NCBI GenBank assembly: GCA_016192995.1
Contig: JACPTB010000001.1
Location: forward strand, 129,110 to 193,109
Reading direction: 5' to 3'
Length of the DNA stretch: 64,000 bases
DNA from: Candidatus Woesearchaeota archaeon
GTDB taxonomy: Archaea > Nanobdellota > Nanobdellia > Woesearchaeales > DSVV01
Shown here: in pieces, positions 1-64,000 of the stretch
Numbering within the stretch: position 1 is the stretch's first letter
How the letters are laid out: the number at the start of each line of letters is the position of its first letter
Notes under the pieces: generated by a model
What the model was told of the DNA's origin: nothing
What the model saw: only the letters and a program-made list of their open reading frames with translations
Databases searched by the model: none
Position numbers and translations under genes: made by a program

Positions 1-2
1 TT

Positions 3-980
3 TACCCGTCTGCCAGTGAACAAGGTTCTCAAAGTGAACAGGGTTCTCAAATTGCTCAAGAGAATGGAAGTATTGATGTCTCTTTTTGCCCTTCATCAGC
101 TTGTGAGGATGTTTTTGTTGACCTTATTACCAACGCCCAAGAAACAGTTTATTGCGCATTCTATGACTTAGATAACAGCGCAGTAATACAATCGCTTGCT
201 AACAAAAGTAGAATTATAGATGTTAGGCTTGTTATTGACAGTGATAATGTTCATAATCAAATATATGGAGAAGGCATCGTTGTTGATACCAAAAAGCAAT
301 ATATGCATAATAAATTTTGTATTATTGACCATACTACTGTTATTACCGGGAGCGCAAATCCAACAGATAATGATTTTTTTAACAATAACAATAATATTCT
401 TGTTTTTGCATCACAATATCTCGTAAGCAATTATGAACATGAATTTGAAGAATTATGGTCCGAGCAATTCGGTAAAGGTGAAGCAGTCAAATATCCTGAA
501 ATTATCATTAATAACATAACGGTTGAAAATTATTTCTGCCCTGAAGATGACTGTGAAGAACATCTTTTAGAAACACTCGATAAAGCAGAAAACAGCATTT
601 ATTTTATGACGTTTAGTTTTACTTCTGATAACGTTGAGGAAAAGTTATTGAATAAATTTAATCAAGTGAATACAACAGGCAAGACCATTGCTATTAAAGG
701 AGTTTTTGAAAAAAGATCGCAAAGCAAGGACAGCGCTTTTTTTAGCTTGAATAAAACAGGAATTCCTGTTATCTTTGATAATAATCCTAAAACTATGCAT
801 CACAAAGTGTTTATTATTGATGAAAAGACTGTTATTACAGGAAGTTATAACCCAACAAAAAGAGGTACTGAAGTTAATGATGAAAATATGATTATTATTC
901 ATGATCCAACTATAGGGCGACTGTATGTAAAAGAGTTTAAGAGAATATATACTCCGATGATTAGCGAGAACGACACATAA
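3..980 (+). CDS. Phospholipase D-like HKD protein (5' partial)
   Basis: The frame is open from base 3 to the stop at 978-980, so the true start lies before the window. Two HKD motifs mark the PLD superfamily: HNKFCIID...GSANP (about residue 101) and HHKVFIID...GSYNP near the C-terminus. Each fits HxK(x)4D followed by GSxN, so both halves of the active site are present. The family includes phosphodiesterases acting on phospholipids and bacterial Nuc-type nucleases. Cysteine pairs near the start of each half and a Q/S/G-rich N-terminal linker suggest an exported or envelope protein; that is an inference. It could equally be a nuclease. Fold confidence is high, substrate is unknown. Confidence 0.85.
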   Translation, partial: YPSASEQGSQSEQGSQIAQENGSIDVSFCPSSACEDVFVDLITNAQETVYCAFYDLDNSAVIQSLANKSRIIDVRLVIDSDNVHNQIYGEGIVVDTKKQYMHNKFCIIDHTTVITGSANPTDNDFFNNNNNILVFASQYLVSNYEHEFEELWSEQFGKGEAVKYPEIIINNITVENYFCPEDDCEEHLLETLDKAENSIYFMTFSFTSDNVEEKLLNKFNQVNTTGKTIAIKGVFEKRSQSKDSAFFSLNKTGIPVIFDNNPKTMHHKVFIIDEKTVITGSYNPTKRGTEVNDENMIIIHDPTIGRLYVKEFKRIYTPMISENDT

Positions 981-1049
981 AGAACAAACATCAAGGGGGA
1001 CATTTCATCGTAGTTGTTTTAGTTAGTCGTAGGGGGTGGGTGTTCGTCG

Positions 1050-1652
1050 TTATTTTTTCCAAACTATATGTCCATTAATATTATTTTTCTCATATACTTG
1101 TAGAACATCTTCACAGAATTTAATCAGTTCTTTATCGTTGTTTGCTTTTGCAAGTTCATAAAGTCGTATAAACATTCTTTTTCCAGTTTCAGTTTGTTTA
1201 TAGTATTTCTTTTGAAAATTATGTTGTGCACAGAGAGTTTGTCCATTAGAAATTTCAGCTTTACCGCCTAATTCTTTTGGTTTAATATGGTCTGCTTGAA
1301 TTTCAATACCATCTGCTTTTCCTCTACCGCAGATTACACATCTATAATTATCTCTCTTAAAAATTTCTTCTTTTTGTGCGGGTGTAAAATCTTCAAGTTC
1401 TCTATTATGTACGAAATCAGGGTCATATTTGTAAACTCCTTTATTTATTTTGATAAGTTGTCCTTCTTGCGATAATTTTCTAATTGCTCTGTCAGGATCT
1501 CTAAATACTTTTCCTATTCTTTTTTTAAACTCAGCAACAACCCAGTCAACAATTTCAGGATGAGGTATCTCTCTCTTAGGATGTTTCTTATAATATTCCA
1601 TAATTAAATCAGCTTGCGACATTTCTTCCTTAGTTTTTGCCATTTGTATCAT
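1050..1652 (-). CDS. HNH endonuclease, probable type II restriction enzyme
   Basis: The 200-residue protein has an N-terminal winged-helix-like half (about 10-75; basic, includes DPDRAIRKLSQEGQL) and a C-terminal HNH nuclease core: CVICGRG, then ADHIKPKELGG, then N...LCAQHN. The two cysteine pairs probably hold a structural zinc and the H-N-H residues bind the catalytic metal. It starts 14 bases after the stop of a DNA methyltransferase on the same strand, the usual type II restriction-modification arrangement, so it is inferred to cut the site that enzyme protects. An ATG nine bases further in (1643) is an alternative start. The recognition sequence cannot be read from the protein. Confidence 0.8.
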   Translation of the reverse strand: MIQMAKTKEEMSQADLIMEYYKKHPKREIPHPEIVDWVVAEFKKRIGKVFRDPDRAIRKLSQEGQLIKINKGVYKYDPDFVHNRELEDFTPAQKEEIFKRDNYRCVICGRGKADGIEIQADHIKPKELGGKAEISNGQTLCAQHNFQKKYYKQTETGKRMFIRLYELAKANNDKELIKFCEDVLQVYEKNNINGHIVWKK

Positions 1653-1666
1653 GCCTTATTGTTTGT

Positions 1667-2605
1667 TTAATTGACAGTAACATCGAGCAATTTCTGAGTA
1701 GGATTGAAATCCGTTCTTTTTGTAGTGATGGGTTTTTCTTTCTCGACTTTCATTTCATGTAATTTCTTTTCAAAAAGATTTGCTTCAGCAATTATCCTTT
1801 TTTTTGCTATAGCACAATATTTTACATCAACATCAATTCCTATTGATTTTCTATTATTGGAAACAGCAGCTATTAATGTAGAACCACTTCCCATAAAAGG
1901 ATCTAAAACAACATCTCCCACAAAACTAAATAATTTAATACATCTTCTTGGTAACTCAACGGGAAACGGTGCAGGATGACCTCCAGCTCCTTTTTTACTT
2001 TGCCCTTGAAAAGTCCATAAACCATTAGTCCAATCCATAAATTCTTGTCGAGTTATATCTGACTCTTTCTTTTCTTTCTTTTTCCAATCCTGCTTATACA
2101 AAATTAGGATTAGTTCTACCGGTGCAATTACATAAGGAGCAGATGCACTTAGCCAAGAACCCCAAGCAGTTCTTCTTGAAATATTTCCTTCATTCCAGAT
2201 AATTGTAGAATGATACTTATAACCTATTTTTTTTGCAATAGTTGTAAAATCTGCACCAACACTCTGCTGACCATCTTTATTTTTATCTAAGGGAATATTT
2301 AGACATAATCTCCCATCATCTTTTAACCATTCAAAACATCTGGACAACCATTTATGACTAAATTCTAAATATTTTTCATAACTTATTTTGTCATTATGAG
2401 AATTATATTTAATATCAACATTATAAGGTGGAGATGTAACAATTAAATCAACACTATTTTTAGGAATTTTATCTGTTGAAAGTACATCTTCGCAGACTAT
2501 CTTCGATTTTTCATGATTAAAAAAAACTTCACCCTTCATAGAGATAGTAGAATTGTGAGTATTTATTAATGTTTGGCTTTTTAAATCGGAGATTTTCCGC
2601 TCCAC
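1667..2605 (-). CDS. Site-specific DNA methyltransferase (beta class)
   Basis: Motif IV, TSPPYN, comes first (about residue 57) and the AdoMet-binding motif X/I region, DPFMGSGST, lies near the C-terminus (about residue 235). This order defines beta-class amino-methyltransferases. SPPY is more typical of N4-cytosine than N6-adenine enzymes, but that is not decisive. The protein would protect host DNA from the HNH nuclease encoded just downstream (1050-1652). The longest frame begins at a GTG (2605). An ATG at 2539, still well before motif IV, is a credible alternative start. The 215-base upstream gap is richer in G+C than its surroundings and holds an imperfect inverted repeat built on TTCGTGTT. 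Confidence 0.88.
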   Translation of the reverse strand: MERKISDLKSQTLINTHNSTISMKGEVFFNHEKSKIVCEDVLSTDKIPKNSVDLIVTSPPYNVDIKYNSHNDKISYEKYLEFSHKWLSRCFEWLKDDGRLCLNIPLDKNKDGQQSVGADFTTIAKKIGYKYHSTIIWNEGNISRRTAWGSWLSASAPYVIAPVELILILYKQDWKKKEKKESDITRQEFMDWTNGLWTFQGQSKKGAGGHPAPFPVELPRRCIKLFSFVGDVVLDPFMGSGSTLIAAVSNNRKSIGIDVDVKYCAIAKKRIIAEANLFEKKLHEMKVEKEKPITTKRTDFNPTQKLLDVTVN

Positions 2606-2821
2606 CCCCGTGTTCGTTTTCGTCCGTTTAGAAATATCCTCCTCTCAGTCGTAGTCGCTAAAAATTATTGAACTCTCGGAATTCGTGTTTAACGCCCTGA
2701 GCGAACATAGCTTTAACACGAACCTACTCTCGCACTTTAGGCTTCACACTATTGTTTATTATTTTTACTACTAAATATCATAACTTTTATATATCTTCTT
2801 GTAGAAATTAGACCGGTAACT

Positions 2822-3534
2822 ATGACTGCAATCCTCCTTGTTCATGGGTTAAGCGCTACTAATCAAATATTTGATGACTTAGAAAAGCGATTAAAACGAA
2901 AAAAATACATAGTATATAACCCTTTATTACCTGGACATGGAACTGTACCCGAAGATTTAACAAAAGTTTCCTATCAGCATCTTGTTGATTTCTTGAAAAG
3001 GTATATTAAACCAATTATCAAACAATATAAACAAGTAATAGTTATTGCTGAATCATTTGGCGCAAATATTGCTCTTGATGCTGTTGCTAAAAAATATATT
3101 AAAGGAATGATTTTCCTCGGAACTGCGCTTAAAGTGCGAAAAGAATGGTTATACCAAGGAATAATCTCTTTTCTCTAAACATTTTATCCTCATTATTATT
3201 ATAAAAAAGAGAAAAATCATCCTCGTGTCATTAAAGGCACCACCTATTCGAAAATACCTTTAAGAGCGATAGATATGTACTTTACCAAAAGTAAAAATTT
3301 TCACGAAAGAATTAAAACTTGTTTTTTTCCGATGTTATTTTTATTTGCAAAACACGATTTTCTCATTGACACAGGGTGGAAAAAGGATTTTCTTAAACAT
3401 CACCAAAATAGCCATTTCAGTTTGTTGAATATGATACCAGAAGACACGCAATATTAGAAAGCGAGCATCAAACAGAGATTACAAATAAAATATTGAGTTT
3501 TATAGACAAAAATGATATTTCAACTACTTTTTGA
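2822..3534 (+). pseudogene. Alpha/beta hydrolase, broken by a stop and a frameshift
   Basis: Two disrupted pieces form one recognisable lipase/esterase of the carboxylesterase/monoglyceride lipase type. The N-terminal part (2822-3178) has the oxyanion HG motif (LLVHGLSA), PGHG, and a nucleophile elbow AESFGAN. A TAA at 3176-3178 interrupts it. The same frame continues past the stop into PRVIKGTTYSKIP and the acid-residue strand LFAKHDFLID. Near 3440 the frame shifts, and the new frame gives RHAILESEHQTEITNKILSF, the typical C-terminal catalytic-histidine segment, ending at 3534. Ser, Asp and His are therefore all still readable across the breaks. The end overlaps the convergent hepT-like gene by 11 bases. 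Two sequencing errors are possible but less likely than decay. Confidence 0.8.
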
Positions 3535-3943
3535 GAGTTTTTAAATATTCCTTAATCTCATTTTTAAATTCTAGAAAATCCTTTCTATTCTCCATAATAT
3601 TATCATAAACTCTTTGATCCTCTATCTTAGTATAATGGTGGATTAACACATTCCTAAATGCTTTCATGTTTTTAAGTTTAAGCGCCATCTCTTCAGAAAT
3701 AATTTTTTTTTCATATAGCGTCTTAAACATATTGTCTTCATCAGAAGGCAGACCAAGTTTTAATTCTCTAATAATTGCTTGGCAAACATCAATACAAACC
3801 TCAATCAATAATTGCAATAACCTTTCACAATATCTCTTTTGTTGAGAGACATACTCTTGATAAGATTCAGGAAGATGTTCTTCTAATTCTTGGTTATATT
3901 GATCTAAAAAATCAAGCAATGAGGTAATTCTCTTTTTATTCAT
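3524..3943 (-). CDS. hepT: HepT-like HEPN-domain RNase toxin (DUF86)
   Basis: The protein is about 139 residues from the ATG at 3943. The frame is open further upstream, but that ATG fits the family and the 8-base overlap with the preceding nucleotidyltransferase gene (ATGAATAA). The HEPN signature R-x4-H-x-Y is present as RNVLIHHY near residue 113. In characterised HepT/MntA pairs, HepT is an RNase that MntA neutralises by adding AMP to the Tyr of this motif; the Tyr is present. Length, gene order (antitoxin first) and overlap all match such modules. The target is not predictable. Confidence 0.88.
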   Translation of the reverse strand: MNKKRITSLLDFLDQYNQELEEHLPESYQEYVSQQKRYCERLLQLLIEVCIDVCQAIIRELKLGLPSDEDNMFKTLYEKKIISEEMALKLKNMKAFRNVLIHHYTKIEDQRVYDNIMENRKDFLEFKNEIKEYLKTLKK

Positions 3944-4352
3944 TAAGAACAGCCTCCAGATAACCTTCATAAATGGGTTTAAAATGTTCATAATCACGAA
4001 GTGTTCCAAAATAAAGATCATACAAGGCATCTTCATCTTTACAGAAGATGATTTTCCCTTCATTGATTATTGGTATTCTGATGTACAATGGAAGATGCTG
4101 AAAGATTTGAACGTCATACTTTTCATTATGATGAGCATATTCTAACAATTTACCTGATAATTCATAAGAAGTATACTTATGAGGCTTCAGAAAAATACAA
4201 ATATCAATATCGCGGGAATATTGTTCTCCTCTTGCAACACTGCCGAATATGCTTACAGCTAATACCTGTTTATCTTTTTTTGCTTTTTCAATGATTTCTT
4301 GAATGACCTTATTCTGCATCATTACATTGATTTTGATCTTATCTGTTTCCAT
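3936..4352 (-). CDS. mntA: MntA-like nucleotidyltransferase antitoxin
   Basis: A minimal nucleotidyltransferase of 138 residues. The signature GSVARGEQYSRDIDI (G-S-x-A-R-G-E ... D-x-D) starts near residue 37 and supplies the two metal-binding aspartates. It sits directly upstream of, and overlaps by 8 bases, a HEPN toxin gene, the standard MntA-HepT layout. MntA proteins AMPylate the HEPN toxin on its RX4HXY tyrosine. The start ATG at 4352 lies about 50 bases from the divergent mutL start, so the two genes share a short promoter region. Confidence 0.88.
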   Translation of the reverse strand: METDKIKINVMMQNKVIQEIIEKAKKDKQVLAVSIFGSVARGEQYSRDIDICIFLKPHKYTSYELSGKLLEYAHHNEKYDVQIFQHLPLYIRIPIINEGKIIFCKDEDALYDLYFGTLRDYEHFKPIYEGYLEAVLNE

Positions 4353-4404
4353 GGATTATCGCTATATCTAAAACATTATAAATATTTGGGTTTTCCCCTC
4401 ATTC

Positions 4405-6102
4405 ATGGGTGTTATAAAAGAGCTTGATCAGGACCTTATAAATAAAATAGCAGCTGGAGAAGTCATTGAACGGCCTGCTTCAGTAGTCAAAGAATTAGTG
4501 GAAAATGCTATTGATGCGCATGCAAGGACCATCATTATTTCGGTTATAGAAGGTGGAAAGTCACTGATTAAAATATCTGACAATGGTTGCGGCATTTCCT
4601 CTGATGAAGCAGAACTTGCTCTCAAACGGCATACGACTTCTAAAATCGAAACGCTCAATGATTTGTTTAACATAAAATCTCTTGGTTTTAGGGGGGAAGC
4701 GCTTGCAAGCATTGCTTCAGTAAGCAGCATGGAACTTGTTACTAAAACTGCTGAAGAAGATACTGGCACCTATCTTGAAGTTGTTTCTGGAGATATAGTG
4801 CAGAAAAAATCAGTTGCAGCCAACAAAGGCACTGCTATTTCAGTGCATAATCTTTTTTTCAATGTTCCTGCTCGAAAACAACATCAAAAAACTATTGCCA
4901 CTGAATTTAGGTATATTCTTGAATTAGTAACACACTATGCACTGATTCATCCTGAAATCAATATTACTTTGATTCATAATGAAAAAGAAGTGCTTAATGC
5001 TCCTTCCACCGAAGATGTCCTTACCAATATTGCTTCAGTATATGGAAGAGGATTATGCGGAGATTTACTGCCAGTTGATTTTTCTTTTTTTGATCTCCAT
5101 GTTTCAGGATTTATTTCAATTCCTGGAAAAGCGAGAAATGATAAGAATTTCCAGAGCATTTTTGTTAATAAGAGATTTGTCCACAATTATCTTATTCAGA
5201 AAGCAGTCTATGACGGTTATGGGAGCTTATTATTTCATGGAAAACATCCTGTGTTTGTCTTGAATGTAACTATTGATCCAAAAAAAATAGATGTTAATGT
5301 GCATCCAACAAAAGCGCAAATCAGAATAGAAAAAGAATCAGATGTTTATATCAGTGTTAAAAATGCTGTGATAAAAACATTGAAAGAACATAATCTTGTT
5401 CCTGAAATGTTCAGCAATAAGCAAGATTTTCCTCGCGACATCAATGCAAAACTGGTTATTGATCCATTCCCTCAAGAAGAACAGCTGTACCTTGATGAAG
5501 ATGTTGATCTGCTCAGGAAAAAAGAAGTGGGGATAAGAATATTGGGGAGAATTTATCAGACCTTTATTATTGCTGAAGATGATAAAGGAATGCTGCTCAT
5601 TGACCAGCATGCTGCACATGAAAGAGTTATGTTTGAAAAATTTATGCAGCAATATCAGAATAAAGCTATTAAAGTACAGCAATTGCTGCAGCCTATTATG
5701 CTTGAATTAAGCGCTTTAGAAACTGATGTGGTTATTAATAATATAAGCATTTTAGAGAACTGTGGAATTTTTATAGAAGAGTTTGGAAAGAATACGTTTC
5801 TTGTTCGAAGTTTGCCAAGCATTTTTGCGCGGCAACAAGATAAAAATATAGTTTTAGCAATAATTGGTGAATTAGGAAGCGGCGAACTTAAAACCATTAG
5901 CTTAGTTAAAGAAGAACGAATTGCGATGGCAGCATGCAGAAGCGTTGTTAAAGCGCATGATATTCTTGAAATGCCCGAGTTGTATGCATTATTACAAGAA
6001 TTATTCAGCTGCAAGAATCCTTATTCCTGCCCTCATGGAAGACCTTCTATGATCCATTATAGTTTGTATGATTTAGAAAAGAAGTTTAAGAGAAGAGTTT
6101 AA
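4405..6102 (+). CDS. mutL: DNA mismatch repair protein MutL
   Basis: A 565-residue GHKL ATPase. N-terminal motifs: NKIAAGEVIERP, VKELVENAIDAHA (catalytic Glu), DNGCGI, and LGFRGEALASI, a full ATP-binding module. The C-terminal domain carries the endonuclease motif DQHAAHERVMFE (DQHA-x2-E-x4-E, about residue 399), then ACRSVVKAHD and CPHGRPSM, which complete the metal site of nicking-type MutL. It should therefore nick DNA during mismatch repair without MutH. No mutS lies in this window. MutL is patchy in archaea and usually explained by transfer from bacteria. A TATA-like TATAAATATTT lies about 25 bases upstream. Confidence 0.96.
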   Translation: MGVIKELDQDLINKIAAGEVIERPASVVKELVENAIDAHARTIIISVIEGGKSLIKISDNGCGISSDEAELALKRHTTSKIETLNDLFNIKSLGFRGEALASIASVSSMELVTKTAEEDTGTYLEVVSGDIVQKKSVAANKGTAISVHNLFFNVPARKQHQKTIATEFRYILELVTHYALIHPEINITLIHNEKEVLNAPSTEDVLTNIASVYGRGLCGDLLPVDFSFFDLHVSGFISIPGKARNDKNFQSIFVNKRFVHNYLIQKAVYDGYGSLLFHGKHPVFVLNVTIDPKKIDVNVHPTKAQIRIEKESDVYISVKNAVIKTLKEHNLVPEMFSNKQDFPRDINAKLVIDPFPQEEQLYLDEDVDLLRKKEVGIRILGRIYQTFIIAEDDKGMLLIDQHAAHERVMFEKFMQQYQNKAIKVQQLLQPIMLELSALETDVVINNISILENCGIFIEEFGKNTFLVRSLPSIFARQQDKNIVLAIIGELGSGELKTISLVKEERIAMAACRSVVKAHDILEMPELYALLQELFSCKNPYSCPHGRPSMIHYSLYDLEKKFKRRV

Positions 6103-6120
6103 AAGAAACCTTTTTATATA

Positions 6121-6164
6121 AGTTATACCTAACAGTGATACTTAGTTATACCTAAAGGTGATAC
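6121..6164 (+). promoter_or_regulatory. Tandem 21-bp direct repeat ahead of AbrB/PIN operon
   Basis: Positions 6121-6141 and 6144-6164 are 21-base copies that differ at two bases; each begins AGTTATACCTAA and ends GTGATAC. The period is 23 bases. The second copy contains the AGGTGAT ribosome-binding site just before the ATG at 6167. Placement suggests an operator for autoregulation by the AbrB-type antitoxin, which binds as a dimer in related systems; this is inferred. Confidence 0.5.
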
Positions 6165-6166
6165 AA

Positions 6167-6394
6167 ATGGAATTGCTCGTAAAAACGAAAAAATGGGGGA
6201 ACTCAGTAGCAGTTGTTCTACCCAGTTCAGTTGTTCGGCAGCAAAATATAAAACCAGGTGATGAGCTTAACCTTGCAGTAGAAAAAAAAGGAACAGTTCT
6301 CAGAGAACTTTATGGAGCATTAAAGTTCACAAAATCAACAGAAGCGCTCATTAAAGAAGCAAGAAAAGATTTAGCAGGAAAGTGGTTAAAATGA
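6167..6394 (+). CDS. AbrB/MazE-type antitoxin
   Basis: A 75-residue swapped-hairpin AbrB DNA-binding protein: KTKKWGNSVAVVLPSSVV followed by KPGDELNL. An upstream in-frame GTG (6158) exists, but it lies inside the AGGTGAT ribosome-binding site, so the ATG at 6167 is preferred. The gene overlaps the following PIN toxin gene by 4 bases (ATGA), indicating translational coupling. Its C-terminal tail would be expected to bind and block the PIN nuclease, as in VapBC. Confidence 0.85.
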   Translation: MELLVKTKKWGNSVAVVLPSSVVRQQNIKPGDELNLAVEKKGTVLRELYGALKFTKSTEALIKEARKDLAGKWLK

Positions 6395-6762
6395 AGTATC
6401 TTGATACCTATGCACTTGTTGAAATTGCTCATTGTAATCATAAGTTTAGTCAATATTTAGATGAAGATTTTATTATAAATGACCTTACCCTTACAGAGTT
6501 TTATTATGTCTTATTGAAAGAAGTAAAAGATAATCAATATCACCTAGCAGAATACTGGTTTAAAAAACTACAGCCCTATTCAAAACCCGTGACTATTTCT
6601 TTGTTGATCAAAGCAGCTGATTTTAGATTTAAATATCGTAAAAAAAATCTTTCTTTTTTTGACGCAATTGGTTATATATTTGCTCGACAGCATAATCTTA
6701 TTTTTGTCACTGGTGATAAAGAATTTGAAAAATTACCAGGGATTGAATTTGCTAAAAAATAA
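6391..6762 (+). CDS. PIN-domain ribonuclease toxin (VapC-like)
   Basis: A 123-residue PIN protein. Acidic residues sit at the expected places: LDTYAL near the N-terminus, LTEFYY in the middle, FDAIGY around residue 91, and TGDKEFEKL near the end. These form the magnesium site of VapC RNases, which cut tRNA or rRNA when the antitoxin is degraded. The ATG at 6391 overlaps the antitoxin stop. The gene ends one base before the end of the convergent PP2C-FHA gene, leaving no room for a separate terminator. Confidence 0.88.
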   Translation: MKYLDTYALVEIAHCNHKFSQYLDEDFIINDLTLTEFYYVLLKEVKDNQYHLAEYWFKKLQPYSKPVTISLLIKAADFRFKYRKKNLSFFDAIGYIFARQHNLIFVTGDKEFEKLPGIEFAKK

Positions 6763-6763
6763 T

Positions 6764-9700
6764 TCATTTAACAAGAGTTCTACATTCACCTATATATCTT
6801 GCATCTTTTAAAACTTCAGACTTTCCAACGTTTCCAATGTTTCCTGATTGAAGATGATATACTTTTCCATCACTACTTAATATTCCCATGCTATCAGCAC
6901 CTACTGGTTGGCATACATCGCCTTTTCCGGAGTTATAAGCTTTAACTAGTGCATCTACGGTTAACCCTTCTTTCTGAGGAGCAGCTAGGTAAAATAATCT
7001 ATCACCAACACGAACAGGTGTCAATGAAACTCCGTCAACTGTTTCAGCAGCATAAGGATTATTATCTGGTTCTCTTCGAGCTTGGGCTGTTTCAAGATCC
7101 ATTGCTCGTGGTTCAGATTGAGGAGAGTACGATGCAGCTGTTTGTTCTAATCCTGCTCCTTCTCTTTCTGATTCAGTTTCAGCATCTCTTATGTGTCTTG
7201 ATTCAACGACTGATTCATTTAAACGGTCAGCTAAAGTAGTATCTCTAGTTGCTATTGCATACACCATACCACTTATTGCAGCTACACCAATAGCAACTGC
7301 TGTAGCAATTGGATGTGTTTGATAAAATGGTTCTTTTTCGACTGTACCTACTGGAACAGTTGTATATCTTTTGCTAACTATTTCGTGAACTTTATCTACT
7401 GGAACATTTGTATATATTTCGACTGTACCTACAGAAGCATTTACATCTTTTGTTGGATCAGGAGTTTTTTTTTGTTGTGCGTCAGCTAATCGAATATCAG
7501 TTCGTGTTCTGCTTAGATCTTCTATAACATCACTAGCTAAATATACACCATCAGCGCCACCTTCTACCCTACGACTTCTTCTGTCGTCATCTGTTCTTAA
7601 ATCAACAACTGGACCTGCTATGAGAACTTGTCTTGGTTCTTCAAGTCCAGCTATGTCACCTAGTTGTCTGCGTTGAGGCTGAGTTGCATTCGGTAATACT
7701 GGCGGAGTTTCTGATGCTCCTTCTTCAACAACTTCTAGTTCTACTTCGATTTCATGTTCAGGAATCCCATATTCAGGAACAACACGGACATTGAATCTCC
7801 CCTCTAAATTAAGATATTGTCCTAATTGCAGATTTTGTCTTCCACTAAGTTTTTTGTCCCGGACTGGTTGAAGATCATCATTTACTCGATATGTTTCTGC
7901 GTTTCCTTCTATTCTGAATATAACACTACAGCCACTTCCACTTACTTGAAGAAATCCATGATCTTCTGCAACAAGTTGTTCTAAACAAATGTCTCTAAAT
8001 TCTTTGTTTCCAATTCTTATACCTGAATGCATTAAATTTACACTGTATTTAGCTTCTCTCACCACAACTCCTGTATCAGAATTTGTTACGATAACTCTAT
8101 AGCCAACTACTTGGATTTCATCTTCATAAACTGGTGTTACTTCTAGTTTGCATGCTTTTTCTGCTGTACCATCTTTGACAAAATAACTAAGAACAAAAGT
8201 GGTGGCTTTTGATACTTCTACTGGTTGCGTTAGTTTATGTTCAAGATCAGTTTCAAGAAAAGTTCCATTTTTACTGCCAGCATCTTCTAAAAAAACCTTT
8301 CCTGTTGCACGATCTGCATATATTTTAGCATGAACACCTGAAATTCTCTGGTCAGGAATTACAATATGGCATTTGTCCTCTTTTCTCCCTATAAATACTG
8401 CTTTTTCAACGCCTCGCTTTGTTAAATCATCCAACGTATAAAATCCTTTTATTTCTGCACCTTCCAAATTTCTCAAGGTATTACCTGTGGTTGGTTCAAC
8501 TACTCTTAATGAATAACCAATTACTGTTCTATCATCAAAAGCTGGTGTTCCTTTTGGTGGAGTTGCGTCTGAACCGGTGTGACTATGAATTGTTTCTGCT
8601 GGGTGTAATCTGCTTCTTATTACAACAGCTGTTGTGTCATCTAAATAATACTTACCTTTAAGTTCTCCTTTCCCATGTTCTGGAGTGATTGGTTTTACTG
8701 TTCTCTCTGCACGTTTTGCTTCAACTATTTCTGTTGCTATTGAAGCAGCGCGTTCACGAGGTGATGGATTTGATTCTGTACCATCAGAAATTACCTCTTT
8801 TTCAAGGAACGGAATTTTAAATGTTCCATCTGCATTTAATGACGCTTTATTTTTGTTATAAACACCATCTGAACAAACAACAACAAGCCGTTCAAGATCA
8901 ATAACAAGTTTATCTGTTCGAGAACCTACTTCATATTTAGGATGAGTGAAACGAACAGGAACATCTTCTCTTCTATCATCTGACTTTACAATAACAGGTT
9001 TACCATCATGTGTTTCCCATGCATAAGGTTTTAAAAGATCATCATGATGGCCAAGTCCTGAAATGACCACACCCTTATCTTTTGCTAAGCGTGAATCATT
9101 ACAATATGTTCCAAAAGTAATATCTGTTGTTAGTTGTCGCACATCTGTAGTTCCTGCAACATCCTTAGTGCAGAGATAGGTTCTTGTATCGCCAGTATGA
9201 CCAATAACAGTATCAACTTCTCCTTTTTCATGATCATATCTTTCAACAACAACATCAAATCCTGTTGATAATCGTTTATCCTCTGGATTGATTACTTTAT
9301 CCCCTGCTTTAAAGTAGGTTTTGCCTTTGACAGTTATATCCTTACTTAGAGTAAACTCTTTATCTTTTCCCAGTTCTACAATTCTTGATTTAACAACTTC
9401 TGTTTTTACACTTCCAACAATAGTTCTAACTATATCTTGTGAAGCTTCAAAATAAGACTTACGTGCATCCAGAAGAATATCAAGAGTTTCATTTTGAGCA
9501 GTAATAGTTTTGTTGGTAAGTAAATCTTCCCTTACTTTTCTAATCACTTCGTTAGCAACATCCATTGCTTCTCTAATATATTGTTCAAGTTGTGCTTTAG
9601 AAGCATCAACAGCAATAGGTTCAGTACCTTTACTAGTATCTGATAATTTATTTGCTAAATATTCTGAAACAATACCTATTGCAAGATTGGCTGCTATTTC

Positions 9701-9958
9701 TCCAAAACCTCCATGACTTACACCATCTGCAACCATACCTATATTATATTTAATTCTTCCTTCTCCATCACGTATGAAAAAAGCACGGAAAGCATCTTGA
9801 TTTTTACCACTATAAGCATATCGTGGAGCATCAAGTTCTTTAGCAATATCAACCTCATACCCAGGATAACCTTGTTCAGAATGACCACTAATAACAGCAT
9901 CAATCACGTGTTCTAAAGTGCCATCTTCTAGAGTACCATCTCTACTATCAACCACCAT
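6764..9958 (-). CDS. PP2C-type Ser/Thr phosphatase with FHA domain and one membrane segment
   Basis: A 1064-residue multidomain protein. Residues about 45-445 form a PP2C phosphatase with the usual acidic metal ligands: NQDAF (D55), VADGVSHGG (D78), HTGDTRTYL, VVCSDGVYNK (about 363) and DDTTAVVI (about 440). Residues about 505-580 form an FHA phosphothreonine-binding domain (IGR at the start, ISGVHAKI, SKNGTFL). A second FHA-like stretch may follow (about 610-720) but lacks clear signature residues. A Pro/Gln/Asp-rich linker leads to one hydrophobic segment (880-902), so the enzymatic part is probably cytoplasmic, tethered by a C-terminal anchor. No partner kinase is visible nearby. TTTATAAATTATAA lies about 30 bases upstream, an archaeal-type promoter. 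Confidence 0.88.
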   Translation of the reverse strand: MVVDSRDGTLEDGTLEHVIDAVISGHSEQGYPGYEVDIAKELDAPRYAYSGKNQDAFRAFFIRDGEGRIKYNIGMVADGVSHGGFGEIAANLAIGIVSEYLANKLSDTSKGTEPIAVDASKAQLEQYIREAMDVANEVIRKVREDLLTNKTITAQNETLDILLDARKSYFEASQDIVRTIVGSVKTEVVKSRIVELGKDKEFTLSKDITVKGKTYFKAGDKVINPEDKRLSTGFDVVVERYDHEKGEVDTVIGHTGDTRTYLCTKDVAGTTDVRQLTTDITFGTYCNDSRLAKDKGVVISGLGHHDDLLKPYAWETHDGKPVIVKSDDRREDVPVRFTHPKYEVGSRTDKLVIDLERLVVVCSDGVYNKNKASLNADGTFKIPFLEKEVISDGTESNPSPRERAASIATEIVEAKRAERTVKPITPEHGKGELKGKYYLDDTTAVVIRSRLHPAETIHSHTGSDATPPKGTPAFDDRTVIGYSLRVVEPTTGNTLRNLEGAEIKGFYTLDDLTKRGVEKAVFIGRKEDKCHIVIPDQRISGVHAKIYADRATGKVFLEDAGSKNGTFLETDLEHKLTQPVEVSKATTFVLSYFVKDGTAEKACKLEVTPVYEDEIQVVGYRVIVTNSDTGVVVREAKYSVNLMHSGIRIGNKEFRDICLEQLVAEDHGFLQVSGSGCSVIFRIEGNAETYRVNDDLQPVRDKKLSGRQNLQLGQYLNLEGRFNVRVVPEYGIPEHEIEVELEVVEEGASETPPVLPNATQPQRRQLGDIAGLEEPRQVLIAGPVVDLRTDDDRRSRRVEGGADGVYLASDVIEDLSRTRTDIRLADAQQKKTPDPTKDVNASVGTVEIYTNVPVDKVHEIVSKRYTTVPVGTVEKEPFYQTHPIATAVAIGVAAISGMVYAIATRDTTLADRLNESVVESRHIRDAETESEREGAGLEQTAASYSPQSEPRAMDLETAQARREPDNNPYAAETVDGVSLTPVRVGDRLFYLAAPQKEGLTVDALVKAYNSGKGDVCQPVGADSMGILSSDGKVYHLQSGNIGNVGKSEVLKDARYIGECRTLVK

Positions 9959-10097
9959 AGGAATGGGAAATCACTTATAATTTATAAAGATTATTGTTAT
10001 ATGACTACTAATTAGTGATTAACATGCTAAAATTATGTGCCTTTTGTTACTCGGTTGAAGTGGCTACTGAGTTGGACTTACTAAATTTTTAATTTAG

Positions 10098-10508
10098 TAC
10101 AATGGAGTTATCAAGCAAATCACCAGAAATGCTTATACTGCAAAAACAAATATTTTTGTCATAGGAAGCAATATTACGTATCCTTGTTATATCTCATTCT
10201 GGTCAGCATCCTCTTATTTAGGATATACAGAACAAATTTTAAACACGATTCAGATCGCAACAACAAGAAGAGTAAAAAATATTGTGTTCGAACAGTATAC
10301 TATTAAATTTGTACCTATGAAATATTTTTTTGGCTATAAAAAAGAAAACACTGATGAAGGAGAAGTTTTTATTGCTGACAATGAAAAATTGCTGATAGAT
10401 TGTTTTCTTCATCCAAAAGAATGTGGAAATTTTGATGAGATTGAAAAGATATATAAAAATACTGAAATAAAACAAGAAATAATAGATAGAATAAAACAGT
10501 ACCAATAG
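10098..10508 (+). pseudogene. Remnant of AbiEi-type antitoxin (5' truncated)
   Basis: An open frame runs from just after a TAG (10095-10097) to 10508 but has no proper start. It reads YNGVIKQITRNAY, then TYPCYISFWSASSYLGYTEQ, then a KYFFGY motif and DNEKLLIDCFLHPKECG. This order (wing of a winged helix, YISFWSAL..GLTEQ-like, KYFFGY) is typical of AbiEi antitoxins, which repress their own operon. The winged-helix start and the partner AbiEii nucleotidyltransferase are missing. The preceding bases show in-frame stops, so this is a decayed module. A short reading frame from a GTG at 10284 is probably not a separate gene. Confidence 0.7.
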
Positions 10509-10615
10509 ACATTTATTCACCAAAATTAATCGAAAAGCTTTAAAAAGAATGGGCTTTTCAAGGTATTTATAGGGGATTATACAATAAAACGATAGGTGAA
10601 TAGGGAGGTTATCAT

Positions 10616-10801
10616 ATGAGAGCAATTAAAGAACCAAAGAGTAAATTCATCAAAGTTAGGTGTCCTAAATGTAAAAACGAGCAGATTACGTTTGGCAAGA
10701 GTTCTAACAAAGTTATTTGCTTAGTTTGTGAGAAAGTGCTTGTTGAGCCAACAGGCGGCAAGTCACGGATTAAAGCGCGTGTTTTAGAGGTTTTAGAATA
10801 A
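10616..10801 (+). CDS. rps27e: Ribosomal protein S27e
   Basis: A 61-residue zinc-ribbon protein with CPKC near residue 18 and CLVC near residue 37, followed by the conserved GGK and a basic tail. It is a small-subunit component found in archaea and eukaryotes but not bacteria. A strong GGGAGG ribosome-binding site precedes the ATG. It abuts the aIF2-alpha gene directly (stop to ATG with no gap) and starts the classic archaeal S27e-aIF2alpha-Nop10 operon. Confidence 0.96.
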   Translation: MRAIKEPKSKFIKVRCPKCKNEQITFGKSSNKVICLVCEKVLVEPTGGKSRIKARVLEVLE

Positions 10802-11590
10802 ATGTTATATCGAAAAGCAGGCATACCAGAAGAATCTGAATTAGTTATGTGCACTGTTACGAAGATTCAGTATAATGCTGTCTTTGCTAATTTGGATGAA
10901 TATGATAATAAATCTGGTATGATTCACATCAGTGAAATTGCGCCAGGAAGAATTAGAAATATCCGCGATTTTGTTAAAGAAGGAAAAAAAATTGTCTGCG
11001 TTGTTTTGCGCGTTGACCGAGAACGTGGGCATATTGATTTATCCTTAAGAAGAGTTTCTGAAGGCCAGCAGCGAACCAAAGTTAATCAATTAAAACAAGA
11101 AGCAATTGCTGAAAAAATTATTGAAATGCTTGCCCGAGAACTCAAAAAAGAGGTCAGAAAATTATATGATGAGATTACTGATAAAATATTTCAAAAATAT
11201 GATATGCTGCATCCTTGTTTTCAAGAGGTTTCCCGCAATGAAACATCATTAACTGGATTAGGATTAGCGCCTGATATTGCTGAAAAGCTTGCTAAACTTA
11301 TTAGCCAGCGAATAAAGCCTCCTGAAGTATTATTGCAGGGAAGACTGCAGTTAAAAAGCTATGCTGATACTGGTGTCGAAGTAATTAAAGATGCTTTGCT
11401 TCAAGGACAAAAAGCTGGTGGGGAACATCTCTTGATTAAATATTTAGGAGCAGGAACCTACCATATCAGCATTACTGCTGAAGATTATAAAACTGCTGAA
11501 GCTGGATTAAAAAAATGTCTTGATACTATTGAAGCGCTTATGAAAAAGATCCAAGGCATCTTTTCTTTTGCCCGTACAGAAAAAAAGTGA
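10802..11590 (+). CDS. eif2a: Translation initiation factor aIF2, alpha subunit
   Basis: A 262-residue protein with an N-terminal S1/OB fold (CTVTKIQYNAVFANLDEY, IHISEI, DLSLRRV), a helical middle and a C-terminal alpha-beta domain. Together with beta and gamma subunits it binds initiator Met-tRNA and delivers it to the small ribosomal subunit. The eukaryotic phosphorylated Ser51 is not strictly required in archaea. The gene sits between S27e and Nop10, an order conserved in archaea, and was probably inherited vertically. Confidence 0.95.
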   Translation: MLYRKAGIPEESELVMCTVTKIQYNAVFANLDEYDNKSGMIHISEIAPGRIRNIRDFVKEGKKIVCVVLRVDRERGHIDLSLRRVSEGQQRTKVNQLKQEAIAEKIIEMLARELKKEVRKLYDEITDKIFQKYDMLHPCFQEVSRNETSLTGLGLAPDIAEKLAKLISQRIKPPEVLLQGRLQLKSYADTGVEVIKDALLQGQKAGGEHLLIKYLGAGTYHISITAEDYKTAEAGLKKCLDTIEALMKKIQGIFSFARTEKK

Positions 11591-11604
11591 TGAAAAGTGA
11601 TGGT

Positions 11605-11781
11605 ATGGCAAAACATATTCTGAAATGCATCGGTTGTCAGAAATATACGATGAATGAACATTGTTCTTGCGGTGGAAAAGCCGTTTCTCCAAAGCCAGCA
11701 AAATATTCTCCTGAAGATAAATATGGCCATATGAGGCGGGAAGTAAAGAAAAAAGAATTGATTGAAAAAGGATTATTGTAA
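11605..11781 (+). CDS. nop10: H/ACA RNP protein Nop10
   Basis: A 58-residue protein: MAKHILKCIGCQKYTM at the start, a second cysteine pair (HCSCGG), and FSPEDRYG-like KYSPEDKYGHMRREVKK. This is the Nop10 pattern of archaeal H/ACA ribonucleoproteins, which guide pseudouridylation of rRNA. An earlier in-frame ATG at 11590 overlaps the aIF2-alpha stop. The start at 11605 is preferred because MAKHI matches the family N-terminus. Confidence 0.93.
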   Translation: MAKHILKCIGCQKYTMNEHCSCGGKAVSPKPAKYSPEDKYGHMRREVKKKELIEKGLL

Positions 11782-11828
11782 TAATTTAATTATAATAATT
11801 TAAAAAAGCATCTCTATTTCCCTCTGTT

Positions 11829-13229
11829 ATGTCAATAGCATTAAGCTTAGATCAAACAGAGCTGCTTCATGGCACATCTCTGGAAGGCATGTCGCTTGAT
11901 CAGTTATTAAGAAATGTGGAAATCAATAACTGCTGGAATCAAGATACTGAAGAAGTTATTAGGATAAAAGAAGAAGTAGAAAGGATGTATCATGCAGCAG
12001 TTGAGATTTATACAAGAAAAAGAATAGTTCGTGAAATTGCACAGGGTTATGGACTTTCTCAATCAACAGTAGAATCGTGGCGAGCTAGAAGAATAATCCC
12101 AAGAATATTAAGAAAGTATCAACGACCTTATATACCAACAACAGATGAGGAAAGGATTTCATTTGCTTATCTTTTAGGAAGCTTTTGCTATAAACATGCT
12201 GGCATACAGCATCTTATAAGCCCTGGAATAAACAGCTTACAGTATCCTGTTGAAAGTATCAAGCGTACATTTCATGATACAAGAGCTGCTGAAAGGTTTA
12301 GCAAAGCATTCGCTGCAATAAGAGGAAAACCACCAGCAAAAGACCGTAACACTCGAGAAACATTTGATCCTATGTTCGTAAGAGCTGTTACCTGTCAACT
12401 TGAATGCAATTTTGAAAAGTATGTTGCTTCAGACGAGGAACGAATTGCATTTCTTAAAGGCTATTTTGATGCAGCGCCGGTTATACCCCTCAAAAGAAAA
12501 ACAAGCATGAGAATTTCACTGCAGTCAGAAGATGATATCGGTATTGATTTTCTTATAACCGCATTTTTTGAATTAGATGTTTACCCCATAATTGAAAATG
12601 GATACAGAGTTGTTGTTGAACGTTATCGAGATCTTGAAAGATTATATCAACTAAAAATTGTTGCCAAAACTCAACAGAGAAAACATCTTAATGCATTTTT
12701 AGAAACAGCTAAACCAGCAACTTATGATGTTGATACTTATTATCATGTACGAAGGATTGTTCGAAGAAGAAAGCAAAAGGGTGAAGCTATTGACTTTCCT
12801 CAATTAAGAAAACAGTTTGGTGTTGATCGTGTTACCTTAAATTCATGGGTTTGTGATATCACAGGAAATAGAAGTTATAAGAAAAAAGAACCACGAGGTG
12901 TTGATAGTTACTTAGAAGCTTTAGCATGGTTGAAATTTCCTCATGTTTATGAAACTGAACAGCCAGTTTTTAGAAATGAAAAATTGTTTATTCCTGTTGA
13001 AGATGGAAGATTATTTGTTGTGCCAAGACATGCACAACAGCAATACTTGAAAACTTATGATGTTTCAGATAAAGATATGATGGATATTAATGAAGCATAC
13101 CATCTTCGAGAAGAACTTGAACGTTGTTTACAAGGTGATAAACAATGTGATATTAACATAAAGTATGATCCAAAAAGTTGCAGAGTAATCTCAATTACAC
13201 CAAATCAAAATGGTTCTGGTAGGAGATAA
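11829..13229 (+). CDS. HTH protein with degenerate LAGLIDADG-like motifs (paralog A)
   Basis: A 466-residue protein. An N-terminal helix-turn-helix reads REIAQGYGLSQSTVESWRAR. Two motifs then resemble LAGLIDADG helices, ISFAYLLGSFCYKH (about 109) and RIAFLKGYFDAAP (about 205), but the first lacks the catalytic aspartate and the second has D followed by AAP instead of D-G. A second HTH (FPQLRKQFGVDRVTLNSWV) lies near residue 325. The layout recalls bacterial WhiA, a LAGLIDADG-derived transcription factor that lost nuclease activity. A DNA-binding regulator is inferred. The next gene is a divergent tandem copy. Confidence 0.55.
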   Translation: MSIALSLDQTELLHGTSLEGMSLDQLLRNVEINNCWNQDTEEVIRIKEEVERMYHAAVEIYTRKRIVREIAQGYGLSQSTVESWRARRIIPRILRKYQRPYIPTTDEERISFAYLLGSFCYKHAGIQHLISPGINSLQYPVESIKRTFHDTRAAERFSKAFAAIRGKPPAKDRNTRETFDPMFVRAVTCQLECNFEKYVASDEERIAFLKGYFDAAPVIPLKRKTSMRISLQSEDDIGIDFLITAFFELDVYPIIENGYRVVVERYRDLERLYQLKIVAKTQQRKHLNAFLETAKPATYDVDTYYHVRRIVRRRKQKGEAIDFPQLRKQFGVDRVTLNSWVCDITGNRSYKKKEPRGVDSYLEALAWLKFPHVYETEQPVFRNEKLFIPVEDGRLFVVPRHAQQQYLKTYDVSDKDMMDINEAYHLREELERCLQGDKQCDINIKYDPKSCRVISITPNQNGSGRR

Positions 13230-13283
13230 TTTCACTATTTGTTAATAGTAATATTTAAAAGAGCAGTTGAGTTTCTTGTGTTC

Positions 13284-14654
13284 ATGGATGGATTAAGTAA
13301 TGCAGCAGCAATACCATTAAAAGGCACACCTTTACAGGGTCTTAGTTTAGATCAGCTTCTTCAAAATGTTCGTGATAATGAATGTTACAGAGAAAGATCT
13401 CAAATACTTAGACTTCAAGATCTTGTAAGAAGAATCTATCTTGGATATTTAGCTGCACGAGGGAGCGTTGTTAGGCCAGGAGTTATCAGTAAAACATACC
13501 AACTTCACTTGCCAACCGTAATTACGTGGAGAAATGGTTGTTTTCCCATGAAATTAACCTATTATGCACGGTCATATCTCCCAACAACAAGAGAACAGCG
13601 TAGTGCGTTTGCTTATGTTTTAGGCGTTGTTTCAAATCATGCACCCTCTGAAGAAACACAAGCGAGTTTATCCAGAGAACATCCATCTCCACCGATAAGA
13701 AAAAGATTGGTTGATGCAGTTAAAACAATTTCAGGTTATAAACCACCTGTTAAAGGTGAAAGAGTTGTTATTCATAATGCTGGTCTTGTGAGACTGGTTC
13801 GTGGCTTACAAAGAACATCGTTACGAGACTATATTACTACTGTTCCTGAAGCAAGGGCATTTCTTCAAGGATTTTTAGATCATTCTGAAATAATGCCACA
13901 AGCGAGGAAAGATGATGGAGTAATGATTTATACTATAACCAGTAGTAGTGAAGTAATATATATCGGATTAGTTCTTGCTTTATCTAAACTAAAAGTGTAT
14001 CCCTCATTATCAAGTGATGGAACTAAAATGGAAATAAAAGGGCTTGTTGATTTAAACTATTTATATCAGAGCGGTGTGATTTCTGATACTACGGCTTTAG
14101 AAATATTTGAAGAATATTTTGCAGATAAACAAGTTCCTCCTGATCCTTTACCACTTTTTTATGAAGTTCATAATGATGCAGTTCGACGAAAACAGGATTA
14201 TGGTTCTGTTAATATTGCTGAATTAGCACGTGTTCATCCTGAAGTAAAACAAAGTTGTATAATAAAATGGGTTGCAAAGATTCGAGGAGTTGATTGTTTT
14301 CATAGCCCTCATCGTGTTTCACGTTATGAAATAATCTGTGATTTTTTGGGAATTAAAAGAGCAGGAATCGAAGTATCTGATCTTAATAAACAGCAAACTC
14401 GAGGTAATGATCATAATAATAGTAATAGATATGAGGAGATTAAGGCAGGTGGTGTTACCTATTATTTACCACCTCTTCAACGATCTAATTACCTACGAGC
14501 ATACGATCTTCCTCCAAGTGGTTTCGATGATAGTTGTCGCGAACATTTAGCAGACCAAATTCTATTCAATTTAAGAAATAATTCGAGGAGAGATTTTGAT
14601 ATTGAAATTGGCGATGATGGAGTTATAACAAGGTTAACTTTAAGAGGAGACTAG
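13284..14654 (+). CDS. HTH protein with degenerate LAGLIDADG-like motifs (paralog B)
   Basis: A 456-residue tandem paralog of the preceding gene. Both begin with the same pattern, (T)PLQGLSLDQLLQNV versus TSLEGMSLDQLLRNV, and both have PTT..R/ER.(A/S)FAY.LG. The LAGLIDADG-like helices are SAFAYVLGVVSNH and ARAFLQGFLDHSE, again without the paired catalytic acidic residues. Upstream frame extends to 13239, but the ATG at 13284 matches paralog A's N-terminus and has a TTTAAAAG box about 28 bases ahead. Function unknown; a DNA-binding role is inferred from the HTH (TYQLHLPTVITWRNG). Confidence 0.55.
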   Translation: MDGLSNAAAIPLKGTPLQGLSLDQLLQNVRDNECYRERSQILRLQDLVRRIYLGYLAARGSVVRPGVISKTYQLHLPTVITWRNGCFPMKLTYYARSYLPTTREQRSAFAYVLGVVSNHAPSEETQASLSREHPSPPIRKRLVDAVKTISGYKPPVKGERVVIHNAGLVRLVRGLQRTSLRDYITTVPEARAFLQGFLDHSEIMPQARKDDGVMIYTITSSSEVIYIGLVLALSKLKVYPSLSSDGTKMEIKGLVDLNYLYQSGVISDTTALEIFEEYFADKQVPPDPLPLFYEVHNDAVRRKQDYGSVNIAELARVHPEVKQSCIIKWVAKIRGVDCFHSPHRVSRYEIICDFLGIKRAGIEVSDLNKQQTRGNDHNNSNRYEEIKAGGVTYYLPPLQRSNYLRAYDLPPSGFDDSCREHLADQILFNLRNNSRRDFDIEIGDDGVITRLTLRGD

Positions 14655-14711
14655 ATTATTTCATTTTTCATTTCAATAATCTTTATAAAACAGTTCTTAC
14701 TGCCATTTTCT

Positions 14712-15557
14712 ATGCAAGTTTATTTGGATTTGATTAAAAAGGTGTTAGCAGAGGGAGAACAGCGAAGCAACAGAACAGGCACTGATACTGTTTCGTATTT
14801 CGGCGCTCATTATAAAATCGATCTTGCAAAAGGCTATCCTTTATTAACCACTAAAAAAGTATTTTTTAATTCTATTATCCATGAGTTATTATGGTTTTTA
14901 TCAGGAGTTACTCATATTAAAGATTTAAAAGAAAAAACTAAAATCTGGAATGCGTGGGCATCAGAAGAAAAAAACTGGGAATTAGGGCAAACCTATGGTT
15001 ATCAATGGGTTAAGTGGGAACAGTATGTAAAAGATCCTCACACGGGGGAAATTACTTGCAATCATATTAATCAAATTCAAAAAATAATTGATGATTTGAA
15101 AACAAACCCTTTTAACAGGCGCATGGTTGTTTCTGCATGGAATCCTGCAGATTTTTATCGTCAAGATAATGATCCTAAAAAAACAGTTATGCCTTCTGCC
15201 TGCCACACCATGTTTATGTTTCATGTGACTAATGATAAAAAATTAAACTGCCATCTCACACAACGTTCAGGAGATTTAATGTTAGGGATTCCTTTTAACA
15301 TGGCAAGCTATGCTGCGTTAACGCAAATGTTAGCACAGGAATGCGGATTGCAGCTTGGGCAATTCAGCCATTATATTAATGACTGCCATATTTATGTTAA
15401 TCATCTTGATGGCGCAAAAGAACAGTTGTTGCGAACACCAAAATCTCTGCCGCAATTGAAGATTGCCAGCAAACCATTTTGGGAATTAAAATTTGAAGAT
15501 TTTGAATTATTGAATTATGATCCTCATCCTGCGATAAAATTGCCGATTGCTGTTTGA
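14712..15557 (+). CDS. thyA: Thymidylate synthase ThyA
   Basis: A 281-residue enzyme that makes dTMP from dUMP using methylene-tetrahydrofolate. Visible motifs: RTGTDTVSYFG (phosphate-binding Arg), HELLWFLSG, WNPADF, the nucleophile loop MPSACHTMFMFHV (catalytic Cys), RSGDLMLGIPFNMASYA and HIYVNHLD. Length and order match bacterial ThyA. It is the partner of dihydrofolate reductase 1.7 kb downstream, but a toxin-antitoxin pair has come to lie between them. TTTATAAAA lies about 25 bases upstream of the ATG, consistent with leaderless transcription. Confidence 0.97.
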   Translation: MQVYLDLIKKVLAEGEQRSNRTGTDTVSYFGAHYKIDLAKGYPLLTTKKVFFNSIIHELLWFLSGVTHIKDLKEKTKIWNAWASEEKNWELGQTYGYQWVKWEQYVKDPHTGEITCNHINQIQKIIDDLKTNPFNRRMVVSAWNPADFYRQDNDPKKTVMPSACHTMFMFHVTNDKKLNCHLTQRSGDLMLGIPFNMASYAALTQMLAQECGLQLGQFSHYINDCHIYVNHLDGAKEQLLRTPKSLPQLKIASKPFWELKFEDFELLNYDPHPAIKLPIAV

Positions 15558-15614
15558 TAGGAAAATAAGGCTTAATACTTAATTTTTCCCGATACATTTA
15601 TATATTACAAAGTG

Positions 15615-15635
15615 TCATAATATGTATCTTTATGA
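15615..15635. promoter_or_regulatory. Inverted repeat between promoter and AbiEi start
   Basis: TCATAA and TTATGA arms flank nine bases, six bases ahead of the AbiEi ATG and just downstream of a TTTATATATTA box. Known AbiEi antitoxins bind inverted repeats in their own promoters, so this is a candidate operator. The arms are short and AT-rich, so chance is not excluded. Confidence 0.35.
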
Positions 15636-15641
15636 TATAAA

Positions 15642-16298
15642 ATGAAACTAACACTTTTAATAAGGAAACTTGTAGCTGAGAAAAACAAGGTTATCGCAGC
15701 TGATACCCTGAAGAACTATTGTAAAGAACTAAAGATTGATTATTTATCTACTATAAAGTACTTGCTGAGGAATAGATATGTTATTCGGATCTTGAAGGGA
15801 ATATTTTACCTGAATTCGTTTGAAGAGCGAAAACTGAAAAAAATAGATATTACGCTTTATGGAGTTTTAAAAGCTGCACTTGAACTAAAAGGAGTAAAAC
15901 ACTGGTATTTTGGACTTGAAACTGCATTAAAATTGAACAATGTTACTCATGAATATTTCACGGTTGATTATATTGTAAGTGATAGTTTGTTTAGGTCTAA
16001 ACCTATAACCATCATGGATCACAAAATCAAATTTATTAAAATAAAATCAAGTTTGTTTGGGTTTGGTATATCAAAAACAACTCTCCCTTATTCCGACCCT
16101 GAAAAAACAATTTTAGATATGATTTATTTAGATAAAAATCGTGGATTAAATAACCTTATTATTAAAAATAAAGTTAAAGAATATCTTCATTTGTGTTCTA
16201 AGAAGAAAATTAAAAAATACCTGCTTTTTTACCCAACGACAGTATCAGTTGTTATAAAAGAGGTCTTGCAACCATATGATTCCAAAAGATTTCATTGA
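15642..16298 (+). CDS. AbiEi-family antitoxin/transcriptional regulator
   Basis: A 218-residue protein with an N-terminal winged helix (LKNYCKELKIDYLSTIKYLL, then RILKGIFYLN, the wing). The C-terminal domain has HWYFGLETALKLNNV and SDPEKTILDMIYL, which match AbiEi proteins. In AbiE type IV systems this protein represses the operon and counters the AbiEii nucleotidyltransferase without direct binding. It overlaps the AbiEii gene by 23 bases. The pair interrupts the thyA-folA neighbourhood, suggesting insertion. Confidence 0.8.
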   Translation: MKLTLLIRKLVAEKNKVIAADTLKNYCKELKIDYLSTIKYLLRNRYVIRILKGIFYLNSFEERKLKKIDITLYGVLKAALELKGVKHWYFGLETALKLNNVTHEYFTVDYIVSDSLFRSKPITIMDHKIKFIKIKSSLFGFGISKTTLPYSDPEKTILDMIYLDKNRGLNNLIIKNKVKEYLHLCSKKKIKKYLLFYPTTVSVVIKEVLQPYDSKRFH

Positions 16299-17223
16299 TA
16301 ATATTGGTGAAAAGCTTGGAAATATAAGAAAAGAACTCTTAGAAAAAGACCTTTTGTTACATCTTCTTCTAACAGAGTTGATGAGGGATGACTATTTTAA
16401 AAAAAACTATGTCTTCAAAGGTGGAACATGCCTAACTAAATGCTATCTGGGATATTATAGATTTTCTGAAGATTTAGATTTTAGTTTTATAGCGCAAGAT
16501 CTATTTGAAAAGAAAACCGAGAAGAATATCAGAAAATTATTATCTAAAGAAATAGACATCCTAACAACATTGCTCGATGACAAATGCAAGAAGCTGTCAT
16601 TTGATTACAACATTGATAAAAAAAATAATAAGTATCATGAATTTGGCGGAAGCAATAAGTTTGTTACCTTTAAATTATGGTATATTTCGGTTGAATTACA
16701 AAGAGAAATGTTTATAAAAATACAAATTAATTTTGTTGAAGTTTTTAAGTATCCTTTTAAATCAAAAAATGCAATTTCACTGCTCCACCTACTTTCAGAA
16801 AAAAATAAAAAAGAATTGTTATTTCTCTTTCCTCAGGAAATGAGTTCTTTTAACACAACTATAAAGGTACTATGCTATGATCTCCATGAAATTCTCTTAG
16901 AAAAAGCAAGGGCTATACTAACACGGCAGGCTGTTAAAGAAAGGGATTTTGTTGATCTATATTTTATACTAAGATTTCTTGGAGAAAAAATTAATAATTA
17001 CAAGGTAAATATCATTGAAAAAACAATGTTTATGTTAAACTATGAAAAATACAGGAATAATCTTCTTGAAAATGAACATGTGTTGAAAGCGTTTAAAGAC
17101 TTTCAAGAGAATATTCTTCTTCAGCAAGAACCGCAAGATTTAAAGCTATTTTTTCATACCTTAAAAGAATATTTAATACGTGTAATCCAAGAAATAAAAA
17201 CAAAGGAAAATACAAAAAAATAA
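16276..17223 (+). CDS. AbiEii-family nucleotidyltransferase toxin
   Basis: A 315-residue nucleotidyltransferase. The core reads FKGGTCLTKCY (about 50), then RFSEDLDFSF (GG-x..., D-x-D metal site). Downstream are EILLEKARAIL and KERDFVDLYFI, the K-R...D-x-D-L pattern of the DUF1814/AbiEii family. AbiEii toxins transfer nucleotides to tRNA or other substrates and give phage abortive infection. It is translationally coupled to AbiEi (23-base overlap). The dihydrofolate reductase gene follows 28 bases later with its own GGTGA ribosome-binding site. Confidence 0.87.
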   Translation: MIPKDFIDNIGEKLGNIRKELLEKDLLLHLLLTELMRDDYFKKNYVFKGGTCLTKCYLGYYRFSEDLDFSFIAQDLFEKKTEKNIRKLLSKEIDILTTLLDDKCKKLSFDYNIDKKNNKYHEFGGSNKFVTFKLWYISVELQREMFIKIQINFVEVFKYPFKSKNAISLLHLLSEKNKKELLFLFPQEMSSFNTTIKVLCYDLHEILLEKARAILTRQAVKERDFVDLYFILRFLGEKINNYKVNIIEKTMFMLNYEKYRNNLLENEHVLKAFKDFQENILLQQEPQDLKLFFHTLKEYLIRVIQEIKTKENTKK

Positions 17224-17251
17224 ATACCTGAACTAAAACAACGGTGACCTT

Positions 17252-17746
17252 ATGGAAATTATCATCATTGCTGCACTTGCTGAAAACTTTGTTATTGGCA
17301 AAAATAATAGGTTGCCGTGGCATTACAAAGAAGATTTTCAGCATTTTAAAGCATTGACAATAGGACATCCGGTAGTTATGGGAAGGAAAACCTATGAAAG
17401 CATTGGAAAGCCATTGCCAAATCGAAAAAATATTGTTCTTACCAGAGATTTATCGCAATATGAACCATTAACATTGCAGGGATGCTATCCAGTTGAATCA
17501 TTAACCAAAGCGATTATTTTAGCTGAGCATCAATTTCATGCAAAGAAATTATTTATTATTGGCGGAGCGCAAGTTTACCAGCAAGGATTAAATATTGCAG
17601 ATACTATGGAATTAACCTTGGTTCATAAAAATGTCGAAGGGGATACTTATTTTCCAAAATGGGATGGACAACAATGGAAAGAAGTTCATCGAGAAGATGT
17701 AGGAGAGATTAGTTTTGTCACATTGAAAAGAGTGAAATATATTTGA
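17252..17746 (+). CDS. folA: Dihydrofolate reductase
   Basis: A 164-residue enzyme that reduces dihydrofolate to tetrahydrofolate with NADPH. Conserved features: IIAALAENFVIGKNNRLPWH, substrate-binding Glu/Asp region KEDFQHF, VVMGRKTYESIG, LPNRKNIVLTR and FIIGGAQVYQQ. It regenerates the folate consumed by ThyA (14712-15557). A GGTGA site lies six bases ahead of the ATG. Both genes are of bacterial type, and their separation by AbiEi/AbiEii looks secondary. Confidence 0.96.
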   Translation: MEIIIIAALAENFVIGKNNRLPWHYKEDFQHFKALTIGHPVVMGRKTYESIGKPLPNRKNIVLTRDLSQYEPLTLQGCYPVESLTKAIILAEHQFHAKKLFIIGGAQVYQQGLNIADTMELTLVHKNVEGDTYFPKWDGQQWKEVHREDVGEISFVTLKRVKYI

Positions 17747-17755
17747 AAAACATGA

Positions 17756-18412
17756 TTAATTATGATATTGTGGTTCTCCATGTTCTTGTCTTAATCGGTT
17801 AAACAATTGGTTGCCAAAGGCAGCTTCAAAGTCTTTTCTTTCATAAATTAAACCCTGACGAATCCTTCTTATTACATCTTCTGTGTTAGGATCTGCAATT
17901 ACTTCAAGTAAACTATTGTTTTTTTTTCTCATTGCCTCATAAACTCCTTCTAACACAGGCTTTTTCAAAGGTGAACTACCTACTGCTTCTTGGTAAGCTA
18001 CCATTAATCTATGAACAAGTCTTTCTTGTTCTTCAAAATAATCATCTTTAATAGCAACAGTCCAATCTGAAACTAATTTTACAAGTCCATTAATGGAAAT
18101 AGGTTCTGTTGTTATTCGTTCTAATTCAAACATTGTAGGAAAAGAATCAAATTCATCTTTTTGTGGAGCTACTCTTGGAGCAAATTTTTTCGCTTTAAAA
18201 ACTCCATAACCAACAAGTGCAATAACAACTGGATACTCGTCCTGAAAATCACCAAGTATTAATTCCCCTGAAGAAGTATTTAAGGTATGAGATCTCCCAC
18301 TATTGTATTTAACTACCACTAAATCTCTTTCATATCTAATTCCATGATGTTTATCAACAGGATCTTGAACAACAGACCTGATATTAGTATTCAAATATGC
18401 TTGCTTGACCAT
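17756..18412 (-). CDS. Hypothetical protein, 218 residues
   Basis: Not recognised. The first ~85 residues look like beta strands (RDLVVVKYNSGRSHTL, VVIALVGYGVFKAKKF) and the rest looks helical and charged. There is no signal peptide or membrane segment. The end lies nine bases from the convergent folA stop. The composition resembles the other large hypothetical proteins here (11829, 21343, 43026), so they may be lineage-specific. TTTATAAATTTTTATAAAC lies about 20 bases upstream. Confidence 0.6.
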   Translation of the reverse strand: MVKQAYLNTNIRSVVQDPVDKHHGIRYERDLVVVKYNSGRSHTLNTSSGELILGDFQDEYPVVIALVGYGVFKAKKFAPRVAPQKDEFDSFPTMFELERITTEPISINGLVKLVSDWTVAIKDDYFEEQERLVHRLMVAYQEAVGSSPLKKPVLEGVYEAMRKKNNSLLEVIADPNTEDVIRRIRQGLIYERKDFEAAFGNQLFNRLRQEHGEPQYHN

Positions 18413-18557
18413 TTTAAAAACAAAAAGTTAATTTCATTTATAAATTTTTATAAACTCTTGAGTAGTAACTATTGCATTTGTTCCCCCCAAAGCAAACCAT
18501 CAACTTGGGATAGAAACATTTATATATTAATACTTAATAAATATCAATTGATATAAA

Positions 18558-18866
18558 ATGAACACTAAAAAACTAAAAATAACAAAAAGTGAAATAATAG
18601 AAGAAGAACCTCCTATTAAAAGATACCCTAATCTTACAACTGTTTTAATGGTAGAGGATTTTCTTAAAGAACATAGAGATATTCCTTTAAAAATTTCAGA
18701 AATTAAAAAAAAATTATCCAAACAAGTTATGCATCAAACATTAATTATTATTTTGGAATATTTATGGAAAAGTGGAAAAATAATGTATGGACCTAAAGGA
18801 GTACAATGGATTTATTCTGAACCTGAACATCTTAAAAAAATGTTAGAAGATAGTTTGGAAGTGTAA
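18558..18866 (+). CDS. Small winged-helix-like protein
   Basis: A 102-residue protein. The central stretch LKISEIKKKL ... MHQTLIIILEYLWKSGKIMYGPKGVQWIY has the length and pattern of a winged helix (two helices, recognition helix, GKI wing). It could be a transcription regulator, or an orphan antitoxin. A tandem TTTATATATTAATACTTA box lies about 40 bases upstream. No partner gene is adjacent. Confidence 0.55.
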   Translation: MNTKKLKITKSEIIEEEPPIKRYPNLTTVLMVEDFLKEHRDIPLKISEIKKKLSKQVMHQTLIIILEYLWKSGKIMYGPKGVQWIYSEPEHLKKMLEDSLEV

Positions 18867-18922
18867 ACAATGTAGTTAGGAATATAATAAGTTATTTGGC
18901 TATAAAAAATTCTAAGTTACTT

Positions 18923-20185
18923 TCATCCAACAACCATAAATCCTGTCACATACATTACTAATAAGCCAATAATAAACCCAATAATGTTTTCTACGGTGCA
19001 GACCGATTTCCACGAGTTTTCAGCATTAGTTGTTGTTTTCAGGCTTTGAAGTATATCAAACACTACGGTAAATATCGAACCTGCGCCAAATGCTAGGAAG
19101 AATGCGCTCAAAGCAACTGAATAAGAAAATCCGCCAATCAGGGTGCCAATAATAGTTGGGCCGCCTGCAATAAGACCCATCATAATTAAATGTGTTAATA
19201 AATTCGGAATCTTGCCTGATTTTTTAGTTAAAGGAGATATTATAGGAATGCCCTCAGTAATGTTATGTATCATAAACCCAATAACCAGTAAACTGCCGAG
19301 AGCAATCTCCCCTAAAGCATAGGCGCTGCCAACTGCCAATCCTTCACCAAGATTGTGAATGCCAATGCCGAGAGCAATTAAATAACCAAGACATAATGAA
19401 GCATGATATGATTTTTTTGTTTGGTGATATATGGTAATGTAGCTTACACCACCTAAAACAAGAACTGCGCCGATAAATCCAATGATGACGATACCAATAC
19501 CATTCATTGCTTCTGGAATTTCAGAAATTAATATCAGCGCTTCTCCTAATGCATCAAATCCAAGAAATACCAAAATACCTATACTTAACGAGATCAAAAA
19601 GGTAAACCATTTTCTTGATAAATTTCGCAAAAATGGAAACCATAATAATCCTAAAAAAACTGGAATCACACCAATATACAAACCAAGCAATATAAAACTG
19701 TCAAGATATAATCTGCTAAAATGTGGACTGAGAAAAGCAACTGCTACTTCTTTGTCAAACGTGACACCAGTGCTTGAAACCAGCGTAATATGTTCAGTAT
19801 CACCTTCAACCCATGGATAATTAACAACAATAACTGCTTTGTCTAATGGTTTCAACGTTTGAGAAGATAATGCAGATAAATCTACATTATGAATGATATC
19901 AAATTTCCAATACACATCATTGATCATCACTTGACTGATAGTGACTGGTTCTGGACCGTCGTTAAATATCAGCAGTTTCATTTCTTCTGGAGTAAAGATA
20001 ACACGCTGGATAAGGATTTTTTCCAGTGGGGGCATATCACCTTTGAACACACCTAACGGTCCAAATTTCATAAATACAAAGAGAAAAATTACTAATAAAA
20101 TTATGGGGAGCAATGCTTGTTCTCCAAGCTTAAAGCATTCTTTAATGTTAGTGCATTTCAATATCTGTTTTTTTTGTTTTTTCAT
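18923..20185 (-). CDS. ZIP-family metal transporter with N-terminal extracytoplasmic domain
   Basis: A 420-residue membrane protein. One membrane segment (about 18-42) is followed by about 110 residues resembling a beta-sandwich, then eight segments of ZIP type. The metal-pathway motifs are GIHNLGEGLAVGSA in TM4 and GFMIHNITEGIPI in TM5 (H-N-x-x-E-G twice). ZIP proteins move Zn, Fe or Mn into the cytoplasm. The gene overlaps the upstream multicopper oxidase by 38 bases, so the two are probably cotranscribed and functionally linked, for example oxidation and uptake of a metal such as Fe or Mn. The extra domain is unusual for ZIP. Confidence 0.88.
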   Translation of the reverse strand: MKKQKKQILKCTNIKECFKLGEQALLPIILLVIFLFVFMKFGPLGVFKGDMPPLEKILIQRVIFTPEEMKLLIFNDGPEPVTISQVMINDVYWKFDIIHNVDLSALSSQTLKPLDKAVIVVNYPWVEGDTEHITLVSSTGVTFDKEVAVAFLSPHFSRLYLDSFILLGLYIGVIPVFLGLLWFPFLRNLSRKWFTFLISLSIGILVFLGFDALGEALILISEIPEAMNGIGIVIIGFIGAVLVLGGVSYITIYHQTKKSYHASLCLGYLIALGIGIHNLGEGLAVGSAYALGEIALGSLLVIGFMIHNITEGIPIISPLTKKSGKIPNLLTHLIMMGLIAGGPTIIGTLIGGFSYSVALSAFFLAFGAGSIFTVVFDILQSLKTTTNAENSWKSVCTVENIIGFIIGLLVMYVTGFMVVG

Positions 20186-21245
20186 CTATTACCTCAAAAT
20201 GCCCCATCCATCCTTTTTCTGCAAACTCTGTTTTATGGGCATGAAACATATACCTTCCAGGATATCTGAAAGTCATGTCAATTATTGACCGTTCACCTTG
20301 ACCAAGAACAGTTATATCAGTAAATGTGTCTGGAGTTAATTTTGTTCCTGTTTTGTATTCATCAAAAAAGTTTGCATGAACATGAAATGAATTAATCTGA
20401 TCAAATTCAAGCATATTAACCAGATAAATTCTTACCAGTTCATTTGCTTTAAGGTTAATAGGATGTTGGTCATAATAAAATGCAATACTATTCACTGCAT
20501 ATACTTCGTTCTCTTCATCAAAATTAGTATCAAAACCATTCATCAGCATAATCAATTCTTGGTCTGGCTTTGGACGAGTATCTTTTTCTGGTTTTGGATC
20601 AACAATATAAACACCATACAATCCTTTGTGAATATGCTGCGCTACAGGAAATCCATGGCAATGATATAAATGCACGCCAAATGGTTCAGCAGTAAATTCA
20701 TAAGTAAAGGATTGTCCAGGAAGCACTACTTGTTCTGGCATTGAACCATCCATACTTGGATCATGAAAACCATGAAAATGTAAGCTATGCGGCTTAGTTC
20801 CTCGATTAGTAAAATAAATTTTAATTTTATCACCTTCAGTTGCTCGAATGCTAGGACCAGGAACTTGACCATTGTATGTCCATGCTGGAAAGAAAACACC
20901 AGGAGCAATTTCTATTTCTTTATCTTCAGCATGTATCCAATATTCACGCAATAATGATCCATCTTCCTGCTTTGTCTCGCGATAATATTTTTTCCGTTCT
21001 TGTTCTGGAAGATTATTAAAATTCCATGTTGTTAAATATGCTTCAGGATCAATCCCAATAGCATCTTCTGAAACTTCACTGACAACACCACGCTGAGACT
21101 GCGTATTTTTTTGGAGTTTCAGAATATCTGGCTTTTTTTGCTTAGTTTCAAGATACGTAACGGTTAATAAAACAGATCCAATAATAATGATGATAAGAAA
21201 AACTAATAGAGGTAGCTTTAACTGCTGAAGCGTTTTCTGAACCAT
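20148..21245 (-). CDS. Two-domain multicopper oxidase, membrane-anchored
   Basis: A 365-residue protein with one N-terminal membrane segment (about 11-32) and two cupredoxin domains. Domain 1 holds SLHFHGFH and HLYHCHGFPVAQHIHKGLYG: trinuclear-centre histidines plus Cys/His of a blue type 1 site. Domain 2 holds SFHVHANFF and MFHAHKTEFAEKGWMG, where the type 1 cysteine is replaced by Ala. A blue copper site only in domain 1 corresponds to type C two-domain oxidases. Substrates of the family include metal ions, phenols and nitrite. Co-occurrence with the ZIP gene points to metal oxidation, by inference. Confidence 0.9.
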   Translation of the reverse strand: MVQKTLQQLKLPLLVFLIIIIIGSVLLTVTYLETKQKKPDILKLQKNTQSQRGVVSEVSEDAIGIDPEAYLTTWNFNNLPEQERKKYYRETKQEDGSLLREYWIHAEDKEIEIAPGVFFPAWTYNGQVPGPSIRATEGDKIKIYFTNRGTKPHSLHFHGFHDPSMDGSMPEQVVLPGQSFTYEFTAEPFGVHLYHCHGFPVAQHIHKGLYGVYIVDPKPEKDTRPKPDQELIMLMNGFDTNFDEENEVYAVNSIAFYYDQHPINLKANELVRIYLVNMLEFDQINSFHVHANFFDEYKTGTKLTPDTFTDITVLGQGERSIIDMTFRYPGRYMFHAHKTEFAEKGWMGHFEVIDEKTKKTDIEMH

Positions 21246-21342
21246 AGCTATTTCTTAGTAAAATGGTTTATATATTTTGTTATTAATGAGTTGTCAAAAA
21301 CAACTCATTACGTTTATAAATAATAACTGATTTTCTATCTCA

Positions 21343-23103
21343 ATGAGTGACCTTGAAGCAGTTCTTGCAGAAACAACAAACAGAGCTCAATCTGATTTTA
21401 TTACCGAAGCATTGGAAAGAGCTCAGCATTTTATTAATCACCCTTCTGATGATATTAATGTTTATCAAGCTGAATATGAAGTAGTTGTCAAAAATTTAGG
21501 TGTTGCTCATCATGTATTATCCACTAATGGCACTGAAGAACGAGCAGCCCAATTGGAAGAAGTCGTAAGAACTAGCGCTTATTTGATGGAGGCAGCAAAA
21601 CTGCATATGATGATCGCTTCTGTTAAAGTACAGCCTTTACCTGAAACTGGAAATATCACTGGAGTTCCATTAATACAGATACTTTCTGCCGATGGCAAAC
21701 CAGCAACACTTTATTGTGTGGATGATTTACGAACAAAAGGATTAGATGATGAGCAAATAGTGGGAGTGTTAGATCATCCTTTAACACAGCGTGTTGGTTG
21801 CCTGCCTGATGATCCAAGATTAAGATATGCTATCCCTGAGAGTGTTATTACAGAACTTGTTGGTACATCCAAGAGAGTTACAAGTGTTTCTCCTCTGCTT
21901 CCCCTTGTTTCACCTCCAGAATCATCATCTCCTACGCTAGATACTACTATTACTGATGTTGTAAGATTTGGTATTTATACTGCTGGAACTCTCTACGATC
22001 TTTTACAAAAAAGAGGTATAGATTATTATGAGAGAGGTGTGTTTAAACTTCTCATGGAAATGACTGGTCGAGGAATGGCAAGAAAAGAGTTTGAATTAGA
22101 CGCAAATGGTGAGCAATTCAATTTTTTTCTCTTAACTGAAGGAGGATTAGCGTATGCAGCTCAACGCGCTTCATTAAATAAACCTAAAAGAGCATTGCCT
22201 GAAATAGCTGATACTGCATTAATAAAAAGAGTAATAAAAGAAACTCAGTTATTGGGAGAAATGCCTTTGTTAAATGGTAAAAAGGTTGCAGAATTTTGTG
22301 GACCATATTCTCTAAAAACTGGCGATCTCAGAGGAAATTTAATAAGAGGAGCAGATTATGTTAGCGGCAAAGTATTTGGTTATGTTTTATCTGATCGTCT
22401 TGTAGATGCTATTAATAGACATTGTTCTACACCAATAACTGAGCAAGATCTTCTTAAAGTTGTAGGATTAGATCCTGCAACAAAAGTTCTTCATGTTGAA
22501 TATAAAAATGGTATGTTAGAATTAAAGCTTACCCAAGATGCAGAATATAGAAAAGGTAGAGGTCGTGATACCAAAACTATTTTAGAAACAAATCCCACCT
22601 TGTATTTAGCATTAGGGATAGAAGAGAGACTGATTAAAGAAGGACTTTATGATCCAAAAAGTGGAAAAATCAAATTTCCAAATAAGGGTAGTAGTCAATA
22701 TACCTTTGATGATCGACTCTCTGAGAGGTTAGTTACCAGTTGTTTACGAAAAACTATTGGTGCTTTAGCACAAGCAAGAAAGAAACATCAGGACTACTTT
22801 CGTGTTTGGGGAGGATATTGGTTTTGTGCAGAAGACATTTTATTTCTGTTTGCTTGTAATTTTATTAATGGAAAAGATACAAGTCAGAGAAAGATATACG
22901 GACTTAATGAACTATCAATAATGTTTAGTAGATCAGAAACTGATATTAGTACTCTCATTCAACGTGATTATTTTAAACCTGATGAACATAAAAAACCTGC
23001 AACTAAAGTACGGCAGCGTTTTAGAGAGGCTTATAACCTAGTTGTTGATGCTTTGAAAGAAGGCAAGAATGTTGCTGAGAAGTATAATCTTTCAGTGCCA
23101 TAG
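21343..23103 (+). CDS. Hypothetical protein, 586 residues, possible HTH segments
   Basis: No known family recognised. The first 100 residues look helical. A central stretch around 205-270 (FGIYTAGTLYDLLQKRG ... FFLLTEGGLAYAA) could be a winged helix. Near the C-terminus YGLNELSIMFSRSETDISTL resembles the HTH of MerR/excisionase proteins. A nucleic-acid-binding role is a guess. It lies upstream of the sigma-70-like gene on the same strand, separated by the DUF433 locus. TTTATAAATAATAA lies about 27 bases ahead of the ATG. Confidence 0.6.
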   Translation: MSDLEAVLAETTNRAQSDFITEALERAQHFINHPSDDINVYQAEYEVVVKNLGVAHHVLSTNGTEERAAQLEEVVRTSAYLMEAAKLHMMIASVKVQPLPETGNITGVPLIQILSADGKPATLYCVDDLRTKGLDDEQIVGVLDHPLTQRVGCLPDDPRLRYAIPESVITELVGTSKRVTSVSPLLPLVSPPESSSPTLDTTITDVVRFGIYTAGTLYDLLQKRGIDYYERGVFKLLMEMTGRGMARKEFELDANGEQFNFFLLTEGGLAYAAQRASLNKPKRALPEIADTALIKRVIKETQLLGEMPLLNGKKVAEFCGPYSLKTGDLRGNLIRGADYVSGKVFGYVLSDRLVDAINRHCSTPITEQDLLKVVGLDPATKVLHVEYKNGMLELKLTQDAEYRKGRGRDTKTILETNPTLYLALGIEERLIKEGLYDPKSGKIKFPNKGSSQYTFDDRLSERLVTSCLRKTIGALAQARKKHQDYFRVWGGYWFCAEDILFLFACNFINGKDTSQRKIYGLNELSIMFSRSETDISTLIQRDYFKPDEHKKPATKVRQRFREAYNLVVDALKEGKNVAEKYNLSVP

Positions 23104-23127
23104 GCATATTTTTATTTTGCTAGCACT

Positions 23128-23145
23128 AATACCTCTTGCGGTATT
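23128..23145 (+). terminator. Short hairpin after the 586-residue gene
   Basis: AATACC and GGTATT arms enclose six bases, 25 bases after the stop codon. There is no long T-run, so termination is only a possibility. Confidence 0.3.
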
Positions 23146-23293
23146 CTTAAAGGATATGAAACTGTTTCCATAGTTAATCATGTAAACAGGGTATATTTAA
23201 CTCTTCCGGTGGTTAGTAATAATTATCATATCTAGTTATAATAAGTAATGTATGAATTTTAATAACAAAATTTAAATAAATGATACATATTAA

Positions 23294-23533
<240 letters not shown>

Positions 23534-23534
23534 A

Positions 23535-23643
23535 ATGAGGTGCAGATTTTTGTTTCTTGCAGATGAAAGTACCATTTAAAAGTTCATTTTGTGTAGTGGA
23601 AGATTTTCGCATAAGAGTAATTCCACTTAATTTAATGAAATAA
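23535..23643 (+). pseudogene. Gutted DUF5615 PIN-like toxin remnant
   Basis: Directly after the DUF433 stop, a frame opens MRCRFLFLADESTI and then stops (23575-23580 region). This matches the N-terminus of DUF5615 toxins (MRFLLDEN-like, with the first catalytic Asp). About 30 bases later another frame reads VVEDFRIRVIPLNLMK and stops at 23643, matching the usual C-terminal VVVxxxRIRIRPL strand. The roughly 80 residues between, including the remaining active-site acids, are missing. The toxin has therefore been inactivated by internal deletion. Confidence 0.65.
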
Positions 23644-23652
23644 AACACTCCC

Positions 23653-25572
23653 ATGACAACCCTCGCAAATCATCCTTATGCAAACAACGTTCCCTTAGTT
23701 ATGCTTCTCGATTCAGATAAAGTAAGAAATGGTTTATCAAAACTTAATCCGTATGCAATATATACTGCTGATCAACTGCACGAATTAGGATTATTTGCTG
23801 AACAAATGCGTTTTGATAGAAACTTAGTAAGAAATAGGAAAGGAGAATATCTTGGCAGTCTTGTTGCAGTTTATATGAGGAGAGAACATCCGGCATTAAG
23901 TGGTCAGCAAAAGAATTCATGGGAAGATAACGGAGTGCTTGTTTCAACCTTAGCAAAATTCCTTGATGTAGATAAAGCAATACTTGAAACACAACTTGCT
24001 GAACTTGAACAACAACAAAAGCAGCAACCATCCAATAATGGAAACTATAATGGAAAACTTCCTTTTTCTGTTCATAGTATTCCACCACCACTTTACGTTT
24101 TAGAAGAAGTTATACATCATTCATATATTCCAATTGTTGCAGAAAGAGCTCTTCAAACTAAATCAAAGGTTGTCCAAGATTATAAACCTAAACCATCTAT
24201 CGGAGAACGTAGTACTCGTACAGCAACAGATACTGCGAATGAAGATGATGAAGAAGTAACGCAGAGGATTCTAAAAGATCGAAAACGCAGTAATCCCATT
24301 ATTTCACTTGTTATGAAACAATTAAGAAACGGAAGATTATTTACTCGAGAAGAAGAAGTTGAAGAATTTAAAGAGTTTGATAAGTTAAGAACTGACTTTT
24401 TAGTTTATGCTTATACCCTTAATCCAGGAGAATTTTTTGAGTTCTGGAAAACCTATGTTAGTTCAGATATTGTTGATGCTGATGGTGAAGTTCATAAAGC
24501 TGCGCACAATAGCGCACGCAAGGAATTATCTAGCGTTGTTGATCAAGCACATGCAGAATACCAGCAATTAATGCAAGGAGAAGAACCTGCTTTTGAACAG
24601 CATAATCAACTATTTAAAAAAATAGTGCGTTCTTCTTTAGGCAATGGTTATGAACAATTATCAGCTTATTATCGTCAAAGAGTTGAAACTGAAATAAAAA
24701 ATGCTCAAATAGCTGTAGATTCTCAATCTGATGCTGATGATCTTGATCCATTGCCCCTAGTAAAACCAATAGGTATTACTGGCGAACAACTTGAGACATT
24801 AGAAGGAAAATTTACTGAGATTATTGATCAGAAAAGATACATTGCAGAAGCAAATCTCAGGTTAGTTGTTTCTATTGCTAAAAAATATCAGAGAACTCAT
24901 ACACAATTTCTTGATTGTATTGCTTATGGAAGTGAAGGATTGGAAACAGCTGCGTATAGATTTAATTATGAACGTGGGTATAAATTTTCAACCTATGCTA
25001 CGTGGTGGATTAGACAGGCAATCACCAGAGGAATAGGCAACACTGAACGCACCATTAGAGTTCCGATTCATATGCTTGAACATATACGTGCTATACAAAG
25101 AACTAAACGCAGTTTATTCCATGAATTGGGCAGGGAACCAACACTTCAAGAGATAGCAAAAAAGTTAGAAGTTAATCCAGAGAGAATTGAAAAAGCATTA
25201 ATGTCAAAAAAAGATGTCGTTTCACTCGAACAGCAAATTGGTGAAGAGGAAGGAGATACCTTAGGTGTTCAGATTAAAGATCCTCATGCAGAAACAGATG
25301 CAATGTCACAAAGAAGTTCTATTCGGAGAATGATAAAGAGATTATCTGCTGCTGCTAAATTAAGTGAAAGAGAAATGAACGTATTATATAACCGATTTGG
25401 TATGGAAACTGAAGGAGAAAAACAAACATTACAAGCGTTGGGGGATGCGGATGGTGTTACTAGGGAAGCGATCAGGCAAATAGAAGCAAGAGCATTGGAA
25501 AAGTTAAGAAAAGCGGTACGTAATTTCAAAAAAATAACAGGATTGGATTTTCATTATGGTGAAGATGATTAA
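23653..25572 (+). CDS. Sigma-70 family protein with long N-terminal extension
   Basis: A 639-residue protein. Residues 1-390 are unlike known sigma regions, mostly helical, and include a Q-rich linker near 135. Residues 398-475 match sigma region 2: NLRLVVSIAKKY, GYKFSTYATWWIRQAI (443-457) and RTIRVPIHMLEHI. Region 3 follows (LGREPTLQEIAKKL), then region 4 (LSEREMNVLYNRFGM at 570; VTREAIRQIEARALEKLR). Compared with E. coli RpoD, the -10 contacts Q437/T440 (here Q455/T458), the melting WW pair and -35 contacts R584/E585/Q589 are kept. The core-RNAP contacts in region 2.2 are not: Q406-E407 become A424-Y425, N409 becomes S427 and M413 becomes E431. D403 (here D421) is kept. Archaea lack sigma-dependent RNAP, so its role is unknown. 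Confidence 0.93.
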   Translation: MTTLANHPYANNVPLVMLLDSDKVRNGLSKLNPYAIYTADQLHELGLFAEQMRFDRNLVRNRKGEYLGSLVAVYMRREHPALSGQQKNSWEDNGVLVSTLAKFLDVDKAILETQLAELEQQQKQQPSNNGNYNGKLPFSVHSIPPPLYVLEEVIHHSYIPIVAERALQTKSKVVQDYKPKPSIGERSTRTATDTANEDDEEVTQRILKDRKRSNPIISLVMKQLRNGRLFTREEEVEEFKEFDKLRTDFLVYAYTLNPGEFFEFWKTYVSSDIVDADGEVHKAAHNSARKELSSVVDQAHAEYQQLMQGEEPAFEQHNQLFKKIVRSSLGNGYEQLSAYYRQRVETEIKNAQIAVDSQSDADDLDPLPLVKPIGITGEQLETLEGKFTEIIDQKRYIAEANLRLVVSIAKKYQRTHTQFLDCIAYGSEGLETAAYRFNYERGYKFSTYATWWIRQAITRGIGNTERTIRVPIHMLEHIRAIQRTKRSLFHELGREPTLQEIAKKLEVNPERIEKALMSKKDVVSLEQQIGEEEGDTLGVQIKDPHAETDAMSQRSSIRRMIKRLSAAAKLSEREMNVLYNRFGMETEGEKQTLQALGDADGVTREAIRQIEARALEKLRKAVRNFKKITGLDFHYGEDD

Positions 25573-26327
25573 TACAACTCCCCAACTTCAACTTCTTCAT
25601 CTGGTTCTTCTTTAATATAATGCTTAAATTCCAAAGTTAAGTTGTTAATGACAATTAAATCTCCATCATTCATATGACTCCACGTTACATTAGGAATTGT
25701 TGGTACAATTTCAGAGCTAATAACCAATAAGTCACTTCTTTTCCCTAACTTCATTTTGAAATAATTTGGCTTTTGCGAGAACTTAGTTGCTGCATAGGTT
25801 TTGTCAGGTTCTGCAAGGACAAAGTTAAGAGCGCTGTAATTCTTAAAAGTATCAAGATATTCAAGAATATCTTTTGGAACATCACTTTTCTCTAATTGTG
25901 TTAACAACCCATAAAAGAATTGTTCTGAATCAGTCTGACCTTCTGGCTTAAATTTCTTAGCAAAAACAACAGGATCTTTAAGATGGCCATTATGCATAAA
26001 CATGAAATCTTTATATTGAAAAGGCTGTGTATTTTGATATTTCTTTTCTCCTACTATTGCCTTTCGCGCATGCAATAACGCCATTTTTGGATGAATATTT
26101 CGCAAGGTTGCAATTTCGTCATCATCTATGCAAGAGCTTGTTGATTTCGTTACTGTCCATTTGCCATTATTATAATAAGCAATACCCCAGCCATCTTCAT
26201 GTTTATAAGTACCTTTGCCTTCTTTATTATTTTCATGATATTGGTTGTTATCTTTAGCCATCAAGATAAGGCTATCTATTAACGAACCCATATCTATATT
26301 TCCTATAGCTAACAACATTCTGCACAT
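25569..26327 (-). CDS. Class II glutamine amidotransferase-like protein
   Basis: A 252-residue Ntn hydrolase of the YafJ/GATase_4 type. It starts MCRMLLA, so Cys2 becomes the N-terminal nucleophile after Met removal. Further motifs: DGWGIAYYN, LLHARKA (Arg binding glutamine), QPFQYKDFMFMHNGHL (Asn/Gly oxyanion) and DSEQFFYGLL. Proteins of this stand-alone family hydrolyse gamma-glutamyl amides, but the physiological substrate is uncertain. The stop overlaps the convergent sigma-like gene by 4 bases. Confidence 0.88.
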   Translation of the reverse strand: MCRMLLAIGNIDMGSLIDSLILMAKDNNQYHENNKEGKGTYKHEDGWGIAYYNNGKWTVTKSTSSCIDDDEIATLRNIHPKMALLHARKAIVGEKKYQNTQPFQYKDFMFMHNGHLKDPVVFAKKFKPEGQTDSEQFFYGLLTQLEKSDVPKDILEYLDTFKNYSALNFVLAEPDKTYAATKFSQKPNYFKMKLGKRSDLLVISSEIVPTIPNVTWSHMNDGDLIVINNLTLEFKHYIKEEPDEEVEVGELY

Positions 26328-26433
26328 GGTTATACCTAGAAATTTACTATTTTAAAAGGTTTTTATTATTTGCTGGATAAAAGGTACTATTGTCACATTG
26401 CTACTATTTATGTTGGTTAATATACCTGCAAAA

Positions 26434-26649
26434 TTAAACTGCAATTTTGTAAATTGTTTTGATATTACTTTGAGCTACCTCTTTTTCGCCTTTCTTAGTT
26501 TTGATTTTAAATAATCCCCTATCCAAATCAAGATAAGTAACGCTTCCTTTTATCTTATCACCTGAGGCAGTGGCAATTTCCACATTAGTACCTGTTGTAA
26601 TAGCGCTTTCCGGAATTTTACCTATTAATTTTTCATATAATTTACTCAT
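26434..26649 (-). CDS. Small Sm-like beta protein
   Basis: A 71-residue protein. The stretch GTNVEIATASGDKIKGSVTYLDLDRGLFKIKTKKGEKEVAQSN (given here in outline only: G-x-x-V-x-I, G-x-x-x-x-G, D-x-x-x-G, I-x-T, GEKEV) resembles an Sm1/Sm2 fold or another small beta barrel. A role in RNA binding is possible. It follows a membrane-protein gene by two bases in the same operon. Confidence 0.55.
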   Translation of the reverse strand: MSKLYEKLIGKIPESAITTGTNVEIATASGDKIKGSVTYLDLDRGLFKIKTKKGEKEVAQSNIKTIYKIAV

Positions 26650-26651
26650 GC

Positions 26652-26975
26652 TTACACCCCTGATTCTAGATATTTTAAAATAATATTATCCCATGATAAA
26701 GCTGTAACAATTATGAGAGCTGCTGTTTCAGGATTTAATAACATAACAAAAAAACCTGCAAAAAACAAATTTAAAATAGTGGTTACTATTTTATATAGTG
26801 ATATGTTCTCCTGAATTATTTGAGTGGTGTTATCTACCTGAACCTCTTTATAAAAATTAAATTTACCTCTTTGCAACTTAATAAAAACAAGCGCTCCTTG
26901 GACTATGGCACCAATTAATAATAATTTCCAGTCTAAACTACCGGTAAAAGCCATGATATCATCTTTTTCAAACAT
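26652..26975 (-). CDS. Small two-segment membrane protein
   Basis: About 107 residues, no recognised family. Hydrophobic segments lie near 15-30 (LLLIGAIVQGALVFI) and 65-90 (TTILNLFFAGFFVMLL and ALIIVTAL). The ATG at 26975 overlaps the preceding 31-residue gene by 8 bases; a second ATG at 26954 is possible. It is the middle of a three-gene run (27063 to 26434). Confidence 0.55.
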   Translation of the reverse strand: MFEKDDIMAFTGSLDWKLLLIGAIVQGALVFIKLQRGKFNFYKEVQVDNTTQIIQENISLYKIVTTILNLFFAGFFVMLLNPETAALIIVTALSWDNIILKYLESGV

Positions 26976-27063
26976 AACCAAAATACTTCAAAATAAACAA
27001 AACAAGTAAGATTATAACCACATAGACTAATATTTTAATGTCTGGTACCTTTTTCATTGCCAT
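26968..27063 (-). CDS. 31-residue membrane peptide
   Basis: A short frame MAMKKVPDIK followed by one hydrophobic segment (ILVYVVIILLVLFIL) and KYFGYV. It lies just ahead of, and overlaps by 8 bases, the next small membrane protein, which suggests translational coupling. Start could also be the ATG at 27057. It is below the length usually annotated but its position and composition support expression. Confidence 0.45.
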   Translation of the reverse strand: MAMKKVPDIKILVYVVIILLVLFILKYFGYV

Positions 27064-27117
27064 AGTCTTATTTGAGCAAAACAAGTATAAAAAGCTTTGC
27101 AATGAAGAGATGCTATG

Positions 27118-27630
27118 TTATTGCAGCATCTCAACAATCTTCTCGCCAAAAGCTGTTGCTGCTGCTGGACCGTCTGCTGTTACCAGTCCTTCATCTACTA
27201 CTACTGACTCATCAACAAAAATTGCGCCAAAATCATGCAACACTTCAGATTGCTGACCATCTTCATTCCAAATAGTTGCAGATTTACCTTCTAATACTTC
27301 TGCTTTTGCTAACACCATTGGTGCAATGCAAATCGCTGCTAAAGGGAGGTGTTTTCTCTGTGCTGTCCGCAAAAGAGTAAGCACTTCTTTATGATCTGCG
27401 AGACTAGGCGCTCCTGGACCGCCAATAACTACAATAACATCGTAATTCTGGACCTTTGCATCTTTTACTGCTAGTTCTGCTTCAACTTTTCCTTTGAATT
27501 TATCAACACAAATACCTTTTTTAATAGATGCTGTACTACAAAAAATACTGTGTTCTTCCAACACTCTTTTAGTTTCAGTATATTCATGAGGCTGAAAACC
27601 TTCTTGTGCAATAATAATCAATGCTTTCAT
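27118..27630 (-). CDS. DJ-1/PfpI family protein
   Basis: A 170-residue protein with the flavodoxin-like fold of class I glutamine amidotransferase relatives. The glycine-rich VVIGGPGAPS is followed by the nucleophile elbow LAAICIAPMVLA, with Cys at about 101. The conserved early Glu that activates it is plausible at about 15 (HEYTE). Family members act as deglycases, chaperones or proteases. The specific role is open. Start ATG at 27630. Confidence 0.88.
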   Translation of the reverse strand: MKALIIIAQEGFQPHEYTETKRVLEEHSIFCSTASIKKGICVDKFKGKVEAELAVKDAKVQNYDVIVVIGGPGAPSLADHKEVLTLLRTAQRKHLPLAAICIAPMVLAKAEVLEGKSATIWNEDGQQSEVLHDFGAIFVDESVVVDEGLVTADGPAAATAFGEKIVEMLQ

Positions 27631-27683
27631 AAGATCATCTAGATTATTGATAATGGTTTATATAGTTTTTTATGAAGTAATAC

Positions 27684-27718
27684 CAGACATAAATAACTCA
27701 TAACAATTGTTATGTCTG
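27684..27718. repeat. Hairpin beside the 52-bp repeat
   Basis: CAGACATAA (27684-27692) pairs with TTATGTCTG (27710-27718) around a 17-base loop. It immediately precedes the left copy of the 52-bp repeat, and part of its right arm (TTATGTCT) is absent at the right copy. Confidence 0.45.
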
Positions 27719-27774
27719 ATAAACATTAGTAAGCGATTTGTTTTATGATTTACTTTTGTCGCTTACTAATGTTT
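27718..27774. repeat. 52-bp palindromic repeat, left copy
   Basis: From GATAAACATTAG to CTTACTAA (27718-27769) this is identical to 29107-29158. Arms AAACATTAGTAAGCGA and TCGCTTACTAATGTTT (27721-27736, 27759-27774) form a perfect 16-bp inverted repeat with a 22-base loop. Identity resumes upstream (ATAACAATTG at 27700-27709, matching 29097-29106) across an 8-base indel. The two copies bracket a two-gene segment, like an attachment or recombination site. Confidence 0.75.
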
Positions 27775-27929
27775 GGAAAATTATTTAAACTTAGTAGTTT
27801 ATCTCTAATACCATCGTGGGTTTTATAGGTAGAGGCGATTGACAGTGTATATATTTGTATATTAATATAGCAAATAGAAGGATTTATAAACTTAAAGATA
27901 AAATTCAATAATAAAAAGAGGGAACTAAA

Positions 27930-28160
27930 ATGGAATATCTTCAAGTCACTAAGCAGAATAGGGATGTTATTCTTGAGTTATTAAGAAAAGATGTAGACAA
28001 AGAAGGATTTATAATTGATAAAAAAACTGGAAAAAAATTGGTTTGCCCTTATTCAGGAAGTCATATTCATTCTGAGGATTTTTCTATTCTTCCTGGTTCT
28101 GCAACCTTTGTAACTAATAAATCTTATTGCTTTGCTGAACATATTGTTTCTCATAAATAA
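27930..28160 (+). CDS. Hypothetical 76-residue protein
   Basis: Not recognised. It has a helical first half (QNRDVILELLRKD) and a second half with CPYSGSHIHSEDF and YCFAEHIVSH, where two Cys and several His could bind a metal. AGAGGGA lies seven bases before the ATG. It is the first of two genes between the 52-bp repeats, 8 bases from the second, so the two probably act together. Confidence 0.6.
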   Translation: MEYLQVTKQNRDVILELLRKDVDKEGFIIDKKTGKKLVCPYSGSHIHSEDFSILPGSATFVTNKSYCFAEHIVSHK

Positions 28161-28168
28161 GAGGTAAC

Positions 28169-29002
28169 ATGGTTGGGGGAAAAGATAGTAAACTTAATGA
28201 GAAAGATAGGAAACAAAAAGAAAGCCAAGAAAGGGTAATTGCTGGTATAAGGGTAATTGAGTCTATTGTTTCAAAGGTTGTTGCATCTCCATCTGAAATT
28301 TTATCGGGATTAAAGCAAATTCTATTTTTTTATCGACTCATCCCAAAGAAATGGAAAGAAAAAGCATTCTGGGTTTTTGAGAAACTCTGGGCAAAGAAGA
28401 AAGTAGTTATATCTACAGACCCAGAAAAACCCGAGCAAATATATGAAGTAATCTTTGAGGATGATAAATTAAAATCATTATATAATATGTTACCACAAGT
28501 AGATCAACCAATTATGCTACAGGGTAAGTCTATGATAAATTTAATTGACAAAGGATTGCATTCTGATTCTGATGTTATTAAAGCAACCGTAGAAGAAAAA
28601 TATGGACAAAGAGGGTTAAATATTGTAAATATGCTAACAACTAAAAATATACAAGAAGTATTGGACGAAATAGAAACTGAAAAAATAACTCAACAAAAGG
28701 ATTTTGAAAAAAAGTTTAATGATTGGGCTTACAATTATGATTCTTTAGCTGTTTTGGTTTCGCCTAGCGAACTTACAAACACTAAAAATGTTAATAGCAA
28801 GATTATGGCAATTGCAAAGAGCACACGAAAAAACTATATTTTAATAAATATATCTGGAAAGATGGAAGATTGTACACAATTAATTAATACTATCTCACAA
28901 TTAAAAGAAAATAAAGAATTGAAATATGAAAATTTTACTTATGATATCTCTGATTCTGGATTTTGTAAGTCTTTAAGAGGTAAAATAATTTTCAAAAGTT
29001 AG
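28169..29002 (+). CDS. Hypothetical 277-residue protein in the repeat-bounded cassette
   Basis: Not recognised. The N-terminus is Lys/Glu-rich and probably coiled coil (about 5-35), then basic-hydrophobic (FFYRLIPKKWKEKAF). The rest looks alpha/beta with YDSLAVLVSPSEL and NYILINISG strands. No signal or clear membrane segment. It starts 8 bases after the 76-residue gene with GAGGTAAC as ribosome-binding site. Together they form a two-gene unit bracketed by 52-bp repeats and could be cargo, for example defence genes, but no motif proves it. Confidence 0.6.
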   Translation: MVGGKDSKLNEKDRKQKESQERVIAGIRVIESIVSKVVASPSEILSGLKQILFFYRLIPKKWKEKAFWVFEKLWAKKKVVISTDPEKPEQIYEVIFEDDKLKSLYNMLPQVDQPIMLQGKSMINLIDKGLHSDSDVIKATVEEKYGQRGLNIVNMLTTKNIQEVLDEIETEKITQQKDFEKKFNDWAYNYDSLAVLVSPSELTNTKNVNSKIMAIAKSTRKNYILINISGKMEDCTQLINTISQLKENKELKYENFTYDISDSGFCKSLRGKIIFKS

Positions 29003-29106
29003 GCAAAGCCGTATAATGCTTGGCATTATGCGAAGAATGTGGGTTAAGAATTTTTGGGAATTCAAAACCTCCGCTCACCATCAAAGGTTCGCTACGATAA
29101 CAATTG

Positions 29107-29158
29107 GATAAACATTAGTAAGCGATTTGTTTTATGATTTACTTTTGTCGCTTACTAA
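29107..29158. repeat. 52-bp palindromic repeat, right copy
   Basis: Identical over 52 bases to 27718-27769, separated by 1389 bases. The last five bases of the right arm differ (AGTGT instead of TGTTT). The preceding 100 bases after the cassette hold a small hairpin (ATAATGC and GCATTAT near 29012-29028) and no gene. Confidence 0.75.
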
Positions 29159-29210
29159 AGTGTAGATAACGCAAAAAACAGAGAAAAAAGAATAAAACTT
29201 ACTTATGTAT

Positions 29211-29624
29211 CTATTCATTAACACCATAACCTTCTTGCAGATAGGTTAAGCATTCGCTTTTGCGGTAATTGTCATCTAAACTTTGACAGAAATTAGGTGA
29301 CTTTGAAGCAACTGCAACAACATAATCAGGGTTGGTAAAACAATTATCTTCAATGCTATTATCTGAAACTTCTTCACAATAAACAATGTTTTCCCGCTCA
29401 TGCATAATTGTTCCATCAAGTTCTGTTGTTACTTTTGTTTTTGTTGGCTTTGTTTTTTTTGTTTCTTCCTTGCTTGGCGAAACATAGGTAACTACAACAG
29501 GAGCCATGGACACTGTTGCTTGAGATGGTTGTGTTTTCTGCTCTGGCACATCTTTTGGAGCAGTATTACATCCAGCAGCAAATGCTAGCAACATAATCAT
29601 TAAGATCAATAACACTTTCTTCAT
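29211..29624 (-). CDS. Predicted lipoprotein
   Basis: 137 residues. The N-terminus MKKVLLILMIMLLAFAAGCN is a signal peptide with a bacterial-type lipobox (AAGC), followed by a Thr/Lys/Pro-rich linker and a C-terminal domain with four cysteines (VYCEEV, DNCF, NFCQSL, SECLTY). A signal peptidase II homolog (53093-53509) is encoded in this window, so processing at Cys19 is plausible. A perfect 25-base palindrome lies 15 bases ahead of the ATG, beside an AAGGGGGT ribosome-binding site. Confidence 0.72.
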   Translation of the reverse strand: MKKVLLILMIMLLAFAAGCNTAPKDVPEQKTQPSQATVSMAPVVVTYVSPSKEETKKTKPTKTKVTTELDGTIMHERENIVYCEEVSDNSIEDNCFTNPDYVVAVASKSPNFCQSLDDNYRKSECLTYLQEGYGVNE

Positions 29625-29638
29625 AGTAAAACCCCCTT

Positions 29639-29663
29639 ATATCAAATTTAATAAATTTGATAT
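29639..29663. promoter_or_regulatory. Perfect palindrome upstream of lipoprotein gene
   Basis: ATATCAAATTTA and TAAATTTGATAT flank one base: a 12+1+12 perfect palindrome ending 15 bases before the lipoprotein start. It overlaps the likely promoter, so it may be an operator; an mRNA hairpin affecting translation is the alternative. Confidence 0.5.
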
Positions 29664-29789
29664 GGACTGATTAGAAAGTAGTAACTTCTCATTAATAAAA
29701 CTATCGTTGTACGTCAGAGAAACTATTATTTTTTGTCACGAACTTATGACGAAAAATGCTGGAATCAAAAAAAATGCCTCAAATTTGCC

Positions 29790-29816
29790 TACCCGACCAC
29801 AGCAAGCTGTGGGGTA
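29790..29816 (-). terminator. Terminator-like hairpin after flavin reductase gene
   Basis: CCACAGC and GCTGTGG (29797-29812) enclose two bases, extended by TACC/GGTA. On the minus strand a T8 tract follows about 15 bases later. It lies 18 bases past the stop of the reductase gene (29834), so it could end that transcript. Confidence 0.5.
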
Positions 29817-29833
29817 TAAGACCCAATTTGTAA

Positions 29834-30553
29834 TCATCCATAAATCTCCTTTTTTATTTTTTCAGCAGGAACATTATGCTCTTTCAATAAACTTTCCATA
29901 GATATAACAAACTCTTTTGGACCGCAAAGATAATATAGTTTATCTTCAAGAAATCCAATGCAGTCTTCTAAAAATTCATAATCAATTCTGCCGCGATGAC
30001 CTTCCCAGTCAGAATGTTCAGGCTCTCGCGTTAAAGTAAATTCAAGCTCAAAATTATTATGGTCTTCCTCTAAGCTAAGAAATTCATCTTTCATAATAAT
30101 ATCCTCCTGTGTTTTATTTGAATAAATCAAATAAACAGCAGTCGGCAGCTTCTGTTCAAGTATATAATAAACAATGCTTCTTAATGGAGCAATTCCTGAC
30201 CCAGCGCCTATTAAAACAACATCGCCTTTCATATCTTCAGTATATACAAATTTTCCAAAAGGGCCTTTTACTTCATACTGTTCTCCTTCTTTAACTTCAT
30301 TGATCCATTTAGGAGAAGTTAATCCTGGATGTTCTGCTTTTATCACCAATTCAATGTAATTTTTAGTAGGGGAAGAAGCAATAGAATATGATCTATTCAC
30401 TTTCTTTTTTTCACCATCTTTAGTTACTTCAATATCATGAACCATAGCAAATTGACCTGGTTTAAAGAGCATCCTCTCTTGATTAACAGCTTCAAACCTA
30501 AATGTTTTAGTATCTGGGGTTTCTTGTTTTACTTGAGTTATTTTCATTAACAT
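29834..30553 (-). CDS. Ferredoxin-NADP reductase-like FAD oxidoreductase
   Basis: 239 residues. FAD-binding NRSYSIASSP (RxYS), a phosphate-binding GPFGKF, the NAD(P)-binding GAGSGIAPLRSI, and the C-terminal YYLCGP are all present. There is no 2Fe-2S cysteine motif, so it is a stand-alone reductase module. It would transfer electrons between NAD(P)H and a ferredoxin, flavodoxin or hydroxylase. The ATG at 30553 follows GGTGAT by three bases; an ATG at 30547 is equally possible. Element P1 lies 20 bases upstream, so the promoter must be within or before it. Confidence 0.88.
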   Translation of the reverse strand: MLMKITQVKQETPDTKTFRFEAVNQERMLFKPGQFAMVHDIEVTKDGEKKKVNRSYSIASSPTKNYIELVIKAEHPGLTSPKWINEVKEGEQYEVKGPFGKFVYTEDMKGDVVLIGAGSGIAPLRSIVYYILEQKLPTAVYLIYSNKTQEDIIMKDEFLSLEEDHNNFELEFTLTREPEHSDWEGHRGRIDYEFLEDCIGFLEDKLYYLCGPKEFVISMESLLKEHNVPAEKIKKEIYG

Positions 30554-30573
30554 CTTATCACCTATTACTTATT

Positions 30574-30734
30574 GAGAACTTTGCAAAATTATGGTTACTG
30601 CCTATTAGGTGAGCATTTTCGAAATATTTATCGGGCAATTTTCGAGGTTCCAGAGAGAAAATTGCTTTGTCAAACATATATCTCAATGCGAACCGGCAGT
30701 AACCCGAGCTTTGCGAGTATTTTGCAAAGTTCTC
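30574..30734. mobile_element. Palindromic element P1
   Basis: 161 bp with perfect 16-bp terminal inverted repeats GAGAACTTTGCAAAAT / ATTTTGCAAAGTTCTC. Inside are a second arm pair (TTACTGCC/GGCAGTAA) and a central stem GCAATTTTC/GAAAATTGC capped by the 13-base loop GAGGTTCCAGAGA (30644-30656). A possible 4-bp target duplication is TATT. It encodes nothing. The loop recurs in P5, P7 and P9, and with changes in P2 and P4. Confidence 0.75.
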
Positions 30735-30780
30735 TATTGTGTTTGAATAAGAGGTGATATAAAAAGTATGCCATAAAGAG

Positions 30781-30936
30781 AGTACGTAATAAGTCTTTAC
30801 TAGGTTTTAGCGCCGGTTCAGCTTCAAATGAGATTAAACATTGGATTTTTCTCTCTGGCACTCCGAAAAATCCCCAAAGTGAATTTGAGTAGAGCTTCAC
30901 AAAATAGGCGCTAAAACCCCAGACTTATTACGTACT
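30781..30936. mobile_element. Palindromic element P2
   Basis: 156 bp with 16-bp terminal repeats AGTACGTAATAAGTCT. A 6-bp target duplication AAAGAG flanks it (30775-30780, 30937-30942). The inner arms GGTTTTAGCGCC/GGCGCTAAAACC and the central stem GGATTTTTC/GAAAAATCC are shared with P5 and P9. Read on the minus strand, the loop is GGAGTGCCAGAGA, one base different from the consensus. It lies between P1 and the pfkB promoter. Confidence 0.82.
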
Positions 30937-30979
30937 AAAGAGAGTAACACATATAAATAGCAATTTCCAAAAATCAGTT

Positions 30980-31957
30980 ATGTTTGATGTAATTACTGTG
31001 GGAAGTGCTGTTATTGATATTTTTGCTTTAACAGATGTTCGAGTAATACATAATTATATCTCTTTCCCTCTTGGAACAAAAATGCTTATTCAACAAACAT
31101 CTCTCTCAACTGGAGGTGGAGCGACAAATACCGCAGTTGCTTTAAGCAGGCTTGGATTAAAAACTGGATGCATCTCTAAGATCGGTTGTGATTACAACGG
31201 TCATTTTCTTTGCGATGAATTAAAAAAAGAGAAGGTAACTTATATTGCGAGCACATGCGATGGAACAACTGCTTATTCCATAATCCTTTCGAGCACCCAT
31301 GCCCGTGATAGAACTATTTTAACGCATAAAGGAATAACAAATGAATTATCTTTTTCAGAAGTCCCAAAAAATAAACTAAGGACAAGATGGTTTTACTTCT
31401 GCACTTTACTTAATTCTGCGTATACCGCCTTAGAGCAATTAGCGATTTATGCAGAAAAAAATAAGATTAAAATTGCTTTTAATCCAACAACATATCTTGT
31501 AAAAAAAGGTCCGAAATATCTCCAAAAAATTTTATCTAAAACTAACATGTTATTTCTTAATCGAGAAGAAGCAGTATTATTAACAAATACCTTAACGAGA
31601 AATAAATCGATGCCCCATCTTCTCAAAGCTTGTTACAAACTTGTTCCTCATATTGTTATTATTACTGATGGAAACAAGGGCGCATATTGTTATGATGGCA
31701 GGTATGTTTATAGTATACCAGCAACAAAGGTAAGAGTAGTTGAAACAACAGGGGCAGGAGATGCGTTTACTTCAACCTTTTTAGCAGGTTTTATTAAAAC
31801 AAAGAATATTGAAAAAAGTTTAAAATTAGCTCTTGTTAATGCACAATCCGTCTTGCAATACCATGGCGCTAAAAATAAATTATTACTCTGGGAAGAAGCT
31901 TTGCAAGAAAGCAAAAAGATAAAATACAAGGTTAAAAAACAGAGGCTATCTTTATGA
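30980..31957 (+). CDS. PfkB/ribokinase family sugar kinase
   Basis: 325 residues. N-terminal VGSAVIDIFA and STGGGATNTAVALSRLGL form the first PfkB signature. The second, TTGAGDAFTSTFLAGF (about residue 258), contains the catalytic Asp and anion hole. ITDGNKGAYCY precedes it. The family phosphorylates ribose, adenosine, fructose and related compounds; the substrate is not predictable. CATATAAATAG lies about 25 bases ahead of the ATG. It overlaps the next small membrane gene by 4 bases. Confidence 0.9.
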   Translation: MFDVITVGSAVIDIFALTDVRVIHNYISFPLGTKMLIQQTSLSTGGGATNTAVALSRLGLKTGCISKIGCDYNGHFLCDELKKEKVTYIASTCDGTTAYSIILSSTHARDRTILTHKGITNELSFSEVPKNKLRTRWFYFCTLLNSAYTALEQLAIYAEKNKIKIAFNPTTYLVKKGPKYLQKILSKTNMLFLNREEAVLLTNTLTRNKSMPHLLKACYKLVPHIVIITDGNKGAYCYDGRYVYSIPATKVRVVETTGAGDAFTSTFLAGFIKTKNIEKSLKLALVNAQSVLQYHGAKNKLLLWEEALQESKKIKYKVKKQRLSL

Positions 31958-32124
31958 ACAACCTTAAGCTTTTTGCCTGGACAGGTATCATTATTACCGT
32001 TGTTCACTTAACTATATATTTCATAAAACCCTATAATTTTGTATTATTTATGATTGGTTTTGGGATTATTTATCTTGTGTTTGTACAGGGGATTAAATAT
32101 ATCAAACACAAATATAACATTTGA
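31954..32124 (+). CDS. Small two-segment membrane protein
   Basis: 56 residues, starting MNNLKLFAWTGIIIT, with two hydrophobic segments (about 8-25 and 31-47) and a basic tail (KYIKHKYNI). Its ATG overlaps the pfkB stop (ATGA), indicating translational coupling. No family recognised; a membrane accessory to the kinase is conceivable. Confidence 0.6.
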   Translation: MNNLKLFAWTGIIITVVHLTIYFIKPYNFVLFMIGFGIIYLVFVQGIKYIKHKYNI

Positions 32125-32147
32125 TTCTAGATAAAAGATAGTAATGC

Positions 32148-32194
32148 ATTAACCATATGCATTAACCATATATAAGAATGGCGATGCCGCGATT
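32148..32194. repeat. 47-bp direct repeat carrying tRNA-Met 3' end, outer copy
   Basis: Identical to 32277-32323. The last 16-17 bases equal the 3' end of the adjacent tRNA-Met gene (acceptor and T-arm half); the first 30 are its downstream flank. Internally, TTAACCATAT occurs twice. Such tRNA 3'-end duplications are the usual footprint of tyrosine-recombinase integration. Confidence 0.8.
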
Positions 32195-32276
32195 ACCACC
32201 AGCTTTTTAATAAAACTTGGGAAAAACACAGCAAGTACAACACTCACGCGGTTCGGTTGTACGAATAAAACAAATA

Positions 32277-32323
32277 ATTAACCATATGCATTAACCATAT
32301 ATAAGAATGGCGATGCCGCGATT
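32277..32323. repeat. 47-bp direct repeat, copy within tRNA-Met 3' end
   Basis: Second copy, overlapping the true tRNA gene (32308-32323). The two copies are 129 bases apart. The 82 bases between them code nothing and hold a hairpin (GTACAAC / GTTGTAC near 32236-32262). Confidence 0.8.
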
Positions 32324-32402
32324 TGAACGCGGGACATCTACGTATCTCAGTAGATAACCTAGTTATGAGCGTAGCACTCTAACCAGGCTGAGTTACATCG
32401 CC
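32308..32402 (-). tRNA. tRNA-Met (CAT) with intron
   Basis: The acceptor stem GGCGATG pairs fully with CATCGCC, discriminator A. D-arm CTC...GAG is present. The anticodon stem CTACG/CGTAG carries loop CTCATAA. A 20-base insert lies after position 37 (canonical archaeal intron site), expected to form a bulge-helix-bulge. T-arm CCGCG-TTCAAAT-CGCGG. The CTCATAA loop fits elongator Met; tRNA-Ile(CAT) is the alternative. CCA is not encoded. Confidence 0.88.
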
Positions 32403-32492
32403 CTTTCTAAGATAAAACTCGTAAAGTACTTTTAAATATTCTGTTTTTGAAAATAGAAACATTTTTATTTAGGAACATTTCTGTGGTGGCTT

Positions 32493-33755
32493 ATGGGTAA
32501 AAAGGGGATATTATTTCTGATCGTTATTTGCATGACAATACTCTCAACAGCGCTGGTAGCAGCAGGCAACGAATCAATTGAACTTAAGCTAAATGAGCAA
32601 ACAACTGTTTCAGGCGTTACTATTTATTTTCATGCATTAGTAAATAATGCTGAAGCGATGTTTAAGTTCAATGGGAAAACTATTTTCCTTAAGCGCGGCG
32701 AAGTAACAAAAGTATCTGGTATGACTGCAACACTTGACCAAGTTCTTAATAAAGCTGACGAAACCAGAGCTTGGATTACGGTAACTATCCCTTTTGTTTG
32801 CGGAGATAATACTTGTGAAGAGAATGAAAAGAATTATTGCTGCAGTGATTGTGGATGTCCTGATGGTTATGATTGCACTGAAGATCAATGTATTAAAGCA
32901 GAATTAAATGAGTGTACAAAAAACAGCGATTGCAAAGCTTCTTCACCATGTGAAAAACCAAGCTGTGAAGGCGCTCCGAGAAAATGTGTTTATAAAAAAA
33001 TTGATGAATGCAGGCATGGCGATAAGTGTTGTCCGGCAGAATGCACGTCTTATGCAAAAGATAATGACTGTAAACAGTTTATAGAATGCACTAAACCAGA
33101 AGAGTGCGATGATAAAGATCCAACTACCAATGACTATTGTTCAGTTCCTGATGCCAAATGTTATCATAGCAAAATCAATAAAAAACAAACTGAGCAGAAT
33201 GTAAGCTCCGCAGCAGCTCCTTCAAATGCAAGTACTATAACAAATGCTTCTAAAACTAATGCTACTGGCGGTGATTTGGCAAATCCAGAGACCTTTAAAT
33301 CAAGCAAAGAAACCATTTTTATAGTTATTATTGTATTGCTTGTGCTTATTTTGATGGTGCTTGGCATATTGATGTATCTTAAACTTAAAAAAGACAAGAA
33401 ATCAAATCATGGTTATGTTGTTCCGGAAAAAGTAGTTGTTGAAGTGAAAGATAAGCCAGCTAGTGATAGTGATGATGAAGCAGAACTTCATCAAGAACCT
33501 GAAGAACACTCTCTTACTAAAGAAGAGAAAGAAAGTCTTAAAGAGCCTGTTATTATTAAGAAAGATGAATATAAAAGTTATGAAAAAGTACATCAAACAC
33601 AGAAACAGAAAGAACTGGAAAAACAGCGGCAAAAACAATTAGAAGAAGAAAAGAAAAAAGCAAAGTTGCATCCACTTCTGAAGAAAGTAGAAGAGCATAA
33701 TAAGAAATTTCAGGACAAACATTCTGAAGAAAAGCTTTCTAAAACTAAAACTTAA
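32493..33755 (+). CDS. Cys-rich surface protein with single membrane anchor
   Basis: 420 residues: signal peptide (1-23, ILFLIVICMTILSTALVAAG), a small N-terminal beta domain, then about 110 residues with more than 20 cysteines in CGDNTC, YCCSDCGC and similar spacing, a Ser/Thr/Asn-rich linker, one membrane segment (about 270-295) and a long charged cytoplasmic tail with coiled-coil character (KQKELEKQRQKQLEEEKKK). Cysteine pairs are probably disulfides outside the cell. Such anchored proteins could mediate cell contact, but the family is unknown to me. Upstream is the tRNA-Met gene. Confidence 0.75.
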   Translation: MGKKGILFLIVICMTILSTALVAAGNESIELKLNEQTTVSGVTIYFHALVNNAEAMFKFNGKTIFLKRGEVTKVSGMTATLDQVLNKADETRAWITVTIPFVCGDNTCEENEKNYCCSDCGCPDGYDCTEDQCIKAELNECTKNSDCKASSPCEKPSCEGAPRKCVYKKIDECRHGDKCCPAECTSYAKDNDCKQFIECTKPEECDDKDPTTNDYCSVPDAKCYHSKINKKQTEQNVSSAAAPSNASTITNASKTNATGGDLANPETFKSSKETIFIVIIVLLVLILMVLGILMYLKLKKDKKSNHGYVVPEKVVVEVKDKPASDSDDEAELHQEPEEHSLTKEEKESLKEPVIIKKDEYKSYEKVHQTQKQKELEKQRQKQLEEEKKKAKLHPLLKKVEEHNKKFQDKHSEEKLSKTKT

Positions 33756-33773
33756 TTTTATTATCTTTGATAC

Positions 33774-33935
33774 GGCTGTGTAGAAAATCTCGGCATAGCC
33801 TCGGTTTTGGTGCCGTGATTATCTCACTTAGTTATAAGAAGGAAAAAATTCCCATTGTAATTTCCTTTTTTCCCACGTATTAATTTGAAGGATAATCACC
33901 AGCATGGCACCAAAAACTACATTTTCTACACAGCC
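33774..33935. mobile_element. Palindromic element P3
   Basis: 162 bp with 15-bp terminal repeats GGCTGTGTAGAAAAT. A perfect 9-bp target duplication CTTTGATAC flanks it (33765-33773, 33936-33944). Inner arms GGTTTTGGTGCC... and ...GGCACCAAAAAC with GATTATC/GATAATC match P8. Its right end reads into the GGDEF gene and supplies the last codons and TAG stop of that protein. Confidence 0.85.
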
Positions 33936-35230
33936 CTTTGATACATAACTAATCTATTTCTACCTTTATGCTTTGCTTGGTAAAGTGCAGCATCGGCTTT
34001 ACCTTTCATTGTTTCAGTTAATATTCTAATTGGTGCAGAATCACAATTACGTAAGAATGCTTCAGGAGTTGTATACTCTCGTTTAAGCCTAGAACTTAAA
34101 CGTTTATATGCATGAGGAACTGCTTCAGCTAGTTCAACCATCCGTTGAAATTGTTTTGGTGTACCTGTATAATCTTGACGTAAAAATTCTTTCTGAGGTG
34201 GACTTGCAGTTACAAACTGAGCTAAATAATCTCTTCCTTCTCTTGAATATAACACCTTCATTTCAACGTCAAAATCACTTGAATGTACTGCACCTTCACT
34301 TAAAGTAATCGGAGGTGTTCTTCCTTTTGGCGTTTCAATGCCTTGTTGCGTGTCAGCTGTTACCTTTTGTCTTGCTCTGTCAGCAACAGCATATACATGA
34401 TCTCTTCCTATATCAAAATACACTACTAATTTTTCTTCTCCGCCTACACGTATAACAACTTCATCTTTTGGTCTAGAGTCATTACCTGACCTACTACTTG
34501 ATCTAAGAGAGTTTGCTGTTGCTTGTAATGCAATATCTCCAATATCATGGCCGAATTTATCATTATAATCTTTAAAATGATCAATATCAGTCATTACTAA
34601 AGCAAATAAAGGTGATCTTTGCTCTGTAAGTGCAGTTTTTACTTCTTGGTCAAGACGTGGTAGTACTACATTTTCCCAATAATGTCTATTAGGTAATTCA
34701 GTTAATTGGTCTGTATGAGCTAAGTGAGTGGCCATATCACGTTCTCTTGCTGCTTGATCACGTTGTTGAAGGGCTCGTTGATAGTTAAGGGCATCGCCTA
34801 CTATAGTTCCAATCAAAGCAAAAATTGGTTCGTATGTTTTTCTTTCTCTGCCCATAGTATACAGATGAGCAGTTTGCTTAAGTCCAATAATTGCAGCCTG
34901 TTGTTCGTTATGAGAAACTATTCTTCCAGCTAGATCTTTTGAGTGGTAAATTGTTACAGGTTTATGACAATCATCTATTGGTAATGTTCCTGTTGTTGGA
35001 TCATTAAATACAAGTCTTAAACTGCTGGTTGCATCATATTCTTCAAAAACTCTATTAACATCATTAGCAAGATCTTCTAAAGCTTGGAATCTAGAAATAT
35101 GACCTAATTCAGCCTGCAATTCAGCACTTTGGCTAGTTGTTAATCTACTTAAATCATGTCTTAAGCTAGCATCACGTGCTAATTGTCCTTGTACAAATTG
35201 CTCTAAGTCAAATTCTCTCTTGTTGCCCAT
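33926..35230 (-). CDS. GGDEF-domain protein (degenerate GGEEK), possibly truncated
   Basis: 434 residues. The N-terminal ~150 residues look like a GAF-type sensor (VTIYHSKDLAG, AIIGLKQTAHLYTMGRER). The GGDEF domain starts at HTDQLTELPNRHYW, then DIDHFKDYNDKFGHDIGD, and RVGGEEKLVV near 262: the signature is GGEEK, with Lys where Phe is normal. A ~110-residue insert follows before the typical final ALYQAKHKGRNRLVMYQ. Diguanylate cyclases make c-di-GMP in bacteria; they are rare in archaea and activity here is doubtful. The last three residues and the stop come from element P3. Confidence 0.88.
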   Translation of the reverse strand: MGNKREFDLEQFVQGQLARDASLRHDLSRLTTSQSAELQAELGHISRFQALEDLANDVNRVFEEYDATSSLRLVFNDPTTGTLPIDDCHKPVTIYHSKDLAGRIVSHNEQQAAIIGLKQTAHLYTMGRERKTYEPIFALIGTIVGDALNYQRALQQRDQAARERDMATHLAHTDQLTELPNRHYWENVVLPRLDQEVKTALTEQRSPLFALVMTDIDHFKDYNDKFGHDIGDIALQATANSLRSSSRSGNDSRPKDEVVIRVGGEEKLVVYFDIGRDHVYAVADRARQKVTADTQQGIETPKGRTPPITLSEGAVHSSDFDVEMKVLYSREGRDYLAQFVTASPPQKEFLRQDYTGTPKQFQRMVELAEAVPHAYKRLSSRLKREYTTPEAFLRNCDSAPIRILTETMKGKADAALYQAKHKGRNRLVMYQRAV

Positions 35231-35279
35231 AGTGTAATTATAATAGTCCAGAATGATATATAAATGTTCTTATTTTTTT

Positions 35280-35495
35280 GTACGTAATAAGTCTTTTTTA
35301 GTTTTAGCGCCGGTTCAGCTTTTTAATCATATTTCAATTGGATTTTTCTCTCTATAAATATAATCCCGACTCCCTCAATAATATAAATCAAGGATTCATA
35401 AGTTGGCTTGCGTCTGGGATTATAAGACTTGCCTATCGGCAAGGAACCCCGAAAAATCCCCAAAATGAATTTAAAATCCAGACTTATTACGTACT
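35280..35495. mobile_element. Palindromic element P4 with a nested insertion
   Basis: 216 bp with terminal repeats GTACGTAATAAGTCT as in P2 and P9, and the same arms (left GTTTTAGCGCC; right arm partly lost). The central stem GGATTTTTC/GAAAAATCC is present, but the loop is split by about 95 extra bases that themselves contain inverted repeats (CTTGCC/GGCAAG; ATAATCCC/GGGATTAT). The target duplication is unclear (ATTTTT/ATTTTC). Its right end provides the TAG stop of the neighbouring coiled-coil gene. Confidence 0.75.
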
Positions 35496-35748
35496 ATTTT
35501 CTACTCTGAGATGTTTTTTTGCCAAGTCTTAATCCATCAACATCAATACTCATTTCTAATAAGTGTTTATTGGCTTTATCTTGTTCTTTTTCAAGCTGAT
35601 GGACTTTGTTGGATAAACGATTATTCTCTAGTTTTAGTACATCGATCTGGTTTTCTAATGCTTTAAACTCATGGTGCAGTTTAACAATATCCTTCCGAGC
35701 TGCATGAAATGAACTAACAACCACTTGTTGAAATTGTGAAGATGCCAT
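35494..35748 (-). CDS. Small coiled-coil protein
   Basis: 84 residues from the ATG at 35748, which lies 25 bases behind TTTATATATACTTT (leaderless start). Heptads run through most of it (FKALENQIDVLKLENNRLSN, KVHQLEKEQDKANKHL). Coiled-coil dimers of this size are common structural or adaptor proteins; no family recognised. The stop codon is formed by the end of element P4, so the original C-terminus may have been different. Confidence 0.6.
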   Translation of the reverse strand: MASSQFQQVVVSSFHAARKDIVKLHHEFKALENQIDVLKLENNRLSNKVHQLEKEQDKANKHLLEMSIDVDGLRLGKKTSQSRK

Positions 35749-35865
35749 AGATATGTTTCTGGAAAAAGAAAGTATATATAAATGTTTCGGAACTGTTGTT
35801 ACCAATTAGTTACGAAGTACCTTAAACCCTCGATTTTGAGCTTTATAAGCTGTAGTTCGCTTTTC

Positions 35866-36009
35866 ATGGTACGAATTTTTTGCGAACTTGGTTTTCTTGT
35901 TTTTGGCGCAATTGGATTTCCTGAATTTATTGCTCCAATCATTAAATATGCTACATCTGAATTAGCTTTCATTTTTTATAAATTCATCCATTATTTTGAA
36001 AATTTTTGA
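35866..36009 (+). CDS. Possible 47-residue membrane peptide
   Basis: A short frame starting MVRIFCELGFLVFGAIGF with a hydrophobic first half and an amphipathic remainder. GCTTTATAAGC lies 17-26 bases ahead, fitting a leaderless start. It fills an otherwise empty 300-base gap between 35749 and 36106. No homology recognised; it may be a chance frame. Confidence 0.35.
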   Translation: MVRIFCELGFLVFGAIGFPEFIAPIIKYATSELAFIFYKFIHYFENF

Positions 36010-36064
36010 GACAATGGATGATTGTAGATGTAATCACTCTTTTTAAAAAAGACCGATAAGTTAC

Positions 36065-36103
36065 ATGTAAGTAACATTTATATATTAGTTTGTTTACTTA
36101 CAT
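36065..36103. promoter_or_regulatory. Operator-like inverted repeat around TATA box
   Basis: ATGTAAGTAA (36065-36074) and TTACTTACAT (36094-36103) form a perfect 10-bp inverted repeat with TTTATATATTAG between. The ATG of the winged-helix gene follows three bases later. Protein bound at both arms would cover the TATA box, so repression by the gene's own winged-helix product is likely. Confidence 0.6.
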
Positions 36104-36106
36104 AAT

Positions 36107-36679
36107 ATGCGCGGTTTAAAACGAGAACAGATATTACGGGTATTATTAGCTGAAAGCAAAGTCCTGAGTAAAAATGAACTCTCTAAAAAAGCGCAATGTA
36201 CGCGGCAATGGGTTATTTTATTTTTACGAGAACTCGAAAAGAAACATTTTTTGAAAGATACAAAAGTAATCAATCCAATTGGCTTAATCAACTATTGGCT
36301 TACTATCCATAAACAGCCAAAAAAATATCGTGAATATATGATTAAAGAACCATTAAAATTACTAAAAAAGTGTAGATTAAGTTATGCACTTACGACATAT
36401 CAAGCAGAAAATATCGTTCAACATCATCTTTTCCCAACACGAATTGATCTTTATATTAAAAAAGAAGATTTGCAGCAATGGCATACATTACTTATGAACG
36501 AAGGACTTTATGGAAAAGGGAACATTCGGATTATTATAGAAGAAGAGCATGTGCATTATGGAAAAAGAAAGTTAAATGGGCTATATATAGTTTCATTAGC
36601 ACAAATGATAGTTGATCTATTTACAGAAGGAGGATCAGCAGCAGAAGCCGCAGAAATACTCTTAAAAAAGTTGAAATAA
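36107..36679 (+). CDS. Winged-helix regulator/antitoxin of a nucleotidyltransferase pair
   Basis: 190 residues. The N-terminal winged helix reads KREQILRVLLAESKVLSKNEL, then KAQCTRQWVILFLRELEKK. The remainder (LIDLYIKKEDLQQWHTLL, IVSLAQMIVDLFTEGG) resembles the C-terminal part of AbiEi-like antitoxins (SLAQ..VDLL). It precedes a nucleotidyltransferase gene by one base, forming a type IV-like toxin-antitoxin pair. A perfect inverted repeat in the promoter supports autoregulation. Confidence 0.72.
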   Translation: MRGLKREQILRVLLAESKVLSKNELSKKAQCTRQWVILFLRELEKKHFLKDTKVINPIGLINYWLTIHKQPKKYREYMIKEPLKLLKKCRLSYALTTYQAENIVQHHLFPTRIDLYIKKEDLQQWHTLLMNEGLYGKGNIRIIIEEEHVHYGKRKLNGLYIVSLAQMIVDLFTEGGSAAEAAEILLKKLK

Positions 36680-36680
36680 T

Positions 36681-37466
36681 ATGTATGCTGAATTTGAAAC
36701 AAAAACATCCTACAAATATTTGCAAGAAGTAGTTGCTGCATTAGATGAACCAATCTGTATTCTTGGAGGATGGGCAGTATTTCTCCATGTGAATAAGGAT
36801 TTTCAGAAAGCTCAAGGAAGACCATATTTAGGAAGCAGGGATATTGATTTAGGATTTCATCTTGATAAAAACGCAACAATGGAACAAATGGAGAATTCTC
36901 CCTTATATCATTCTTTAGACATCTTACAAAAGAAACTGAAGTTTAAATCTGTTTCGTTCAGATTATTAAAAGAAATACATACTGAAACAGAAGAAGAGAT
37001 TGGAGAAGGAACAATTATTCCAGCGCATTTTATTTTCCCCATGTATGTTGATGTTTTGGTTGATAATATTCCCCAGAACTTTAAGCGTTTTTTTCATTTT
37101 AATCCTGCGGATGAACCTTTGCTGAGGTTTGTTTTTGAAAATTATTTGTATGGAGAAGAAGTTAAAGGGTTTAACAAAAAACTATGGTTGCCAAAGCCAG
37201 AACTGTTGCTAGCTACAAAGTTCAATGCCTTGCAGTTGCGTGATAAAGAACACAAGAAAGTAAAAGATATTTGTGATATATTTGCATTGCTTTGGTATAC
37301 ACAACAAAGTCCACAGCAATTAGTTGAGAAGATTATTCAATTTGTTCCACAAAAAAGTTTTCAAAGAATAATATCAACAATTGATAAAGATGATTGCCAA
37401 AAAGCAGCACTTCAATTAGGTCATAGTGCTGATGAAGTAAGAAGAGTATTTGAAAGTTTGAGCTAA
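36681..37466 (+). CDS. Nucleotidyltransferase toxin (AbiEii-like/MNT fold)
   Basis: 261 residues. ICILGGWAVFLH (GGxA, about 30) and YLGSRDIDLGF (G-S-x-D-I-D, about 54) form the nucleotidyltransferase active site. LLLATKFNAL and KDICDIFALL follow the K-x..D-x-x-D-I pattern of the AbiEii family. It lies one base after the winged-helix gene, and its stop touches the convergent CNNM gene. It would be expected to modify tRNA or protein with a nucleotide. Confidence 0.8.
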   Translation: MYAEFETKTSYKYLQEVVAALDEPICILGGWAVFLHVNKDFQKAQGRPYLGSRDIDLGFHLDKNATMEQMENSPLYHSLDILQKKLKFKSVSFRLLKEIHTETEEEIGEGTIIPAHFIFPMYVDVLVDNIPQNFKRFFHFNPADEPLLRFVFENYLYGEEVKGFNKKLWLPKPELLLATKFNALQLRDKEHKKVKDICDIFALLWYTQQSPQQLVEKIIQFVPQKSFQRIISTIDKDDCQKAALQLGHSADEVRRVFESLS

Positions 37467-38732
37467 TTATTTCTTATCTTTTAATTTAATAATTCTTACT
37501 GATTTAATTCTTTGGCTTTGCTTTTCTTCAACAATATATAAAACTCCGCCTACTTTAAGCTGCTCTTTTTCGCGCGGGATTCTTCCTAGTTTAAACATAA
37601 CATAACCTGCAAGGGTGTCAAAATCAGGTGTTTCTTTCAAGCCAAGCTTTAATTCTTTATTAAGCTCTTTTATTTCTGCTCTGCCTTCAACGATCCATTC
37701 ATGATGCTTGATTTTCTTAATAAGCTGTTCATCAATATCGGTTTCATCTTTAATTTCACCCACTATTTCTTCAAGAATATCTTCAATAGTTACTGATCCT
37801 ATGACTAAGCCATGCTCATCAATGACAATAGCCATATGCTGCTTTCTTTTCCTGAATTGGTGCAGCAAAGTGTCGATTTTTTTGGTTTCAGGAACAAAGA
37901 ATGGCTCTTTCATCATATCTGCTACACGGACATCCAGTTTATTATTTTTCAAATGATTAAGAATATCTTTGATATACAAAATACCAATAATTTTATCCTT
38001 AGTAGTCTCATAAACTGGGACACGTGAATAATTATATAATAAGATGGATTCAAGCACTTCATGAAGTTTTTTATTCGCGTCAAGGGCAAACATATCGTGC
38101 CGCGGCACCATAATTTTGTTGACACTTGTTTTATCAAGATTAAATAAGTTGTGAATCATTTTTTTCTCAATATCTTTAATCTCTCCTTCCTGTTCGCCTA
38201 TGCTGATCATGGTTTTCAATTCGTCCACAGTCACTAACGGTCGTCGTGTTGTCGCGCCAAATATTTTAGTAATATAACTAGTAATTTTGTTTAACACAAA
38301 AGTTAACGGCCAAAAGAGAACGACCGTAAATCTCATTAATTTAGCTAATGACAGCACAATTTTTTCTGCATGCTGTGTGGCTAATGTTTTAGGAGTGATT
38401 TCTCCAAACACCAACAACATAAACGTCATAATTCCTGTAGTAATTGCAATAGGATTTTGAAAGGGCAGATTATATTGTTGAAATAGCTCTAGAGTAATAA
38501 CCGTAGCAAGCGCTGACGATCCAACATTGACTAAATTATTTCCAATGAGGATAGTGCTGAGCAATGTAGGAGTATCATCTTTTAATTTTTTAACAATATC
38601 AGCATTTTTCTTCTGTTGCTCAACTAAATGCATCATTCTTAAACTGCTGACACTCATAAACGCAGTTTCAATCAATGAAAAAAAGGCTGATAATAAGATG
38701 AGTACTCCAAGTAGTATTATTTGTCCAATCAT
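37467..38732 (-). CDS. CNNM/CBS-domain transporter family protein (CorB/TlyC-like)
   Basis: About 421 residues from the ATG at 38732. The N-terminal CNNM (DUF21) domain has four hydrophobic segments and begins LLSAFFSLIETAFMSVS, with LIGNNLVNVGSSALAT and FGEITPKTLATQHAE, family landmarks. Two CBS domains (about 200-320: KIMVPRHDMFAL, RVPVYETTKDKIIGILYIKD, HMAIVIDEHGLVIG) and a C-terminal CorC/HlyC domain follow. Relatives export or sense Mg2+ with ATP bound to the CBS pair. It lies just before tRNA-Ser. Confidence 0.92.
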   Translation of the reverse strand: MIGQIILLGVLILLSAFFSLIETAFMSVSSLRMMHLVEQQKKNADIVKKLKDDTPTLLSTILIGNNLVNVGSSALATVITLELFQQYNLPFQNPIAITTGIMTFMLLVFGEITPKTLATQHAEKIVLSLAKLMRFTVVLFWPLTFVLNKITSYITKIFGATTRRPLVTVDELKTMISIGEQEGEIKDIEKKMIHNLFNLDKTSVNKIMVPRHDMFALDANKKLHEVLESILLYNYSRVPVYETTKDKIIGILYIKDILNHLKNNKLDVRVADMMKEPFFVPETKKIDTLLHQFRKRKQHMAIVIDEHGLVIGSVTIEDILEEIVGEIKDETDIDEQLIKKIKHHEWIVEGRAEIKELNKELKLGLKETPDFDTLAGYVMFKLGRIPREKEQLKVGGVLYIVEEKQSQRIKSVRIIKLKDKK

Positions 38733-38787
38733 AACTATCAAATATTGTGAAGAATAGGGTGTTTATATATTTTCTTTATAAAATAAA

Positions 38788-38892
38788 CGCCGTCGCCCGG
38801 ATTTGAACCGAGATACCCTTGCGGGAACAGGATAGCAGGTTTCAAAACATGAACTTCCAGTCCTGCGCATTACCAGATTGTGCCACGACGGC
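38788..38892 (-). tRNA. tRNA-Ser (GGA) with intron
   Basis: Acceptor GCCGTCG/CGACGGC, discriminator G. The anticodon stem CAGGA/TCCTG carries loop CTGGAA plus A38, anticodon GGA. A 21-base insert lies at 37/38, the canonical archaeal intron position. The long variable arm (TTCCCGCAAGGG) is the class II hallmark of serine tRNAs, and G73 fits seryl-tRNA identity. T-arm CTCGG-TTCAAAT-CCGGG. CCA is not encoded. Confidence 0.9.
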
Positions 38893-38954
38893 ATAGGAAT
38901 CATGAGGTACTGCCTTTTTTATAAATGTAATGCTTCCTTCAATTTCTGTGTTAC

Positions 38955-39108
38955 GGCTCTGGTGAAAATGTAGTTTTAGCGCCCATTCTGTGAAGCTTTT
39001 TTTAGATAACTGTGGGGATTTTTCGGAGTTCCAGAGAGAAAAATCCAATGTTTTAATCACTTTTGAAGCTGAACTGGCGCTAAAACCTGAAAGATTTTCA
39101 CCAGAGCC
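38955..39108. mobile_element. Palindromic element P5
   Basis: 154 bp with 15-bp terminal repeats GGCTCTGGTGAAAAT. A perfect 9-bp target duplication CTGTGTTAC flanks it (38946-38954, 39109-39117). Outer repeats resemble P3 and P8, but the interior (GTTTTAGCGCC/GGCGCTAAAAC arms, stem GGATTTTTC, loop GGAGTTCCAGAGA at 39025-39037) matches P9 and P2, which have different outer ends. It sits between tRNA-Ser and HicB. Confidence 0.85.
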
Positions 39109-39152
39109 CTGTGTTACGATAATTTTATATAGACAATAGATATTATTATAAT

Positions 39153-39377
39153 ATGGCAAATAAAAAAGTTGATTTTACTATAATTATTGAACAAGGCGAA
39201 GATGGATGGTATATTGCTAAGGTTCCTGATATTCCAGGATGCTATACACAAGGCAAAACTATTCCTGAATTATTGGAACGTATAAAAGAGGCGATTGAAG
39301 TTTGTTTAGAAGCAGAACATGAAGAAATTGAGCCAATGAAATTTATAGGAATTCAACAAATTCAAGTTCAAAGATGA
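39153..39377 (+). CDS. hicB: HicB-family antitoxin
   Basis: 74 residues with the HicB RNase H-like core: FTIIIEQGEDGWYIAKVPDI, PGCYTQGKTIPEL, then a helix ERIKEAIEVCLEAE. Tight order with HicA (4-base overlap, ATGA). No C-terminal HTH or RHH domain is visible, so DNA binding may depend on the complex. AATTTTATATAGA lies about 25 bases ahead of the ATG. Confidence 0.9.
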   Translation: MANKKVDFTIIIEQGEDGWYIAKVPDIPGCYTQGKTIPELLERIKEAIEVCLEAEHEEIEPMKFIGIQQIQVQR

Positions 39378-39607
39378 CAAAATTAGTACCAATTTCTGGA
39401 AGAAGATTGTGTAAAATATTATTAAAGTTAGGATTTGAACAAATTCATGGCAAAGGAAGTCATGTCAGGTTTAAACATACAGATGGTAGAGTGACAGTTG
39501 TTCCAGTTCATGGCAATGAAGAAATCGGTATCAGCTTATTGGGAGAAATTCTAAAGCAGGTTAAATTAAATAGGGAAGAGTATGAACAATTAAGAAGACA
39601 AGTATAA
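39374..39607 (+). CDS. hicA: HicA-family mRNA interferase toxin
   Basis: 77 residues of double-stranded RNA-binding-like fold: ISGRRLCKILLKLGFEQI, then the active-site GKGSHVRFKH (catalytic His) and VPVHGNEEIG. HicA cuts mRNA and tmRNA until bound by HicB. The ATG overlaps the hicB stop. HicB-first order is the reverse of the textbook hicAB but common. Confidence 0.92.
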   Translation: MTKLVPISGRRLCKILLKLGFEQIHGKGSHVRFKHTDGRVTVVPVHGNEEIGISLLGEILKQVKLNREEYEQLRRQV

Positions 39608-39629
39608 TAAATAATATTTCCTATAAGGT

Positions 39630-39938
39630 CTATTCCAACATCTCTATCTCAATATTCAATCCTTCAGGAATAGGAACTCTCATTACTAACCGCAATGCAC
39701 GTTCATCTAAACCCATATCAAGAAGTCTTTTATGAATACGCATCTCATATCGTTCCCAAGAAGCTTTACCTTCACCAGATGGGCTTCGTCTTGTAGTTAA
39801 TTTTAATCGTTTAGTTGGTAAAGGAATAGGTCCACGCATATCAACACCAGTTTTTTGTGTAATATCTTTAATATATTCACATACTTGGTTGATCTTGTCT
39901 ATGTCGGTACTAGATAATTTTATTCTTGCTTTTTGCAT
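39630..39938 (-). CDS. rpsJ: Ribosomal protein S10
   Basis: 102 residues: KARIKLSSTDIDKINQVCEY, RGPIPLPTKRLKLTTRRSPS, then EMRIHKRLLDM and VPIPEGLNIEIEM. These are S10/uS10 landmarks. It follows EF-1alpha by 52 bases on the same strand, the usual archaeal tuf-rpsJ order. A short AT hairpin lies between the genes (AATTTTCAATTAGCAT...). Confidence 0.95.
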   Translation of the reverse strand: MQKARIKLSSTDIDKINQVCEYIKDITQKTGVDMRGPIPLPTKRLKLTTRRSPSGEGKASWERYEMRIHKRLLDMGLDERALRLVMRVPIPEGLNIEIEMLE

Positions 39939-39990
39939 GGTTTTTTACCTAGTATGCTAATTGAAAATTAGCATACATTATTTTATACAT

Positions 39991-41280
39991 TTAAACTTTT
40001 TTAACTAAATCAATGCACATTCCTGCTGCAACCGTTGAACCACTGTCCCTAATTGCAAATCTTGATAATTGAGGGAATTCTTTTTGTTTCTCAATTACTA
40101 GAGGATGTGTTGGCTTGATTTTAACAATAGCTGCATCGCCATTTCTTAAAATATCTTTGTTCTCAGTGATCTCTGCTCCTGTTGCAGGATTCATTTTCTT
40201 AACAATTTCAGTAATTTGACAAGCAACTTGCGCAGTGTGTACGTGGAATACTGGTGTATAACCTACCGTAACAACACTAGGGTGGTTTAATACTACAATC
40301 TGTGCAGTAAATTCACTTGCAACTGTTGGAGGATTATCCGGATGTCCAAGAACATCGCCACGAGCAATGTCTTTTTTAGCAATGCCTCGCACGTTAAAGC
40401 CAATGTTGTCTCCTGGTTTAGCTTGTTGATATTGTTGGTGGTGCATTTCAATGGTTTTAACTTCACCATTAACACCTTTACCTTCCCTGCCTGGAACAAA
40501 TATTACTTTGTCGCCTACTTTCATAATACCAGTTTCAACTTTTCCAACTGGCACAACCCCAATGCCTGTGATGTTATACACATCTTGAATAGGAACTCGC
40601 AATGGCAAGTTGGTTGGTTTATCTGGGAGTTTTAGCTGATCAAGAGCTTCTAATAATGTTGGTCCTTTGTACCAAGGCATAGCATCTGATCGTTTTACAA
40701 TGTTTTCTCCTTTTAATGAAGCAGCTGCAATAAAGTTAACTGTTTCAGGTTTATAACCTACTGATTTTAGTAAAACACTTACTTCTTGTTTTACTTTGTT
40801 ATAACGATCTTCTTTGTGATCTACACCTGAAATATCCATTTTGTTAATGTTGACAATTAATTGTCCCACACCTAAGGTTCTTGCGAGGAATACGTGTTCT
40901 TTAGTTTGTGCGTTAATTCCATCGTTAGCTGCTACAACTAATACAGCTGCATCAGCTTGGCTTGCACCAGTAATCATGTTTTTAACGAAATCTTTGTGTC
41001 CTGGAGCATCAATAATAGTAAAATCATACTTAGCTGTTTCAAATCTTTTGTGAGCTAAGTCAATAGTAACTCCTCTTTCTCGCTCTTCCTTTAAATTGTC
41101 CATAACAAAAGCAAACTCAAATCCGCCTTTACCCAATTCTTGAGCTTTTTCCTTTAATTTTCGCATGCTTTGTTCATCAATAGAACCTGAGTCATATAAT
41201 AATCTACCAACAGTAGTAGATTTACCATGGTCAACGTGTCCGATAAATACAAGGTTTATGTGTTCTTTATTAGCTACCAT
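39991..41280 (-). CDS. tuf: Elongation factor 1-alpha
   Basis: About 429 residues. G1 [10 protein letters not shown]2 region [12 protein letters not shown]3 DAPGHKDF, G4 NKMD, and domain II/III motifs ([28 protein letters not shown]). This is archaeal/eukaryotic-type EF-1alpha, delivering aminoacyl-tRNA to the ribosome. The ATG at 41280 is preferred over an upstream TTG because AGGAGG lies eight bases ahead of it. S10 follows in the same operon. Confidence 0.97.
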
Positions 41281-41416
41281 ATTCAATTCCTCCTATTAAT
41301 TATATTACAATCTTTTTAAATATAGTAATTTTCTTTCCTTTTTTATTACTTAGAGCTTTTGTTCTGCTCCAGTATCATTTCATAAATTAGCATCTCTTTA
41401 TAAATGTTATTATAAG

Positions 41417-41449
41417 GAATTTTGAAAACCATTCAGGGTTTCAAAATTC
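41417..41449. repeat. Isolated hairpin next to P6
   Basis: GAATTTTGAAA and TTTCAAAATTC form an 11-bp stem around an 11-base loop. It lies just before the target duplication of element P6, in the 400-base gap between EF-1alpha and the next gene. It may be a fragment of a similar element. Confidence 0.4.
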
Positions 41450-41461
41450 TGGGCAAGCATA

Positions 41462-41627
41462 GGCTTCATCCAAAAAATGGCTGCCGCCAGGTTAGCACCT
41501 TCGAAACTTCGCGTGTTATCTTCGCTTAAACGGTCGTGCTCCGAAGGAGCCAACCCTCCGACCTCTTTTAATGAGTATTTCAAAGAGTTTCGACCTGAGG
41601 GTGCTAACCTTATTTTTGGATGAAGCC
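41462..41627. mobile_element. Palindromic element P6
   Basis: 166 bp with terminal repeats GGCTTCATCCAAAAA / TTTTTGGATGAAGCC (one base variable near the inner end) and a perfect 9-bp target duplication GCAAGCATA (41453-41461, 41628-41636). Nested arms AGGTTAGCACC/GGGTGCTAACCT and TCGAAAC/GTTTCGA follow, then a small GCTCCGAAGGAGC hairpin. It lacks the TTCCAGAGA loop. Confidence 0.82.
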
Positions 41628-41687
41628 GCAAGCATAAAAAGGTTTATAATTGCAAGATAGTTACTTTGTTATTTGTAGTGATGTTTA

Positions 41688-42266
41688 ATGGATACAACCG
41701 GATTTAACTTATGTGAAATAACTCAAACAGAGTATAAACGAAGATTTGATGATTGGGTAAGATTAGCACAAAGGCGTTCTGCTCCTCGTTTTCATTTTGA
41801 TGATGCTTATTTTTCTTTGGAGAATCCATTAGTGATACCCTTGAATGCATTGGATACTCCAAATGATTACGCAGATCTCTTTCGAAAGTTGGCAGATCAT
41901 CCTCATGCAGATTTAATTGCAGTAAGAGATCGATATAAGTGGATTAAAAGAAGAGGACTAACAGGAACGTTTGATGTTTCTGGATTAGGAGTGATAGCTC
42001 ATCAACAGATTAATGCGTATGTCCAAGAGCATGGAGCAGAAGATGATTGTATTTTATGGGAGACGTTTGAGATGAAGTATAGATTAGAACCTTACGATGA
42101 TTGCAGTCCTATGAAAAGTGCAGTTCTAAGATTTGTGGTTAGGAAGGGGAATGTTGTTGGTTATTATTTACGTGTCGGCAACAAACTTGAACAAGCGTTC
42201 TCCATTCAGCATTCAGGAAAAAATTATGGCAGGGTCAACCATGCAATAGTTGATCCCTCAAAATAG
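41688..42266 (+). CDS. Hypothetical protein, 192 residues
   Basis: Not recognised. The protein is soluble and rich in Asp, Arg and aromatic residues (KRRFDDWVRLAQRRSAPRF; YRLEPYDDCSP). There is no signal peptide. The stop codon TAG is formed where element P7 joins: the last base of TAG belongs to P7, and the untouched site on the far side would read TAA, so the insertion preserved the protein end exactly. GGTTTATAATTG lies about 45 bases upstream. Confidence 0.6.
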   Translation: MDTTGFNLCEITQTEYKRRFDDWVRLAQRRSAPRFHFDDAYFSLENPLVIPLNALDTPNDYADLFRKLADHPHADLIAVRDRYKWIKRRGLTGTFDVSGLGVIAHQQINAYVQEHGAEDDCILWETFEMKYRLEPYDDCSPMKSAVLRFVVRKGNVVGYYLRVGNKLEQAFSIQHSGKNYGRVNHAIVDPSK

Positions 42267-42456
42267 GCACAATCCAATTTGTAAGTGATATTACGAAAAG
42301 TGCCACCATCTTTTTTGCGAGGCTTATCTGATGTTTCATCAAATGCTATCCGAGGTTCCAGAGAGGATAGCATCTTCCATAACAAACATCTACAGCCGAG
42401 CCGATGGTGGCTGCCGAAGGCATTTTCGCAATATCACTCATTTTTTGGATTGTGCC
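42266..42456. mobile_element. Palindromic element P7
   Basis: 191 bp with terminal repeats GGCACAATCCAA / TTGGATTGTGCC and an 8-9 bp target duplication (C)TCAAAATA (42257-42265 and from 42456/42457). Inner arms run AGTGATATT.CGAAAA and ACCATC/GATGGT. The central stem TGCTATCC/GGATAGCA is capped by GAGGTTCCAGAGA (42352-42364), identical to the P1 loop although the stems differ. It lies at the stop codon of the preceding gene. Confidence 0.82.
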
Positions 42457-42499
42457 TCAAAATAAAAACAATTAAATAGTATGAAAGCTACTTGGGAGC

Positions 42500-43003
42500 A
42501 TGGATTTAAACGATATAGCTCTAAAACTCAAGTCTTATCACTGGAAAAATATTAAGCAACATACGACATTTAAGGATTATCAGTTTGATCTTGTAGCAGA
42601 AAGAATGCATCTTTTAGTTGTTCGATGGTATGTTCTTGTCAAACAAGTCATCGTGTTAGATGAAAAAACATTGAAAACACATCTTCAAATATTTAAAGAT
42701 ATCAGTAAAAAATCAAAAAGTATTTTCATCGGTAAGATGTTTCTGTATGTTATAGTTGCTCCTAAAGTTGATCCAGCATTAGAACCGCAAATTAAAGGAG
42801 ATAATTTTGAGATTCTTATTAATACCTGGTTTACTATGACAGGTTCTTCACCAAGGCCGGCATTATTTATTGGTAGAATTGAAGGTGGCGGAGGAAATTT
42901 ATTAGCATATGACACAACTGCTCGTCAATGGTATGGGCAAATTCCTGAAATTCCATGGGATGTAAAGAAATACTCTGAACAGATTAAAGAAATTATTCGA
43001 TAG
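42500..43003 (+). CDS. Hypothetical protein, 167 residues
   Basis: Not recognised. An alpha/beta pattern (DYQFDLVAERMHLLVVRWYVLV; MFLYVIVAPKVDP) ends in a Gly-rich loop (IGRIEGGGGNLLAYD). The D..E..K-like spacing in the first 60 residues is loosely like restriction-endonuclease folds, but I do not call it. ATTTAAACG lies at the start; GGGAGC is a possible ribosome-binding site. Confidence 0.55.
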   Translation: MDLNDIALKLKSYHWKNIKQHTTFKDYQFDLVAERMHLLVVRWYVLVKQVIVLDEKTLKTHLQIFKDISKKSKSIFIGKMFLYVIVAPKVDPALEPQIKGDNFEILINTWFTMTGSSPRPALFIGRIEGGGGNLLAYDTTARQWYGQIPEIPWDVKKYSEQIKEIIR

Positions 43004-43025
43004 TGATTTTAAACAACATCTTATC

Positions 43026-44063
43026 ATGCCTGAAGAAGTGAATCATGGAAGAAGAATAGTTGTCGGTGGATTAGCTGCAGTATTAGGTGAACTTCTCTTA
43101 CTCCATGCAAATCGTACACCTATTGAAACATTTCTTGAACAAGCAGAGGATTTACTGTGTGATGCAAGCGAAACTCTTGAAAGGCGTTCAACATATACCT
43201 CCACAGATAGGCTTGCAGAAGTCTTAAGGCAACAAGGGGTAAATCCTGTGGTTAGAAATTATGGGGGAGATCGTACATTACTGGTCATTGGTGAACCTCT
43301 TGGAATTCATAATCAAGAATATCCTCACTTTTTTAATGCATTACGTCCACGAGTTGCCATAAGCAGACTATTTATGGAGTCTGCTTATGCACAGGCATCA
43401 CGTCATACTCGAATTATAACGAGAGAACCTTTTGAAGACCCTTATTTCACACGGCAAAGAGATGTTTTCGAAATTCTGACAGGAAAGCGTATGACTTATG
43501 CAGATGCTTACTGTAAACTTGATTTTCATGGATATGTTTCCTTATCAGGGGAATACATTATTCATGGCATTGATGATAGAGTTCTTTGTCGAGATGCCGT
43601 TCTTTTAACAAAACTACAAGACGCAATTCTTAAGCTATCAACAGTGCCTAATTCAGATCAACAGTTCAAAGATCACGTTCATGGTTATATTAAAGCACTT
43701 CCTTTTCAACTATCCCAGCAACTTGGTCTTTATTCAGGCGTTAATGAGGGATATGATCCTTCTTTATCACCTATTGATCTAGTTTCACAAGTTGCTGATC
43801 TTGCACTTACTGCAAGCGTTAGGCTGCGAAACCAATACTTTGCTCAAGTACTTCATGAATTGCTTAAATTTTATGAAGTTGGAGCTTTAATTATTAACGA
43901 TGCTAACATGGATGCTCGATCAGCAATTCAAAGAGTTCAAGAAAAGATTCCTGGAATTAATTTAGATCCTGAGAACTATGGTTCATTGCATGATTATTTA
44001 GCAGCAGCAAAGATTGATACTGTTTATTTGCCGTTTTCTGAAGTGAAGAGAATGGTGGGGTGA
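43026..44063 (+). CDS. Hypothetical protein, 345 residues
   Basis: Not recognised. The protein has a hydrophobic stretch near 12-28 (IVVGGLAAVLGELLLLHA) that could be a signal or a buried helix, followed by a mostly helical, charged body with VVRNYGGDRTLLVIGEPLG and YVSLSGEYIIHGIDDRVLC strands. The start is 22 bases after the previous stop, so the two may be cotranscribed. Confidence 0.55.
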   Translation: MPEEVNHGRRIVVGGLAAVLGELLLLHANRTPIETFLEQAEDLLCDASETLERRSTYTSTDRLAEVLRQQGVNPVVRNYGGDRTLLVIGEPLGIHNQEYPHFFNALRPRVAISRLFMESAYAQASRHTRIITREPFEDPYFTRQRDVFEILTGKRMTYADAYCKLDFHGYVSLSGEYIIHGIDDRVLCRDAVLLTKLQDAILKLSTVPNSDQQFKDHVHGYIKALPFQLSQQLGLYSGVNEGYDPSLSPIDLVSQVADLALTASVRLRNQYFAQVLHELLKFYEVGALIINDANMDARSAIQRVQEKIPGINLDPENYGSLHDYLAAAKIDTVYLPFSEVKRMVG

Positions 44064-44082
44064 GAGATATATTGACATTAAA

Positions 44083-45039
44083 TTAGACATAAGTAGCATA
44101 CACTTCAAAAAAATTTCTATAAGTCTTTTTGAATTTTTCAATGATAAACCTCATCAAGGGAGTTGTATTATCCAAATCTGCAGTATGTAGGCATTTAAGA
44201 TAAGATACTCGTTGAGATTTTCGTATAATCAGAGGTGAATAACCCTTGTTTGTAAGCATTGCATTTAACAAGAAGCGAGCAACTCTTCCATTGCCGTCTT
44301 TAAATGGGTGTATTTTTAAGAATTTCCCATGAAATAATACCGCTAGTTCTAAGGGATATATCTTATGTTCGTTTTTATGGTACCATACAAGTAAATCATT
44401 CATATCCTTATAAACATTTTCAGGAAGAGAAGTTTTAAGATTTGAGCCTAATATATAATTTGGAAGTGTTTTATATCCTCTTTCCTTATCAATTTCTCGC
44501 ATCAAAATACTATGTATCTTTATAATACCTTTATGATCTATTTTTATTCTCTTTTGCATGAATAGATCAACTATGATTCGAGCATTCCTTGTCTCATAAA
44601 TCTCTCGAAGATCTTTACCGACAATTGTTGCATTTTCAAATAATACTATTGCAACATCCTTTAAGGTTAATGAATTGCCTTCAAGCGCATTTGTTTCATA
44701 GGTGAAATTAACCGTAAATCTATCAAGAAGGTCTTTTAATGCATTTTTCTTTTTGAGTTGATTCATTATATTTTTATAATCAACTCTCATTGATTCTATT
44801 TTTATTATTTCCTCCCTGCTTAAGGGATGATGGAAAGTATACTTGTTTATAGCAAAATTTGCAAAAATCTCTTTCTCTTTATTAATAAAGAAAGACTTAT
44901 CTAATCTTTTTAATTCAATATTATTTCTAATAATTTTTGATATTTTTTTTGTAGTGCCGTCAGGTAAGCGGAGATGTTTTTCGATATATTTGTACTTTAT
45001 TCCTTTTACTTCCTTCTCTCGTATAAATACCATTATCAT
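44083..45039 (-). CDS. Fic-family protein (AMPylase-type) with N-terminal region
   Basis: 318 residues. The active site HPFKDGNGRVARFLLNAML (about 237) fits HPFx(D/E)GN(G/K)R. Upstream, TYETNALEGNSLTL has the (S/T)xxxE(G/N) inhibitory motif, so it is a class II Fic protein with built-in autoinhibition. The first 50 residues (GIKYKYIEKHLRLPDGTTKK) may bind DNA or a partner. Fic proteins transfer AMP or other groups to Tyr/Thr/Ser side chains. The target is unknown. Confidence 0.92.
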   Translation of the reverse strand: MIMVFIREKEVKGIKYKYIEKHLRLPDGTTKKISKIIRNNIELKRLDKSFFINKEKEIFANFAINKYTFHHPLSREEIIKIESMRVDYKNIMNQLKKKNALKDLLDRFTVNFTYETNALEGNSLTLKDVAIVLFENATIVGKDLREIYETRNARIIVDLFMQKRIKIDHKGIIKIHSILMREIDKERGYKTLPNYILGSNLKTSLPENVYKDMNDLLVWYHKNEHKIYPLELAVLFHGKFLKIHPFKDGNGRVARFLLNAMLTNKGYSPLIIRKSQRVSYLKCLHTADLDNTTPLMRFIIEKFKKTYRNFFEVYATYV

Positions 45040-45180
45040 AAAGTTACCCCCACAAATATTTAAATGTTTCGTTTCTGTGGTGGTAACTTACAATAATGCC
45101 AATCCAAATTTTTCTAAACGTTCAAAATGTTTTTTGTTGCAAAAGAGAATAAAAATAAATAAAATAATCAACAAGACGAA

Positions 45181-47349
45181 TTATTGATTTTCAGTCAATC
45201 CTTTCCTGTCCCGGATTTGCTTGATAATCTTCTGCTGCAGTTCTTCTGGCAGCTTTTCAAAAGATTGGTCAATGAGTGAGTTTGATCCTCGGCCTTCAGT
45301 TCCTGATCGCAATGCATTGCTTAATCCAAATTGTTCAGCTACCGGCAACTTTGCTTTTATACTTACCATAGTTCCTTCCTGCTGCATATCCAATAATTGG
45401 CCGCGTTTTGATGAAACAAGCTTTGAGATTTCACCTGTATATTCAACAGGAGCTTCAAACAATAATGTTTGCACAGGCTCAAATAATAATGGTCGTGCAG
45501 TAGCCATTGCTTCTTTAATACCTTCCCGTACTGCAGGATAAATTTGTGAAGGACCTCGGTGGATTGCGTCTTCGTGCAGCTTACAGTCAGTTAAAGTTAC
45601 AATTAATTTAGTGCAAGGCTCTCGCGCTAAAGGTCCAGCGCGCATAACTTCTTCAAACATATCCAAGACAAGTTCCATAATCTCAATTAAGTGGACTTGT
45701 CCTCGTGTTGTTTCAAATAGCATATTGCCTTGATAAACATCTTTGAGTTTTTCAGCTTTTTTTGAATCAATGCCCATCTCTGCTAATTTGTCTCTCAAGC
45801 CAAAATCTTTCTTTTTTGTCCTTCCTGGAGAAATATCACCTTTTCCAATAGCTTGAGTAATAACATCAGGCATAGGTTCAACCGTAAAAAATAAGTGATT
45901 GTGTTTGTTAGGAGATTTTCCCATTGCTTCCGCGCTTGCTTTACCGACAGTTTCTCGATAAACAACAATTGGCGGAGAAGATTTTACCTCAACGCCTTTT
46001 TCAGTTCTAATTCTGTTTTCAATAACTTCTAAGTGCAATTCTCCCATACCGCTTATCAAGTGCTCGCCAGTTTCTTCGTTGATAGTAACTTTAACACCAG
46101 GGTCTTCTTTATTGACAACTCTTAACACTTCAACTAGTTTTGGCAAATCGCTTGGCTTTTTAGCTTCAATTGCAATAGTAACTACTGGTTCAAATAAATG
46201 AGTGATTTCTTCAAATGGTTCAGTTGGCTGCAAGGTAATTGTTTCACCTGGCATTGATTTCAAGCCTGCCACACCAATAATATTTCCTGAAGGAACATTG
46301 TCAACAATTTCCCGCTTTGCGCCGTTGTAAATAAAGATTTGCTGTACCCGCGCATTTTGTTTTGCGCGATTTAAATAGACACTGAGTCCTTTCTTAACGG
46401 TGCCGGCAAATAATCTTCCTGTTGCAATCTCTCCTGCCTGCGGATCAACTACAATCTTAGTAATAACTAAAAATAATGGGCCGTCAGGATTGCAGGTCAG
46501 CAAAGATTTTCCTTCTTCACTTTCAAGTTCACCATGCCATAATTTTGGAATTCTATATTGCTGGGCAACTTCAGGGTTTGGCAAATGAGTAATAACTGCA
46601 TTAAGAATAACTTCGTGAATTGGAGCTTTTTTCTTTAATTCTTTATGCTCTTCATTAACTCCTTTGTAAGCTTGAATGATGTCTTTGAAGCTAATCCCTT
46701 TTTTCTGCATATAAGGAACTGATAACGCCCAATTATGATAAGCGCTTCCAAAGCAAACGCTTCCCTCTTGAACACTTACTTGCGCCCGCTTGCCTTGTTC
46801 TTCTCCTGCTATTTGTATAATTAATTGATTTAAACTGGTAATTACTTTAACAAAACGCTCTTGCATTTGTTCAGGTGTTAATTGGAGTTCTTTAATGAGT
46901 CTATCAACTTTGTTGATAAATAAAATTGGTTTTACTCGTTCTTTTAATGCCTGCCTTAATACGGTTTCAGTCTGCGGCATAATACCTTCGCTTGCGCAAA
47001 CAAGTACAATGCATCCATCAACAGCTCTCATTGCCCGCGTTACGTCGCCGCCAAAATCAACGTGACCAGGAGTATCAATTAAGTTAATCAGATATTCTTT
47101 GCCTTCAAGTTCGTGAACCATCGATACTGATGCAGAATCAATGGTAATTCCTCGCTGAATTTCGTCTTCGTGGAAATCCAAGACCCGTGCTTTTCCTGCA
47201 AGTTCTTCACTCATCATGCCTGCTCCGCAAAGCAAGTTATCAGAGAATGTAGTTTTTCCATGATCAATATGAGCACAAATAGCAATATTTCTAATCTGAG
47301 CCTTGTTTTTCATAATCCTCATAACACGATCAACCATTTTTTCTGCCAT
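45181..47349 (-). CDS. fusA: Elongation factor aEF-2
   Basis: About 722 residues. GTPase motifs: AHIDHGKTTFSDNLL, RGITIDSA, DTPGHVDFGGDV, NKVDRL. Domain IV holds the diphthamide-region HEDAIHRGPSQIYPAVREGI and the C-terminus ends with GLSNALRSGTEGRG. It drives ribosome translocation. The ATG at 47349 is preferred over an ATG six bases upstream because it is better spaced from AGGTGA. It follows ndk in the ribosomal cluster. Confidence 0.97.
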   Translation of the reverse strand: MAEKMVDRVMRIMKNKAQIRNIAICAHIDHGKTTFSDNLLCGAGMMSEELAGKARVLDFHEDEIQRGITIDSASVSMVHELEGKEYLINLIDTPGHVDFGGDVTRAMRAVDGCIVLVCASEGIMPQTETVLRQALKERVKPILFINKVDRLIKELQLTPEQMQERFVKVITSLNQLIIQIAGEEQGKRAQVSVQEGSVCFGSAYHNWALSVPYMQKKGISFKDIIQAYKGVNEEHKELKKKAPIHEVILNAVITHLPNPEVAQQYRIPKLWHGELESEEGKSLLTCNPDGPLFLVITKIVVDPQAGEIATGRLFAGTVKKGLSVYLNRAKQNARVQQIFIYNGAKREIVDNVPSGNIIGVAGLKSMPGETITLQPTEPFEEITHLFEPVVTIAIEAKKPSDLPKLVEVLRVVNKEDPGVKVTINEETGEHLISGMGELHLEVIENRIRTEKGVEVKSSPPIVVYRETVGKASAEAMGKSPNKHNHLFFTVEPMPDVITQAIGKGDISPGRTKKKDFGLRDKLAEMGIDSKKAEKLKDVYQGNMLFETTRGQVHLIEIMELVLDMFEEVMRAGPLAREPCTKLIVTLTDCKLHEDAIHRGPSQIYPAVREGIKEAMATARPLLFEPVQTLLFEAPVEYTGEISKLVSSKRGQLLDMQQEGTMVSIKAKLPVAEQFGLSNALRSGTEGRGSNSLIDQSFEKLPEELQQKIIKQIRDRKGLTENQ

Positions 47350-47369
47350 TATCATTCACCTAGAATTTT

Positions 47370-47867
47370 TTATTTGGTATGTTTATCATGCACACAATTA
47401 TATTTGTGGAGTTCTTCTTTTTTAAACCATAATGCTACTTCTTTTTTAGCATCTTCTAATGTTCCCGATGCATGTATTAAATTTTTAATAGCAATTCCTT
47501 TAGCATCTGCATAACCATAACTATGATGGGAAAAGTCTGCGCGGATTGTTCCTGGCTGAGCAGCTTTTGGTTCAGTAGCACCTGTCATTTTCCTGACAAT
47601 TTCTACTGCTTCAATTCCCTCAACTGCCATAGCAATAATAGGTCCTGAAGTCATGAACTCTTCCAAAGATTTGTAGAATGCTTTTTGGACATGGGCAGCA
47701 TAATGCTTTTGGGAAAAAACATGATCCATCCACACCATTTTCATGCCCACTATTTTAAGGCCGGCATTTTCAAAACGCTGAATAATCTGCCCGATTAATC
47801 CTCGTTCAACTGCATCCGGCTTAAGCAGAAGCAATGTTTGCTGAATGTGATTACTCGGATTGCTCAT
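47370..47867 (-). CDS. ndk: Nucleoside diphosphate kinase
   Basis: 165 residues: LLLLKPDAVERGLIGQIIQ, then VWMDH..., GPIIAMAVEG, GATEPKAAQPGTIRADF, and active-site NLIHASGTLEDA (phosphohistidine His about 133). It equilibrates NDP/NTP pools. The gene overlaps L24e by 17 bases. L7Ae-S28e-L24e-NDK is a conserved archaeal cluster. Confidence 0.95.
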   Translation of the reverse strand: MSNPSNHIQQTLLLLKPDAVERGLIGQIIQRFENAGLKIVGMKMVWMDHVFSQKHYAAHVQKAFYKSLEEFMTSGPIIAMAVEGIEAVEIVRKMTGATEPKAAQPGTIRADFSHHSYGYADAKGIAIKNLIHASGTLEDAKKEVALWFKKEELHKYNCVHDKHTK

Positions 47868-48105
47868 TTGTCTTCGCCTCTTTAATTTCCTCTTCAGAAC
47901 TATGTTTTGCAGGCGCTTTTCCCAGCTCCTGTTTTAATTTATGAAATAATCCTGTCCATCGTGTCATTCGAGGTTTTCTTTTTAAAACAATCATGTTTTT
48001 CTCGCATTTGCTTGAACAAAAATAAAAAAGTTTTCCGTCCTTTTTAACATAGAGTTTTCCTGTTCCACGCGGAATATTTTTATTACAAAAACTGCATATA
48101 ACCAT
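47851..48105 (-). CDS. rpl24e: Ribosomal protein L24e
   Basis: 84 residues beginning MVICSFCNKNIPRGTGKLYV, then FYFCSSKCEKN: the C-x2-C...C-x3-C zinc finger of L24e. KRKPRMTRWT is the conserved RNA-binding tail. A start at 48120 is possible but less likely, since GATAGGTGT precedes the ATG at 48105. The C-terminus is Glu/Lys-rich. Confidence 0.95.
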   Translation of the reverse strand: MVICSFCNKNIPRGTGKLYVKKDGKLFYFCSSKCEKNMIVLKRKPRMTRWTGLFHKLKQELGKAPAKHSSEEEIKEAKTNEQSE

Positions 48106-48135
48106 AGTGACACCTATCAATTCTCGTTATCTTTT

Positions 48136-48429
48136 TTATTTATTGCCACGGCCGGCTTTCGTTAACTGCCGCGCTTCAATCTCAGTTTCCCGCAACATTA
48201 AAATGTCTCCTAATTGCACAGGACCTTTAACATTTCTAACAATAATTTTGTGAGTATCTCTTCCTTCAAGAATCTTGCATCGGACTTGCGTGGCTTCTCC
48301 TCGCGTTCCTGTTCTTCCAATGATCTCTTCAATACGCGCAGAAACAGCAGGGGTGAAATTAACACTTCCTTTTTTTACTTCGGTCTGTTCCTCATCTCTT
48401 TGCTTCCGCGTCATCTTTGCCTTAGTCAT
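48136..48429 (-). CDS. rps28e: Ribosomal protein S28e
   Basis: 97 residues. The conserved body reads [22 protein letters not shown] and [19 protein letters not shown], ending in [11 protein letters not shown]. It is preceded by L7Ae (13-base gap) and followed by L24e, as in most archaea. The first ~25 residues form a basic extension. Confidence 0.95.
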
Positions 48430-48442
48430 AGTAATCCCTCAG

Positions 48443-48763
48443 TTAAGCATCGCTTAATGATTTAATAAGGTTCTTAGCTTCTCCTTCATGAACAACGACT
48501 ACTGCTGCGGTTCCTATTTGGAGTCCTGCTGCAGCGCCTAATTCTTCTTTCGAGCCCACTTTAAAGCAAGGCACTCCTTTTTCTTTAGACAATAAAGGAA
48601 GGTGCATAACAACTTCAGCAGGATTTACATCTGAAGCATAGGCAACAAGCTTTGCTTGTCCTCGTTCAAGAATTTTAGTAACTTCATTACATCCTTTCTT
48701 AATCTTACCGGTGTTTCGCGCAATTTCAATTGCCTCATACACTTTGTCATTTTCAACTGCCAT
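48443..48763 (-). CDS. rpl7ae: Ribosomal protein L7Ae
   Basis: 106 residues: VYEAIEIARNTGKIKKGCNE, VTKILERGQAKLVAYASDV, NPAEVV and LPLLSKEKGVPCF. L7Ae binds kink-turns in rRNA, box C/D and H/ACA RNAs and RNase P. GGGGAGG lies eight bases ahead of the ATG at 48763. A longer frame upstream lacks a ribosome-binding site. First gene of the cluster. Confidence 0.96.
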   Translation of the reverse strand: MAVENDKVYEAIEIARNTGKIKKGCNEVTKILERGQAKLVAYASDVNPAEVVMHLPLLSKEKGVPCFKVGSKEELGAAAGLQIGTAAVVVVHEGEAKNLIKSLSDA

Positions 48764-48980
48764 AGTGATTTCCTCCCCATTGATAAAAATGATATTTTTA
48801 TGTATATTTTGTATCATTTCCTGAAATCTATTTCTAAGAAGTCCTTGTTATTTACAAGACCTCATTCCAATCATCTTATATGATTGTCATAAATCACAGG
48901 TATTTCTTCTGAACTGATAAGTTATTTATAAAGGTTTTGAATAAGAAAAAATTTAACCTATAATTACATTCCCTAGTAAA

Positions 48981-49559
48981 ATGTCTTTAAAAATAGAACC
49001 ATTTAAAGAGATATCTGAAGCAGATATGAGAGCTGCTTATAATATTGGTATAGATATATATAGAAAAAATGGAGTTCTACTTGACTTTCCTGCATGGAAA
49101 AAACATCATTCCAAATTATATGATGGAAAATATGAGCAGTATCTCGTGAGAAATTTTGGATCTGCTGGTACACTTGAAGGTTATTTAGTAATTACCGACC
49201 GAGTGAGTGTCAATGGTCATACCTGGACTAAAATGGTGGAAATAGCAGGAAGGGGTTTTACCTATGAGCAGAGAGTCTTGCGTCTCGGTTCTATGATTGA
49301 TGAATTAAAGAAAGCTGCGTTTACAGAATTTAGATTTGGTGAAGTAAAGTATAGTCTGGATACTCTTTGTTCATGGTTGCATACTTGTATGGATATGAAT
49401 TTTTTTCATGATGAAGCTCTCTTAAGAACGTTAGTTGATGCATTCTTAAGTGAACATAAGGTAAGCATTCAGACTGGTCAGAGAGGACTGTTATTGTGCA
49501 GGGATTCTATGGGCAGGCAGAATTATATAACATATCCTATGTCTGATTACAGAGTATAA
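48981..49559 (+). CDS. Hypothetical protein, 192 residues
   Basis: Not recognised. The body (LEGYLVITDRVSVNGHTW..., FTYEQRVLRLGSMIDELKKA, FGEVKYSLDTL) could be alpha/beta. Size and composition recall the 192-residue protein at 41688, but no clear shared motif. No membrane segment. Upstream holds AAGTTATTTATAAAGG about 70 bases ahead of the ATG. Confidence 0.55.
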   Translation: MSLKIEPFKEISEADMRAAYNIGIDIYRKNGVLLDFPAWKKHHSKLYDGKYEQYLVRNFGSAGTLEGYLVITDRVSVNGHTWTKMVEIAGRGFTYEQRVLRLGSMIDELKKAAFTEFRFGEVKYSLDTLCSWLHTCMDMNFFHDEALLRTLVDAFLSEHKVSIQTGQRGLLLCRDSMGRQNYITYPMSDYRV

Positions 49560-49630
49560 ATTGAATTAATCTAATAGATTTATTATTGTACAATATAAAT
49601 ATTTTAAAAGACATTCTATTCAGCTGCAAT

Positions 49631-50380
49631 ATGCTTTTTAATCAAATCTCATTTCAATCATTTACTGGAAGATCAGATGCATTACAATCTATCAAGCGTT
49701 TTGCAATCTGCAATCCTATGTTTTATAGAACTGATCTTCTTATGCATAGCCAGCGCGTATCGTGGATTGTAGAAACTCTCCTGCCTTTTGCAAACAACGT
49801 CTTCTCGAACTTTGATGGAGAAAAAGCAAGAACATTAGCACTTGTTCATGATGATGCTGAAATTATAACCGGTGATATTCAACTTTATTACAAATTAAAA
49901 ATGACTCCTGAACAACTGCGTCAGTATGAACAGAATGAGGATAAGGCAATAGACGAATTAAGTATGCGCTATCCAAAAACAGTTAATAATTATAATTATC
50001 AATCACTATTGCTTCATGCACTTCATAAAGATTGTATTGAAGCGCAACTTGTTTCTCTTGCTGACAAATTAGATGCTTTTGGCGAGTCATTGCATGAAAT
50101 ATATGCTGGCAATAACCAGTTTAAACACTCTACCCTCACCTATATTAAACTTCTTTCAGAGTTTGGATCTAAATTTCCTCAATTAAAACCATTGTTTACC
50201 ATAAAATATCCTGCACTGCAAAACCCTCTGTCTCTTAATGTTCTTGCTATTATCAAACAAGGGCAGCCACATACTTTGCAAACAATCCAGCAAAATACTG
50301 GTGTTCCTCATTATGAGTATTGGAAGCAAATAACTATCAATCATCATGCAGTTCCATGGTTGCTCGATAAAAAAGAATAA
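49631..50380 (+). CDS. HD-domain hydrolase (YfbR/HDDC2-like)
   Basis: About 249 residues. Metal ligands: LLMHSQRVSWIVE (first His), LALVHDDAEIITGD (HD pair), and VSLADKLDAFGESLHEI (final Asp). This arrangement matches 5'-deoxynucleotidase YfbR-type proteins, which remove phosphate from dNMPs. The start at ATG 49631 is preferred over an upstream TTG. The next gene begins 51 bases later. Confidence 0.82.
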   Translation: MLFNQISFQSFTGRSDALQSIKRFAICNPMFYRTDLLMHSQRVSWIVETLLPFANNVFSNFDGEKARTLALVHDDAEIITGDIQLYYKLKMTPEQLRQYEQNEDKAIDELSMRYPKTVNNYNYQSLLLHALHKDCIEAQLVSLADKLDAFGESLHEIYAGNNQFKHSTLTYIKLLSEFGSKFPQLKPLFTIKYPALQNPLSLNVLAIIKQGQPHTLQTIQQNTGVPHYEYWKQITINHHAVPWLLDKKE

Positions 50381-50431
50381 CTTAATAAATAAAATCTACT
50401 ACACTGTTTGTTGATCGTCAACGTGGTGAAC

Positions 50432-51145
50432 ATGGAACCAAAGCAATTCATCGAAGTTTTAAAACAAGACATTCAACAGAAATCTATTCTTAAGCATCCT
50501 TTTTATCAATTATGGAATCAAGGTAAATTAAGTTTAGAAGCATTACAAGGATATGCTGCTCAATATTACGCTGTTGTTGATAATTGGCCGAGATTAATCA
50601 GCGCAGTTCATGCAAATTGCAATGATATGCATTTACGCCAAGCTCTCGTTAGAAATTTGGTTGAAGAAGAGCTTGGAACTAATGCTGGAGAAAAATCACA
50701 TAGTGTCTTATGGCAGCAATTTGCACAGAGTTTGGGCTTATCACCTCATGAAATTGAAGAAGCATCTTTGCTTCCTGAAACAAGAGCAGCAATCACTCTT
50801 TTTAATAATAATGTTAGAAATAGGTCTTTTATTGAAGGTGTTGGCGCATTATTTGCTTATGAGCAACAAGTCCCTCAAGTTTCTTTAACGAAGATGCAGG
50901 GTTTGCAGGAATTTTATAATATCACCAGCAAAGATGGCTTGGAATATTTTTATATACACTCTTTTATTGACCTTAAACATGCAAAATTATGGGAATCAAT
51001 TATAGAAAAATATGCCGTTGATGAAAAAACACAGGCAAAAGTAAGAAAAACATTGCATGAAGCTTTAGACGCGCAATTAATTTTTTTAGATGGAGTTTAT
51101 CGAGAGTTTGTTTCAACAGAGAAAGAAATATGCGCTATGAGTTAA
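50432..51145 (+). CDS. CADD/PqqC-like heme-oxygenase-fold di-iron protein
   Basis: 237 residues, all-helical TenA/PqqC-like. Probable metal ligands: LVEEELG (Glu), KSHSVLW (His), ALFAYEQQVP (Glu), and FIDLKHAKLW with preceding HSF (His, Asp, His). This set matches CADD (CT610) of Chlamydia, which makes the para-aminobenzoate part of folate from its own tyrosine. With thyA and folA in this window a folate role is attractive but unproven. The ATG at 50432 follows GGTGAAC. Confidence 0.75.
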   Translation: MEPKQFIEVLKQDIQQKSILKHPFYQLWNQGKLSLEALQGYAAQYYAVVDNWPRLISAVHANCNDMHLRQALVRNLVEEELGTNAGEKSHSVLWQQFAQSLGLSPHEIEEASLLPETRAAITLFNNNVRNRSFIEGVGALFAYEQQVPQVSLTKMQGLQEFYNITSKDGLEYFYIHSFIDLKHAKLWESIIEKYAVDEKTQAKVRKTLHEALDAQLIFLDGVYREFVSTEKEICAMS

Positions 51146-51163
51146 AATAGTATTCTTTATTAT

Positions 51164-51658
51164 TTATCTCTTCTTTTTTGGTCTTTTCCTCACTCCTTTT
51201 ATGCTTCGTGTTGTTGTTCTCTTAATTGATTGAGGATTAATATCATTAATGATCTCAATCTCAGGAGCTGCTTCAGGAATTTTTACTACTCTGCTTCGCG
51301 GCAGCTTTCGTTTATGTTTAAAAAGTAATTTTGAACTTACATAGCACACTCCCATCAATGATACGAAAATCACTAGGAAACTATATCCTTCATCTAATGG
51401 CTCCAAGGTTGACGATGAGGCATAAAAGAGAAATGCCCCATTTGCAATCAAGAGTAAATACAAACTAAGAAAGACTCTCCAACCCTCTTTTTTATTTCTG
51501 CTTAATAACAAAAAGCCATACAAACTCAAGAAAAATACAAATATAACTAATGAAAATTCAAGTTTGAACACCTCAAGATCAAGATTTCGCAAGGCATAAA
51601 ACATTAAGATGAGAATTGCGAGCACAAACCCAATAGCCGCATAGTAGCTCTTTTTCAT
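51164..51658 (-). CDS. Membrane protein with basic tail
   Basis: 164 residues: four to five hydrophobic segments (about 5-25, 35-52, 62-80, 90-112), then a soluble tail rich in Arg/Lys (IKRTTTRSIKGVRKRPKKKR). No family recognised. A DNA- or ribosome-interacting tail on a membrane protein is conceivable. Convergent with the CADD-like gene (18-base gap). Confidence 0.6.
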   Translation of the reverse strand: MKKSYYAAIGFVLAILILMFYALRNLDLEVFKLEFSLVIFVFFLSLYGFLLLSRNKKEGWRVFLSLYLLLIANGAFLFYASSSTLEPLDEGYSFLVIFVSLMGVCYVSSKLLFKHKRKLPRSRVVKIPEAAPEIEIINDINPQSIKRTTTRSIKGVRKRPKKKR

Positions 51659-51753
51659 GGATATTTGGAGCTGTTGATATTATTTAAATCTTTCTTTTTG
51701 TCGACGATAAAAGTAGTAACTAGGTGGTGACGGAAATAAACGAGAATAATTTA

Positions 51754-52656
51754 TTAAGCATACCGACCATCAATAAATGCGCGATATTGCGCTCGTTCAG
51801 TAATATCATATCCATCTTCAGTAAACATCGAAATTTGACGGCGATTAACACGTTCTTCAAGCTTTCTCACAATATCTAATATTTCTTGAAGAGACTTTTT
51901 TTTGATTAATTTTACCGAACAATATAATATTAATGGAAACCGATCAATATACTGAGTTCCATTACTTACTTTTTGATTCATTTCATCATATATTCCTTTA
52001 GTTCGTGAAAGCGAATAACCTAAAACACTTGGCAGGGTTGAAACTATATGGTTTGTTTGTTCCTCGGTATGGCGGCTGTCAAGAAATTGATATATTCCTT
52101 TAGTTCGTGAAAGCGAACAGCCTAAAACACTTGGCAGGGTTGAAACTATATGGTTTGTTTGTTCCTCGGTATGACGGCTGTCAAGAAATTGATATATTCC
52201 TTGAGTTCGTGAAAGCGAACAGCCTAAAACACTTGGCATAGTTGAAACTATATGGTTTGTTTGTTCTGAGCCATGACGTTCTTGTAAATAAGTTAATCTT
52301 TCTAAAGAACCATTGCTTATTGCACGATGATTTACGACGATAAACGGCAGTGGAAGATATATTCTAGCACCATAAAACGCTTTTAGAACTTCCCATTTTT
52401 TGTCTGAAGGTGACTTCCATCTTGGCTGAACTGCTTTTTTTAATAATGATTCTAAATCAAACGGTTGTTTTTTCTTTTTTCGATGATCTCTTCTATTAGC
52501 GAGATCATCTGATTTCTTTTGATTTGATATCTCACTAAGGCTAAAATAGGCTGTTCTGATTTCTTCTTTGTCAGCAAAAAATTGTCTGGTTTTAACCCAA
52601 TCGTTTCCATTTAATGCTTCTGTTAACTCTTCAGTTAATGTTGCTGCGGGAGTCAT
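51754..52656 (-). CDS. mTERF-like helical-repeat protein
   Basis: 300 residues. Three near-identical 34-residue units (HTEEQTNHIVSTLPSVLGCS then LSRTKGIYQFLDSR) plus weaker ones (RFPLILYCSVKLIKKKSL; YLPLPFIVVNHRA) show the mTERF pattern: helix, Pro, hydrophobic L-x-x-S, helix. mTERF proteins are nucleic-acid-binding solenoids best known from mitochondria and plastids. Flanks are basic (RRDHRKKKKQPFDLE). A role in DNA or RNA binding is inferred. TTTATAACC lies about 25 bases upstream of the ATG. Confidence 0.6.
   Translation of the reverse strand: MTPAATLTEELTEALNGNDWVKTRQFFADKEEIRTAYFSLSEISNQKKSDDLANRRDHRKKKKQPFDLESLLKKAVQPRWKSPSDKKWEVLKAFYGARIYLPLPFIVVNHRAISNGSLERLTYLQERHGSEQTNHIVSTMPSVLGCSLSRTQGIYQFLDSRHTEEQTNHIVSTLPSVLGCSLSRTKGIYQFLDSRHTEEQTNHIVSTLPSVLGYSLSRTKGIYDEMNQKVSNGTQYIDRFPLILYCSVKLIKKKSLQEILDIVRKLEERVNRRQISMFTEDGYDITERAQYRAFIDGRYA
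51991..52296 (-). repeat. Three tandem 102-bp coding repeats
   Basis: Units at 51991-52092, 52093-52194 and 52195-52296, period 102 bases (34 codons), differ at only a few positions. Near-identity at silent sites shows recent duplication within the mTERF-like gene. Confidence 0.9.
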
Positions 52657-52792
52657 GCTTGAAGGAATTAATTAGAGGTTATAAACGCTTTGATAGTATT
52701 TATATCTTCATTTACTAATTTTATCAAAAACAGGAGAAAATTTATATAGTTTAACAGTTATACAGTTTAATAGTATAATCGAGGGAAACAAC

Positions 52793-53059
52793 ATGGAGAA
52801 TGATCTTGTAAAAATGAGTCCTAAGGGACAATTAGTAGTTCCACAAGAGATTAGAATAGATGAAGGTTTTACACCTGGAGATAGATTTGTTCCATTTCAT
52901 GTAAAAGGCGGGATACTATTTAAGAAAGTAGAAATACCAAATGTAAAAGCAGAGTTTCAAAAGTTATCTAAAGAAATTGAGAAACAATTCAAGAAGCACA
53001 GAATAACTACAGAAGATGCCACTGAGGCAGTGAAATGGGCAAGACAAAAGTCTTCTTAG
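52793..53059 (+). CDS. AbrB-family antitoxin, orphaned
   Basis: 88 residues: VKMSPKGQLVVPQEIR, then FTPGDRFVPF, the AbrB/MazE swapped hairpin, followed by a helical tail (FQKLSKEIEKQFKKHRITTE). The overlapping PIN toxin frame downstream ends after 15 residues, so the antitoxin is orphaned. Tandem AGTTTAACAGTTATACAGTTTAATAG-type repeats (CAGTT every 10-11 bases, 52747-52775) precede it. Confidence 0.82.
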   Translation: MENDLVKMSPKGQLVVPQEIRIDEGFTPGDRFVPFHVKGGILFKKVEIPNVKAEFQKLSKEIEKQFKKHRITTEDATEAVKWARQKSS

Positions 53060-53082
53060 ATACTAATATTCAACATTCCTGA
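53035..53082 (+). pseudogene. Truncated PIN toxin remnant
   Basis: An overlapping frame reads MGKTKVFLDTNIQHS and stops. KVFLDTNI is the invariant start of PIN nucleases, with the first catalytic Asp. The rest is gone; the next gene (lspA, opposite strand) ends 10 bases later, so a deletion removed the toxin body. Confidence 0.65.
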
Positions 53083-53092
53083 ATTGAATTTA

Positions 53093-53509
53093 TTATTTCT
53101 CTTTCAAAAGGTACCAGAATATCATCACTCCTCCTATCGTAATGGCGCTGTCAGCAATATTAAATGCAGGCCAAACTCTGAAATCAATAAAGTCAACAAC
53201 ATAATGGAATAAAAATCTGTCTACTCCATTTCCTATTGTTCCCCCAAGAATTAATGCAAGTGGCAGTTTAAAATGATTTTCAACGATTGTAAATAAATAC
53301 ACGAGAATTCCAAGAGCAATTAATGAAATCCATGACAATAAATATACTTTTTCCTGCAACATACCAAATGCTGCGCCGGTATTTTGTATATAGGTAAGAA
53401 TCCAGAATCTTGTTTCACCAATGCTGAATGTTGATCGAATAATGAACTTAGTTAATTGATCAAGAATAAAAATACCTATAATGAGTAATCCATATTTTTT
53501 ATATTCCAT
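53093..53509 (-). CDS. lspA: Lipoprotein signal peptidase (LspA)
   Basis: About 138 residues with four membrane segments. Family motifs: ILDQLTKFIIRS, YIQNTGAAFGML, GGTIGNGVDRF (catalytic Asp) and VVDFIDF...FNIADSAI (second catalytic Asp). It would cleave lipoprotein signals before a lipid-modified Cys. LspA is a bacterial system enzyme and unusual in archaea. The lipobox protein at 29211 is a possible substrate. No lgt is seen here. Start ATG 53509 is preferred; longer frames overlap the next gene. Confidence 0.92.
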   Translation of the reverse strand: MEYKKYGLLIIGIFILDQLTKFIIRSTFSIGETRFWILTYIQNTGAAFGMLQEKVYLLSWISLIALGILVYLFTIVENHFKLPLALILGGTIGNGVDRFLFHYVVDFIDFRVWPAFNIADSAITIGGVMIFWYLLKEK

Positions 53510-53519
53510 GAGAAAGTTC

Positions 53520-53963
53520 TTACCATCCTCTATGTCTGTTTTGAAGTTCTTTTTCAATAACTGCAAGCCGTTGGTTAATCATATCTAAATTTACCCGCAA
53601 TGAATCCAGTTTAGCAGAAACTAGTTCTAAATCGCGATTTGATGGTTGAAATGCAGTCTGCTGCTGCAAACCTGTATGGTCATATTCTCTCACTAAAACA
53701 GGTTGTTGTTGTCCATACGCCTGTTGTTGCTGTCTTGCTGGCGGTTGCTGCTGTTGTTGAAATCCAGGATAATTCTGTGGTTGCATGCCTGCACCTTGCT
53801 GAAAAGGATCTTGAGTATACCCTGATTGATTATAATCATATTCACTGCTAATTCCCAGTTCATCTTTATTCATTCCAGGTCCAACATGCAATGTTCCAAA
53901 ATCACGATTTGATGAAAGAAGAGGATCTTGCTTAGGTTTCCAAAACTTAAATTTTTCAAACAT
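53520..53963 (-). CDS. Gln-rich low-complexity protein with C-terminal coiled coil
   Basis: 147 residues. The start MFEKFKFWKPKQDPLL is basic-aromatic; residues 45-105 are Gln/Pro/Gly-rich (PGFQQQQQPPARQQQQAYG); the end is a coiled coil (VSAKLDSLRVNLDMINQRLA). No known family. Such proteins are often membrane-associated adaptors in DPANN genomes, but I cannot support a function. It is upstream of lspA in the same direction. Confidence 0.65.
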   Translation of the reverse strand: MFEKFKFWKPKQDPLLSSNRDFGTLHVGPGMNKDELGISSEYDYNQSGYTQDPFQQGAGMQPQNYPGFQQQQQPPARQQQQAYGQQQPVLVREYDHTGLQQQTAFQPSNRDLELVSAKLDSLRVNLDMINQRLAVIEKELQNRHRGW

Positions 53964-54077
53964 TTTTATGCACCTTATAGTATTAACTTACCTAAGTATA
54001 TAAATATACGTAATCACTGTTTGATACTAAAATGATTCTTTAATTAGTTTTATAAATTCTGAATTCTTAACAACATT

Positions 54078-54440
54078 ATGGAGCTTAACAAGGTAGGATC
54101 TATCCTTGCATTGATAGCTGGAATTCTTAATACTTTTGGAAGTCTTAGTATATTGATATTTGGTTTGTTCATCATTATAGGTGTTTCTCAAACAAGTGAT
54201 GCTGGAAAGATTGCAGTCGCAATGTTTGGCTATATTTTTGTTATTTTAGGAGCTTTTGAATTAATCATGAGTATTCTTATGATTATTGGTTCAGTATGGA
54301 TGAAACAACAACAGAAATGCATGAAAGGTTCGATAATGGTTATTATTTCCAGTGTTTTTGGTGGTTTTAATCTTTTAGGAATTATTGGTGGTATTTTAGG
54401 AATTGTTTATCTCAATGAACAAAAACAAAAAAAGAAATAA
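54078..54440 (+). CDS. Small membrane protein (DUF4064-like)
   Basis: 120 residues with four hydrophobic segments separated by short loops; a GG-rich third loop (GGFNLLGIIGGILGIVYL) and basic C-terminus (NEQKQKKK). The pattern of GxxxGxxx helices resembles DUF4064 proteins of unknown role. TTTATAAATTC lies about 20 bases upstream. Confidence 0.65.
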   Translation: MELNKVGSILALIAGILNTFGSLSILIFGLFIIIGVSQTSDAGKIAVAMFGYIFVILGAFELIMSILMIIGSVWMKQQQKCMKGSIMVIISSVFGGFNLLGIIGGILGIVYLNEQKQKKK

Positions 54441-54481
54441 TCATTGCAGATAGAACAATAACTGATAAAATATTGGATACC

Positions 54482-55180
54482 ATGAAAACAAAAATTTTTG
54501 AACAAATTTACAAAATATTGCTCAATAACTACCAATTGCAAGGTTGGTGGCCAGTAACTGAATACCGTAGTTTACATCCTCAATATTCTGGCGGTCCTAC
54601 AACAGATAAACAGATACTGGAAGTAATATTTGGTGCCATCCTTACTCAGAATACCAGTTGGAAGAATGTTGAGAAAGCAATTGTTGAACTTAACAAACAT
54701 GCTCTTATTGATATTAATAAAATCATTGCTATTGGACCTCCTGCATTAGCTGCGATTATTCGGAGTTCAGGGTATCATAATCAAAAATCTAAAACTTTAA
54801 AAGAAGTTTGCAGGTTTTTGAAAGAACATAGTTTGTCTGAATTAAAGGAAAAAGATGTTTCTCAATTAAGAGTATTGTTATTATCAGTAAAAGGCATTGG
54901 TCAAGAAACAGCAGATTCGATTATACTGTATGCATTTAATAAACCAATATTTGTTATTGATGCTTATACTAAACGCATCTTTTCTCGTTTTGGATTATGC
55001 AAACATGATGTTTCATATGATGAATTGCAGAAAATGTTAATGGATAATGTATTTGAGGATGAAAAACTGTTTAATGAATATCATGCATTATTAGTAGAGC
55101 ATGCTAAACAATATTGCAGAACTAAACCATTGTGTCAAGAATGCATACTGAATAAAGGATGCCAAAAAAAGATAAAATAA
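54482..55180 (+). CDS. MagIII-like HhH-GPD DNA glycosylase
   Basis: 232 residues. The QGWWPVTEY motif near the N-terminus is characteristic of 3-methyladenine glycosylase III. The helix-hairpin-helix is VKGIGQETADSI and the catalytic-Asp region FVIDAYTKRIF. The endonuclease III lysine is Glu here, so base excision without lyase activity is likely. A C-terminal Cys cluster (YCRTKPLCQECILNKGC) should hold a 4Fe-4S cluster, spacing 5-2-5. It repairs alkylated bases. The ATG at 54482 is preferred to a TTG at 54473. Confidence 0.87.
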   Translation: MKTKIFEQIYKILLNNYQLQGWWPVTEYRSLHPQYSGGPTTDKQILEVIFGAILTQNTSWKNVEKAIVELNKHALIDINKIIAIGPPALAAIIRSSGYHNQKSKTLKEVCRFLKEHSLSELKEKDVSQLRVLLLSVKGIGQETADSIILYAFNKPIFVIDAYTKRIFSRFGLCKHDVSYDELQKMLMDNVFEDEKLFNEYHALLVEHAKQYCRTKPLCQECILNKGCQKKIK

Positions 55181-55198
55181 AAATAATGCTTAATAATA

Positions 55199-56122
55199 TT
55201 ATTTGCAATAAACTTTTACAAGATCACTTGCAATTGCTCTTAAATGAGGATTACGTATTCTATTAAGATCATCAGGAATAATGTTTCCTCTTAACTGTGG
55301 AATGGATTGAGCAGTTTTTGCATATTCGCAAGCTTTTTTAACGGCTTCAGTGACATATGCAGGCATTTTATCAGGTGCAGATAACTCTTCCATGACTTTC
55401 AAAGTTCCACCTTCATGATTTGCATCAAAATTATTATCAACGACAATAGCAGCGCATGCATAATGCAGTCCTAATTGCATTGCCATAGAAGCTTCAGGAC
55501 AAATAGTCATGCCAACAATTTTTCCATGATACAATCTTCTTATCCCTTCTGCTCTTGTTCCAAACCGATCGCCAGGAATGCAGACATACGTTCCTGTAGG
55601 TTTTACTTCTTCAAAATATCTTTTTTCACCAGCAGTTTTTAGTAATATTTCCCGTAATTCAGGTGAGAATGCAGGATTCGGATGAGCATGAACAACAAAA
55701 CCTATACCAAAAAGGTTATCGTCCCTTCCTGTTTGATCATCATAGTCACTTGGAACGACTAAGGAACTCACCGGATACTCTCGATCTAGACTACCAACAG
55801 CACTTATACCAATGACTACTGTAGCTCCTAACCTACGAGCAGTAATAAGATTAGCACCATATTGTGTTCTACTTGGACCATGACGATGTCCTTCTATTCC
55901 ATGTCGAGGAATAAAAATCACTGAAGGATTAGCTTCATCATCTAATTTGTAATGGACAACACCTGATGTCTTTGAACCGTCAGGAAATGTCAGTTTATGT
56001 TTAGTATCAAAGGTTAACCATCGATCATCTTGGACTTTAAACATAGGCATATCATTAATGCCAGATCCGCCGATAATTGCAACTAAATTCTTTTTTGTTA
56101 CTTCAGAAACATTTCCAGTCAT
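55199..56122 (-). CDS. MTA/purine nucleoside phosphorylase (MTAP-like)
   Basis: About 307 residues. IGGSGINDM, RHGIEGHRHGPSRTQYGANL, GISAVGSLDREY and SLVVPSDYDDQTGR are MTAP-family motifs; PEASMAMQLG and DNNFDANHEGG complete the active site. The enzyme phosphorolyses methylthioadenosine or purine nucleosides. ATG at 56122 follows GAGGTG by seven bases. The element P8 lies 60 bases upstream. Confidence 0.9.
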   Translation of the reverse strand: MTGNVSEVTKKNLVAIIGGSGINDMPMFKVQDDRWLTFDTKHKLTFPDGSKTSGVVHYKLDDEANPSVIFIPRHGIEGHRHGPSRTQYGANLITARRLGATVVIGISAVGSLDREYPVSSLVVPSDYDDQTGRDDNLFGIGFVVHAHPNPAFSPELREILLKTAGEKRYFEEVKPTGTYVCIPGDRFGTRAEGIRRLYHGKIVGMTICPEASMAMQLGLHYACAAIVVDNNFDANHEGGTLKVMEELSAPDKMPAYVTEAVKKACEYAKTAQSIPQLRGNIIPDDLNRIRNPHLRAIASDLVKVYCK

Positions 56123-56183
56123 AGTAAACACCTCAATATGTTTGGTAGAGGCTAATTATGATTTAAAAACTTTCCTCAATCCT

Positions 56184-56346
56184 GGCTCTGTAGAAAATCT
56201 TCGCTAACGCTCAGGTTTTGGCACCGTGATTATCTCATGTATGTATAGCAAGGAAAAAATTCCTATTGGAATTCCCTTTTTTCTCACCTATTGATTGGTA
56301 GGATAATCACAGGAATGGTGCCAAAAACTACATTTTCTACAGAGCC
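56184..56346. mobile_element. Palindromic element P8
   Basis: 163 bp with terminal repeats GGCTCTGTAGAAAAT. Target duplication CTCAATCC(T/G) (56175-56183, 56346-56354; one mismatch). Interior arms GGTTTTGGCACC.. and ..GGTGCCAAAAAC, GATTATC/GATAATC, and GGAAAAAATTCC-like core match P3. The right-hand inner stem is slightly degraded. No open frame. Confidence 0.82.
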
Positions 56347-56432
56347 TCAATCCGTAATTCCTTCGAAAATATCGGAAAATATAATGTTTTTTTAGCGATG
56401 ATTATATAAAGCACTTTTTCTAATAACGCAGG

Positions 56433-56792
56433 ATGCAAGAAAAAACCATTACTCTCTCAGCATTAATTTGTTCAGGTTTAGGCATTATATTACTCTATTT
56501 ATTTATGAGTACTACTTCTTTTCCTTCATCTTACCTTAATAAGCTGTCGCCAAGTGATTTAAGCATGATACGGGAATTGAATGGAACTATTGCTCAAATA
56601 GCAACGAAGAATAATACTACTTTCATTACCTTATCTCAAGAAAATACCATCACGGTTGTTCTCTTCAACGAGCCTTCACCATTATTTAGGAAAAATGATA
56701 AGATTACTGTTGTTGGCAAGGTTGAAAACTATCAAGGTTCTTATGAAATTATAGCCAATAAAGTAGAGGTGATAGCCAACAAAAGTAGATGA
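56433..56792 (+). CDS. Membrane-anchored OB-fold protein
   Basis: 119 residues: one hydrophobic segment (about 8-27) then an OB-fold-like domain (ELNGTIAQIATKNNTTFITL, KNDKITVVGKVENYQGS, EIIANKVEVI). The pattern matches the nucleic-acid-binding OB folds of small archaeal proteins. Role unknown. It precedes the HipA-like gene. Confidence 0.65.
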   Translation: MQEKTITLSALICSGLGIILLYLFMSTTSFPSSYLNKLSPSDLSMIRELNGTIAQIATKNNTTFITLSQENTITVVLFNEPSPLFRKNDKITVVGKVENYQGSYEIIANKVEVIANKSR

Positions 56793-56801
56793 TAGTTATT
56801 A

Positions 56802-56838
56802 AGCATATGGTTTTATTAAAGGGTTCTTGGCATTAACT
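56802..56838 (+). promoter_or_regulatory. Shared promoter-like element, copy 1
   Basis: AGCATATGGTTTTATTAA followed by GG-TTCTT.G.CATTA is shared with 58064-58101. It lies directly before the HipA-like gene's ATG (56841). TTTTATTAAAG could act as TATA box. Confidence 0.45.
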
Positions 56839-56840
56839 AT

Positions 56841-57521
56841 ATGGAAAAACTCAAGAAACTAACTATAGGTAGTGGTAAACATAGTCTGTATAATTATGAA
56901 ATTAACGGAAAAATTCTCTTATTCAAGGAATTAACAAAAGAAGAAATAGGGAATGAAGTATTAGTTCGAGATCTGGCTAAAATGATGAGTATTGATTTTT
57001 TCGATGTTTTTGAATCACCGATAATAGATCAAAAACAAGGAATTCTGATGGATTATTACAACTTGTCGAAAACACTCTATAACATAAGTGATTTACATGA
57101 AAAACAAATTAAAAAACTTAAAAGAATAATTATTTTAGATTTGATAATAGGTAATAAAGATAGACATAGCGCCAATATTATTGTTTACCAAGATAAACTA
57201 ATTCCCATAGACCATACAAAATTATTTTCTGAAGATAAAATAAGTTCAGGATTCATCAAATTAGATGTTGGCAGAAAATTAGATCATCTTTATATCGAAA
57301 AAATAGAGAGTATGCTTCAAAATACAATACGCATATCTGTTAAAAATGCATTACAGACGTATTTTAATTTTTCAGATGAAGATTTTAATACTATTAGTTT
57401 AATAAATACATCAACATTAAAAGAGATTATATTCACTAATGATTTTATTGAAAATAAGAAATTTGTTTACGAATACATTTCCGGAAGAATTAAAAATATA
57501 ACAGAACTTGATTTTGTCTAA
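56841..57521 (+). CDS. HipA-like/PI-kinase-fold protein
   Basis: 226 residues. DLIIGNKDRHSANIIV (about 100: catalytic D-R-H...N) and LIPIDHTKLF (metal Asp) form a kinase active site like HipA and phosphatidylinositol-kinase-fold proteins. There is a lysine near residue 30 (LFKEL). Such proteins include persistence toxins that phosphorylate tRNA synthetases or other targets. No partner antitoxin gene is adjacent, though a small OB protein lies upstream. Confidence 0.72.
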   Translation: MEKLKKLTIGSGKHSLYNYEINGKILLFKELTKEEIGNEVLVRDLAKMMSIDFFDVFESPIIDQKQGILMDYYNLSKTLYNISDLHEKQIKKLKRIIILDLIIGNKDRHSANIIVYQDKLIPIDHTKLFSEDKISSGFIKLDVGRKLDHLYIEKIESMLQNTIRISVKNALQTYFNFSDEDFNTISLINTSTLKEIIFTNDFIENKKFVYEYISGRIKNITELDFV

Positions 57522-58012
57522 GCAAACGTTATTAAACTGCTTGAGATTGTTCTTAAATAATCTTTTTCATTATCACCTATAAACCATGGTTGGATTTTAA
57601 TAATATTAGTAGCATCATCATAAAGTTCTGGTTTATCATCAACAGCAATGATGTTTTGTTTTGAAATATTAAGATCCTTTGCAATAATACTTAATGATTT
57701 CTTACCATCCAATAGATCTTCTTCACCATATATCTTAAAAAAATAACTATCCAAATCAAAACATACTAATTTTTCTATTGTTATTTTTTTACTCACGAGT
57801 GAATAGGCAACGAGTATAAATTTTTCCCGTAATTCTGCAAGAACTTCCTTAATCTTTGGTCGAAGTGAGATATAATATTCACGTTGGTCTATCCACAATG
57901 ATTTTCCCTCTAATGCCTTATAGTTAGGTTTAATCATTCTTAAAAAAGATACTCGTTCTACATTCAATAATGTTTCATCAACATCAAAAACCAATACTCT
58001 TTTGCTTTGCAT
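57518..58012 (-). CDS. FCP1/SCP-like HAD phosphatase
   Basis: 164 residues. LVFDVDETLLNVER supplies the HAD nucleophile DxDET(L/V). RPKIKEVLAEL and VDDKPELYDD match the NIF/FCP1 family. Eukaryotic members dephosphorylate RNA polymerase II tails; archaeal substrates are unknown. The gene converges on the HipA-like kinase with a 4-base overlap, so the two could be a functional kinase/phosphatase pair, though nothing proves it. Confidence 0.85.
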   Translation of the reverse strand: MQSKRVLVFDVDETLLNVERVSFLRMIKPNYKALEGKSLWIDQREYYISLRPKIKEVLAELREKFILVAYSLVSKKITIEKLVCFDLDSYFFKIYGEEDLLDGKKSLSIIAKDLNISKQNIIAVDDKPELYDDATNIIKIQPWFIGDNEKDYLRTISSSLITFA

Positions 58013-58063
58013 ATAATTGTTTCAAGTATTGTTATTAATAAAGATTATCTTTTTTGACAATTT

Positions 58064-58101
58064 AGCATATGGTTTTATTAAGGAGTTCTTGCACATTAGC
58101 T
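58064..58101 (+). promoter_or_regulatory. Shared promoter-like element, copy 2
   Basis: Matches 56802-56838 over about 38 bases with few differences (AGCATATGGTTTTATTAA, GAGTTCTTGC, CATTAGCT). It lies 26 bases before the bat-type HTH gene. Confidence 0.45.
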
Positions 58102-58127
58102 GATAATATTCACATTGAGGAACTCTC

Positions 58128-58763
58128 ATGTTCAAATTCAGCTTTAAAATAAAACATAGAAATTGCTCAGAAACAGCTTTAAGCGCTAAATTTCCCCAGC
58201 ATCATATTACGGTAATAGACATTCAATCAAAAAATCCACGTCAAAAACAATATTTTTATTATATCACTGGCAATGAAAAGCAATTTGATGCCATTGTCAA
58301 GCATCTTAAAAAATCAAAAGCATATAAATTATGCAAGGAAATAGAACGTTCTAAAGATACTTTATTATTGTTAGTTATGCTTGACCAGAAAAGCTATGTC
58401 CAAAATTTGATTCAGAAACATAATGGATTCTTTCTCGAGCATCACACGGTTTATGGCGGTTATGAATATTGGCATATTGGTTTATTGGATAAAAAAGCAA
58501 TCACTATTCTTATGAAAGAAATTAAAAAGATTGGTGACATGAAGGTAGTATACATAGGCGAAGTTGATTTTAGTCATACGCTATTATCTGAGCAGCAGAA
58601 AAGAATATTCAAATATGCCTTTGAGCAAGGCTATTATAAAATACCACGGAGATTAACTATTGAGCAGATTGCAAAAGCCTTGAAATTAAACCATGCAACA
58701 GTCGGCGAGCATCTGCAGAAGGCTGAGAATAAATTGATTGGTTCTGTTGCGCATAAAATATAA
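58128..58763 (+). CDS. Bat-type HTH regulator
   Basis: 211 residues. The C-terminal HTH_10 reads LLSEQQKRIFKYAFEQGYYKIPRRLTIEQIAKALKLNHATVGEHLQKAENKLIGSV (in outline: R-x-x-x..A-x-x-x-G-Y-Y-x-x-P-R, then E-I-A, H-L), typical of bacterioopsin-activator-like regulators. The N-terminal part has KFPQHHITVID and IGLLDKKAI strands, a possible sensor. A copy of a shared upstream element hints that the HipA-like gene is in the same regulon. Confidence 0.82.
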   Translation: MFKFSFKIKHRNCSETALSAKFPQHHITVIDIQSKNPRQKQYFYYITGNEKQFDAIVKHLKKSKAYKLCKEIERSKDTLLLLVMLDQKSYVQNLIQKHNGFFLEHHTVYGGYEYWHIGLLDKKAITILMKEIKKIGDMKVVYIGEVDFSHTLLSEQQKRIFKYAFEQGYYKIPRRLTIEQIAKALKLNHATVGEHLQKAENKLIGSVAHKI

Positions 58764-58848
58764 ATTTTCTTATAAACCAGATATATCTGGTATAAAATAG
58801 ATATATCATTCTAGTTACCACAACAGAGTGTTAAGTAGGGAGTTAGCT

Positions 58849-59559
58849 ATGGCATTAGATTTTGATGTTGAAGCAGAGATTGCAGCAGATAAACTGCATG
58901 AAGTAACTGAAGAAGGATTAATGAATGTTTGGTATAAAGTTGGACATGACGGATTATCTCATGTAAGACATTATGATGGAGCAGCAAGTCATGCAGTGGG
59001 TATTCTTGAAGAATTACAGGCTCCAACTTGTTTATCACCCAGTTTAGTTAAAAAGATTGTAGCATCTGGAAAACCATTATCTCGACATCTTGTTGAGAGA
59101 GAAGTAAACTTGAGTGTATTTGATCCAGAACATCAAATAGATTGGGATTGGTTTATGGATTACCAAGCTCGATTTCATGGAAGGAGAATATTTCCTGCAG
59201 ATCATACTTTTCTTTTAGATTACCTTAAATCTATTGAAGATCATGAAACAGGTGAACTAAGAATAGAATTTAAACAAGCAAGAACTCGACTTAACTTAAA
59301 TCATGATCATCCACAGCGACCTACTATATGTTTTGACTGGAAAGAATATCCTGGTTACCCGCCAATGGCATATTTCCATGAACTTAATCCATGGTTTTTC
59401 GGAAGACCTGTTAAATTTTTCACAGGCGATCACCACATCCCTATCGTATATGTTCCCTATTCCTTAGAACGTGTTGAAGGAAAAATCTATGTGCGATGTC
59501 ATATGAGTAAAGGTGATTATATGAAAGCTGCTTACGGCGATAGAACGGTGGAGAAATAG
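58849..59559 (+). CDS. Hypothetical protein, 236 residues
   Basis: Not recognised. Notable are many aromatic and His/Asp residues (IDWDWFMDYQARFHGRRIF; PADHTFLLDYL; YFHELNPWFFGRPVKFF; GDHHIPIVYVPY). Two HH/HD-like stretches could bind metal, but no family motif is clear. The ATG at 58849 follows AGGGAG by eight bases. Confidence 0.6.
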   Translation: MALDFDVEAEIAADKLHEVTEEGLMNVWYKVGHDGLSHVRHYDGAASHAVGILEELQAPTCLSPSLVKKIVASGKPLSRHLVEREVNLSVFDPEHQIDWDWFMDYQARFHGRRIFPADHTFLLDYLKSIEDHETGELRIEFKQARTRLNLNHDHPQRPTICFDWKEYPGYPPMAYFHELNPWFFGRPVKFFTGDHHIPIVYVPYSLERVEGKIYVRCHMSKGDYMKAAYGDRTVEK

Positions 59560-59625
59560 AAAGAAAATCAATAATTTTTTATAAAAATAACAACCTTTAA
59601 ATATATACATGTTATACATGTTAAC

Positions 59626-59859
59626 ATGACTAACATAATTGCTATCAGAGATGTTGATCCTGAATTATTCCGAGAATTTAAAGCAGAAGCAATAAAGAAG
59701 AAGATGAAAGTTGGAACTGCATTAAACTTCGCTATCTTAAAATTTAAGCAGGAACTCGGTAGAAAAAAATCAAAATTTAGTGATATAAAAACAGTAAAAT
59801 GGCCTGAAGGAAAAGTCAACATTACTCAAGAAATGGATGATATGTTATATGGTGAATAA
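59626..59859 (+). CDS. VapB-like antitoxin
   Basis: 77 residues: NIIAIRDVDPELFREFKAEA, KKKMKVGTALNFAILKFKQE, a ribbon-helix-helix start typical of archaeal VapB, then a toxin-binding tail (NITQEMDDMLYGE). It precedes a PIN gene by two bases. Upstream, ATACATGTTATACATGTTAACATG holds tandem ACATGTTA repeats that may be operator sites. Confidence 0.82.
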   Translation: MTNIIAIRDVDPELFREFKAEAIKKKMKVGTALNFAILKFKQELGRKKSKFSDIKTVKWPEGKVNITQEMDDMLYGE

Positions 59860-59861
59860 CC

Positions 59862-60260
59862 ATGATTTTTGTCGATGCTAATATCTTTCTTTCTTGTTTT
59901 ATTGAAAATGATGTATTTCATCAACGAGCAAAACAACTTATGAGCGCTATTGAAACACATATTTATGGGGAATATTTTACTTCAGATTATGTATTTAATG
60001 AAGTTGTTGGCGTCGTAATGAGAAAATATGGGAAAGAAAATGCATTAATGATAGGTAATAAACTATTTAATTCAACAATGATTTTATCTATCAATGAGAC
60101 CTTGCTTAAAGAGGCATGGAAACTATTTAATGATAATAAATCCACTCTTAATTTAGTTGATTGCACTAATATCATTGCAGTAAAATCTTTAGGCGCAAAA
60201 TATATCGCAACATTCGACAAAGAATTCGAAAAAATAAAGGAAATAAAAGTGCTTAAGTAA
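59862..60260 (+). CDS. PIN-domain toxin VapC
   Basis: 132 residues with IFVDANIFLSCF, SDYVFNEVV, LNLVDCTNIIAV and IATFDKEFEK: the four acidic positions of VapC RNases. The partner is the RHH antitoxin two bases upstream. Complete, in contrast to the truncated PIN at 53035. Ends seven bases from adk. Confidence 0.9.
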   Translation: MIFVDANIFLSCFIENDVFHQRAKQLMSAIETHIYGEYFTSDYVFNEVVGVVMRKYGKENALMIGNKLFNSTMILSINETLLKEAWKLFNDNKSTLNLVDCTNIIAVKSLGAKYIATFDKEFEKIKEIKVLK

Positions 60261-60267
60261 TTAACAT

Positions 60268-60909
60268 TTAATCCAATGCCTGAACAATCTTCTCAAATAC
60301 GGTATCAATTTCTTCCATGCCGTCAATATGCTTTAACAATCCTTTCTTATCATAATACTCAAGTAAAGGCTTTGTTTTTTCTTCGTATACTTTTAATCTA
60401 TTCCTCACCACATCCTCTTTTTGGTCATCGCGTTGGTACAGTTCTCCTTCATCAGCATCGCAAACACCTGTTTGCTGCGGCGGATTAGTGTTTTCATTAT
60501 AAACTCTATTGCAAATTTTGCAGGTCCATCGTGTTGTTAATCGCTCAACAAGAATTTCTGGATCAACTTCAAAAGCAATAACAGCTTTAAGTTCCATATG
60601 CACTTCTTGGAGTAATTGGTCAAGCATTTCAGCTTGTACAAGAGTTCTTGGCACCCCATCTAAAATAAAGCCTTTTTTACAGTCTTTTTCTTTTAAGCGT
60701 TTTTTTAGCATCCCCATAGTAATTTCATCAGGCATCAGCTCACCTTTATCCATGAGTTTCTTTGCTTTCTTTCCTAAAGCTGTATTTCTTTGAATATGAT
60801 CACGAAATAAATCACCAGTTGCGATTTGCGGAATGCCAAAATGCTGTGATAATTTCTGCGCCTGCGTTCCTTTGCCAGCACCAGGAGCCCCTAACATAAT
60901 AATTCTCAT
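60268..60909 (-). CDS. adk: Adenylate kinase (bacterial type)
   Basis: 213 residues: LGAPGAGKGTQAQKL (P-loop), GDLFRDHI, GFILDGVPRTLVQAEML, and a LID domain with WTCKICNRVYN plus GVCDADEG, three Cys and one Asp that bind zinc in several bacterial Adk enzymes. Archaea usually carry a different (trimeric) adenylate kinase; this one looks transferred from bacteria. Makes 2 ADP from ATP + AMP. Confidence 0.95.
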   Translation of the reverse strand: MRIIMLGAPGAGKGTQAQKLSQHFGIPQIATGDLFRDHIQRNTALGKKAKKLMDKGELMPDEITMGMLKKRLKEKDCKKGFILDGVPRTLVQAEMLDQLLQEVHMELKAVIAFEVDPEILVERLTTRWTCKICNRVYNENTNPPQQTGVCDADEGELYQRDDQKEDVVRNRLKVYEEKTKPLLEYYDKKGLLKHIDGMEEIDTVFEKIVQALD

Positions 60910-60961
60910 ATCATCACCAATAAGGATAAAATACTTTTTCTTTAAAAAGTTATTTATCTAT

Positions 60962-61116
60962 AGTACGTAATAAGTATGTGGTTTTAGCGCCTACTTTTGT
61001 GAAGCTTTTCTATATTTACATTGGGGATTTTTCGGAGTTCCAGAGAGAAAAATCCAATCTTTAATCACCTTTGAAGCTGAACCGGCGCTAAAACTATAGA
61101 AGACTTATTACGTACT
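60962..61116. mobile_element. Palindromic element P9
   Basis: 155 bp with terminal repeats AGTACGTAATAAGT / ACTTATTACGTACT. A perfect 6-bp target duplication ATCTAT flanks it (60956-60961, 61117-61122). The interior (GGTTTTAGCGCC / GGCGCTAAAAC, stem GGATTTTTC, loop GGAGTTCCAGAGA at 61034-61046) matches P5 almost base for base, although the outer repeats are those of P2 and P4. Between adk and the msrA fragments. Confidence 0.85.
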
Positions 61117-61118
61117 AT

Positions 61119-61295
61119 CTATTTTCCCCATTTATTTTGAAGATGCCCTGTGGTTCCAGAACAGACATCCTTATAAGTAGGATTTTTGAGATTACCACCC
61201 GTATAACCAGAAACTGCTTTACTAACGCCTTTTTTAATTTTGAATGCTGTTTCAATACACCAGAAACAACCACCGGCAAATGTTGCTTTTTCCAT
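61119..61295 (-). pseudogene. msrA: msrA 5' fragment, copy 1
   Basis: 58 residues, MEKATFAGGCFWCIETAFKI, then SGYTGGNLKNPTYKDVCSGT and a stop. The GGCFWC active site of peptide methionine sulfoxide reductase A is present, but the remaining ~100 residues are absent, so it is truncated. Element P9's target duplication lies at its stop. Confidence 0.78.
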
Positions 61296-61316
61296 AGTAG
61301 AGATATAAGTAATTTG

Positions 61317-61481
61317 TTATTTATAATAGTTCGTACAGCTGAACGAAGTGAATGCTGTACTTGACGTCGCTTCCAATTGGCGAAAGAATTGACCGGAAAC
61401 AGCTTTGCTAACACCTTTCTTTATCTTGAATGCAGTTTCAATACACCAGAAACAACCACCGGCAAATGTTGCTTTTTCCAT
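61317..61481 (-). pseudogene. msrA: msrA 5' fragment, copy 2
   Basis: The same first 30 residues as the neighbouring copy, then unrelated sequence (QFFRQLEATSS...) to a stop. The shared part differs at silent sites, so the duplicates diverged while functional. A GTACAGC/GCTGTAC hairpin interrupts the tail. Tandem partial copies suggest rearrangement. Confidence 0.75.
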
Positions 61482-61490
61482 AATAACCTC

Positions 61491-62135
61491 TTATCTTACT
61501 ATATCATACTTATGGTCTCTTTTCCAAAAAAATCCCCTTACTTGGCAGAATAAAGTTTTCACATATCCTTGCTGTTCCATTCTTCTTGAAGATGTTTTAA
61601 TAGAGGCATTTGTTATGTAAACAACCCTACCTTGTTTCTTTAAGTCTAGAATAAAATAAGTATCTTCTGCAATTTTAAGATTTTCTCTGAATTTGATTCT
61701 TTTAGTTGAAAACACAAATCCTGAAGCAGTTAAGAAAATATGTTTAAATGGTTCTCCTAACAGCCAAAACAATCTGCTTTTCCAAGAATCTTCTAAAGCT
61801 CTTGTTTTACAAGTTCCACCAATATAACCTTGATTTATTTTTTCGATAACTTTTTCTAATAGATTGCCTTCAATAACACAATCTCCATCGAGAAAACAGA
61901 ATATATTGCCGGTTGCTTTCTTTAATCCATAATTCCTTGCTTTTGAAACATGCATGAAATTGACATTATATACTTTGTTCGTGTATTTCTTGGCAATCTT
62001 AGTAGTTTTATCAGTGCAGCTATCGCATACTACCATGATTTCGATGTTTTTTATCTTCTGTTGTTTAATTGACTGAAGACATTTACCAATATATTGTTCT
62101 TCGTTATGAGCTGGAATGATGATAGAGAGTTTCAT
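61491..62135 (-). CDS. Family 2 glycosyltransferase
   Basis: 214 residues: SIIIPAHNEEQYIGKCLQSI, VVCDSCTDKT, ARNYGLKKATGNIFCFLDGD (DxD). GT-A fold with inverting mechanism. Acceptors are likely lipid or surface sugars. The C-terminal half is short of membrane segments. Ends nine bases after the msrA fragment. Confidence 0.9.
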   Translation of the reverse strand: MKLSIIIPAHNEEQYIGKCLQSIKQQKIKNIEIMVVCDSCTDKTTKIAKKYTNKVYNVNFMHVSKARNYGLKKATGNIFCFLDGDCVIEGNLLEKVIEKINQGYIGGTCKTRALEDSWKSRLFWLLGEPFKHIFLTASGFVFSTKRIKFRENLKIAEDTYFILDLKKQGRVVYITNASIKTSSRRMEQQGYVKTLFCQVRGFFWKRDHKYDIVR

Positions 62136-62148
62136 AATTTCACTTTTA

Positions 62149-63459
62149 TCATTTTTGAATATGTATTTTCCAATATCCGCCTTTTGCAGAACCTTCCCTC
62201 TTTAAAACTCCTTTCTTCTTTAAACTCTCAATATTATACTCAACGGTCTTTTTACTTAATTTACCTTTTTCAACTATTTTCGCTTTACTAATAGCTGAGT
62301 CTTCCTGTATAATATCTACTATTTTCTGTTCATTTGCAGAGAGTTTTTCTACCCCCTTTTCTACCCCCTTTTCTACCCCCTTCCGTTTGAATATGGTGAT
62401 AAAGATACCTGCTACTACCTTAAAATCCGTAGCTGGTTCTTTAGACAGAATTAGACTAATACCACGTCCCCATTTTTCTACAAAATGAATTCGATGAAAC
62501 ATAGCAGCAATAAGCTCATTTCTGCGTTTTGAGACCATTTCTGTTTTAATCTTCTTAATAGTTAAACCACCATAAAGCTCGCCAGGATTTCTAATCTCTA
62601 AACGATTCTTGAAGATAGCAATGTTTACTGAATCATATTCATAATAGTCGCGATGACAAAATGCATTAATAATTGCTTCTCGAAATGCTGTGCGATCAAT
62701 CTCAGGAACATCAATTCGTTGGAGACCTTCCAATTGCATTCCAATATGAATATTCTCTAAAATATATTTTTCTGCTTTTTCAATCAAGGTAAATGTATCT
62801 CCTACAAAATCTTGCATATCGATAGTAGTTGCTGTTGTTTCTCCAAATACTGCGCAGCGCAGTTTGGCATTAGGAAAAAATGTTTCAGGATGCTTTCCAA
62901 ACAAAAGTATTGCAGTATTCAATAATTTACCCTCTTTCAATAAACCTAACTTTTCCAAAGAACTTTCAACAGAATTATATTCTAAACCTGCTTTTTTGAC
63001 AAATACTATTATCTTTTCCTCGTCAATATCATCTAATTTCGCTTTAATGCAAATTCCAGCATCCCAACGAAGTTTATCTTTGTTTTTTCTCAAGATGAAA
63101 TGTTCCAGTTCCTGAGGACTAATCTTTTTGTCTTCATCTCCAACACGAACATAAGCGCGGCCATAAGCATAATAGGGAATATTTTCTCCAGTAAAATTAA
63201 CATAAACACATTTCTTTCCTTCCAAAGTTATTTCATTGATTTTAGGGAATACCTTTGGCTCAATATTATCAGAAATAGTCTTGGAGATTTCTCTAATTGT
63301 ATTCTCAGTAACTGTTTGTCCAACTACTTCACCATTATTTTTGATTCCAAAATACAGTTCCCCTTTCTGATGTTTGTTGAGAATAGAAACTATCGAGATA
63401 ATTGCTTCTTTCAATTCTGATGTTGATTTCTTCAACTCTAACGTTTCAGATTCTTTCAT
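62149..63459 (-). CDS. Schlafen AlbA_2-type regulator with HATPase-like region
   Basis: 436 residues. The N-terminal AlbA_2 (Schlafen) domain reads ESETLELKKSTSELKEAI, ...GELYFGIKNNGEVVGQ, YVRVGDEDKKISPQE. A middle part (AFREAIINAFCHRDY, NPGELYGGLT, RNELIAAMFHRI, WGRGISLI) matches the HATPase_c_4 domain of such 'RecG-like' proteins. The C-terminus is a winged helix (SKAKIVEKGKLSKKTVEYNIESLKKKG). A 12-nt repeat codes a VEKG linker. A DNA-binding regulator or defence role is possible. Confidence 0.85.
   Translation of the reverse strand: MKESETLELKKSTSELKEAIISIVSILNKHQKGELYFGIKNNGEVVGQTVTENTIREISKTISDNIEPKVFPKINEITLEGKKCVYVNFTGENIPYYAYGRAYVRVGDEDKKISPQELEHFILRKNKDKLRWDAGICIKAKLDDIDEEKIIVFVKKAGLEYNSVESSLEKLGLLKEGKLLNTAILLFGKHPETFFPNAKLRCAVFGETTATTIDMQDFVGDTFTLIEKAEKYILENIHIGMQLEGLQRIDVPEIDRTAFREAIINAFCHRDYYEYDSVNIAIFKNRLEIRNPGELYGGLTIKKIKTEMVSKRRNELIAAMFHRIHFVEKWGRGISLILSKEPATDFKVVAGIFITIFKRKGVEKGVEKGVEKLSANEQKIVDIIQEDSAISKAKIVEKGKLSKKTVEYNIESLKKKGVLKREGSAKGGYWKIHIQK
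62349..62384 (-). repeat. 12-nt tandem repeat (VEKG linker)
   Basis: Three copies of CTACCCCCTTTT (last slightly changed) encode VEKG units between the ATPase-like and winged-helix regions. Because 12 is divisible by three, slippage changes linker length without frameshift. Confidence 0.8.
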
Positions 63460-63483
63460 TTCAACCTCTTTTCAGTGTATTTT

Positions 63484-64000
63484 TTATAATAATCCTGCTA
63501 ATTTAGTTATATCTTTATTTGCAACATGAGTATAGATCTGTGTTGTTTTTAAGTCTTTATGTCCAAGCAATGCTTGAATATATCTTATGTCTGTTCCTGC
63601 TTCTAATAAATGAGTTGCAAAAGAATGGCGTAATGTATGCGGTGTAACATTCTTATTTATTTTTGCATTTTTAGCATTCTTAGTGACTATTAATTGGATG
63701 CTTCTTTTGTTATATTTATTGCCTTGCTGAGAATTGAAAATTAAGCCTTGCTCTTTAATTCCATATATCTTGATTATTTCCTTAAGCTTATTATGCAAAA
63801 AAATAACTCTTTCTTTGTCTCCTTTTGCAGTTTTCAAATGAATAATTTCACGTTGAAAATCTACATCATTCCATTGGAGATTCCTCACTTCATCAAGACG
63901 TAACCCTGCATAGTATAAAAACATCAAAACAAGCTTATGTTTAAGATTCTTTTCTTGTTCAATCATTTTCTGAACTTCTTGTTTGCTAAGAACAGTAGGT
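63484..64000 (-). CDS. Tyrosine recombinase (XerA/integrase), 5' partial
   Basis: The frame runs off the window edge (PTVLSKQEVQK continues before the internal ATG at 63966). Active site: GLRLDEVRNL (Arg), LKTAKGDKER (Lys), HTLRHSFATHLLE (His/Arg), LLGHKDLKTTQIYTHV (His, Tyr nucleophile). Complete catalytic domain; N-terminal SAM-like domain lies outside. It may be the chromosome-dimer resolvase or an element integrase. Confidence 0.93.
   Translation of the reverse strand, partial: PTVLSKQEVQKMIEQEKNLKHKLVLMFLYYAGLRLDEVRNLQWNDVDFQREIIHLKTAKGDKERVIFLHNKLKEIIKIYGIKEQGLIFNSQQGNKYNKRSIQLIVTKNAKNAKINKNVTPHTLRHSFATHLLEAGTDIRYIQALLGHKDLKTTQIYTHVANKDITKLAGLL

Follow-up and report, generated by a model that had tools for sequence, protein, structure and literature searches.

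A divergent RpoD-like sigma paralogue with an altered region 2.2 in a woesearchaeal genome: a possible promoter-binding regulator

Introduction

Textbook archaeal transcription has no sigma factor, and a passage of a 2026 review states that archaea need none (PMC12993045). Sigma-70 proteins of DPANN archaea were nevertheless reported in 2021, with particular prevalence in Woesearchaeota (Castelle et al., PMC8204110). In the part of that paper dealing with these proteins, mis-binning was excluded and the mechanism of the sigma proteins was called unclear. No further papers on archaeal sigma-70 proteins were recognised in a literature search that had subscription papers and preprints outside its coverage.

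In E. coli the clamp substitutions R275Q, E295K and A302D cause deficient holoenzyme formation, as described in a section of PMC8321222, and R281 is given as an interface residue of the sigma32 complex in a section of PMC10216364. The occurrence of sigma genes in archaea being published already, two points are presented here as new on the basis of sequence comparison: a mismatch between archaeal sigma factors and the RNA polymerase (RNAP) residues expected to receive them, and the pairing in one genome of a canonical sigma paralogue with one whose docking face is rebuilt.

Results

Domain structure of the window sigma

The window, i.e. the whole stretch of 64,000 nucleotides analysed, is part of a 324-kb contig (C1) in a 1.6-Mb genome of 16 contigs with a stated completeness of 99.6%. 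An open reading frame without internal stops encodes the 639-residue protein studied here, referred to as the window sigma (Table 1). A preliminary description, made from the sequence alone, had claimed genuine sigma regions 2, 3 and 4 in an archaeal chromosome, and all three scored above their Pfam cut-offs: Sigma70_r2 with 52.6 bits (cut-off 24, E 4e-14), Sigma70_r3 with 63.6 bits (cut-off 25.3, E 1.8e-17) and Sigma70_r4 with 57.6 bits (cut-off 24.1, E 8.7e-16). The best solved relatives by sequence were RpoD/SigA (phmmer against PDB chains, E 8e-60). The protein scored below both NCBIfam cut-offs for RpoD equivalogs (235 of 354 bits for TIGR02393, 257 of 555 bits for NF004208), and a Pfam scan at E <= 0.01 found no TFIIB family (cyclin repeats) in it.

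The presence of the promoter-melting and promoter-reading residues, also claimed at the outset, was borne out. W451, W452, Q455 and T458 correspond to W433, W434, Q437 and T440 of E. coli RpoD and were invariant in comparison with 27 bacterial RpoD-type proteins, as were R604, E605, R608 and Q609 of region 4.2 (R584, E585, R588 and Q589). Alignment likewise confirmed the alteration of region 2.2, where the sequence from D421 on is D-C-I-A-Y-G-S-E-G-L-E. Of D403, Q406, E407, N409 and M413 (E. coli RpoD numbering, used throughout) only D403 is present, with Q406 changed to A, E407 to Y, N409 to S and M413 to E.

The unfamiliar N-terminal region of about 390 residues in the preliminary description turned out to be shorter. 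The description stands for about residues 1-212, and it does not for about residues 213-241, which align with region 1.2 of RpoD and of other archaeal sigmas, nor for the helical spacer that follows them in the predicted model, at the place where RpoD has its non-conserved region. The model has helices at 215-225 and 232-256. Its mean pLDDT is 64.5 and the N-terminus is too poor for reading. In one Foldseek search, restricted to the PDB, the 50 matches listed were bacterial sigma chains, the alignments to those of E. coli sigma70 reaching 539 columns; this likeness is not independent, since the input alignment of the predictor contained bacterial RpoD.

Relatives of the N-terminal region were searched for at several levels. 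A 278-residue N-terminal query gave an E <= 0.001 match in only one of 371 genomes of the phylum, its own. Residues 1-216 matched no Pfam family. Comparison of the region with 72 other archaeal sigma frames gave nothing, and among the C1 ORFs it matched only itself. With tblastn, 187 of 50,697 phage records were matched, none of them covering 80% of the query, and a phage origin of the gene was rejected. The best 20 of the 187 matches begin at residue 343 or later, so that the N-terminus is without a phage relative among those. A relationship between the N-terminus and the neighbouring 586-residue protein was also considered and found not convincing (local score 47 against 35.3 +- 5.5 for shuffles, 13 of 300 of which reached 47).

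Table 1. Coordinates of the window sigma, its parts and other features of the window
Feature	Position	Strand	Evidence
Sigma-70 family gene, 639 aa	23653..25572	+	ORF, Pfam, phmmer
N-terminal region, residues 1-212, low-confidence mostly helical model	23653..24288	+	no relatives detected, block pLDDT 29-73
Region 1.2-like segment, residues about 213-241	24289..24375	+	alignment with RpoD and other archaeal sigmas; model helices
Helical spacer where RpoD has its non-conserved region, about residues 242-391	24376..24825	+	model helices, Foldseek
Sigma region 2 (398-462), with the residues for melting and -10 recognition present	24844..25038	+	Pfam, residue alignment
Altered region 2.2 docking motif, residues 421-431, DCIAYGSEGLE against DLIQEGNIGLM	24913..24945	+	alignment
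Sigma region 3, residues 476-550	25078..25302	+	Pfam
Sigma region 4 with -35 helix-turn-helix, residues 568-620	25354..25512	+	Pfam, residue alignment
Full-length MutL with C-terminal domain	4405..6102	+	TIGR00585, 537 bits
Gene before the AbiEii-type gene, possible antitoxin (guess)	15642..16298
AbiEii-type nucleotidyltransferase toxin family protein	16276..17223	+
Perfect 10-bp inverted repeat with 5-bp spacer	21285..21309
586-aa protein beside the sigma gene	21343..23103	+
Two tRNA genes, 95 and 105 bases	32308..32402 and 38788..38892	-
434-aa protein with GGDEF diguanylate cyclase domain	33926..35230	-	Pfam, 93 bits

Genome setting

Contig C1 carries the archaeal RNAP subunit A' (a single TIGR02390 match) together with other frames that match rpoC and rpoB of E. 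coli. A second sigma gene, L001 (537 residues), lies on the same contig about 106 kb from the window sigma gene and adjoins what by eye looks like the gene for archaeal uL11. The preliminary description had taken the information genes of the window to be archaeal, and this holds for the two that were tested, EF-1 alpha and aEF-2. The sigma gene fits the composition of the contig, with a GC of 0.356 against 0.339 +- 0.029 and a GC3 of 0.19 against 0.24 +- 0.044 for 170 C1 genes. The A' profile, which also matches bacterial controls, gave a single match in this draft genome with gaps, the archaeal A', and hence no bacterial beta'.

Among the other features of the window are a protein with a GGDEF diguanylate cyclase domain, an AbiEii-type toxin family protein and two tRNA genes, the lengths of which suggest introns or long variable arms. 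Enzymes of c-di-GMP metabolism are unusual in archaea. The gene before the AbiEii-type gene may, as a guess, encode an antitoxin.

Distribution and phylogeny of archaeal sigma factors

A search in related genomes and a sigma tree, both proposed with the preliminary description, were carried out. Sigma70_r2 matches at E <= 0.001 were found in 127 of 371 genomes, an even draw from a larger group of genomes of the phylum, and in 122 of them above the cut-off. Some positive genomes have two to six matches; the family occurs in 108 of 259 genera, sometimes as tandem copies. The tree (FastTree, midpoint-rooted) comprised 71 archaeal sigmas and 42 bacterial proteins, the bacterial sample being of RpoD type only. 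Of the 71 archaeal leaves, 56 fall into five separate, purely archaeal clades, each supported at 0.80 or more (27, 14, 7, 4 and 4 leaves), and four other archaeal leaves group with the main bacterial clade (support 0.92). The window sigma clusters with L021, L111 and L115 (support 0.90). The median distance among archaeal leaves is 3.5, against 0.77 among bacterial RpoD-type proteins, and the smallest archaeal-bacterial distance is 1.07. The archaeal sigmas are a real and diverse family. Support for the deep backbone is too low (0.39-0.78) to tell a single acquisition from several. At least 80 bacterial loci, found by a scan with six peptide patterns, are RpoD-type genes of many bacterial phyla, and a scan of this scope does not allow a donor to be named.

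No family-wide conserved neighbour of the sigma genes was found in loci of 2-5 kb. In four genera of one family the sigma gene lies beside an ileS-like synthetase gene (read by eye), and in two genomes of one related genus (L023, L031) between a PLD-like gene and mutL. In the window itself a PLD gene and mutL lie about 3.4 kb apart (303-6102), and the DNA between them holds a DNA methylase gene and other ORFs and no sigma gene. In five loci (L110, L118, L129, L142, L144) a recurring protein resembles, on inspection by eye, a small sigma of the ECF type missed by the core search.

Conservation of the docking residues

The altered region 2.2 is an exception among the archaeal sigmas. At least three of D403, Q406, E407 and N409 are present in 54 of 71 aligned proteins, and at most one in three, including the window sigma. 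The aligned set consists of 73 frames from 71 loci less two duplicates of L019/L113, with the window gene included. The sibling L001 has the full DLIQEGNIGLM motif. The tree neighbours L021, L111 and L115 carry three or four of the four residues, which makes the changes in the window sigma derived. Judged from these alignments, the rebuilt docking face is specific to the window paralogue, and it is presented as new.

Mean identity of the 71 sigmas to E. coli RpoD was 0.41 over positions 380-599. Identity at the docking residues was 0.92 for D403, 0.83 for E407, 0.77 for N409 and 0.70 for Q406, within the range of the DNA-reading residues (Y430 0.96 and W434 0.89; Q589 0.90, n=68); the loci were taken mainly from the best-scoring Sigma70_r2 matches, and these values are therefore overestimates for the whole family. 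Conserved docking residues need not mean docking, because exchanges in region 2.2 exert their effect chiefly by way of fold and allostery within sigma region 2, as stated in part of PMC8321222 with reference to earlier work.

Host RNA polymerase and basal factors

The clamp coiled coil was compared in 70 A' proteins, 45 from sigma-positive and 25 from sigma-negative genomes. The sample, out of 363 genomes in which A' was matched, is non-random and made up of the 30 best-scoring proteins and 40 picked mainly for sigma presence. R275, E295 and A302 were absent from all 70, position 275 being I, T or A, 281 E, 295 L and 302 H. Five solved archaeal-type A' chains among the matches listed also are without R275, E295 and A302. 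No difference was tied to the presence of sigma, and co-adaptation of the clamp to sigma was rejected for these 70. The flap tip, which is the site bound by sigma region 4, is 8 residues short in the B subunit of this genome, and no tip helix was recognisable there in the one pairwise alignment made; absence of this helix is common in archaea according to a passage of PMC8321222. Judged from these residues, archaeal RNAP looks unable to dock sigma in the bacterial way. The earlier suggestion of a sigma module rebuilt for archaeal RNAP finds no support as a general statement, as three or more of the four docking residues are still there in the sibling and in most of the archaeal sigmas aligned, and the clamps of sigma-carrying genomes have no matching change.

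This genome has TFB and a match to the TFE family. Among the 127 sigma-positive genomes 6 had no TFE match and 5 no TBP; among the 244 sigma-negative ones the numbers were 7 and 8, respectively (the TFE family also matches two bacterial controls). Replacement of TBP, TFB and TFE by sigma was rejected, given the TFB and TFE-family match found here and an absence of TBP or TFE that shows no link with sigma. This genome yielded no TBP despite its stated completeness, and no MCM either, the search for MCM having been run without a positive control. In four of five family relatives examined MCM (named by eye) adjoins TBP. With both of these usual neighbours missing, one assembly gap rather than loss is probably the cause.

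Promoter signals

Upstream regions of C1 genes (165 regions) have an A-rich segment at about -36 to -33 and a T/A-rich, TATA-like stretch at about -30 to -23 from the start codons. The matrix learned from them is AAAACCTTTATAAATA. It scored 39% of the upstream regions above the 95th percentile of shuffles, which leaves many promoters unaccounted for. The upstream region of the window sigma gene has no good TATA match and stands at the 33rd percentile of shuffles, and that of L001 at the 92nd. Sites resembling TTGACA-N16-18-TATAAT upstream of 190 C1 genes numbered 8 in sense and 9 in antisense orientation, against 10.1 +- 3.6 in shuffles; with a spacing of exactly 17 bases there were 6 against 3.3, too few to judge. 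Exact -35/-10 sites were likewise not in excess: 30 sigma-positive genomes gave 39 (reversed pattern 43, second control pattern 37) and 30 sigma-negative genomes 31 (32 and 36). A TATA/BRE signal is thus present and consensus sigma promoters are not in excess, the tests being based on the E. coli consensus, which a diverged motif or a small sigma regulon would escape.

A perfect inverted repeat (AATGAGTTGT/ACAACTCATT) lies between divergent genes, just upstream of a strong TATA/BRE box before the gene for the 586-residue protein. Its 9-bp-arm core occurs once in 320 kb of C1 with up to 2 mismatches allowed, and the repeat looks like an operator. The 586-residue protein matched nothing in Pfam, NCBIfam, PHROGs or PADLOC (E <= 0.01).

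Discussion

The reading given the most weight, with a probability of roughly 45%, is that the window sigma is a long-resident, RpoD-derived promoter-binding regulator, the partner of which is something other than a bacterial-type clamp. On this view the gene would belong, as a divergent paralogue, to an RpoD-like sigma family that derives from bacteria, settled in the phylum long ago and diversified there. The promoters that can be detected in this cell belong to the TATA/BRE type, and in that setting promoter-binding regulation would be the most likely role of the protein. To judge from the retained residues, the sigma-2 and sigma-4 modules should still read -10/-35-type DNA. The docking residues are gone and with them, presumably, the grip on a bacterial-type beta' clamp. 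If so, the protein would have to use another surface, be it to attach to a target complex or to repress or compete, and the lineage-specific N-terminal region could be the first candidate for such tethering.

The regulator reading draws on the intact regions 2-4 and their DNA-contacting residues, on the fitting composition and the A' and B genes of the same contig with no bacterial beta' seen, and on TATA/BRE signals at a fixed distance from start codons with no -35/-10 excess. It further draws on docking residues that are lost here but kept in the three tree neighbours, and on a host RNAP lacking sigma-docking residues. The weak TATA/BRE score of its own upstream region counts against it, and as a singleton the gene could be losing its function.

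An alternative is that the archaeal sigmas, among them the window sigma, bind the coiled coil of the archaeal clamp through an interface unlike the bacterial one, forming a hybrid holoenzyme that serves few promoters and competes with TFB/TFE. The conservation in archaeal sigmas of both RNAP-facing and DNA-facing residues (from D403 to Q589) would be explained in this way, and proteins normally act in their cell of origin. However, the 70 clamps carry other residues at the very positions where substitution impairs the E. coli holoenzyme or where sigma32 is contacted, and they show no sigma-linked change. The shortened flap tip without a recognisable helix, the lack of a -35/-10 excess and the retention of TFE and TBP alongside sigma also speak against such a holoenzyme, which appears unlikely on balance.

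The gene could also be a passenger, horizontally acquired and decaying without function. Such decay would fit an N-terminus found once among 371 genomes, the lost docking residues and the poor promoter. However, the frame of 639 codons is still open, many contact residues are identical to those of bacterial RpoD, and the family is spread over many genera with tandem copies in some and ileS-like synteny in four. Decay is therefore regarded as improbable.

A smaller chance still is given to the idea that canonical archaeal sigmas such as L001 serve the bacterial RNAP of a partner cell, and have kept the docking face for that purpose, the window paralogue being derived from them. The docking residues kept in 54 of 71 sigmas would make sense where the cell's own RNAP has no residues to match and no bacterial beta' was seen. 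The window paralogue itself is nevertheless without this docking face, and conservation in region 2.2 may reflect fold or allostery instead. The bolder form of the idea, in which most archaeal sigmas are cross-domain transcription effectors acting on the RNAP of bacterial partners and the window paralogue has been re-tuned to another partner, is a long shot.

Bacterial sequence mis-assembled or mis-binned into an archaeon is very unlikely, as a bacterial-type gene in a 16-contig draft is all that speaks for it, while two sigma genes stand on a contig with archaeal A', B, EF-1 alpha and EF-2, 127 of 371 genomes are sigma-positive, the composition fits and mis-binning was excluded in the part of PMC8204110 cited above. 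The preliminary description had raised two related concerns. A contig mis-joined from a bacterium is contradicted by the archaeal genes just named; absence of the gene from close archaeal genomes applies to the N-terminus, unique among the 371, yet many of these genomes carry other sigma genes.

About a third of the genomes (127 of 371) have a sigma region 2 match. The 71 sigmas aligned are diverse and conserve the residues for reading DNA and, for the most part, those for docking on the core, while the residues that dock sigma in bacteria are missing from the host RNAP. Either archaeal RNAP takes up sigma by an unfamiliar interface, or the sigmas work without RNAP, or they act on the polymerase of another organism. 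The genome studied here pairs a paralogue whose docking face is canonical with one in which it is rebuilt, and this opens the question to direct binding tests.

Among known systems, archaeal TFB/TFIIB resembles a sigma factor as an initiation factor that uses the RNAP clamp (PMC3223566), and the TFB of this genome has a weak Sigma70_r4 match (23.9 bits), whereas the window sigma has no TFIIB match. MzaA of the MZA anti-phage system shares the long N-terminus before the sigma regions, and its profile NF041931 aligns over residues 191-624. However, the score is 225 bits against a cut-off of 800 and the PADLOC MzaA match spans residues 397-626 only; mutL was a weak MzaB match among the window proteins scanned. 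RpoD/SigA, the group 1 sigma-70 factors, gave the best sequence matches and have regions 1.2, 2, 3 and 4 in common with the window sigma. The latter differs in being 37-52% identical to at least 80 bacterial loci, mostly over regions 2-4, in falling below the NCBIfam RpoD cut-offs, in its lost region 2.2 docking residues and unrelated 212 N-terminal residues, and in the archaeal RNAP of its host. The sigma-70 proteins of DPANN and Woesearchaeota (fam00359, PMC8204110) are likewise found in archaeal genomes that also have TFB, and here too the gene stands on a contig with archaeal information genes. The passage on fam00359 gives presence rather than anatomy, and against that background the window sigma is set apart by its altered docking face and its unique N-terminus.

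Follow-up and report, generated by a model that had tools for sequence, protein, structure and literature searches.

The 1480-bp unit at 27678-29157 of the window, i.e., of the whole 64-kb stretch of Candidatus Woesearchaeota DNA analysed here, can with slightly better than even confidence be regarded as a non-autonomous cargo transposon of the IS630 type, a mobile insertion cassette (MIC). It carries the left end of a dispersed hairpin element on one side and the right end on the other, and a transposon without a transposase of its own has probably either moved or trapped the gene pair enclosed. According to the mechanism proposed, an IS630-family transposase would be supplied in trans by another element and would recognise the ends (TARYNNNNGACANAA...). 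On the left the unit starts with the 5' end of a complete two-hairpin MITE, and on the right it finishes with the 3' end of a copy of this MITE that is truncated. Insertion of the unit would produce a 3-base duplication, here AAG, and the passengers would be a conserved two-gene operon, possibly with a nucleic-acid binding product. Movement of the whole unit in a single step, driven by an IS630 transposase, is our inference.

Layout of the unit and its repeats

An exact 52-base direct repeat, present at 27718-27769 and at 29107-29158 with a spacing of 1389, is the longest widely spaced exact repeat of the 64-kb window, and its copies are 94% identical over 63 bases. An earlier, sequence-only reading of this DNA had described these copies, 16-bp inverted arms that are slightly changed in the right copy, and a homology extending outward with an 8-base indel, all of which was borne out. 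The arms are perfect in the left copy (27721-27736 and 27759-27774), the outer arm of the right copy is altered (88% over 17), and the upstream sequences, ATAACAATTG-TTATGTCT-GATAAAC on the left and ATAACAATTG-GATAAAC on the right, correspond to each other across a real gap of 8 bases.

The 52-mer is the 3' part of a dispersed element of 91-94 bases with two tandem hairpins (27678-27768), the full form of which begins at 27678, 5' of the 52-mer, and by this adds a second hairpin. This full-length MITE copy (27678-27768, plus strand, 91 nt) was delimited by the R1 covariance model (108 bits) and by alignment with eight other copies. Its 5' end, TAATACCAGACATAA, forms the left end of the whole unit from 27678 (plus strand) and is preceded by AAG at 27675-27677, the left copy of a presumed 3-base target-site duplication. 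Hairpin 1 (27684-27718, plus strand; CAGACATAA ... TTATGTCTG with a 17-nt loop) is indicated by its fold and by compensatory changes, which affect 3 of 12 pairs in other genomes; hairpin 2 (27721-27774, plus strand, by its fold), with 16-bp arms and a 22-nt loop, makes up most of the 52-mer. The right MITE copy (29097-29157, plus strand; R1 match of 51.6 bits, and sequence) is truncated, hairpin 1 being gone except for ATAACAATTG and hairpin 2 being intact. Its 3' end, ...GTCGCTTACTA, closes the unit at 29157 (plus strand), and AAG follows at 29158-29160 as the right copy of the presumed target-site duplication, in agreement with a facing-end scan described below. The outer flanks of the unit are accordingly AAG and AAG; the inner flanks are unequal, with ATG at 27769-27771 to the right of the left copy. 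The unit end is redundant in that the left copy retains its hairpin 2 internally.

Two open reading frames lie between the copies and are separated, as had been stated before, by 8 bases: gene A (27930-28160, plus strand), whose homologues and structure model indicate a conserved small protein of 76 aa, and its partner gene B (28169-29002, plus strand), with 277 aa, a helical N-terminus and, by Foldseek, a possible Alba-like C-terminal domain. They are followed by a GC-rich (43%) tail at 29003-29096, reaching from gene B to the right copy, in which no significant fold was detected and of which the genome holds no second copy. Searches against Pfam, NCBIfam, PHROGs and PADLOC returned no transposase family in the unit, and the earlier remark that no recombinase lies inside proved correct.

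The two-hairpin element family and its IS630 partners

In this genome contig C5 carries a further copy of 27678-27768 (97% over 93 nt), C10 a diverged copy of the element and C13 its left half. When copies of other genomes are aligned, they present two tandem hairpins, TRCYRGACATAA...TTATGTCYRGYA and TTAGTAAGCGA...TCGCTTACTAA, in which 97% of the hairpin cells are paired, compared with 27-60% in slid controls, and eight cells are changed on both sides, compared with 2.5 in shuffles; the folds lie far below those of shuffled sequences (z about -5 to -6). Of the 353 genomes of the order that were searched with the R1 covariance model, 79 contain the element, and these represent 59 of 220 genera. 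Copies per genome range from 0 to 40+, and about 40 copies or pieces were counted in G003, many of them near-identical within unrelated flanks. Named records that matched the pattern nearly all belong to Candidatus Woesearchaeota, mostly from groundwater, with one labelled Aenigmatarchaeota. Since the 52-base repeat is the longest of its kind in the window, its hairpins fold far below shuffles and the element recurs in 79/353 genomes, it is not a product of chance.

The element is short (91-94 nt), non-coding and multi-copy and has exact ends (TAAT...ACTA), as is characteristic of MITEs. Besides the two-hairpin form, single-hairpin copies occur, as do copies with up to ~8 different hairpins between the same two ends. 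Loci L199, L200, L201, L202, L206, L212 and L124 (G003/G007) and L158:2081-2541 (G257) have the same two terminal hairpins with extra, different hairpins inside. Such multi-hairpin elements contain one to ~8 further hairpins and reach a total of ~140-550 nt, some show their hairpins in the same order at different loci, and the hairpin-only L158 element of 461 bp is bordered by a TAT/TAT duplication. They constitute a modular, hairpin-only transposable family. The subfamilies at L163 and L167 (G268, G243) possess similar stems in both hairpins (TAGTGAGCGAC / TAGTAAACGAC), so that their ends are clear inverted repeats, and are perhaps the ancestral form.

For a test of target duplications the ends were set at TAAT...ACTA and the window copy was left out. 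Identical 3-base flanks were found in 21 of 28 copies outside the TA subfamilies (mean 4.9 and maximum 12 in 5000 shuffles), comprising AAA, AAG, AAC, AAT, ATA, TTG and others, and about a quarter of single copies have no perfect duplication. The remaining copies, which belong to other subfamilies, all sit in TA (27/27). Duplications of 3 bases or of TA lead one to suspect a DDE element as partner. Both ends fit one degenerate TIR, TARYNNNNGACANAA, which also occurs on five IS630 elements, and each end is at the same time one arm of its own hairpin. The match of its termini with those of IS630-family transposons of the same order (up to 23/28 bases) makes the element a MITE of an IS630-like group.

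Matching facing TIRs, 996-1024 bp apart, bound 5 of the 18 IS630-family (PF13358) loci of the order (shuffled loci: mean 0.2, maximum 2), and three of these five have 3-base duplications, namely TTT, ACT and TAT. Two further IS copies in G062 have one precise common right end, TAGTTAACGACATAAGTAACGCAT, close to that of the MITE of the same genome, TAATGCCAGACATAAATAACCCAT. The right end in the window agrees with the IS end in G024 at 23/28 bases, a value that among 5494 TAR-anchored 28-mers of the window is reached only by the element's own two copies. For IS630, a duplication of 2 bases is given in PMC6352166, and TA is seen in one element group; the window's group and 3/5 matched IS have 3-base duplications, and this 3-base-duplicating subgroup is a departure from IS630. 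The transposase can be read as a two-ORF arrangement with putative DDE motifs IDEVGF, LDNAGWHK and PPYS.ELNPIE. The IS630-family elements at L227, L229, L234, L222 and L225 measure ~1.0 kb, and at least in L227 and L234 the transposase is divided over two ORFs of ~170 and 175 aa in a frameshift-like manner; three of these five loci show a 3-base duplication in place of TA.

PF13358 and the element occur together in 15 of 34 genomes compared with 7.6 expected, a figure confounded by kinship and accompanied by an absence from the highest-copy genomes, on which account no conclusion is based on it here. No PF13358 match was obtained in the window's genome or in G003/G007, and an autonomous copy in the high-copy G003/G007 was discarded as a candidate, only small hairpin inserts having been seen there. 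With no DDE_3 transposase in unit or genome, the unit is at most a non-autonomous IS630 derivative; in these three genomes either the MITEs outlived their transposase or the latter lies in unassembled sequence. The IS630 elements at L224 (G119) and L231 (G191) were rejected as partners on account of different TIRs (TAGTAAGGGAGG and TAGTTAGTAAC, respectively), and hence the IS630 elements of the order are not all partners.

Origin of the unit

The sequence-only reading had left a choice between an integrated cassette with attachment-site repeats and a transposon end pair. The second description was upheld, the outer ends being left and right IS630-type MITE ends between AAG and AAG. The first was not: the 52-mer is part of a MITE that is dispersed singly and mostly without the gene pair, and homologues of the gene pair elsewhere are nowhere near such elements. 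Wide single dispersal of the 52-mer, named by the sequence-only reading itself as its refutation, largely refutes a site specific to the gene pair. The repeats are transposon ends and do not represent att sites of one particular integration system.

A facing-end scan of 977 kb of DNA, with ends 110-5000 apart, yielded equal 3-base flanks in 7 of 14 non-TA facing pairs (shuffles: mean 1.1, maximum 6), namely the window unit, three IS630, two interrupted MITEs and one 461-bp hairpin-only element. As is typical of a MIC, facing IS ends with a target duplication (27678, 29157, AAG/AAG) enclose passenger genes, here two ORFs, without a transposase; the AAG/AAG match alone has a chance of about 0.17 (~17% by flank shuffles). 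The unit is flanked by the genes for FNR and DJ-1, and since these are adjacent, 47-105 nt apart, in the relatives G003, G004 and G007 of the same family, the gene pair is probably a newcomer between them. A lipoprotein gene (29211-29624) additionally lies between FNR and DJ-1, so that this site has received more than one insertion. This extra gene counts against the cassette reading, as do the redundant end and the loss of hairpin 1 from the right copy, the lack of a detectable IS630 transposase in the genome and the chance that AAG and AAG agree fortuitously. Variants common to the left and right copies are absent from the C5 copy, which implies either a common source or descent of one copy from the other. 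A second copy of the 1480-bp unit was not found. Three histories fit these data: transposition of a cassette, a cross-over with a resident MITE, and two independent insertions.

The main rival to cassette transposition, in our view less probable, is a recombination event in which a resident MITE took part. One MITE copy would have been present at AAG, where a circle or fragment with the gene pair and a (truncated) MITE recombined, homologously or site-specifically. The direct instead of inverted orientation of the repeats speaks for this, and a left copy with AAG on its left and ATG on its right together with a right copy with AAG on its right is exactly the outcome of a cross-over of two MITE copies; the common variants without C5 counterpart make the copies each other's closest relatives. 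However, no known plasmid or circle with the gene pair or the element exists, viral contigs are devoid of the element, and the circle of 1.4 kb would have no replication gene.

Ranked after recombination, and likewise less probable than the cassette, are two independent MITE insertions around a gene pair of other origin, the right one having later lost hairpin 1. MITE copies or halves do adjoin small accessory genes elsewhere in the genome (C5, C13), the gene pair is found elsewhere without a nearby MITE, and ATG for AAG could be one mutation, given that ~1/4 of single copies are imperfect. Yet separate insertions require two modest coincidences, a chance match of the outer AAG (~0.17) and a decayed inner duplication (~0.25), jointly ~0.04 against ~0.75, and would have to account for copies that are identical over 52 bases and have variants in common versus the third copy.

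Far less credible is an integron-type or tyrosine-recombinase cassette with the hairpin repeats as attC/att sites: palindromic repeats do border a small gene unit, but the repeat is single, mostly without cassettes and in unrelated contexts, it has exact ends, target duplications and IS630 termini, the gene end shows neither a significant hairpin nor an attC-like fold, and the unit is without a recombinase. A role as structured RNA or as a transcription signal, with function and not mobility as the reason for conservation, is just as hard to sustain. The compensatory changes in hairpin 1 and the fixed length are outweighed by precise boundaries, target duplications, copies that are nearly identical although their flanks are unrelated, a copy number per genome of 0 to 40+ and the lack of an Rfam match.

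Solitary half-elements were considered as cassette borders as well. An initial scan for left ends standing alone was too permissive and returned chiefly noise, and the half-elements in C13 and G010 were set aside, no partner end being found within the stretches read. At L155:8712-9998 (G000, C13) the MITE left half immediately precedes two genes that may be read as an AbiEii-type nucleotidyltransferase and its partner, and no right end follows within the next kilobases.

The gene pair, known systems and wider context

Gene A homologues were recovered from 18/353 genomes of the order and, by profile search, from 37/371 of the phylum, and a gene-B-like partner follows directly downstream in most homologous loci read; the two form a conserved but fast-evolving operon, patchily distributed over the phylum and usually present in one copy per genome. 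Its homologues at L170-L185 encode ~80 aa and 225-277 aa, the latter with a possible Alba-like C-terminus. None of 17 homologous loci, inspected up to 1.5 kb on each side, contains an R1 element, from which it follows that the operon is independent of the MITE. The gene pair has no NCBIfam or PADLOC match, and those in Pfam and PHROGs are weak and below cut-off. The gene A model (pLDDT 88) gave no significant fold match. For the C-terminal domain of gene B the best and repeated Foldseek hits were Alba (probability 0.96, E 0.1; model pLDDT 70), a lead that it may bind nucleic acid. A phage or virus origin was dismissed, the hairpin pattern being absent from viral contigs, gene B having no relatives there and a convincing PHROG match being lacking, and a defence system was discarded in the absence of a PADLOC match.

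Among known systems, the mobile insertion cassettes MIC231 of Bacillus cereus (cited in PMC6542083) and the qnrS2 MICE of Aeromonas pAC3 (PMC5444012) resemble the unit as non-autonomous IS derivatives in which IS-type ends enclose passengers but no transposase. Compared with both, the window unit has IS630-type ends, belongs to a DPANN archaeon and is known from sequence alone; the two-hairpin MITE copies at its ends are directly oriented, and one additional hairpin lies inside. TIMEs, Tn3-derived MITE-bounded mosaic transposons, were demonstrated to move (PMC4133298) and are comparable in that two miniature elements can mobilise intervening DNA; they have Tn3 ends and 5-6-bp duplications, whereas the window has IS630-type ends and 3 bases. 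MITEs of IS630/Tc1/mariner, e.g. Submariner (PMC4495683), are likewise short, non-coding and of high copy number with TIRs of DDE elements, and TA is duplicated in one set of the present subfamilies as well; unlike them, the other subfamilies duplicate 3 bases of no fixed sequence and each element end forms an arm of a separate hairpin. REP/BIME with RAYT (PMC2817692) are also dispersed extragenic palindromes in mosaic arrays, but would be expected without target duplications; the present element differs from them in its IS630 termini and in being flanked by such duplications.

MITEs and MICs are established types of element, whereas an order-wide, two-hairpin archaeal family with 3-base duplications is new as far as the literature was searched, in which no paper on MITEs in Woesearchaeota was found. 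Mobile elements of DPANN archaea are poorly described, and an order-wide high-copy MITE family with identifiable IS630 partners makes it easier to study how genes are transferred, and how plastic genomes are, among organisms whose genomes are tiny. The family also accounts for hairpin repeats that one might otherwise take for CRISPR-like repeats, non-coding RNAs or attachment sites, and the unit, if a true cassette, would allow a small conserved operon to relocate in these genomes. A more general proposal, to which we assign a low probability, is that a Woesearchaeales-wide IS630-like group duplicating three arbitrary bases mobilises modular hairpin elements (one to ~8) and occasional gene cassettes. 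In this proposal, the preservation of each end as a hairpin arm by covariation would point to recognition of the hairpin itself, as single-stranded DNA or RNA, in departure from the usual IS630/mariner mode.

Other repeats were observed in the window. Another dispersed, partly palindromic repeat (GGGGATTTTTCGGAGTTCCAGAGAGAAAAATCC...) lies at 39013-39049 and 61022-61058, related sequence is found around 30670-30900 and also on C5 (L002:2210-2420), and a tandem repeat with a period of 102 bases extends over 51988-52240.
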